From a virus: a stretch of 27,721 nucleotides of DNA. The DNA lies in the IMG/VR virus record IMGVR_UViG_3300043434_001346, positions 1 through 27,721 of that record; one strand, written 5' to 3'. Each line of letters starts with the position of its first letter. Position 1 is the stretch's first letter. The notes under the pieces were generated by a model that was not told where the DNA came from, made no database searches, and was given only the letters and a program-made list of their open reading frames with translations. Positions 1 through 27,721 of this stretch are shown here, one piece after another. Both the position numbers and the translations under genes were made by a program.

Positions 1-1575
1 TCAGATACGTCGTTGCAGACGCTCCCGCTCGGACATGCCGTAGAAGAAGTTCAGGTCATCAAAGCGGAAGCATTCGATCTCGGCGCTGTTTCTGGCCGTG
101 ACCTGCAATTCCTGGTTGGGCAGGTCGAGGCGCGGTAGCAGGTAGTAATCGAGTTCGGCGGCATTGGCGGGATCAAGCCGTACCGCTACCGTGATGTCCG
201 GGTGGTAGCGGCTGGGGTCAAAGCGGATGCGCCAGCGTTGCAGGCCATTGGGAAGTTGCTGGCAGCGCGCGAGCACCAGGCTGATGACCAACTCCTGGTT
301 CAAATGCAGCAGATCGGTTTGCGGGTCACGCCAAATCTCGCCACCCAATTCGGCAATGGTGTGCTGGGTGCGGTCGACGATTTCGGGATGCAGTTGGCGC
401 AGGCGCCGGTTGATCTCGAGGAATTCCAGGTCCCGCCCTGGACGGAAACCGACCAGTTCATACGCCTTACTCAAACTGCCGAAGCGCTGGATGTAGGTAG
501 CGGCGCTGGGCAGGGCCGGCGCCTCGTTGATGATCAGGCCCGACAGCGTCCCACGCTCCTGGTAGAGCAATCGCAGGTGTTCGAGCAGTTCTTCATCGGA
601 GAAACGACGGCTGCGCTCCGTCAGGATTTCCTGCGCGGTCATAAACGTGTCAAGCGGGACGATGCCCTCGAACGCACCTTGCTTGCGGATCCACATCTGC
701 GGCGGGTTGTCGACGTGCTTTTTCTTGAGCTTGAAGGAGTGGCGGTTGTAGACGTTGTTGCCGATGTACTTCTCGTTGGTCAGCACCTGGCGCACCGTGC
801 TGTAGGTCCAGGGGCGGTCCAGATCGGTGTGGATTGGGATGTCGTTGAGGCGCTGGGCGATTTCAGACAGTGGTAAGTCGTCTTCGACCAGCCATTGGTA
901 GATCTGGTGGACCGTGGCCACTTCCTGCGCCGGCCCCGGCACCAGGATCACCCGGTCGGTTTGCAGGCTTTTGTGCTCGCCGGGTTTCAAGGTGGCTTTG
1001 ATGGTGCCAGTTTGGTCGATCAGCACCCGGCGCAGGCCAAACCCGGCGGGACCACCCTGCCGAAACCCCAGTTCGATCAGGCGGCACTGACCGGCAAACA
1101 CCTTGGCCGAGAGTTCACGGCTGTACTCACCGGCCATGGCGCGCTTGACGCCTTTGACGATGGTTGAAACGGGGGAGCCATCGTTTTCAAACTGCTCGGC
1201 GACGTAGGCGACGCTGATGCCCTTGCGTTTGCAGATGTACTCGTAATAAGCCGATTCGTCCGCATCCTGAAACCGCCCCCACCGACTGACGTCGTAGACC
1301 AGGATCAGGTTGAAATCGGTGTTGCCGGATTCGACATCGGCGATCAGCCGTTGTAGGGAGGCGCGACCACCGATCGACAGACCACTCTTGCCATCGTCGG
1401 CATAGGTGCGGACGATTTCTATCCCTCGCTTTTGTGCGTACTCGAGAATCTTGTCGGCCTGATTGAGTGTGGAATACTGCTGGTGTTCGGTGGACATGCG
1501 CACGTACTGGGCGGCGTGGAAGGTTTGGTTTTCATTCAAGGTCATGATCTCTCGGAGCTCTTTTGTTTCGGACAT
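1..1575 (-). CDS. Serine recombinase (resolvase/invertase family), possible prophage integrase
   Basis: The protein of about 524 residues begins with a resolvase-type catalytic domain. The nucleophile is the serine in YVRMSTEHQ (about residue 28), and the arginine-containing motif VYDVSRWGRFQD follows. Next comes a 'Recombinase' DNA-binding domain (about residues 175-290, GPAGFGLRRV and YSTVRQVLTNEKYIGN). Enzymes of this family cut and rejoin two DNA sites through a phosphoserine intermediate. Only four cysteines are present and none form a CxxC pair, so the usual zinc ribbon of large serine integrases is missing. Instead, a segment with LPSAATYIQRFGSLSKA resembles homing-endonuclease-associated repeats. 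I chose the ATG at 1575; a TTG at 1593 and an ATG at 1545 (GAGAG just upstream) are alternatives. The stop codon is at the first base of the window. It lies about 100 nt downstream of the RfaH-like gene on the same strand. Its role as the integrase is inferred from position; no attachment site was seen. Confidence 0.88.
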   Translation of the reverse strand: MSETKELREIMTLNENQTFHAAQYVRMSTEHQQYSTLNQADKILEYAQKRGIEIVRTYADDGKSGLSIGGRASLQRLIADVESGNTDFNLILVYDVSRWGRFQDADESAYYEYICKRKGISVAYVAEQFENDGSPVSTIVKGVKRAMAGEYSRELSAKVFAGQCRLIELGFRQGGPAGFGLRRVLIDQTGTIKATLKPGEHKSLQTDRVILVPGPAQEVATVHQIYQWLVEDDLPLSEIAQRLNDIPIHTDLDRPWTYSTVRQVLTNEKYIGNNVYNRHSFKLKKKHVDNPPQMWIRKQGAFEGIVPLDTFMTAQEILTERSRRFSDEELLEHLRLLYQERGTLSGLIINEAPALPSAATYIQRFGSLSKAYELVGFRPGRDLEFLEINRRLRQLHPEIVDRTQHTIAELGGEIWRDPQTDLLHLNQELVISLVLARCQQLPNGLQRWRIRFDPSRYHPDITVAVRLDPANAAELDYYLLPRLDLPNQELQVTARNSAEIECFRFDDLNFFYGMSERERLQRRI

Positions 1576-1675
1576 GTTTGCTTCGAAGGCCAAGCCGTAT
1601 CAAGGTCATGTGGCGCGGATCGTCGACATAAAGTGAGGCTGACGGACGGGGTGGAGAATTACGTAGCTTCATGGC

Positions 1676-2581
1676 TCACCCCACCTTGCGCAGACTGGCT
1701 GCGTCGATCGTCATGGCCACAGGTTTGCTCAAGAGATCGAGCAGCACCATGGCGCGGCCTTCAGCGTCATTCATCTGGTAGATCGCCTCCAGACCGGCAA
1801 AGGCCCCTTCGGTGATGCGCACGCTGTCGCCATGGGCGAACAGGGTGATTGGGTCGGCTTGCTGTGTGGCCTCGCGCTCGCGCAGGGTGGCGATCAGGGC
1901 GTCATCGACCCGCGCGGGCCGGCTACCGAAGCACACCAACTCGCTCACGCCGACGGTGGAGCGGATCGGGCTCCAGCTCTGGCCATTGCCTGATGTATCG
2001 AGGCGCACGAACAGGTAGCGCGCGAACATCGGCTCCTGCACGACGGTGGATTTGCGACGAACGAGTTTTTCGGTGGCAAACAAGGGGAGATAGGATTCGA
2101 AGCCTTGGCGTGCCAGGTTGGCGAGCGCAACCGCTTCCTGCCGAGGTTTGCTGCGCACGAGGAACCAGACCATCGTGCTGGGCGAGGGGTGACTGGTGGG
2201 TTTTAGCGGCGTTACAGGAACTGAATCGGTTTCTGCCAGCATGGGCTGCGGCACCAGCTTGGGTGAAATCGAAGGCGGTGGTGACTTGGGTTTCGGAGCC
2301 GGCGCCGGAGCAGGCAATTCATCCTCTGGTGGCGGGGAACGCAACAGTTGCGCCATGGCGCGAATCAGCGGCAGCGGTCTTGCCGTGGCCAGCACCTGCT
2401 CGACCAGTGCCAGCATTTCACTGCGCTCGTACGCCTGGATGTCATCGAGCTGGTAGCCGACCTGCAGGCCGGCCTGGGTGATGGCCAGACCCTCGTTGGC
2501 ATCGCGCAGTTTGTAAAGCGCCTGCACGGGCAGGCCGAGACGCTCGGCGGCTTGTGGCGAGGTCAGCAGGCGCGGGGCCAT
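1676..2581 (-). CDS. RfaH/NusG-family transcription elongation factor with N-terminal HTH extension
   Basis: Residues from about 137 to the end (301) match RfaH closely. The NGN domain begins MVWFLVRSKPRQEA and continues through EPMFARYLFVRLD. The KOW region GDSVRITEGAFAGLEAIY is close to the E. coli RfaH segment GDKVIITEGAFEGFQAIF. This family binds RNA polymerase and suppresses pausing and termination. Before the NGN are about 136 extra residues. Residues about 6-52 look like a MerR/excisionase-type helix-turn-helix (TSPQAAERLGLPVQALYKL, then GYQLDDIQAYERS). A helical stretch and a Pro/Ala-rich linker (about 82-135) follow. I start it at ATG 2581, which has no clear ribosome binding site. 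An internal ATG at 2173 would give a normal 165-residue RfaH-sized protein, also without a clear site, so two forms are conceivable. The extension is in one open frame with the NGN. It sits behind the late-operon terminator and just before the recombinase. Family assignment is strong; the target operon is unknown. Confidence 0.87.
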   Translation of the reverse strand: MAPRLLTSPQAAERLGLPVQALYKLRDANEGLAITQAGLQVGYQLDDIQAYERSEMLALVEQVLATARPLPLIRAMAQLLRSPPPEDELPAPAPAPKPKSPPPSISPKLVPQPMLAETDSVPVTPLKPTSHPSPSTMVWFLVRSKPRQEAVALANLARQGFESYLPLFATEKLVRRKSTVVQEPMFARYLFVRLDTSGNGQSWSPIRSTVGVSELVCFGSRPARVDDALIATLREREATQQADPITLFAHGDSVRITEGAFAGLEAIYQMNDAEGRAMVLLDLLSKPVAMTIDAASLRKVG

Positions 2582-2595
2582 GGGGCGTGGGGCAA

Positions 2596-2645
2596 GGTGA
2601 ACATGCCTCCATGAAGGCGCTGTTCGCGAACAAAGCCAAGGCCAT
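2596..2645 (-). promoter_or_regulatory. Promoter-like leader element, weak fourth copy, upstream of the RfaH-like gene
   Basis: On the minus strand TTGGCT (2639-2634) is followed by exactly 17 nt and CTTCAT (2616-2611). AGCGC directly precedes the second hexamer and GGAGGCAT follows it. The three plus-strand elements at 24198, 25858 and 26215 share the same order and spacing, about 15 of 20 bases in the 3' block, and the CCTTGGCTTTG core of the second copy. The predicted -10 hexamer is a poor sigma-70 match. The distance to the ATG at 2581 is 29 nt. Seen in sequence; the promoter function is inferred. Confidence 0.4.
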
Positions 2646-2683
2646 CTGGCGGGTGTTGTGCAGATTTCTGACGCACAAACGAC

Positions 2684-2738
2684 AAAAGACCCCGCCTTCA
2701 CCAGCCACCCAAGAGGGAAGCCAATGAAGACGGGGTCT
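2684..2738 (-). terminator. Rho-independent terminator closing the lysis/tail operon
   Basis: Read on the minus strand, AGACCCCGTCTTCA (2738-2725) pairs with TGAAGGCGGGGTCT (2700-2687). All 14 positions pair in RNA, counting one U-G wobble. The loop is 24 nt and TTTT falls at 2687-2684. On the plus strand the wobble becomes a C-A mismatch, so the signal favours leftward transcription. It lies 42 nt after the holin stop and before the leader of the RfaH-like gene. Confidence 0.8.
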
Positions 2739-2780
2739 ATGGTTTACTGCTGTTGCGTTTGCTGCAGCCGCTGGCGTAGC

Positions 2781-3209
2781 CTACCTGGGCACACCGCGCC
2801 ATTTGTCGAAACTACGCGCGCCGGTGTAGCCGAGGTAGCCGGCACCGAAGAGCCACCACAGGCTTTCCGGCACGGCATTGAGCAGCTTGGACAGGTTTTC
2901 AGCGGCCTGAAACACCTCGGCGGGCCACCAGATGCCGATGATGCTGCCGATCACCGACAGCAGGATCACGCCGTAGATCACATACAGAAATGTCGGGCGG
3001 GCGCGACTGGTCCACGGGTCGGCTGAATTGGCTTCGGCCAGAATGGCCGAGAGGCTGACCTGCATTTCCTGCAGGGCCTGCTGACCTTCAGCTTGAAACA
3101 AGGCGAGTTTGGCCTGCTCGCGCTGGGCTGGATCGGGAATCAGGCGGTCGATCAGTTTCGCACTGGCTTCGAAGAGGCCCGGGACGAGTGTGGTCAGAAT
3201 CGGTGTCAT
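2781..3209 (-). CDS. Holin-like membrane protein (3TM holin family, GTA-type)
   Basis: This 142-residue protein has an amphipathic N-terminal half rich in Gln, Glu and Ala (about 25-62). A basic junction, DPWTSRARPTFLY, leads into a strong transmembrane segment (about 73-95), and a second shorter hydrophobic segment lies at about 115-132. The layout and the TSRARPTF motif match the 'holin of 3TMs' family found in phages and gene-transfer agents. These proteins permeabilise the inner membrane at the end of the lytic cycle. Its ATG overlaps the stop of the upstream DUF6127 gene by 4 nt (ATGA), so the two are translationally coupled. The lysis role is inferred from family and position. No endolysin or spanin is recognisable beside it. 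Confidence 0.75.
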   Translation of the reverse strand: MTPILTTLVPGLFEASAKLIDRLIPDPAQREQAKLALFQAEGQQALQEMQVSLSAILAEANSADPWTSRARPTFLYVIYGVILLSVIGSIIGIWWPAEVFQAAENLSKLLNAVPESLWWLFGAGYLGYTGARSFDKWRGVPR

Positions 3210-3517
3210 TGGCCACCTCCCATCAGTTTGAACTTGATGGCCGCGCCGAGCACGATCACTGTCAGTAGTCCCGTGGTGATCACCTTGACCATGGTTTGCC
3301 AGGCTGTGTGGCGTGCTTCTCGCCAGGCTTCGAGCAGATCACGCAGCTCGCGGATGTCACGTGCCGCATGGCCGTTTTCCAGACCGAGGTGAGCAAGGCA
3401 ACGCTCGGCCCCGCGCTCCGCCGCACGGGTGAGCAAATCATCCAGATCCTCGGCGCGCAGGCTCAGCACGGGTTCGGCCGGTAGTTCAGGGGGAAGGGAT
3501 TGCAGTTCATCAGACAT
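3206..3517 (-). CDS. DUF6127-like small membrane protein
   Basis: The predicted 103-residue protein has an acidic N-terminus, then a helical region ending in DIRELRDLLEAWREARHTAW. One transmembrane segment follows (about 77-95), with a short KFKLMGGGQ tail. The ELR-LL-AWR-A pattern followed by a single membrane helix is what I recall for DUF6127 proteins, which sit beside phage holins. I chose the ATG at 3517 because AGGAG lies just upstream; a longer reading from 3574 would run through the hairpin at 3543-3567. It is the first gene of a two-gene cassette with the holin. It may modulate the holin or be a second membrane lysis protein, but no function is proven for the family. Confidence 0.7.
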   Translation of the reverse strand: MSDELQSLPPELPAEPVLSLRAEDLDDLLTRAAERGAERCLAHLGLENGHAARDIRELRDLLEAWREARHTAWQTMVKVITTGLLTVIVLGAAIKFKLMGGGQ

Positions 3518-3530
3518 GGGGGACTCCTCA

Positions 3531-3567
3531 ACAAACACAAATGCCCGCGCTGGCATGCCAGGCGGGC
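3531..3567 (-). terminator. Hairpin between the tail-hub gene and the lysis cassette
   Basis: On the minus strand GCCCGC-CTGG and CCAG-GCGGGC form an 11-bp stem with one bulged base and a very small loop (3567-3543). The T-rich run ATTTGTGTTTG follows. It could terminate or attenuate tail transcripts before the lysis genes. The T-run is interrupted, so termination is probably partial. Confidence 0.5.
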
Positions 3568-3610
3568 GCAACAAGAAGGGTTTCGACAGATGATGGGGAA
3601 TCAGCGTGGT

Positions 3611-5911
3611 TCAGGCGCCAACGGCGAGATCAGCGGTATGCACTGCCGGGTGCTCGGCCACGCAGGTGATTTCCACCTGCTCGCCACGCGGCCGCACGGC
3701 GATCACCCGGGCCAGCAGGCTCCATTGCTCAGCCATCCCAAAAGCGAAATGGGTGCGCTCGGCCGACAGGCCGGTTTCGACAGGGATGTCGGGCAGGTCT
3801 ACAAATACCACCTGCTGTGCATCACTGCTCGGCAGCACCGCATGCGGGCCACTGACCCCGCCGTCCCGGCGACGCAGGACCATTACGTGCGGTATGTGCT
3901 GCTGACCATCCGTGAAATGGACCGGTTCTGAGAGGGAGGCGGTTTGGGTATCGGCATCCCAAGCGACGATTTCACCGCCCACGCCCCAACTGGGCATGTC
4001 ATGGGCAATGGCGATCAGGTCGCCGTAGGTGGGGATCAGCCCTTCCAGCTCGGTGCACAAGGTGATGATGCGACGGCGGTAGCGGTTGGCCGCCGCCAGA
4101 TACAGTCCCTCGCGCACCGCATGGGCTTCGGTGGTGCAACCAAAGAGCCGCAGCTTGGCCGGGTTGGTGCTGCTGGAGCCCGGCAGGCTCACCGTCACTT
4201 CGTCTGGTTTCCAGGTGCGGCTGCTGAAGAATTCCACCGTCACCGCGTCGGCGGTTTCCTCGCCCGGCATCACATATTGGATCTTCAGACTGTATTTGAC
4301 GATGTTGCGGGGGCTGAACAGCGCCACGGGCAAGAGCCGTGCCTCATCCCGCACGAGACGCACAATGCCGCCTTGCAGAAAGGGCACCGCCCGACCGCAG
4401 CGGGCCACACGGGTCAGGGCTTCCCAGACCGTGACCTGCTGGTCGAACACGCCGTCGAACTGGTCAGCCCGGCCAGACCAGACCTGATCGAGTTGCGCCA
4501 ATGCGACCAGGTCCATCCGCGCGTCCGGCAACTTGGCGCCATAGGTCGCGCGCAGGATGTCGGCGAAAACCCAGGCGATCGAGCGCGTGGGCGTAGCAGC
4601 AGACCAACCAGAGTCAGCCGACCAGACCGGCAGCTTGCGCGTGACGATGCAGTTTATGAGACGACTGGAGCGCTGCGACAGGTTGTCGGTGGCGCGCATG
4701 CGGATGGCGAGCAGCGTGATGTTGTCAGGGAAAGTGACGCCGCCAGCCAGATAGCCCCGGGCCTCACCCCATCGCACTTCGTGACCGGCGCGCGAATTCG
4801 TGTCCTTGCTGTCCATCCGCGTGGCGCGTACTTCGTAGCGCCCGACAGCAACTGAGTATTTGTAGGACAGGCGCTGCGGCGTGGTCGTAGCAGCTGTCAG
4901 GCTCTCACTGCCCAGCGTGAACCAGGCACCCACTGGATCGCCTGCGGCATCGATGGCCCGGGCTTCCACCTTCCAGTTGGCACTTCGGCTGTCGAATCCT
5001 CCGGCATCATTCGCGAAGTAGAGCCCACGCGGCAGCAGGACATCGATGCCGATGTGCGTGACCTCACTGTCCGCCGGATTGATAGCAAAGCCCCCGGTCC
5101 AGGTGCCAGCCAACAGCTCCTGCCCGGCGACCTCGGGCGCGGTCACCACATCCGGATTGAAGAGCGTGACCGCGCTGCCCGGTGGCACGATCTGGTAGGT
5201 CACTTCCTCGAACGAGGCCATGGGCGTGTCCTCGATGCGAATCTGCTCGATGTCGTACTCACCCAGGCCGATGCAGTGCAGTTGGTGCAGGTACTGCTCA
5301 TTGGACTGGTATTCGCCATACGGCGTGGCAGCCAAATCCGGATAGACCAGATGGCGACCGTAGATGACCGGTATGGGTTGGGCCAACCGCGCATAGTTGC
5401 CCTGGCCTTGCAGGCTGTAGGTGGGCGACGGCTGCGCCAGACTCCCGCCCGAGCCGGCAAAGGACGGCATGTTGGGCGTGGGCAGCGGCACCAGTGCACT
5501 GACCAGAGCAGAGCCCGCCGTCATGATGATGGCCGAACCAACGGCTGTGGCCAGGTTGCCGCTAAAGCCCAGGCTCGCTCCCAAGGGACCACCATAGACC
5601 GTGGCGACCACCATTACCGCGATCATCAGAACGGTGCGCAACGGGTTCTTGCCACCGCCCCCACCACTGCCCCCGCCCTGCGGCAGGGTGATGAAGAGCA
5701 CCACGCCATCGATGGGCGTGACTGCCCAATCGGCACGCAGCACAGGGGCGCCGTTCTTGATGCAGACGGTGGGCTGATCGAATTCGGCAATGCCCTGGGC
5801 ACCGAGCCACTGGCGGATGGTCTGACTTGGGTGGGCCACCATCACTTCGCGGTGACTGGGCTGGAAGGGGTTGCGCAGCAGGACAACGGAACTTTGCTCG
5901 GCGTGAATCAC
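3611..5911 (-). CDS. TipJ/J-type tail hub and host-specificity protein
   Basis: This 766-residue protein starts with a small domain (MIHAEQSSVVLLRNPFQPSH) typical of TipJ-family host-specificity factors. A Gly-rich linker (about 79-87) and two hydrophobic segments (about 93-110 and 121-141) follow. The long body contains PIPVIYGRHLVYPDLAATP and the hub segment QLHCIGLGEYDIEQIRIEDT, as in lambda gpJ-like baseplate hubs. Such proteins close the tail tip and contact the cell surface. The start is GTG at 5911, with GGAG about 7 nt upstream, and it overlaps the stop of the NlpC/P60 gene (GTGA). It is the last large tail gene, just before the lysis cassette. Compared with lambda, the I-like and J-like parts seem fused and the long C-terminal fibre extensions are absent. 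Receptor binding may rest with the separate fibres at 6877-10233. Confidence 0.85.
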   Translation of the reverse strand: MIHAEQSSVVLLRNPFQPSHREVMVAHPSQTIRQWLGAQGIAEFDQPTVCIKNGAPVLRADWAVTPIDGVVLFITLPQGGGSGGGGGKNPLRTVLMIAVMVVATVYGGPLGASLGFSGNLATAVGSAIIMTAGSALVSALVPLPTPNMPSFAGSGGSLAQPSPTYSLQGQGNYARLAQPIPVIYGRHLVYPDLAATPYGEYQSNEQYLHQLHCIGLGEYDIEQIRIEDTPMASFEEVTYQIVPPGSAVTLFNPDVVTAPEVAGQELLAGTWTGGFAINPADSEVTHIGIDVLLPRGLYFANDAGGFDSRSANWKVEARAIDAAGDPVGAWFTLGSESLTAATTTPQRLSYKYSVAVGRYEVRATRMDSKDTNSRAGHEVRWGEARGYLAGGVTFPDNITLLAIRMRATDNLSQRSSRLINCIVTRKLPVWSADSGWSAATPTRSIAWVFADILRATYGAKLPDARMDLVALAQLDQVWSGRADQFDGVFDQQVTVWEALTRVARCGRAVPFLQGGIVRLVRDEARLLPVALFSPRNIVKYSLKIQYVMPGEETADAVTVEFFSSRTWKPDEVTVSLPGSSSTNPAKLRLFGCTTEAHAVREGLYLAAANRYRRRIITLCTELEGLIPTYGDLIAIAHDMPSWGVGGEIVAWDADTQTASLSEPVHFTDGQQHIPHVMVLRRRDGGVSGPHAVLPSSDAQQVVFVDLPDIPVETGLSAERTHFAFGMAEQWSLLARVIAVRPRGEQVEITCVAEHPAVHTADLAVGA

Positions 5912-6324
5912 TTGCTCTCCACAAATCGGTAATAGCCCTCCACCCGCCAGCCGTGCAGCAGGAGTTCGGGGAGCTTCTGGAACACGACACCGGCGTCCTT
6001 GACCGCGTGGAGCACGCCACCGCCATCGACCGCCAGCCACACGCCGACATGCACCGGGTGGCGGGATTGGCGCAGCAGCACGGCATCGCCTTCCGCGGGT
6101 TGCGCCACGGCCATCCAGCGTTGTCGCTCGGGGTGGTCGCGGAAGGTGGTCATCACGGTACGCAGGTCGTTGGCATTGACCGGGATTTCGGGCAGGTCTC
6201 GGCCGAAGTGCTCGCGCTGAATGGCGAGGAACAGGCCCCAGCAATCGAACGCATCCGGGCCACGTGCACCGGCGTGCCAGGGCCGACCGATGAGCTCGGT
6301 CGCCCAATGGGGTGTCGGGCTCAT
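5908..6324 (-). CDS. NlpC/P60 (C40) peptidase, tail-tip associated
   Basis: At 138 residues this is a compact single-domain peptidase. The catalytic cysteine is Cys28 in AFDCWGLF. The histidine is His92 in HPVHVGVWL, and His106 in GGGVLHAVKD may be the third polar residue. C40 enzymes cleave peptide cross-links in peptidoglycan. In phages this gene sits beside the tail-tip hub and helps tail assembly or DNA entry through the cell wall, equivalent to lambda K. It overlaps DUF1833 upstream and TipJ downstream by 4 nt each, so the three genes are translationally coupled. It could in principle serve lysis as well, but its position argues for a virion role. Confidence 0.87.
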   Translation of the reverse strand: MSPTPHWATELIGRPWHAGARGPDAFDCWGLFLAIQREHFGRDLPEIPVNANDLRTVMTTFRDHPERQRWMAVAQPAEGDAVLLRQSRHPVHVGVWLAVDGGGVLHAVKDAGVVFQKLPELLLHGWRVEGYYRFVESK

Positions 6325-6863
6325 CGGGCCAAGCCCGGGAAGGTTTTGGCGGTGTAGCTGATGCCGGGGAAGGCCTTGTTGCCGACGTCCAGCATGCGAG
6401 CCCGACCTGTCACCCGAAAGATGTCCGCCTCCACTTCCGTGAGCACCAGGTGGATGGGCGGATCCATCTGTGGCCCTTCCAGATCATTGGACAGGTACGG
6501 CCGGTAGGTCACCTCGATCACCGACTGCGACTCGGCGGCTGCGTCCAGGTGGCGCACAATCTCGCGCGAGACGTTGTCCAAGGTGACGGTGATTTCTGGC
6601 ACGGGCATGGTGTCCACTGGTGGCAAATCCAGCTCAAAGCCCATGGCCACGAATTGCACGCGCTCGCCGGCTTGCAGCGGGGCTTGCGATTCCAGCCGTG
6701 CCCACAAATCGCCCGTGTCGCGCACCACGCGGATGGCAACCAGCTGCCCTGTCTCATCGACAAAGGCGGGGTGGCGCAACTCCAGGGTGTGCAGGATGAT
6801 CTGCTCCGACGGGGCGCTGGCGTAGGCCTCTTTGATGGCCTCAGATAAAGCAGCGTTCGGCAT
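6321..6863 (-). CDS. DUF1833 tail-tip protein (gpL-like position)
   Basis: The 180-residue protein has the DUF1833 pattern. Near the N-terminus is ILHTLELRHPAF, then GERVQFVAMGFELDLP. The middle contains ITVTLDNVSREIV, and IEVTYRPYLSND is followed by LTEVEADIFRVTGRA. DUF1833 proteins occupy the place of lambda L between distal tail genes and the NlpC/P60 gene and are thought to be structural parts of the tail tip. Its stop overlaps the NlpC/P60 start by 4 nt. It begins 13 nt after the second RCC1 fibre. No catalytic residues are evident, and the exact location in the virion is inferred from gene order. Confidence 0.8.
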   Translation of the reverse strand: MPNAALSEAIKEAYASAPSEQIILHTLELRHPAFVDETGQLVAIRVVRDTGDLWARLESQAPLQAGERVQFVAMGFELDLPPVDTMPVPEITVTLDNVSREIVRHLDAAAESQSVIEVTYRPYLSNDLEGPQMDPPIHLVLTEVEADIFRVTGRARMLDVGNKAFPGISYTAKTFPGLAR

Positions 6864-6876
6864 CAGAGATCACCGC

Positions 6877-8523
6877 TCACAGGATGACGGGGTAAGGCAC
6901 GTAGCTGGTTTCGCTGTCGTCCTCGGGCAACTGCGCCTCTCCGGCATAGCCGCTAGCCAGCACCTGACCATCATCGAGCAGAAACACCAGGCCTTGCTCG
7001 GAACTCGAGCCGTAGGATGAGATGTCGACCACGCGGCGCTGTGCAATGCGCACGAGTTCCACGCTGCTGCGGTTGGTGGCATCCCCCAACCCTAGCGCCC
7101 CGTTGCCGTTGTAACCCCAGGCGTAGACGGTGCCGTTTTCCAATAAAGCAGCGCCGTAGTTGTAGGAACCGGTACCGCCGTGCACGGCCTTGACCACCGT
7201 ATTTCCTACAGGGACTTGCACGAAGTTGCCACTGTTGCTGCCGTTGGCGTTGCCCCAGTACGCCCCCGCACCGCAGGCCCACAAGGTCTTGTCGGTTTTC
7301 TTGAGGTAGGTGAGCGGATAGTCGTAACTGCCGGTGTAAGCATCGGCCACGTTGGTGGCCACCTGTACCGGGGTGAACTGGTTGGCAAGATTACCGTTTC
7401 CCAATTGACCGTAGTCGTTGGTGCCCCAAGCATGCAGGGCACCGGTACTGTCCAAAGCAAATGCATGTACATAAGCCCCGAACACCTTGACGATGGTTTT
7501 GCCAGCGAGACTGCCACCCGCACGCGGCATGGCGACGTTGGCCTGATTGCTGCTGCCATCCCCCAACTGCCCGTTGCCGTTGTATCCCCACGAATACAAA
7601 GTACCGTCGTTTTTGACGGCGTAATGGGCTGTGTAACGCTCCCGCCCGGCAGCAATGTGGGTGATGCCGGCGAGCACCGGCAATTGCACGAAGTTGTTTC
7701 GCTGGGTGGTGTCGCCCAAGCCCAGCTGCCCATAACCGTTGTAGCCGCAGGCATGCACAGTGCCATCGCTGCACAGGACCAAGGTGCTGTTGTAACCCTC
7801 AGTGCCGCAGTTCAGTGCCAGCTGGATCACGGTTTTGCCGGCGATCGAGTTGCTGACATTGGCGCTCATGTTGTACGGCACCGGCTGGTTGGTCGTGTTG
7901 CCTGTACCGAGTTGGCCATAACCGTTATAGCCCCAGCCCCACAGCTGCCCGTTCTTGTCGATGCAGTAGCCGTTGGTGTCCTGGCTGTAATAGAGCTTGG
8001 CCGCCCCTGGAAACCCGGGCGGAAACGCGGTACGCGCCGGGTACGAGCGCGCATAGGTGGTCCCATCGCCCAGCTTCCAGTTGGCATTGCGCCCCCAGGC
8101 GCGGATGCTGCCATCGGTCATGATGAGGCCGAACTGGCGGTAGCTATTGGGCTGTGTGTTGCTGGCGTTCTCTGGCAATTTCAGCGCCTTGGTGCCTGAA
8201 CGCACGTCGGGTGTCGCCCAGATCGGCACTCCCTGTGCGCCCATGGTAAGCACCTGCCCGGCTTGGCCCACGGGCAAGGCGACCAGCTGGTTGCCATCGA
8301 AGTAGATGACCTCCCCCGGCAGGCTCGAGACCCCTTGGGTGCCTTGCGCAAACAGATCCCAGGCAGAGGAGTTGGCGTGCGGCGCCACGCCCGTGGTCGC
8401 ATCGGTGCGGCATACAAAGCTATCGCCGTTGTGGCCGACTACATCTTGGCGGGCGTAGGTGGCATTGGCGTCATACGCACCGCGCCAGGTAAAGGCAATC
8501 TTGCCCAGAGAAACGGTTCCCAT
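6877..8523 (-). CDS. RCC1-repeat tail fibre, second of a tandem pair
   Basis: This 548-residue protein opens with a small aromatic module (FTWRGAYDANATYARQDVV), like those that anchor or bind sugars in tail proteins. A linker follows and then at least seven RCC1-type repeats of about 50 residues. Examples are LWGWGYNGYGQLGTGN, LYSWGYNGNGQLGDGS, LHAWGTNDYGQLGNGN and VYAWGYNGNGALGLGD. RCC1 repeats build a beta propeller, here probably a receptor-binding head. It ends DDSETSYVPYPVIL. The ATG at 8523 is preferred because AAGGAG lies upstream; the ATG at 8538 would place that signal inside the gene. It is a paralogue of the gene at 8566-10233, with the same start module, repeats and C-terminal pattern. 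Fibre function is inferred from context; the cell target is unknown. Confidence 0.8.
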   Translation of the reverse strand: MGTVSLGKIAFTWRGAYDANATYARQDVVGHNGDSFVCRTDATTGVAPHANSSAWDLFAQGTQGVSSLPGEVIYFDGNQLVALPVGQAGQVLTMGAQGVPIWATPDVRSGTKALKLPENASNTQPNSYRQFGLIMTDGSIRAWGRNANWKLGDGTTYARSYPARTAFPPGFPGAAKLYYSQDTNGYCIDKNGQLWGWGYNGYGQLGTGNTTNQPVPYNMSANVSNSIAGKTVIQLALNCGTEGYNSTLVLCSDGTVHACGYNGYGQLGLGDTTQRNNFVQLPVLAGITHIAAGRERYTAHYAVKNDGTLYSWGYNGNGQLGDGSSNQANVAMPRAGGSLAGKTIVKVFGAYVHAFALDSTGALHAWGTNDYGQLGNGNLANQFTPVQVATNVADAYTGSYDYPLTYLKKTDKTLWACGAGAYWGNANGSNSGNFVQVPVGNTVVKAVHGGTGSYNYGAALLENGTVYAWGYNGNGALGLGDATNRSSVELVRIAQRRVVDISSYGSSSEQGLVFLLDDGQVLASGYAGEAQLPEDDSETSYVPYPVIL

Positions 8524-8565
8524 GGAACGCTCCTTCAAGAAACAGGTAAATGAAATTCAACAGAT

Positions 8566-10233
8566 TCAAAACAGGATCGGTGACGGCGCGAAGCGATGGT
8601 CGCTATCGTCATCGCCCGTCTGGCCGTATTGACCGTGGCCGGTCGACATGACCTGGCCATCAGTCGTGAGGAAGTGGTAGGCACCGTAGTGGTATTCGCC
8701 ACCTTCGCCGCAACCCATCGTTCCAGAGCGTGAGAAATCCACAATCGGTCGATCGATCAGAACGAAACGGGAGGGCGTGTTCGAAGAGTCGGCGTAGCCA
8801 TTGCCGCATTGACCGGCACCACCCATGCCCCAGCCCACTGCTTTGCCGTCAGCTCGAAGTGCCATGGCCGATGAGCCATAGCTGCTGCCGTACATGCGCA
8901 GTTTGGTGACTTGGGTCAGAAAGTCGCCGCCGATGGTCGCCCAAGTGGTTCGATCTGTGCCAGCGCCGATGTGATAGTTGTTATTACCGGTATGCCGCAC
9001 CGAGCCATCCTGCATCAAAGCTAACGTTCGGCCATAGCCACCCGAGATTGCATAGGCATCGACCACGCCATCAAGAACCTTGTAGGGAAACAGGGCGTGG
9101 CCTGTGTAGATGTCCCCCGTGTATCCAGTTCCCCAGATCCCCGAGGTCTGACCGCTGTCATGACCCCAGCGGTAGAGCGCGCCATCTTCGAGAATGACGC
9201 CATAACTGCGGTAGTACTGGCTGCCCGCCACCCAATGAGCATCTGACTCGGAGCAGAACACTTTCTTAACCCGCTTTTCTGTGCCCCAAGGCATCCAAAG
9301 GCGGTGCGTGTATTGGTCGCTGCCAAAGCCACAAGAGTTGGCTTCTCCGGCAACCCATAATTTGCCAGCAGTGTCGATCAGGTAACTGGCGGCATAGGTG
9401 CCGCCTGACAGGAACACCGCTTTGATCGGGGTGTCCGCAGTGAAGGGTACAAGTTGCGGCGTGGTCACCACTGCAGTGTGGCCCAAGCCTAGGCTGCCCT
9501 GCTGGTTGGCGCCCCAAACATAGACCCTACCTTGTGCGTCCAGGCATGCGAGCATGCGGTAGCCATACCAGTCATGGCCAGTGACCATCTGTTTGACCAC
9601 CGCGTTGGCCGGCAATTGGCCGATCCCATTGACACGTCGGGGTACCGGATTGGCGCTCGCCGTCGGTGAGCCATAGCCGCTGTTTCCCCCGGCGTGCCAA
9701 AGTCCACCCTCGGCATCGATAAAGTAGGTGTCATCCCACAAGCAGGTCACCGACACGACGCGGGGCGTGCCGGGTGGGAACGCCACCCGCGCGGGAAATG
9801 TGCGGCCAATGTCGCCGGTATTGCCAGTCCCTTGCTGCCCGGAGAGCGCGCGCCCCCACGCGCGTACCGAGCCGTCGTTCATGACGGCGGCCATGAAGTA
9901 GTTCGAGCTGTGATAGTCCGCAGCAGCGCGGTCGGTGTTCATCAAGGCTGTGGCAATCGTGCCGTTGCGGTCGGCCATGAAACGAAATTCCACACCATCC
10001 GCGCCATTGGCGTGGAGCACCATGCTGCCGATGCCGCCGACGGAGACGCCACCGGTCAGCAAATGCCCTTTGAGCACAGCGTCTTGCTGGCCGAGTGCAA
10101 ACGGCTGCGGCTGCCCGTGGCGGATCACCCAGGCCCCACCGTCCTTGAAGACCACGTCACCCTCTTGATAGCTCAGGAACGGCGAGTAGATGCCGCGCCA
10201 GCGGTAGCCCAGTACCGATATATCGAGATTCAC
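8566..10233 (-). CDS. RCC1-repeat tail fibre, first of a tandem pair
   Basis: This 555-residue protein starts with YRWRGIYSPFLSYQEGDVV, matching the N-terminal module of its neighbour. Degenerate RCC1 repeats follow, including VRAWGRALSGQQGTGN, VYVWGANQQGSLGLGH, AVGWGMGGAGQCGNGY and VMSTGHGQYGQTGDD. The ending DDSDHRFAPSPILF parallels the other fibre. The start is a GTG at 10233 with GGAGG 7-8 nt upstream, overlapping the previous stop by 4 nt (GTGA). The repeats are less regular than in the second fibre, which suggests an older or more diverged copy. It is placed between the distal tail genes and the tail-tip genes, unlike lambda where fibres follow J. It probably forms a propeller-headed fibre; adsorption to surface polysaccharide or protein is an inference. 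Confidence 0.78.
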   Translation of the reverse strand: MNLDISVLGYRWRGIYSPFLSYQEGDVVFKDGGAWVIRHGQPQPFALGQQDAVLKGHLLTGGVSVGGIGSMVLHANGADGVEFRFMADRNGTIATALMNTDRAAADYHSSNYFMAAVMNDGSVRAWGRALSGQQGTGNTGDIGRTFPARVAFPPGTPRVVSVTCLWDDTYFIDAEGGLWHAGGNSGYGSPTASANPVPRRVNGIGQLPANAVVKQMVTGHDWYGYRMLACLDAQGRVYVWGANQQGSLGLGHTAVVTTPQLVPFTADTPIKAVFLSGGTYAASYLIDTAGKLWVAGEANSCGFGSDQYTHRLWMPWGTEKRVKKVFCSESDAHWVAGSQYYRSYGVILEDGALYRWGHDSGQTSGIWGTGYTGDIYTGHALFPYKVLDGVVDAYAISGGYGRTLALMQDGSVRHTGNNNYHIGAGTDRTTWATIGGDFLTQVTKLRMYGSSYGSSAMALRADGKAVGWGMGGAGQCGNGYADSSNTPSRFVLIDRPIVDFSRSGTMGCGEGGEYHYGAYHFLTTDGQVMSTGHGQYGQTGDDDSDHRFAPSPILF

Positions 10234-10868
10234 AGTTGTACCTCCAGCGCGTTGTTGTGAATCGCGAAGATCACGCCTTCGGTCAGCGTCCAGGCCAGGA
10301 AGTCCTGGACATCAAGATCGGTATCACGCCCTTCGGTGAGCAGCAACTCCGAGCCGTCGCTGGACAGATGAAATCCGTAGAAACGCGGCAAGGCGGCGGT
10401 ATTGACCAACTCGTAGCCGGATTCATCGGCCTTGACCTTCAAAAGCATGCCGCGTGCGCCGGTCAACGAGTCGGGCAAGCCAACCGCCAACAGACGAGCG
10501 ATGACCTGCTGCAACACGCTTTCCGCATCGACCAGGATCTGATTGCCGCTGGTCTGGACTAACTGCAGCACGGCATTGGTGTCGGTGACGCCTTGGCTGG
10601 CGGCAGACTGTGCACGGTCGGCTTCGCTCGAAGACAACTCCGCCGAGGTCAGTGCATCCTGGGCGGCAGATTGGCTTTGCGCGAGGATGCCTTGGGCCGC
10701 GAAGTTAATGCGGGCATCGGCATCATTCAGCAGCTTGGCCACGGTAACGACAGTGCCACCTTCGGTGCTCACCGTCTCAAGGGAACTGCCATGCACAACG
10801 GCATGCAACAGCGCACTGTCTGTCGCCACCCGCGTGACGGCATCGTGCAGATCGGCTTGTAGACTCAT
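10230..10868 (-). CDS. Putative fibre-adaptor or tail protein with coiled coil
   Basis: I do not recognise a named family for this 212-residue protein. The N-terminal third is helical. Residues about 58-125 are rich in Ala, Ser and Gln with heptad-like spacing (GILAQSQSAAQDALTSAEL), as in trimeric fibre shafts. The C-terminal third is beta-like (LPRFYGFHLSSDGSELLLTE), and the last residues overlap the GTG start of the first fibre. Its place between the distal tail gene and the fibres suggests a connector that attaches the fibres, or a short fibre itself. The function is inferred from composition and context only. Confidence 0.6.
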   Translation of the reverse strand: MSLQADLHDAVTRVATDSALLHAVVHGSSLETVSTEGGTVVTVAKLLNDADARINFAAQGILAQSQSAAQDALTSAELSSSEADRAQSAASQGVTDTNAVLQLVQTSGNQILVDAESVLQQVIARLLAVGLPDSLTGARGMLLKVKADESGYELVNTAALPRFYGFHLSSDGSELLLTEGRDTDLDVQDFLAWTLTEGVIFAIHNNALEVQL

Positions 10869-10882
10869 AGGAATTTCCGGGA

Positions 10883-11377
10883 TCAGGTTGGGGCAGGCAA
10901 ACCAGGGAAACGGATGGGCAAGGTGACGTGAACCAGTTGATGCAATTCGCCCCCCATGGTGAAGATGTCTTGCGCTTCCAGCTCCAACAGCAAGTTGAGT
11001 GCGCCCTCATCGAGCGTGGGCCGCTCGCGGATTTCCAGCTCGCCTTTGACGTCCCAGCGCCGGGCCGAGCGCAACTGGGCTTCGAACTGGCGGGTGAAGC
11101 GGGCTTCATGGGGCAAGAGCCCGAGACCACCGAGCAAGGTGATCTCGAACCACTGACCACCCTCGTCGGCGTGGTACTTGTACCAAGCCTCGAACAAAGC
11201 AAACTGGGTTTCGGAGAACAGCCAGCGCACGGTGATGCGCGTGGGCGTTTGCCGAAAGCGGCGACGCTGGCGTGCCGGGCCCGACTCCATGTCGGTGCGC
11301 AGCACCGCCTCCTGTGGAGTGAGGCCATAGCCTTCGACCGAGGGCAGCGGTAAGGTCGTTGGCCATTGAACATTCAT
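10883..11377 (-). CDS. Distal tail protein (gpM-like position)
   Basis: This 164-residue protein follows the tape measure directly, with a 4-nt ATGA overlap. It contains RRFRQTPTRITVRWLFSE, then FALFEAWYKYHADEGGQWFE and a conserved-looking body of beta strands ending VHVTLPIRFPGLPAPT. Small beta-rich proteins in this position are distal tail or minor tail proteins that cap the tube beneath the tape measure. No domain can be named with confidence. The coupling to the tape measure and the 14-nt gap to the next gene support a structural role made in step with the tail tip. Confidence 0.68.
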   Translation of the reverse strand: MNVQWPTTLPLPSVEGYGLTPQEAVLRTDMESGPARQRRRFRQTPTRITVRWLFSETQFALFEAWYKYHADEGGQWFEITLLGGLGLLPHEARFTRQFEAQLRSARRWDVKGELEIRERPTLDEGALNLLLELEAQDIFTMGGELHQLVHVTLPIRFPGLPAPT

Positions 11378-13995
11378 CGCATCGCTCCGGCAGCAGGGTT
11401 CAATCCGTAGCGGCGCTCCAGCGTCGGGGCCAATCCTGAGCCTTGCGAGATTGATCGGGCCATGCGCGCTTCCATCTGTTCAACGATCACATCAAGCCGT
11501 GTGCTGCCGTCGGGTTGTTGCTGCTGCTCGACGCGGGTTTCAACCCCACTGGCGCGGTTGATCACATTCACTTCCACATGGACTTGGGGTTTGGTGGCGA
11601 CGGCACCACCCAAGGCACGCAACTGCCCCGGCGTGAACACCGCCTCCCCCTGTCGGGCGATGATCGGCACTTCACCCGACACCAGGCCGCCGGTGTGGAA
11701 ACGGCGCGCACCGGCAAACAGGGTGGCACTCACCTGACGCGATGGCAGGCCGTCGCTACCGAGCAGGCCCCCGCTGTGCGCGATATTGGCGTTCACGCCC
11801 ATCAGGTCCCCTGAACCCAGGGGCAGCGCGGCACTGGCCGCCGGCGCAAACAGGCTCATCGCAAAGTTCGCCAGCGGTAGGGTGATGGCGCGCTGGATCT
11901 GGATGCGGATCAGGTCGCTGATGATGGAGTTGGTCAGGCTGTTGAAGTCCAGCTTGCCGGTCGTCACAAACTGGGTGAGCGCGTCTTCCATGGACTTGAA
12001 CGCACCGGTCACCGCGCGCTCGGCCTGCTTGGCGGCATTCGTCGCATCTTCGATATAGGTGCGCAAGGCCGCCTTGGCCCCGAACTCCGCACTGCGCTGA
12101 TAGTCGGCATTGGCACGGGTGAGATTTTCAAGAATGGGGAGTTGGCGCGCCAAGGCGTCGTTGATGGCCTCGATGGTCTGGGCGCGCAGATCCGCATCCT
12201 GGATCTGGCTGGCTTCCTTGCGCGCGGACGCCGCGGACTTTTCCAACTCGGCGCGGGTTTGCAGGACTATGCGTTCGCTCGCTGACAGGTCCAGCATCTC
12301 GCGCTGCAGCTGCACACCTTCGATCCGCTGGCGATTGCCGCCGATCAGGGTTTCGACGATCTTGCGGGCGTTGGCTTCTTCTTTTTCGTAAGCCTCGAAG
12401 GCCTTGTCTTTTTCTTTCTGGCGCTCGATAGATTCCAGCACCTGAATGTATTTCTCTGCTTCGACCGAGACACCCTTGTAGCCCTTTGCTTCAATCTGCA
12501 GGGCGCGGGCACGCAGTTCAGCAGCTTCACCCTCTTGGGTACGGGTCAGGCGCGAGCGCAGTTGGTTGAGGAAAGCTTCGCCTTCGTTCAGCTTTTCTGC
12601 CGGCTTGGGTTTTTCGAATCCGGAGAGGTCGAGGCTGGGGCGGGGCTTGCGCGGCAGCGTTGGCAGAAACTTGTCGTAGATTGCCTGGACCTCCTTGGCC
12701 TGCGCCTCGGTGTCGAGCACGAATTTCTGGCCCATGACGCGCACGGTGCGGCGCTGCTCGTCAAAGAACTTGGCGACCCGATCGGCGTAGCCCGGGTTCT
12801 GGTTGATGTTGAAGAGCCGGTCGTTGGCGGCACGCACATAGTCGTCACGTGCAGTTTGCAGTTTGGCGATTTCGGCATCGATGGCCTTGGGGTCCAACCC
12901 CATCGCCTTGCCCGAGCGCAGCATGTCCGTCTTGAACCAGGTTTCGATGTCCTTGCCCACCACCGACAGGCTGTCAAACGGTTGGGCGATCACGCGTTTC
13001 AACAGCACCGCCGACTCAGCGATGAAGGCCAAGCCGGAGGCGACGGACTCGAGGAAGGTGATGGTGGCCTCCCGGTTGGCTGTAATGCGCTGCAGCTCAT
13101 TGCTGAAACTGCCCGTTTCAGTCTGCGCCAGGATGACCTGCTCAGTGAAGTCGGCCAAGATCGGAATGACAGCGGAGCCGATCTGGCGCTGCACGCCTTC
13201 AAAGATGGCAGAAAGGCGCGTGAGGTTGTCGTTGAAGACCTCGGATGCACGGGCCACGTCTTCGGACATCACGAGGCCCAGGCGCTGGGCTTCTTCCATC
13301 AGCGCCGTAATGCCCTCTCGTCCCTGGTTGAGGAAGGGAATGATGGCCAGACCTTCCTTGCCGAAGAGCTTGACAGCCAGTGCAGCCTTGTCCGCACCAT
13401 CCGGCATGTCGGCGAATTTCTCGGCCAGATCGAGCAGCACAGCTTCAGTCGGACGGATTTGTCCATGCGCATCCGTGGCTGAGATGCCCAAGGCCTTTAG
13501 GGCGGCGCTGCCTTCATCGCCATTCACCTGGGTGTCGAACATGGCAACTGACAGTTTCTGTAGCGCCTTGGTCAGTCCTTCGGTGGTGACATCCGACAGC
13601 TTGGCTGCGTAGTCCAGCGCGGTGAGCGCTTCGACGGAAACGCCGGTCTTTTGCGAGAGTTTGAAGAACTCGTCGCCGACCCGCGCCACCGGCATGACCA
13701 AGGCCGTGATACCCACACCCAAGGCAGCGATGCTGGCGCCCGCAATCAGACCCGCTGGCCCGAGTTTGCCCAGGACCGAACCCAACAGACCCAGACGCTC
13801 GGTTGCGGCTTCGAGCTGGAATTTCGCATCGTTGGCTGCAGACGACAACAGTCTCAGACCACCAGACGCTGGCGTGGCAGCCGCCTCGATTTTTTTGAGC
13901 GAGCGCTCCCCCTTTTCACCAATCTCGGACAGCTCGGCTTTGACTTTTCCGCCGTCGACCACGGACAGGCGGATGGAGAGGTTGCGTTCAGCCAT
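11374..13995 (-). CDS. Tail tape measure protein
   Basis: At 873 residues this is the longest gene in the window and is helical almost throughout, as expected for a length ruler inside the tail tube. A hydrophobic segment lies near the start (about residues 76-105, GPAGLIAGASIAALGVGITA). Long Glu/Lys/Ala-rich coiled-coil regions cover roughly 430-650. The segment FKSMEDALTQFVTTGKLDF followed by IISDLIRIQIQRAI is characteristic of the lambda tape measure C-terminal domain. It sits right after the frameshifted tail chaperones, the conserved place for this gene. If the usual rule of about 1.5 angstroms per residue holds, the tail would be roughly 130 nm long; that figure is an estimate. Confidence 0.93.
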   Translation of the reverse strand: MAERNLSIRLSVVDGGKVKAELSEIGEKGERSLKKIEAAATPASGGLRLLSSAANDAKFQLEAATERLGLLGSVLGKLGPAGLIAGASIAALGVGITALVMPVARVGDEFFKLSQKTGVSVEALTALDYAAKLSDVTTEGLTKALQKLSVAMFDTQVNGDEGSAALKALGISATDAHGQIRPTEAVLLDLAEKFADMPDGADKAALAVKLFGKEGLAIIPFLNQGREGITALMEEAQRLGLVMSEDVARASEVFNDNLTRLSAIFEGVQRQIGSAVIPILADFTEQVILAQTETGSFSNELQRITANREATITFLESVASGLAFIAESAVLLKRVIAQPFDSLSVVGKDIETWFKTDMLRSGKAMGLDPKAIDAEIAKLQTARDDYVRAANDRLFNINQNPGYADRVAKFFDEQRRTVRVMGQKFVLDTEAQAKEVQAIYDKFLPTLPRKPRPSLDLSGFEKPKPAEKLNEGEAFLNQLRSRLTRTQEGEAAELRARALQIEAKGYKGVSVEAEKYIQVLESIERQKEKDKAFEAYEKEEANARKIVETLIGGNRQRIEGVQLQREMLDLSASERIVLQTRAELEKSAASARKEASQIQDADLRAQTIEAINDALARQLPILENLTRANADYQRSAEFGAKAALRTYIEDATNAAKQAERAVTGAFKSMEDALTQFVTTGKLDFNSLTNSIISDLIRIQIQRAITLPLANFAMSLFAPAASAALPLGSGDLMGVNANIAHSGGLLGSDGLPSRQVSATLFAGARRFHTGGLVSGEVPIIARQGEAVFTPGQLRALGGAVATKPQVHVEVNVINRASGVETRVEQQQQPDGSTRLDVIVEQMEARMARSISQGSGLAPTLERRYGLNPAAGAMR

Positions 13996-14013
13996 TTGAA
14001 ATCAGTCGTCGCG

Positions 14014-14331
14014 TTATTCGTCTTGCTGCAATGTGCTCATCAGGCCCGCCTCGACTGCCGGGAAGAGATCGATCGCAGTGGCCTTGTCCAGCCCCGTGCT
14101 CTCGCAGGCCAGCATCCAGGCATTAAGATCCAGCCCCACCACCCGGCCCTGCGCCATGCGCAACTGGCTGGCACAGATCTCTATCGCACTGGCGGCTTGC
14201 CAGCCTTCCAGACTCTCGGGCGCGTTCATGGTGTACGGGCACTCGGGGCACGGTTCGGGGCAGCTTTGAAAACAGGCGCTGCAATAGCTCGGCCCGCCAC
14301 CGAAGTGCCATCCGGTGCGGGCCTTCAGGCG
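14014..14331 (-). CDS. T-domain extension of the tail assembly chaperone, made by -1 frameshift
   Basis: These coordinates mark the part of the GT fusion read after the slip; there is no independent start at 14331. The frame is open from the slippery site to the stop at 14014. It encodes about 34 residues that join onto MNAPESLEGWQAASAIEI at 14229. Together with the G part the fusion is about 220 residues. The linker is cysteine-rich (YCSACFQSCPEPCPECPY), with spacing C-x2-C-x3-C-x3-C-x2-C, suggesting metal binding. In lambda the GT form recruits the tape measure to the tail tube protein. An ATG at 14229 could also give a separate 71-residue protein, but no ribosome binding site supports it. 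Confidence 0.78.
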   Translation of the reverse strand, partial: RLKARTGWHFGGGPSYCSACFQSCPEPCPECPYTMNAPESLEGWQAASAIEICASQLRMAQGRVVGLDLNAWMLACESTGLDKATAIDLFPAVEAGLMSTLQQDE

Positions 14332-14337
14332 TTTTTT
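14291..14337 (-). promoter_or_regulatory. Programmed -1 ribosomal frameshift signal
   Basis: The slippery heptamer A-AAA-AAC (14337-14331) is in the right register with the G frame. A 7-nt spacer containing the G-frame stop TGA follows. Then comes an 11-bp stem, GGCCCGCACCG (14323-14313) paired with CGGTGGCGGGCC (14302-14291), with one bulged G and a 10-nt loop. Slippery site, spacer and stem match the classical arrangement for tail chaperone frameshifting. The efficiency cannot be judged from sequence. Confidence 0.88.
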
Positions 14338-14675
14338 TCTGAATCGAGGGCGTAGAGGCCGGCGAGGTATTCGCGCTCGAAGGCATCGGCCAGCAGCCAG
14401 TGCTCCATCAGGGCGGCCACACCCTCAGGCGTGACTGCAGCGGGTTTGCCCTTGTCGTCGGCTACACCTTCCCAGGCCAGCACGGCCAGCTTGGCCAGTT
14501 CGGTGATCAGGGTGGCGGTGCGTTCACCGGCCGCAGCGGTATCGGTGCCGGCCACTTTGGCGGCGGCATGGCGTGCGGCCATCACCAGCGCCGTGGTGGC
14601 GGGACGCACCTGCAGGCGCACGCCAGCGGCCAGCGTGATCCAGTGCGGCTCACGCGGAAGATTAAGTTTGATCAT
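14325..14675 (-). CDS. Tail assembly chaperone, G-like zero-frame product
   Basis: The normal reading yields 116 residues, beginning MIKLNLPREPHWITLAAGV and ending SEKNA just beyond the slippery site. It is helical with an Ala-rich middle and a region WEGVADDKGKPAAVTPEGVA. Like lambda gpG, it should coat the tape measure during tail assembly and be lost from the mature virion. The start at 14675 has AGG 7 nt upstream and lies 20 nt after the tail tube stop; a longer open frame back to 14771 would overlap that gene. Family assignment rests mainly on gene position and the frameshift signal, which are very specific for this protein pair. Confidence 0.82.
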   Translation of the reverse strand: MIKLNLPREPHWITLAAGVRLQVRPATTALVMAARHAAAKVAGTDTAAAGERTATLITELAKLAVLAWEGVADDKGKPAAVTPEGVAALMEHWLLADAFEREYLAGLYALDSEKNA

Positions 14676-14695
14676 GAGAAACCTCGGTTGGGTGA

Positions 14696-15634
14696 TCAGT
14701 AGGAAGAGACGTCGTTCACCAGCTCGACGGTGAACATGCGGGCCACGCTGGTGGCCTTGGCGGCTTGCCACTCGAAAGTGGCCTGGATGCCGCCGGGGCC
14801 CGAGATGGAGAGCTTGGGTTTGGGCAGATAGACCTCATGGGCGATGAAGGTCAGGCGGTGATCGGCATCGATCGCGTAGCCAAATGTCAATTCCAGCGGG
14901 GTGTTGTTCGTGGCGGCATCGATCAGCGTGGTGTCGGCAAACCGCACTTCCAGGTTGCCGGTGAGGCTGGCCACCGTCGGGTCCGCGCCGTCAATTTTGC
15001 CGTCGGAGCGAATGGTCTCGATGCGCTCCAGGTTGTTGGCATAGGTCAGCTGCGCCGAGACCACGTTGCCCAGGGCCTGGCCTTCTCGCAGGATTTGGCC
15101 TTGAAACTGGTTGAAGCGCTGCAATTCGCGAGTGGCCGGGGTGTCATCCAGCGTGGTGGTGCGCCGCACCTCGCCTTGGGCCACCAGACCCACCGTGGCA
15201 TTCGCGGCTCCCGAGCGGGCAAAGCCCACCTGCAGGCTGTTGACCATGACGCCGGAAGCGACGAACCAGGCCGGAATATCTGGCAGACCCGTTTCCAGGG
15301 TGAGGCTGGGCAGGCTCGGCTTGCCGGAGGTGAAGGTGTGGGTCACCACGCCCGTTCCCACCGAGGTGGGCTCGCCCAACAAGGCCTTGAGCCACAGGCC
15401 GATGTGGCGCACGTCCAGCGGCACGACCATGTCGCCCTCGACCTCGATCACATCACGGATCGGGGCACTCGGATCGCGCCCCAGACCGATCAGGTCATTG
15501 GCGATCAGCCCCTGTTCGGAGCCGAGAGAGGTGGAGACAAAGGGCAGCTGCCAGTAGCCATTTACCGGGGTGCTGCCATAGGTGGATTCGAACGCGGCCA
15601 AAAGGCTGGCGTTTGCGCCGTAGGCACGGGCCAT
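14696..15634 (-). CDS. Major tail tube protein
   Basis: This 312-residue protein starts MARAYGANASLLAAFESTYG and contains LIGLGRDPSAPIRDVIEVEG and VPLDVRHIGLWLKALLGEP. This is the pattern of phage tail tube proteins found between the terminator and the G chaperone. The tube is a stack of hexamers through which DNA passes. The gene has a clear ribosome binding site (AAGGAG before ATG 15634) in a 25-nt gap, consistent with high expression. It is followed 20 nt later by the G-like chaperone. The C-terminal third (AHEVYLPKPKLSISGPGG) is beta-rich. Identification relies on family resemblance plus order. Confidence 0.82.
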   Translation of the reverse strand: MARAYGANASLLAAFESTYGSTPVNGYWQLPFVSTSLGSEQGLIANDLIGLGRDPSAPIRDVIEVEGDMVVPLDVRHIGLWLKALLGEPTSVGTGVVTHTFTSGKPSLPSLTLETGLPDIPAWFVASGVMVNSLQVGFARSGAANATVGLVAQGEVRRTTTLDDTPATRELQRFNQFQGQILREGQALGNVVSAQLTYANNLERIETIRSDGKIDGADPTVASLTGNLEVRFADTTLIDAATNNTPLELTFGYAIDADHRLTFIAHEVYLPKPKLSISGPGGIQATFEWQAAKATSVARMFTVELVNDVSSY

Positions 15635-15659
15635 AGTTTTTTCTCCTTGGGAAGTGGGT

Positions 15660-16091
15660 TCAGTTCAGTGGCCCGGCACTGCTGTAGTGCAGGACCACGG
15701 GCAGCAGGCAGGCCTTGATGCCGCTCGTGCCTTCGGGGGCCAGTTCATCGAACTTCGGTTGACCGATTTCGGCGTACTCGACGACACCGGCCAGCGTCCG
15801 GTCGGTTTCGATCAGGGTGGCGAGCTCGGTGAGTAGACCGTCCATGCGCGCGTCGCGCGTTCTGGTATCCGGATCAGCCACAAACAGTTCGATGGCCACC
15901 TGGTGCTGCCAGTGGTAAGTCAGTGGCGAGAGCGATACCTCGGGCTCGCCCATCTCGCCGTCGCGCAGAATCGCCATGGCGTGGTCCGCGATGCGCTCGG
16001 GCAAGGCGGCGTTACGTTTGACCATCGTGCCCAGTGACAACTGGCCGAGCACCGCGAACAAAGCACCGATGGCGTTTTCTCTTTGGCTCAT
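15660..16091 (-). CDS. Tail terminator protein (gpU-like)
   Basis: At 143 residues, the protein begins MSQRENAIGALFAVLGQL. It contains YHWQHQVAIELFVADPD, a strand-rich core typical of minor tail proteins that end tube growth and join the tail to the head. DARMDGLLTELATLIETDRT is the helix that usually follows. The ATG overlaps the stop of the DUF6441 gene by 4 nt. It precedes the tail tube gene, as U precedes V in lambda. No direct functional residue can be pointed to; the call rests on size, order and the conserved pattern. Confidence 0.75.
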   Translation of the reverse strand: MSQRENAIGALFAVLGQLSLGTMVKRNAALPERIADHAMAILRDGEMGEPEVSLSPLTYHWQHQVAIELFVADPDTRTRDARMDGLLTELATLIETDRTLAGVVEYAEIGQPKFDELAPEGTSGIKACLLPVVLHYSSAGPLN

Positions 16092-16750
16092 GACGTTGCC
16101 CCTTTGCGGTCGGCTTCATCGAAACGGTTGGCAATGCGCTGGGCCAGCGTGCTGATCCAGCGACGCGCGCTGCGGTCGATGTCGAATTTCTTTTTGAGGG
16201 TCACTTGGGGTACGAGCAAGAACATGGGCACGGTGACCAGCCCTCGGCCGGTGGTTTGGGCCTTTTGTGAGGCGGCCGAGAAACCGCCGCGTTGGCCCTG
16301 GCGGGCGCGCTGGTTTTCTGCGACGAGCAGCGACGGTTTGCCTCGACGGTAGATGAAGCGCAGGCGCTGGCCACGCAACTTTTCCCAAAGACCGGGGGTC
16401 ATGCGTTTGCCGCGTGGGCCTTTGCCGGCAGCCGGCAAGGGAATGGCCAGCCAGAATCCATCCTTGGAACGGATGGTGGCCCCTTGGTCATGCGCACCGA
16501 CAATGACGGGCGCCCGGCTGTAGACCAGGCCCGCCGCCTTGATGCTCAGTTTGCCTTTGGGATAAACCTCACCGCGCCAGGTGTTGGCTAGGCGCTGGCC
16601 CAGGCCCGCACCGGTGATCTGGCCGCGCAGTTCGGTCTTGAGGCCATCGGTCGCCTCCCGGATGGAATGCGTGACCGCCTGTTCGGCAATGCGCACCTCA
16701 TCGGCCAGCATCTGGTCCAAGTCGCCAGACAGGGCAGCTTGCAATCTCAT
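16088..16750 (-). CDS. DUF6441 connector or minor tail protein (gpZ-like position)
   Basis: The 220-residue protein begins with a helical region (LRGQITGAGLGQRLANTWRG) and then IVGAHDQGATIRSKDGFWLA, IPLPAAGKGPRGKRMTPG and RLRFIYRRGKPSLLVAEN. These are features I associate with DUF6441 proteins of prophages. It holds the position of lambda Z between the head-tail joiner and the terminator. It probably helps form the tail-completion interface. It is basic, with many Arg and Lys residues. It overlaps both neighbours by 4 nt, so all three connector genes are likely translated together. The biochemical role of the family is not known to me. Confidence 0.72.
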   Translation of the reverse strand: MRLQAALSGDLDQMLADEVRIAEQAVTHSIREATDGLKTELRGQITGAGLGQRLANTWRGEVYPKGKLSIKAAGLVYSRAPVIVGAHDQGATIRSKDGFWLAIPLPAAGKGPRGKRMTPGLWEKLRGQRLRFIYRRGKPSLLVAENQRARQGQRGGFSAASQKAQTTGRGLVTVPMFLLVPQVTLKKKFDIDRSARRWISTLAQRIANRFDEADRKGATS

Positions 16751-17094
16751 ACCGGCGCTCCTGTGAGCGTCCAGATCAAGCGGTCCCGATCCGCCAATGG
16801 CTCACCCACCACCTGGTAGGTCTGGCCAGCAACAGTGAAGCACTCGCCCTCGCGAGGATCAGTCACGTCACGGGCCATCACATCGAAACGGTGGGTGGCC
16901 ACCACCAGCCGGGTGTCGCCGAAGGACTCGACGACATCCGGTGTCTTGGCGATGACGCGCGTGGCAATCTCCACCCCATCGGCACGCCGGTAGCTGCCCG
17001 GCCTGCCGAGGTGCAGAAAGCTGCTGGCCAGTAGGCGGATGAAGGGATTAACTGGATTGGGTTGATCGGGATTAGGCTGCACCGGATCGCCCAT
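16747..17094 (-). CDS. Head-tail joining protein (gpFII-like position)
   Basis: This 115-residue protein has a Pro/Asn-rich N-terminus (MGDPVQPNPDQPNPVNPF). A compact beta domain with GVEIATRVIAKTPDVVESFG and FTVAGQTYQVVGEPLADRDR follows. The size and beta fold fit small head-completion or joining proteins of lambdoid phages. The ATG at 17094 shares one base with the capsid stop (TGATG), so translation is coupled to the capsid gene. An alternative start at 17136 lies inside the capsid gene and adds a non-conserved extension, so I rejected it. The proline-rich head is unusual and may be a flexible arm. Confidence 0.7.
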   Translation of the reverse strand: MGDPVQPNPDQPNPVNPFIRLLASSFLHLGRPGSYRRADGVEIATRVIAKTPDVVESFGDTRLVVATHRFDVMARDVTDPREGECFTVAGQTYQVVGEPLADRDRLIWTLTGAPV

Positions 17095-18110
17095 CACGCC
17101 ATGATCAGCTTGACCAGCACACCCGGGCGGTGGCACATCGGCAGTGGGTTGCTCTGGGTGTGCAGATCCGTGCCGCGATCAAACTTGCGTGGCTCCTGCT
17201 TGGCGTAGATGGCCTGACCCAGCGTATTCACCGTCTCGTTGAAATCGGCCGGGGCGAAATAGGTGGCAAAGGTGTCGACCGTCCCCAGCGGGAAGGCATG
17301 GGCTTCGCCCTCGGCAATGAAGTCGCGCGTCTGAGCGGCGCCTGCCCCGTCGAGATAGCTTGCTTTGCCCAGATATTCCTCGAAGACGATGCCGCCAAAC
17401 GCAAAGCCATTGCGCACGTCGTCACGCAACATGGCGCCCTGGGCATAGTTCTCATAGGCCTTCTCGACCTTGGCGTGGCCGGTGAGCTTGGCAAAGAAAC
17501 TGGGCGAGCACAGCACGCGCACGCCGGTCATGAATTCCCCGCGCAGGTTCTCGGTGATGCCGCGCAACACATCCGCACACTTGTTGCGCACATTGGTGGT
17601 GTCCGCATTGAGCTGGAAATTGACCGTGCTCGGGTTGAGCTTGAAGACCTCGAACAGGTCATGCAGCACACTGCCGTCAGCATCGAGGATGACGCCCTTC
17701 AATGCCCCCATACGCAGATGCTCCAGGGTGATAGCGTGTTTGTTGCGCATCGATTCCAGATGCTGCGCCAGTACCTGCGCCACGGTGTCCATCTCGGTCT
17801 CAGAGCCGAAGGCGCGCACGCCCTGAACTTCTTCCGGCAGGACCACGTCTTCCAACGGAATGTGCGGAATCACGAAGGAATGCAACTGGCGCTTGTCGTG
17901 CTTGTTCTGGGTCGCTGCGCTGCCTACCGGCAGGCTGGGCAGCAGATTCAGCGTGCCATTGCGCGACTCGATCACCACCGAGCGGGTACGTACCGGCTTG
18001 GCCGGGAACAGATTGAGTTCCTCCAGTCGGCCGTAGCGGTTGGGGATGAGGTTGATGGCGGCAGTGAGGCTGGCCATCGAGAACCCGGGATTCTGGAAAG
18101 GGTTTTGCAT
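17094..18110 (-). CDS. Major capsid protein (lambda gpE family)
   Basis: The 338-residue protein matches the gpE family in length and pattern. The N-terminus MASLTAAINLIPNRYGRLEE is followed by RSVVIESRNGTLNLLPSLP, HSFVIPHIPLEDVVLPEEVQ and later LRMGALKGVILDADGS. Near the end are HAFPLGTVDTFATYFAPADF and FDRGTDLHTQSNPLPMCHRP, both very typical of this family. It forms the icosahedral shell (HK97 fold). It follows the decoration protein after an 86-nt gap containing a hairpin, and its stop overlaps the joiner start. This is one of the most secure calls in the window. Confidence 0.95.
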   Translation of the reverse strand: MQNPFQNPGFSMASLTAAINLIPNRYGRLEELNLFPAKPVRTRSVVIESRNGTLNLLPSLPVGSAATQNKHDKRQLHSFVIPHIPLEDVVLPEEVQGVRAFGSETEMDTVAQVLAQHLESMRNKHAITLEHLRMGALKGVILDADGSVLHDLFEVFKLNPSTVNFQLNADTTNVRNKCADVLRGITENLRGEFMTGVRVLCSPSFFAKLTGHAKVEKAYENYAQGAMLRDDVRNGFAFGGIVFEEYLGKASYLDGAGAAQTRDFIAEGEAHAFPLGTVDTFATYFAPADFNETVNTLGQAIYAKQEPRKFDRGTDLHTQSNPLPMCHRPGVLVKLIMA

Positions 18111-18127
18111 GAGAGGGCTCCAATAAA

Positions 18128-18158
18128 AGGAACGGCCCGCGGGGTGACCGGCGGGCCG
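18128..18158 (-). terminator. GC-rich hairpin between decoration and capsid genes
   Basis: On the minus strand CGGCCCGC (18158-18151) and GCGGGCCG (18140-18133) form a perfect 8-bp stem with a 10-nt loop. TTCCTTTTATT follows, about 20 nt before the capsid ATG. It resembles a partial terminator. It may equally stabilise or separate the capsid message, since full termination here would block all tail genes. Confidence 0.5.
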
Positions 18159-18196
18159 ATGAGATGATGGAAAGGAATTTTTGAGGTAGCCGGGGG

Positions 18197-18574
18197 TCAG
18201 GCAGCGTTGCGAACCAGAATGCCCAGATCACGCAATTGCACGATGGCGGCTGACTTCTGCTCAGCCGTGATGGTCTCCGGCCAGATCAGGGCATCGCGCA
18301 AGACGATGGCGTGATGGACCACCACCAGGGCGTCCGGGTTGTCGTCGGTGGTGGCATCGCAGTTGTTGAGAAGGACGCCTGATGCCTGGTTGAGTGAACC
18401 GGTGTCGGCTGGATCGAGTGGGGCGATTTTGCCGGTCGCCGTATCGGTGGCGATGACGGTACCCAGCGTCAGGTTGTGGCCCGCGGAGAGAGTGAGGCGT
18501 TCGCGGGAATAGCGGTCTTCTGCTTCGAAGCGCAGCAGGTCGGCCAAGTCGTGCGGTTGAGTGATGACGGACAT
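18197..18574 (-). CDS. Head decoration protein (lambda gpD family)
   Basis: This 125-residue protein starts MSVITQPHDLADLLRFEAED. It carries GHNLTLGTVIATDTATGKIA and LNQASGVLLNNCDATTDD, then LVVVHHAIVLRDALIWPE. These are the marks of the bacteriophage head decoration family. gpD-like trimers bind the expanded capsid and stabilise it against internal DNA pressure. It begins 15 nt after the protease/scaffold gene and precedes the capsid gene, as in lambda (C-Nu3-D-E). It is slightly longer than lambda gpD (110 residues). There is nothing abnormal in the sequence. Confidence 0.88.
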   Translation of the reverse strand: MSVITQPHDLADLLRFEAEDRYSRERLTLSAGHNLTLGTVIATDTATGKIAPLDPADTGSLNQASGVLLNNCDATTDDNPDALVVVHHAIVLRDALIWPETITAEQKSAAIVQLRDLGILVRNAA

Positions 18575-18589
18575 GGGGGAGTTCCTTTC

Positions 18590-18934
18590 TTAAGCGGTGC
18601 CGGTGAGTTTTTTGACGGCAGCGACGATGGGCGAAGTCTCGGTATGCGATGGCATCGCCGTGCCGGCATCGACGGTGATGGTCGATCGGATGGCCGTTGC
18701 TTCGGTCTGGGCTGCACGTGCATCGATCAGCGCGCGGCGCACCTCGGCTTCAGTCTTGCCAGCCGCGATGAATTGAGCCGTACGGTCGGGACAACCGGCC
18801 AGCATGCACACTTCGGCAATGGCCTGCGCGCTTTGGGTCACTTCACGGCGGGCCTGTGCAACCAGAACAGCGGCTTCGTCGACGCCAATGGTTTCGGTCA
18901 AGGTTTCTTCGGGGGTGTCTTGTGGGTCAGACAT
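18590..18934 (-). CDS. Nested scaffold protein (Nu3-like), internal start in the protease gene
   Basis: An in-frame ATG within the protease gene starts MSDPQDTPEETLTETIGVDE and would give 114 residues ending KKLTGTA. AGGAG lies 7 nt upstream, a strong ribosome binding site where none is needed for the long product. The segment is acidic and helical, as scaffolds are. It begins just after the protease domain ends at a proline-rich break. In lambda, Nu3 scaffold is made in the same way from inside gene C. Seen: start and binding site. Inferred: separate expression and scaffold role. Confidence 0.72.
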   Translation of the reverse strand: MSDPQDTPEETLTETIGVDEAAVLVAQARREVTQSAQAIAEVCMLAGCPDRTAQFIAAGKTEAEVRRALIDARAAQTEATAIRSTITVDAGTAMPSHTETSPIVAAVKKLTGTA

Positions 18935-19837
18935 GATTAACTCCTGTGGAGGATATGCCGCCTCAGCACTGATGACGCCCCGCACCTGAGACGGCGGATG
19001 GGTAAGGGCGTTTTTTGGGGCGTTGATGAATCGATGGAATTCGGCCAGCGTGGACTCCAGCGTCTGGACACCATCGGCAAGCCCCTGGGTCACGGCATTG
19101 CCGCCGAAATACAGGCCGGCCTCGGTGGCGCGAACCGCATTAAGCTTCAGGCCACGCATGGCTGCGACGTGTTCGGTAAAGATCGCGTAGAGCCGATCGA
19201 CCTCGCTTTGCAGCTCAGTCTTGGCGCTGTCCGACAAAGGCTCGTGTGGCGAGTAGTCGTTCTTGTGGGCGCCCGCCGTGATGGCTGTGTAGCGATACCC
19301 GTCATTGGCATCCTTGACCGACTGGTCGACATGCAACGCGATGACGCCGATGGAGCCGACGCCACCCGTTTCCGTCACAAATAGGCGCTGTGCGCTGGCC
19401 GCAATGGCATAGGCCGCCGAATACGCGGCATCGTTGGCCACCGCCCAGACAGGTTTGATGGCCGTCGCCTCACGCACGCGGCGCGCCAACTCGAAACTGC
19501 CCGAAGCTTCTCCACCAGGAGAATCGATGTCCAGCAGGATGCCGCTGACCTGCGGGTCGGCCAGGGCGGAGTCCAGCATGGCCGCGATCTCGCCATAGGA
19601 GGTCAGGCCCGACGCAGCCTCAAGACCGAGCGCGCGTTTGACGAGGGTACCGTGAACCGGGATGACCGCGATACCGGCAGGCGTTGCTGTTGCAGGTTTT
19701 GGCGCGGGTAGAGCCAGATCAACGGCCGGCACAGCCAACCTCAGGCGTTCGCCCATCACCGCCAGAATGACGTCGAGTTTGGCCCGATGAACGAGCAAGG
19801 GCGTCCCGAACAAGCGGGAAGCAAGGTGAGGCAGCAT
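18590..19837 (-). CDS. S49-family head maturation protease with C-terminal scaffold (gpC-like)
   Basis: The 415-residue protein belongs to the SppA/ClpP-like S49 serine peptidases. A beta strand near IPVHGTLV leads into ILLDIDSPGGEASGS. The predicted nucleophile is Ser140 in ANDAAYSAAYAIA and the general base Lys192 in AGAHKNDYSPHEP. The GGVGSIGVIALHVDQS motif lies between them. It processes head proteins inside the prohead and cleaves itself. Residues about 302-415 are helical and also form the nested scaffold. The gene starts 3 nt after the portal stop with GGAG upstream. Both catalytic residues are intact and the length is normal for the family. Confidence 0.92.
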   Translation of the reverse strand: MLPHLASRLFGTPLLVHRAKLDVILAVMGERLRLAVPAVDLALPAPKPATATPAGIAVIPVHGTLVKRALGLEAASGLTSYGEIAAMLDSALADPQVSGILLDIDSPGGEASGSFELARRVREATAIKPVWAVANDAAYSAAYAIAASAQRLFVTETGGVGSIGVIALHVDQSVKDANDGYRYTAITAGAHKNDYSPHEPLSDSAKTELQSEVDRLYAIFTEHVAAMRGLKLNAVRATEAGLYFGGNAVTQGLADGVQTLESTLAEFHRFINAPKNALTHPPSQVRGVISAEAAYPPQELIMSDPQDTPEETLTETIGVDEAAVLVAQARREVTQSAQAIAEVCMLAGCPDRTAQFIAAGKTEAEVRRALIDARAAQTEATAIRSTITVDAGTAMPSHTETSPIVAAVKKLTGTA

Positions 19838-19840
19838 GAA

Positions 19841-21358
19841 CTACTCCAGAGGGGGTTCGGTTGAAAGGTCGGTCGCAGTGCCTGCACTGGCCGACGGTGG
19901 CGGGGTGGTAGCGGGCATGGGTTGGTCGTAGCGGGGGTCCGAATCGAAGACCAATCCCAGGTCATCGGCCCGTGCGTTGTCGGCGGCGATTTCCCGGTCC
20001 ACGTCCTCAGCGTCGTAGCCGTTACCAGAGATCGCTTCCGAGCGACTCATGAGGCCCGCGCGAATGGCGAGCTTCATGGCGTTGTATTCTTTTTGCGGAT
20101 CCACCCACTTCCAACCCTGGGGGATCCACTTGGCCGCCTGGTATTGGCGCTGAGATTGGCGATATCCAGGCAAATTGAGCTCGCCTTCGAGCACCGCCTG
20201 ATCCATCCAGGCGCGCCAGATCGGCCGGCACAACTGGTGCACGATCACGCCATGCTGCAAGGCTTCGCAGCGGCGGCGAAACTCCAGCAGGCCAGCGCGA
20301 ATGGAGGAGTAATTCACTTGCGTGAGGTCACCCGTGAGCATCTCGTAGGTGATGCCCATGGCAGCGGCCACCGCGCGGAACTGCTGGCGCATGAATTCGG
20401 CGTAAGACGATCCCACATCAGCAGGGGCTGAGAACTTGATGTCTTCGCCTGGCTCCAGGATTTGCAGCGTGCCAGGCTCCATGCCCGCGAGCGCCACACC
20501 GTTGGCATCTGCCGCCGACTCGCCCATCAGGTTGTCTTCGGGGGCCATGCGGGTGATGAAGCCAGCGAACATCGCCGCCGTCTTCTTCCTCACCAACTCT
20601 GCGTCGTCGTACTGATCCAGCTCGTTGAGCTTCACGAGCGCCCGGGTGAGCCACGGCTCGCCCCGAATCTGGCCGGGACGCAGCGGGCGGAACAGGTGGA
20701 TGACTTCACTGGCGTCCACCCGAACCGTGTCCATGCCACCGCCGCCGGCACTGCCGGACATCGGTGCCAGCAACCCATCGTTGGGATGCGATCGGTACAG
20801 GTGGTAAGCCACCCGCCGACCCAGACGGTCGAACTCGATGCCAGCGCGAATGACGTTACCGCCGGGCAGATCCCGGTTCATGGTGGTTGGCAGGTGCTCG
20901 GCTTCCAGCACCTGGATCTGCAGCGCCACCGGCAGACCATCTTCGGTGCGGCGGTAACGCAGTCGGATCAGTGCCTCGCCGCCTTCGAGCATGGCGCGGG
21001 TGGCCAGGGCCTGCAGACCGTAGAAGTCGGTCAGCCCTGCCGCATCGGCCTGCTCGCACCAGTCCCACCATAGGCTGTGGATGGCTTCGCGGGTGGTCTG
21101 GTCCTGGACCATGCTCTGCGGCTTGATACCGGTGCCGATGGCGTTCGCCACAAAGGCTTCGATGCCAGCCGCTGCCCAGGCGTTACGCCTGACCAGATCA
21201 CGGCTTTTGGCGCGCAGTTCGTCTTGGGCCAGCGACAGGGCTGCCACCGCACCGGGATTGCTGGGCATCCAGGCCAGGGCACGGCGACCACCGCCGGTGC
21301 CGTCATAGACCGGTGTGCCGCCGAACATGCGGCGACGCAGACTTTTGAACCAGGCCAT
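19841..21358 (-). CDS. Portal protein (lambda gpB family)
   Basis: The 505-residue protein carries the lambda portal signature. An Arg-rich start (MAWFKSLRRRMFGG) is followed by ARSKSRDLVRRN-like ELRAKSRDLVRRNAWAAAGI. GIKPQSMVQDQTTREAIHSL, VIHLFRPLRPGQIRGEPWLT and PGEDIKFSAPADVGSSYAEF come next, and late in the chain NYSSIRAGLLEFRRRCEALQ. Twelve copies form the channel at one capsid vertex through which DNA enters and leaves. The ATG shares one base with the stop of the gpW-like gene. The C-terminus is a disordered Pro/Ser/Thr-rich tail. The family call is firm. Confidence 0.94.
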   Translation of the reverse strand: MAWFKSLRRRMFGGTPVYDGTGGGRRALAWMPSNPGAVAALSLAQDELRAKSRDLVRRNAWAAAGIEAFVANAIGTGIKPQSMVQDQTTREAIHSLWWDWCEQADAAGLTDFYGLQALATRAMLEGGEALIRLRYRRTEDGLPVALQIQVLEAEHLPTTMNRDLPGGNVIRAGIEFDRLGRRVAYHLYRSHPNDGLLAPMSGSAGGGGMDTVRVDASEVIHLFRPLRPGQIRGEPWLTRALVKLNELDQYDDAELVRKKTAAMFAGFITRMAPEDNLMGESAADANGVALAGMEPGTLQILEPGEDIKFSAPADVGSSYAEFMRQQFRAVAAAMGITYEMLTGDLTQVNYSSIRAGLLEFRRRCEALQHGVIVHQLCRPIWRAWMDQAVLEGELNLPGYRQSQRQYQAAKWIPQGWKWVDPQKEYNAMKLAIRAGLMSRSEAISGNGYDAEDVDREIAADNARADDLGLVFDSDPRYDQPMPATTPPPSASAGTATDLSTEPPLE

Positions 21359-21579
21359 CAGAGCGCCTTGCCCGTGGTTATACGGATCTGGCGGGATTTG
21401 GGTGCGCCGGAATCACGAGCCATGGTGGCCTCGACCTCGGCGATCGCAGCCTTCAAATCGGCCACGCTGCGGTACTCGATGCTTTTGCCTTCATAGGTCA
21501 CGCGGTGCTCGCCGCTGGCCAGGGCTTCTCGCAAGGCCTGCAGGTGTTCTGGTGTGTAGGTCATGTTCAGGTCATCCAT
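21358..21579 (-). CDS. gpW-like head-tail joining protein
   Basis: This 73-residue protein, MDDLNMTYTPEHLQALREAL to ITTGKAL, contains VTYEGKSIEYRSVADLKAAI. This is the helix-hairpin-helix pattern of the lambda W (gpW/gp25) family that sits under the portal and lets tails attach. It lies between large terminase and portal exactly as W does in lambda. The start at 21579 overlaps the last 13 nt of the terminase gene and has GAGAAG close upstream. The open frame continues far upstream but only as a shadow of the terminase gene. Confidence 0.85.
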   Translation of the reverse strand: MDDLNMTYTPEHLQALREALASGEHRVTYEGKSIEYRSVADLKAAIAEVEATMARDSGAPKSRQIRITTGKAL

Positions 21580-23540
21580 CGGCTTCTCACCACGCGACGC
21601 GGGTTGGGTTTGGCACTGCCAGAAGTCACAAGGCCACCGTCGAACTGCTGTTCTCGAGTGGCCTCGGGGTTTGTGATTTGTTTGGCAACGACTGGTGGGT
21701 CGGTGCCGAGTTGTTTTTCGAGTTCTTGCCAGTGCCGGTCTTCGAACCGGTCCAGTCCTGCCGCCGCAGCCGCTGCCCGGGCGTAGACGTAGCAGTCGAG
21801 CGCCTCGTTGCGCTCGCGCATCTTTTGCCACTCGCGGTGGGCAAAGCCGTTGCGGTCACGCCGCGTGATCAGCTGCTCGGCACAGAGCTGTTGCAGGTAT
21901 TCGGCATCGACCTTGGGCAGGTGCACGAAACCGACCGGGTACATCGGCGTGATGCCGTCTTCGGCCACCTCGGCGCTCTTGCGCAGGTTGTTGTAGAACT
22001 CCAGCTTGGCAATGCCGCCCGCCACCGGGAACACCTTGATGCCCCGGCGCAGCTTCTTGCCGCTGGCGGTGGCGTCCACCGCCGTGGGGGTGCCGATCAG
22101 CGCCGCACCCCCGGCAATGCCTTTGATCGGCATGAGCCGCGCATCGCGTACGCCGCGCACGAAGGCATAGGCCTCCTGGGTGGCATAGCCGGTATCGAGC
22201 GCCAGGCGCGCCAGACTCAGCTGGCAACCGCTGCTGTGGGTCCAGGTCTCGCCCATGAGCTTGGCGAGAGCCGACCAAACCTCGGTGCGCGCCGTATCCC
22301 CCATCAGGACCCGGTGCTCCACCAACCAGGCGGCTTTACCCCGCCCGAAGGCCCAGACCGAGACTTCGATTCGGTCCTTTTGTACGTCGGCACCGGCGGT
22401 GAGCAACAGGCCGCCCGCTGGGACGGTGCCGATGCGGTAGTCCTCACGACGTTCCAGCAGTCGTTGCCAGTCGGGCGCCTCGCCCTCTTCGACCCAGGTC
22501 TCACCCAGTTCGGTGTTTTTGAAGGTCTTGATGGCCGAGGCTGAGCGGGAATCGGACATGGCTGCCGACTCCCAGGCCCGGGCGATCTCGATCCAGCTTC
22601 GCCAACCCACCGGGCTGTAGAGGCTGGAGAGGTGAAACCCAGCCGTGCGCCCGGCCTGTTCAGGCGCGCAGGCCTGCCACTGGCCGTTGTCCAGCATCCA
22701 GGTCTTGTGATGTTCGGCGATCGGCTCCCCACAACCTTCGCAGATGTAGGCTGCTGTTTCTGGCTGGCCACGCTCCCAGCGCAGCTGCTCAAACCGCAGC
22801 CACTGGCGGTGATCGCAATGCGGACACGGGACGAAGTAGCGGCGCTGGTCCGATACTTCGAACTCGCGTTCGACCGCACTCGCCCCGGCAATCGTCGGGG
22901 TCGAGACGATCAGGATCTTGCGCCGGGCAAAGGTGCGGGTTCGCGCCTCGGCCAGAGAGATCGCATCACCTTCGCCTTCCACATCCAGTGGGTAGCCGTC
23001 GACCTCGTCGAGAAACAGGTAGCGCACCGGCATGGAACGCAGCCCCACCGCGCTGTTGGCACCGGTCATCACCAGCACGCCGCCATGGAATTCCTTGGCG
23101 AGAATCGTGTTGCCCGAATCCCGGCTGCGCGCGGGAGCGATGCGCTCCTGGATGGCGGGGCTTTCCTCGATCAGCGCGTCGATGCGCTGCTTGGAGGCCC
23201 GCTTGGCCATCTCCACCGTGGGCCACACCGCCATCATCGGGCCCGGGGCGTGATGGATCACATAACCTACCCAGTTCAGGCCGAGCTCGGTGCCGCCCAC
23301 CTGCGCGCCTTTCATGAACACCACACGCTCGATCGGCGACATCGGGGACAAGGCATCCATGATCTCCCGCAGGTAGGGCGTGCGGCTGGTGCGCCAGCGT
23401 CCTGGTTCGGAGGCGGCCTTGCTGGAGAGCACCCGATGCTTGTCGGCCCATTCGGACACCGTGAGCAGCGGATCGGGGGTCAGACCCTCGCGCCAGGCAC
23501 GCTCGATGGCGTCCCAGCCTTCGTAATACAGCTCATCCAT
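21567..23540 (-). CDS. Terminase large subunit (GpA family)
   Basis: This packaging motor of about 657 residues has an ATPase with the Walker A variant FMKGAQVGGTE (about 75-85) and Walker B YLFLDEVDGYP (about 174-184). A zinc-finger pair, CPHC at about 239-242 and CEGC at about 267-270, is typical of GpA. The nuclease half begins LTAGADVQKDRIEVSVWAFG. It drives DNA into proheads and cuts concatemers. I use the ATG at 23540, which follows AAGGTGG by about 8 nt and lies 2 nt after the small-subunit stop; a TTG at 23546 is less likely. All expected motifs are present and the length is normal. GpA enzymes usually go with cos-type packaging, but no cos site was identified here. Confidence 0.95.
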   Translation of the reverse strand: MDELYYEGWDAIERAWREGLTPDPLLTVSEWADKHRVLSSKAASEPGRWRTSRTPYLREIMDALSPMSPIERVVFMKGAQVGGTELGLNWVGYVIHHAPGPMMAVWPTVEMAKRASKQRIDALIEESPAIQERIAPARSRDSGNTILAKEFHGGVLVMTGANSAVGLRSMPVRYLFLDEVDGYPLDVEGEGDAISLAEARTRTFARRKILIVSTPTIAGASAVEREFEVSDQRRYFVPCPHCDHRQWLRFEQLRWERGQPETAAYICEGCGEPIAEHHKTWMLDNGQWQACAPEQAGRTAGFHLSSLYSPVGWRSWIEIARAWESAAMSDSRSASAIKTFKNTELGETWVEEGEAPDWQRLLERREDYRIGTVPAGGLLLTAGADVQKDRIEVSVWAFGRGKAAWLVEHRVLMGDTARTEVWSALAKLMGETWTHSSGCQLSLARLALDTGYATQEAYAFVRGVRDARLMPIKGIAGGAALIGTPTAVDATASGKKLRRGIKVFPVAGGIAKLEFYNNLRKSAEVAEDGITPMYPVGFVHLPKVDAEYLQQLCAEQLITRRDRNGFAHREWQKMRERNEALDCYVYARAAAAAAGLDRFEDRHWQELEKQLGTDPPVVAKQITNPEATREQQFDGGLVTSGSAKPNPRRVVRSRWMT

Positions 23541-23542
23541 GG

Positions 23543-24118
23543 TCAATCCACCTTGGCCTGCAAGTCGCCCAGGTCTTGAAGTTGCTGGCGCACAGCAGCA
23601 TCCAGCGCCACGTGCAAGGCGTGCGCATCGACGCCCAGCCCTGCGGCCATCTGCGACGAGATGCGCGCAGGCCAGTTGAGCCAGGCATCGCGCTCGGCAC
23701 GGGCCAGCTTGAACACATGGGCCACGGCCTGTGAGCGATCGACCAGTTCGCCCTTCAGTCGGGCCAGGCGCACTTTGTTGGTTTGCGCCTTGACTACCTC
23801 GTTGACGGTGCGGGCCTGGAGCAGCGAAGTGCCCCCGGACGACAGCGCCGAGGTGGGTGGCTCTGGCGCGTCACGCACAACCTTTGCGGAAGCCTGCGGA
23901 GTCTCGCGGCCAGTTGCGGAAACCTGCGGAGTCTCCCTGGCCTCAGCAGTCACCGACCGCCGGGTCGGCGTGGTGTTGGCCGCCCACTGGGCATCGGCCA
24001 CCACCGGATCGATGGTGCCATCCGGCAGCTGGCTGATGCGCCCAGTGTCGATGGCCTTCTTGACGGCCACGTGCGACACGCCGCGATGGCGCGCGTAGGC
24101 GCGAATGGACAGTCCCAT
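23543..24118 (-). CDS. Terminase small subunit (Nu1-like)
   Basis: This 191-residue protein opens with a helix-turn-helix (LSIRAYARHRGVSHVAVKKA, then DTGRISQLPDGTIDP) as in Nu1-type small terminases that recognise packaging DNA. A flexible Thr/Pro/Ser-rich middle contains a tandem repeat with two copies of RETPQ-SA. The C-terminal region (VVKAQTNKVRLARLKGELVD, then VFKLARAERDAWLNWPARIS) is the part that oligomerises and contacts the large subunit. It is the first gene of the leftward head operon. It diverges from the plus-strand island across about 155 nt, which should hold the promoters for both. The ATG at 24118 lacks a strong ribosome binding site. Confidence 0.85.
   Translation of the reverse strand: MGLSIRAYARHRGVSHVAVKKAIDTGRISQLPDGTIDPVVADAQWAANTTPTRRSVTAEARETPQVSATGRETPQASAKVVRDAPEPPTSALSSGGTSLLQARTVNEVVKAQTNKVRLARLKGELVDRSQAVAHVFKLARAERDAWLNWPARISSQMAAGLGVDAHALHVALDAAVRQQLQDLGDLQAKVD
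23884..23935. repeat. Two 22-nt direct repeats within the small terminase gene
   Basis: Copies at 23884-23905 and 23914-23935 differ at one base. Each begins TTGCGGAA and ends CCTGCGGAGTCTC on the plus strand. The period is 30 nt, which keeps the reading frame and adds a ten-residue repeat in the linker. It may be simple slippage, or a binding site for the packaging complex. Confidence 0.85.
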
Positions 24119-24197
24119 GGTGTTGATCTACTCAGTGCAAGTGGGTGGCCTCCTGGAGGTATGGGTCAGGCAAAGGCGAGTGAATCACCCGGGATTA

Positions 24198-24246
24198 AAA
24201 AGCGCTTGGCTTCTGGGGCGCACAGCGCGTGAATGCAGATGTCGAT
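24198..24246 (+). promoter_or_regulatory. Promoter-like repeat element, copy 1
   Basis: TTGGCT (24206-24211), a 17-nt spacer and GTGAAT (24229-24234) stand 40 nt before the ATG of the DUF6900-like gene. AGCGC lies directly before the second hexamer. The same arrangement occurs at 25858 and 26215. It lies in the divergent region between the small terminase gene and the plus-strand island. The spacing suits a sigma-70 type promoter, though the -10 match is modest. Confidence 0.6.
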
Positions 24247-24274
24247 TGACAAGCAACCCACCAAGGAGCCCCAC

Positions 24275-24565
24275 ATGGCCAAACCCAAGCAACCCACCGC
24301 ACTCTCCCCGGACGAGATCGAGCTCTTGCTCGAATCGATCGCCCTGGACCACCTGTTCATCGAAACCCTGCAAACCCGCCACCGCGACAGCCTGGACTTC
24401 CACGACGTGAGCGTCTGGGGTGTCAAAAGCGCCCTGCAAGCCGCGTTTGATGCTGGGCTGCGTGCTGCAGGTGGCGCGCCAAAGCAGACCGTGCACCGCG
24501 TGCGCAAAGTCACCGCGGCACATCAAACCAGTGGCAACGGCAGCACCGCCGCCCTGCAAGCGTGA
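24275..24565 (+). CDS. DUF6900-like small protein, first gene of the plus-strand island
   Basis: The protein of 96 residues begins MAKPKQPTALSPDEIELLLE. Its core, FIETLQTRHRDSLDFHDVSV followed by WGVKSALQAAFDAG, matches what I recall of DUF6900, a small family of accessory proteins on mobile elements and phages, of unknown function. The ATG at 24275 has AAGGAG about 7 nt upstream, which decides the start over an in-frame ATG at 24233. It is preceded by promoter-like copy 1. It ends 7 nt before the DUF3489 gene, forming an operon. The orientation is opposite to the structural genes. No catalytic motif is visible. Confidence 0.75.
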   Translation: MAKPKQPTALSPDEIELLLESIALDHLFIETLQTRHRDSLDFHDVSVWGVKSALQAAFDAGLRAAGGAPKQTVHRVRKVTAAHQTSGNGSTAALQA

Positions 24566-24572
24566 GGGCGCC

Positions 24573-25139
24573 ATGACCATCTCACTCAACCCCAACCAGC
24601 AGGCCATCCTGGAGCGCGCCATGCAAGACAGCGGCGGTAAGATCGCCTGGTTTCCCGAGCACATCAAGGGCGGCGCCCGTGCCAAGGTGCTCGAAGGCTT
24701 GTTCAAACGCGCCTTGATCACGCCCGACGGCGATGAATGGGTGGTGGCCGCCGAGGGCTACGACGCCCTGGGCCTGCCCCGACCAGGCGCCTTGCCACCG
24801 ACCATCACGCTGGACGATCCGGAACTGGAAGCCGATGTCGCCAGTGCCGAGGCCAGTTGGCAGCAGCCCGTCAAGGACAAGCCGGTTCGTACCCGCGCCG
24901 ACAGCAAGCAGGCGCTGGTCATCGGCCTGCTGCAGCGCCCCGAGGGCGCCACGATCGCGCAGATCATGGAGGCCACCGGATGGCAGCAGCACACCGTGCG
25001 CGGGACCCTTGCCGGCACGCTCAAGAAACGCCTGGGGCTGACCATCACATCAGCCAAGGAGGCAGGTGGTCAGCGGGTGTACCGCATCGAGTCCACAGCC
25101 GCTGTCAATGCCACCACCACTGAATCGGAGGCCGCATGA
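24573..25139 (+). CDS. DUF3489 protein, predicted winged-helix DNA-binding protein
   Basis: The C-terminal half of this 188-residue protein matches DUF3489: KQALVIGLLQRPEGATIAQI, then MEATGWQQHTVRGTLAGTLK and KKRLGLTITSAKEAGGQRVY. The pattern is that of a winged helix-turn-helix. The N-terminal half has a second similar motif, with NPNQQAILERAMQDSGGKIA and a short strand VVAAEGYDALGL, so it may contain two wings. This family is common on phages and integrative elements next to small genes like its neighbours; a regulatory role is likely but not proven. The start is the ATG 7 nt after the previous stop. The stop overlaps the next start by 4 nt (ATGA). Confidence 0.82.
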   Translation: MTISLNPNQQAILERAMQDSGGKIAWFPEHIKGGARAKVLEGLFKRALITPDGDEWVVAAEGYDALGLPRPGALPPTITLDDPELEADVASAEASWQQPVKDKPVRTRADSKQALVIGLLQRPEGATIAQIMEATGWQQHTVRGTLAGTLKKRLGLTITSAKEAGGQRVYRIESTAAVNATTTESEAA

Positions 25140-25495
25140 ACGCCCTCCCCAACTTGGCGCGCCTCGATGAACTGGGGCAGCGCCTGGCCGACCAGGCGTT
25201 TCGCACCCTGATCAGCCTGTGCCCCGAAATCCGCGGCGCCAGCCCGGCGCGCCAGGAGGCGGTGTGTGCCGCGATGCGCGCCAAGGTGGCCCCAAGCATC
25301 GACAGCCTGCTCGAAGACGCGCGTCTGGCGCCCTGTTTGGCCGAGGCGGCGTTTCACAACGCCGTGCTGACCCTGGCGCTGGCCGGCGTCGAAGCCTTGC
25401 AGGCCAAGGTCGCCAGCCCCAAGTACCGATCCATCAACCAAGTCTCAAATCAAACCAGAAAGGCCCGTCATGCCAAGCATGTCCATCACCATTGA
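25136..25495 (+). CDS. Hypothetical small phage protein
   Basis: I do not recognise this 119-residue protein. It is mostly helical: LDELGQRLADQAFRTLISL, SPARQEAVCAAMRAKVAPSI, then LAEAAFHNAVLTLALAGVEA. The last part is basic and His-rich (ARHAKHVHHH). Its start overlaps the DUF3489 stop by 4 nt, so it is translated from the same message. Its final 26 nt overlap the start of the next gene in another frame, and the basic tail may be only a by-product of that overlap. It has no membrane segment and no known motif. Confidence 0.68.
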   Translation: MNALPNLARLDELGQRLADQAFRTLISLCPEIRGASPARQEAVCAAMRAKVAPSIDSLLEDARLAPCLAEAAFHNAVLTLALAGVEALQAKVASPKYRSINQVSNQTRKARHAKHVHHH

Positions 25496-25823
25496 ACGCA
25501 CGCCTCTGACCCTTCAGTGGGAGGAGATTCAAGTCGAGCAACTTGGCATCCGGCTGCCCTTTGCGCGCAAACCCGAGAACCTCAAGGACATGAGCGCCAG
25601 CGGCAACTACATCGTCTACGTCACCGAGACCCGGACCATGACGCCCGAAGAGTTCGATGGCTTTGCCGCCAACCTGCTGGTCTCGCGCGACTGGCTGGCC
25701 GGCAAGGGTGGCTATGTCGGCCAGGGGCGTTTGTGCATAGAAGTTCACGCCCCCGGACGCCCGTACCTGTATGTCGATCCGTCTGGCGGGGACTACGCCC
25801 GCTACGCGGCCCGCCTGGGCTAG
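25470..25823 (+). CDS. Hypothetical protein, possible compact alpha/beta fold
   Basis: This 117-residue protein is not one I can name. It starts MPSMSITIERTPLTLQWEEI, then has SGNYIVYVTETRTMTPEEFD and FAANLLVSRDWLAGKGGY. The C-terminus ends YLYVDPSGGDYARYAARLG. The mix of strands and helices with conserved-looking aromatic residues suggests a folded small domain. AGAAAGG stands about 10 nt before the ATG. The gene overlaps the previous one by 26 nt, so it is probably the fourth member of the first operon of the island. The following 104 nt contain promoter-like copy 2. Confidence 0.7.
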   Translation: MPSMSITIERTPLTLQWEEIQVEQLGIRLPFARKPENLKDMSASGNYIVYVTETRTMTPEEFDGFAANLLVSRDWLAGKGGYVGQGRLCIEVHAPGRPYLYVDPSGGDYARYAARLG

Positions 25824-25857
25824 TGGCTCTGACGCCACGCTGCTCATCTTCTTCCAT

Positions 25858-25905
25858 CAAAGCCTTGGCTTTGCATCGCAGCAGCGCGTCAATGAGGTCA
25901 TCGCC
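25858..25905 (+). promoter_or_regulatory. Promoter-like repeat element, copy 2
   Basis: TTGGCT (25865-25870), a 17-nt spacer and GTCAAT (25888-25893) lie 34 nt before the ATG at 25928. The first hexamer is inside a perfect dyad, CAAAGCC-TT-GGCTTTG. The 3' block GCGCGTCAATG and the following TCATCG are shared with copy 3. The region lies wholly between genes. It could be a promoter with an operator in the -35 region. Confidence 0.62.
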
Positions 25906-25927
25906 CAACGATTGAAGGAGACTCACC

Positions 25928-26191
25928 ATGACCCTCGACCTCAACACCCTCATGCGCCAGATGACTGAGCAAAAGGCCAAAGACGCCTTGCTCACCGCCC
26001 GGTCCACCCTGGAACGCAGCCTGCGCGAATTGGACCATTACATCGAGCGACTCGAATCCGCTGAGACGCCGCACGACAAATCGCAGGTCATGAACTGGGC
26101 GCTCAACGCCCTGGCCTGCAACATCACGCCCAACCTGCGCCTGGACCTGATCGCCAACGCACAGGCCGAACTGGCCAGCGTCGCGAAATGA
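25928..26191 (+). CDS. Hypothetical small helical protein
   Basis: This 87-residue protein, MTLDLNTLMRQMTEQKAKDA onward, appears entirely helical. A likely coiled coil spans about residues 14-48 (LERSLRELDHYIERLESAET). A second helix follows (MNWALNALACNITPNLRLDL). It resembles small phage accessory proteins, but I know no family function. The start is firm: AAGGAG lies 8-9 nt upstream. Promoter-like copy 2 stands directly before it, and copy 3 follows its stop within 24 nt, so it is probably a single-gene unit with its own control. Confidence 0.75.
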   Translation: MTLDLNTLMRQMTEQKAKDALLTARSTLERSLRELDHYIERLESAETPHDKSQVMNWALNALACNITPNLRLDLIANAQAELASVAK

Positions 26192-26214
26192 TCACGCTCT
26201 CGAAAAATGATCGA

Positions 26215-26262
26215 GAAAGCCTTGGCTTCTGTACCCTGGAGCGCGTCAATGGAGTCATCGCC
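26215..26262 (+). promoter_or_regulatory. Promoter-like repeat element, copy 3
   Basis: TTGGCT (26222-26227), a 17-nt spacer and GTCAAT (26245-26250) lie 33 nt before the ATG at 26284. The flanks AAAGCC and GCGCGTCAATG, then AGTCATCGCC, are nearly the same as in copy 2. The spacer itself has diverged, whereas both hexamers and their flanks are kept, which is the pattern expected from selection on a promoter or binding site. Confidence 0.62.
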
Positions 26263-26283
26263 AACACAGACACGGAGCCGACG

Positions 26284-26649
26284 ATGACCACCACTCACAT
26301 CCCTGCCACCCAGAACGAAGCCTGGGGCTTTTGGGGCACGATGAATGATCAAGCCGCAGCAGCTTGGCCGATCGCGATGACGGCGATTTCGGACGCCACC
26401 AACCAACCTCTCGACTCGGTCCGCGCCTTCCTGGACAGCCGCCATGGCCGTCACTTTGCTGACGATGTACTCAACGGCCTGCACGCCGGATTGAACCTGC
26501 ACGATGCGATCCACGCCGCCACCCAACGCTGGATGGGCTGGACCATCGGCCGCCTGACCAGCAAGCAGCACGGGATTCCCAAGGGGCTGCCCTACCTGAC
26601 GGGCTTTGTGATTCACTGCGAGATCGTCGAAGAGGCCCTGGCCGACTGA
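26284..26649 (+). CDS. Hypothetical protein of the plus-strand island
   Basis: The 121-residue protein starts MTTTHIPATQNEAWGFWGTM and contains WPIAMTAISDATNQPLDSVR and FLDSRHGRHFADDVLNGLHA. It then has AIHAATQRWMGWTIGRLTSK and ends FVIHCEIVEEALAD. I recall similar uncharacterised proteins in prophages and integrative elements, always small and with a conserved SRHGRHFADDV-type motif, but no function. The start at 26284 is chosen because an ATG at 26188 would put promoter-like copy 3 inside the gene; CGGAG lies about 9 nt upstream of 26284. Its last 37 nt overlap the end of the minus-strand membrane gene, so the two genes converge. Confidence 0.74.
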   Translation: MTTTHIPATQNEAWGFWGTMNDQAAAAWPIAMTAISDATNQPLDSVRAFLDSRHGRHFADDVLNGLHAGLNLHDAIHAATQRWMGWTIGRLTSKQHGIPKGLPYLTGFVIHCEIVEEALAD

Positions 26650-26861
26650 CGCACCCGCAGGGCTTCAAAGCCCCGGCGCAGCGCGTAGCTGCGCACGATC
26701 GAGACGGCCGTGAAGATCAAGCCGATCAGCAGGTTTTCGGTGACGGTCACGGCCAGGCCGAACAGCGGGAACACCGCCATCTGCGTGACCACCGCCACAA
26801 CATAACCCACCAGCACATTGGCGAGCGACTCCACCAGGGACATCAGGCGCGACTGCTTCAT
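26613..26861 (-). CDS. DUF7220-like two-helix membrane protein
   Basis: This 82-residue protein has two transmembrane segments. The first follows MKQSRLMSLVESLANVLVGY and covers about residues 15-36. The second covers about 42-60 and is followed by IVRSYALRRGFEALR. The ending is basic and polar. The pattern of 'KQSRLMSLVE', two helices and 'RSYALRRxFE' is common in prophages next to DNA methyltransferases (I recall it as DUF7220). Its ATG overlaps the methyltransferase stop by 4 nt, so the two are co-translated. The function is unknown; membrane location is clear from sequence. Confidence 0.8.
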   Translation of the reverse strand: MKQSRLMSLVESLANVLVGYVVAVVTQMAVFPLFGLAVTVTENLLIGLIFTAVSIVRSYALRRGFEALRVRQSARASSTISQ

Positions 26862-27721
26862 GCGTCGGCCTCCGCTGCATCAGTCGTGATAGCCACACCT
26901 GCCAAAGCCGCCAAGTCGTTGAACTTGACCGCGTCAAGTTCCCGGTAGGCTTCCTGCCCGCTCCAGTCCTGCCAACGGCGAACGATCACGTCCACGTACT
27001 TGGGGTCGAGTTCGATCAGCCAACCGATGCGGCCAGTTTTTTCAGCGGCGATGAGGGTGGTGCCAGAGCCGCCGAACGGGTCCAGCACGATGTCCCCTGG
27101 ACGGCTGGAATTGCGAATCGCGCGCTCGACCAATTCCACCGGCTTCATGGTCGGGTGCAGGTCGTTTTTCTGTGGCTTCTTGATGTTCCAGACGTCGCCC
27201 TGGTCACGATCCCCGCACCAGTGCCGGTTCTGGCCTTCGGGCCAGCCGTAAAGGATAGGCTCGTACTGGCGCTGGTAGTCGGCGCGGCCGAGCGTGAATG
27301 TGTTCTTGGCCCAGATGATGAAGGTGGACCACTTGCCACCGGCGGCGCGGAAAGCCTGCTGCAGCGTGTCCAGTTCGCTGGACGACATGGCCACATAGAC
27401 AGCGCCGCTACAGCGCGACAACATCGGCGTCAACGCCGCCAGCAAGAAATCGTAGAAGCCATCGCCCAGGTTGTCGTTCAGGATCGGACGGTCCTTGCCA
27501 CGCATCTTGTCCTTCGCGCTATTGGCATAGTCCACGTTGTACGGTGGATCGGTGAACACCATGTTGGCTTGGGCGTCGGCCATCAGCAGCTCGTAGCTCC
27601 TAGGGTCGGTGGCATCGCCACACACCAATCGGTGCTTGCCCAGCTCCCAAACATCACCTGGGCGGGAAATCGGAGTGACGGGCACCTCGGGCACCGCATC
27701 GTCGTCCGTCTGGCCATCGAC
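26858..27721 (-). CDS. DNA adenine/cytosine-N4 methyltransferase, N-terminus beyond the window
   Basis: This is an amino-methyltransferase of the beta order: the catalytic motif TDPPYNVDY comes first (visible residues about 57-65) and the AdoMet-binding motif DPFGGSGTTLIAAEKTGR near the C-terminus. It transfers a methyl group from AdoMet to adenine N6 or cytosine N4. The frame is open to the right edge (287 residues visible) through an acidic stretch, VDGQTDDDAVPEVP. This is typical of the linker between an N-terminal ParB-like domain and the methylase in phage fusion proteins, so the gene is probably partial. A GTG at 27694 could be a start but has no good ribosome binding site. There is no restriction endonuclease beside it, so it may be an orphan enzyme that protects phage DNA. 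Confidence 0.88.
   Translation of the reverse strand, partial: VDGQTDDDAVPEVPVTPISRPGDVWELGKHRLVCGDATDPRSYELLMADAQANMVFTDPPYNVDYANSAKDKMRGKDRPILNDNLGDGFYDFLLAALTPMLSRCSGAVYVAMSSSELDTLQQAFRAAGGKWSTFIIWAKNTFTLGRADYQRQYEPILYGWPEGQNRHWCGDRDQGDVWNIKKPQKNDLHPTMKPVELVERAIRNSSRPGDIVLDPFGGSGTTLIAAEKTGRIGWLIELDPKYVDVIVRRWQDWSGQEAYRELDAVKFNDLAALAGVAITTDAAEADA

Follow-up and report, generated by a model that had tools for sequence, protein, structure and literature searches.

The question raised by this locus is whether a block on the minus strand, ahead of a gene for an RfaH-like elongation factor, is the same element that precedes the genes of an accessory island at the other end of the sequence, and what such an element would do at both places. 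The window (the whole stretch of DNA that was analysed) corresponds to an IMG/VR virus record, 27,721 bp long. A tailed-phage late operon, recognised by terminase PHROG and holin matches, occupies the minus strand, and the accessory island lies on the plus strand, adjoining the terminase end of this operon. The features discussed below are the following:

1..1593, minus strand: large serine recombinase (integrase), just 3ʹ of the RfaH-like gene; Pfam Recombinase and Resolvase, PHROG integrase
1676..2581, minus strand: RfaH-like gene; the product has a winged helix-turn-helix of Xis/MerR type at its N-terminus, a disordered linker and an NGN-KOW domain at its C-terminus
2563..2604, minus strand: 13-codon leader ORF MFTLPHAPWPRAC, from the ATG at A2604 (predicted transcription start, deduced from the element) to 19 nt into the RfaH-like gene
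2610..2639, minus strand: copy 4 of the element; 41.8 bits with a 207-site matrix, 29.2 bits with a three-copy matrix; kept in 22/22 homologues
2639-2634, minus strand: TTGGCT of copy 4, putative -35 box
2621-2617, minus strand: AGCGC of copy 4, end of the spacer
2616-2611, minus strand: CTTCAT of copy 4, putative -10 region
2680..2743, minus strand: intrinsic-terminator-like hairpin with TTTT (RNAfold -42.2 kcal/mol), between the holin genes and copy 4
24206..24235, plus strand: island copy 1, 46.7 bits, before DUF6900-DUF3489 (Pfam) and two further genes
25865..25894, plus strand: island copy 2, 36.7 bits, before a small gene at 25928
26222..26251, plus strand: island copy 3, 38.4 bits, before a small gene at 26284

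Copy 4 and the island copies

Read on the minus strand, copy 4 runs ..GATGGCC TTGGCT TTGTTCGCGAACAGCGC CTTCAT GGAGGCATG.., and all the parts listed in the first-pass annotation were found, i.e. TTGGCT, a 17-nt spacer, CTTCAT, AGCGC and then GGAGGCAT, as well as the distance of 29 nt between CTTCAT and the ATG at 2581. The annotation had also matched this distance to that of the island copies, which turned out to be close, not identical, as there the same T lies about 33-40 nt from the start codon. Its description of copy 4 as degenerate and weaker was wrong, because with the 207-site matrix (iterated from 153 sites, the copies at RfaH genes being left out) copy 4 outscores island copies 2 and 3. 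The CTTCAT(G) ending is a normal variant, present also before unrelated accessory genes at three other loci. Copy 4 is a full-strength member of the element.

The bare hexamer pattern arose by chance in 2 of 100 shuffles. A matrix built from the three island copies had been proposed as the means of telling copy 4 from random phage sequence, and it did pick this copy out, with 22.2 bits over 30 columns and 29.2 bits over 43 columns. Copy 4 ranked fourth in the window, behind the three island copies, and only these four sites reached its score. Among 4.9 million background positions (further phage and bacterial DNA, in which known elements had been masked), four scored at least as high as copy 4 at 30 columns and none at 43 columns, where the highest background score was 18.1. 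With the matrix of 153 sites from other contigs copy 4 scored 32.3 bits, against 5.7 for the next-best site in the window and a maximum of 19.6 bits in 300 Markov shuffles of the window.

The GGAGG that follows copy 4 was ruled out as the Shine-Dalgarno site of ATG 2581, because its distance of 24 nt is too large. On the island side, the protein behind copy 3 matches phrog_8020. We also noticed that gene callers drew ORFs through the element, both in the window (24233-24275) and in the Acidithiobacillus phage AcaML1, in which the annotations of gp5 and gp30 cover it; the annotated island starts are therefore probably too far upstream.

Conservation before RfaH-fusion genes and promoter-like geometry

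A profile search of viral contigs returned 22 homologues of the RfaH fusion, 48-91% identical to it. As the first-pass annotation had asked whether the block is conserved upstream of such genes, it is relevant that all 22, which are related by descent and are not independent samples, carry the element directly upstream, down to about 48% protein identity. The scores at these loci were 26.9-41.8 bits, and the next-best site per locus did not exceed 12.1. Over 237 divergent pairs the pairwise identity was 0.90 at TTGGCT and 0.80-0.86 at AGCGC..CAT, and fell to 0.23-0.42 in most flanking bins. Between the RfaH gene and the terminator that precedes it, no DNA other than the element was conserved; a GGGGTCTTTT motif occurs 5ʹ of the element in many of the homologues, and one group of them has TTGACTT with AGAGCGTTCAT, nearer to the classic -35 box. 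The terminator-like hairpin has equivalents at four other loci, and its position ahead of copy 4 indicates that the RfaH-like gene probably needs a promoter of its own. A serine recombinase followed the fusion gene at 19 of the 22 homologous loci, the remaining three being cut. Two of the contigs with the fusion gene have, in addition, an RfaH-like ORF of about 170 aa that stands alone, and in one relative two ParB-like genes (L124:8700-10648, translation judged by eye) come after the recombinase, a hint of a plasmid-like or partition module.

The consensus of the element is the 30-bp C-TTGRCTT-N11-AGMGCSTNMAT with rigid spacing, the column frequencies of which are biased, as most training sites were gathered by a fixed pattern; the RfaH homologues and a gapped search are exempt from this bias. 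Assigning the last T of the second block to -7 puts TTGRCT at -35 to -30, that is, a hexamer near TTGACA (TTGGCT or TTGACT) with a spacer of 17 nt, inside the 16-18 nt range. The second block does not follow the sigma-70 -10 box (TATAAT, with A at -11 and T at -7): T at -7 was invariant, but position -11 was a T in 60/60 distinct sites, and a standard promoter scan found 0 promoters; this poor match counts against the promoter reading. AGCGC, at -17 to -13, was as conserved as the two boxes, and together with the strict 17-nt spacing it exceeds the needs of an ordinary promoter, which also speaks against the promoter reading. Since the -10 block lacks T-12 and A-11, we infer an alternative sigma factor or an activator, and a dedicated factor of one of these kinds would be the simplest reading of how the element is recognised.

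A start-like signature lies just past the element. At sigma-70 promoters the start is a purine 6-8 nt past -7, mostly preceded by a pyrimidine. Among 60 distinct island sites, column 36 (+1) was a purine in 80% and column 35 (-1) a pyrimidine in 88%. In all 23 RfaH units (the window and the 22 homologues) an ATG occupies columns 36-38, 6 nt past the element and with no consistent Shine-Dalgarno site, so that the predicted +1 is the A of this ATG and a leaderless mRNA is predicted. In ten homologues this ATG is the start of the RfaH fusion itself; in the window and the other 12 it opens an ORF of 8-16 codons, which shares ATGA or 19 nt with the RfaH start. This arrangement agrees with translational coupling on a leaderless transcript.

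In the mechanism that we propose, TTGRCT would be the -35 box for RNA polymerase, the GTNMAT block (its last T being -7) would be the -10 region, and transcription would begin at the next Y-R step, 7 nt past -7. The starts predicted in this way are 2604(-), 24241(+), 25900(+) and 26257(+). The island units would have a short leader carrying the Shine-Dalgarno site, whereas the mRNA of the RfaH unit would start on its AUG, and the overlapping short ORF probably couples to the RfaH start. Recognition would probably be by an alternative sigma factor, or by an activator touching AGCGC.

The strong conservation of the element and its closeness to start codons would also suit a signal in the transcribed leader (5ʹ UTR), e.g. 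an RNA that binds a protein or acts in antitermination, in which case the true promoter would lie further 5ʹ. This explanation is, however, unlikely: fold z-scores were near 0, no stable or conserved hairpin and no Rfam match was found for the element, the DNA upstream of it is unconserved both in the RfaH units and in a 67-aa protein family described below, a terminator stands just 5ʹ of copy 4, and in the RfaH units an ATG lies 6 nt past the element, with no consistent Shine-Dalgarno site. An internal spacer hairpin was likewise rejected, as single sites fold but share no common internal stem; mutual information among the columns reflected mainly neighbour preferences, e.g. GA/CA/TC at columns 26-27. 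LexA boxes and sigma-54 sites were dropped after comparison with the consensus by eye.

Spread of the element and the RfaH-like protein

Many temperate phages that infect Beta- and Gammaproteobacteria carry the element. Exact-pattern matches in viral contigs and bacterial genomes came mostly from Betaproteobacteria among the matches listed, the other hosts among them being Xanthomonadales-type bacteria, Methylococcus and others. It was found in 27 of 300 Burkholderiales genomes, for which a reversed control pattern gave 0 matches, and frequently in a layout of several same-direction copies within a few kb and one opposite copy some 15 kb off. When gaps of 5-25 nt were allowed in the search, the N11 between TTGGCT and CAGCGC, which is the island spacing, occurred in 102 of 118 unique matches. 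The bases within this gap are free to vary. A Shine-Dalgarno site and a start codon lay 15-70 nt 3ʹ of the element in 234 of 282 instances; the element always lies about 25-45 nt ahead of a gene start or, in the RfaH units, exactly at one. The genes behind the element can be grouped into a few families, among them DUF2924, DUF6900, a family with DUF3489, one that is kleA/kleC-like and several without a name; the relative of IncP kleA/kleC (PF17383) was seen behind the element in several arrays, at one locus and five similar sites.

The element also stands ahead of DUF2924-recombinase operons in many phages, and many phage records show a two-place layout, with an island at one place and a recombinase operon at the other. 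The complete phage AcaML1 carries three copies at its island and one ahead of the recombinase operon. AcaML1 was the only informative phage record in searches by DNA similarity, and the RfaH region of the window had no match in the DNA similarity search of phage records.

In the 67-aa protein family, identity was 0.24-0.30 upstream to about -10 and then 0.90-1.00 within the element. As the upstream DNA is unrelated up to this point, the element is self-contained and begins at CTTGGCTT. Such an abrupt onset of similarity, along with the arrays of element and gene, would also be compatible with a recombination boundary (cassette site) that shuffles accessory genes, its place before genes being incidental. 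Yet the fixed relation to start codons, the Y-R step and the presence before integrase and RfaH genes fit gene expression, and a shared promoter would equally offer homology for recombination; we regard a cassette site as highly improbable. Members of the 67-aa family with an element of their own, about 6 kb from a second one, were seen in Lautropia, Acidovorax and Gulbenkiania genomes, and this family may be a marker of a further kind of mobile element that relies on the same signal.

The protein behind copy 4 scores as RfaH and not as NusG: its C-terminal part reached 161.1 bits with the NCBIfam RfaH equivalog TIGR01955 (cut-off 144.5) and 35.2 with the NusG model (cut-off 135.7). The first 55 residues resemble HTH_17, above the cut-off in one homologue (L299), the recombination directionality factor RdfS, by a weak sequence match (E 0.0098), and mycobacteriophage Xis, by a Foldseek match (E 0.069, probability 1.00). 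In the AlphaFold model a winged helix-turn-helix is joined through a disordered linker to an NGN domain, and the C-terminal domain is of low confidence. That an excisionase-like domain is fused to an elongation factor beside an integrase, in the window and at loci L289-L310, is in itself notable; the protein might double as an excisionase, or its Xis/RdfS-like winged helix might recruit it to DNA.

With its own DNA-binding domain, this protein could be thought to load at the element as RfaH does at ops and then to act on the accessory operons, all the more as AGCGCGTG is loosely like the AGCGTG part of ops. Against this, 19 of 24 element-bearing records had no NusG/RfaH match, among them the complete AcaML1, most of the others being partial records. 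A GGCGGTAGCGTG-type ops sequence had no match at any of the four copies with up to 2 mismatches, and the element would be untranscribed if the predicted start is right, whereas ops must be transcribed. An ops-like role is the least probable of the explanations that we weighed. Dependence of the element on the RfaH protein was rejected, since phages without NusG/RfaH carry it, and the RfaH-like protein would belong to the regulon without being the regulator that defines it, because most element-bearing records lack such a match.

The proposed regulon and known systems

We infer that the element drives transcription, and our main reading, to which we give a probability of about three in four, is that the RfaH-fusion-integrase unit has copy 4 as its promoter, that the same type of promoter starts each island unit, and that all belong to one phage regulon. 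The signal is shared by four copies in the window, and by island and recombinase operon in other records. The same element stands before the accessory and the RfaH-integrase genes, and these distant genes are therefore probably switched on together. The suggestion of the first-pass annotation that the elongation-factor gene and the accessory genes form one regulon is thus supported, by the three-copy matrix and by the conservation in 22/22 homologues, and their shared regulation, as predicted from sequence, is well supported. The putative regulon extends far beyond the window phage and includes the DUF2924-recombinase operons. Its arrangement, with the integrase operon and morons on two opposite strands, resembles what would be a lysogeny or establishment regulon.

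A broader proposal, for which we would give slightly less than even odds, is that the element represents a new promoter class (-35 TTGRCT, -10 region AGMGCSTNMAT, rigid 17-nt spacer). A sigma factor or activator specific to the phage or prophage would recognise it, in a large set of temperate phages from Beta- and Gammaproteobacteria, and it would co-express the integrase operon, the Xis-RfaH fusion from a leaderless mRNA, and exchangeable single-gene morons. Such a class would provide a ready-made regulon map for hundreds of unstudied prophages, in which small genes behind the element are predicted to be co-expressed with the integrase; many of these (DUF6900, DUF3489, DUF2924 and unnamed families) are without known function. 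It would also offer a specific predicted transcription start for the leaderless RfaH-fusion gene and a pointer to a recognition factor.

We found no description of the element among open-access PMC papers. In the establishment regulon of p576/pLS20, conserved upstream sequences before many small genes define the regulon (PMC8708921); these are Gram-positive conjugative plasmids, and the sequence and architecture of our element are unrelated to theirs, as far as described (PMC8708921). Promoter-like elements that recur ahead of arrays of small accessory genes are also seen in the Frpo single-strand promoters of plasmid leading regions (PMC11541004), whereas the element studied here has no conserved hairpin and a tailed-phage context. 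An NGN-KOW domain like that of RfaH is encoded behind copy 4, which recalls the RfaH/ops system, but the protein has an Xis-like winged helix in front, and the element is not ops. With sigma-70 promoters the element has in common the -35 TTGRCT and the 17-nt spacer, and a purine start 7 nt past the last -10 base is predicted for it; it differs from them in a GTNMAT block without T-12 and A-11, in the strongly conserved AGCGC at -17 to -13 and in its almost invariant spacing. In the CII-type regulon of lambda (pI, pRE, paQ), one promoter signal serves the integrase operon of a temperate phage together with further units at a distance. The consensus of our element lacks the TTGC-N6-TTGC repeat of that regulon and its copies are many more, often one per moron, but as in lambda a single signal stands before the integrase operon and before distant units.
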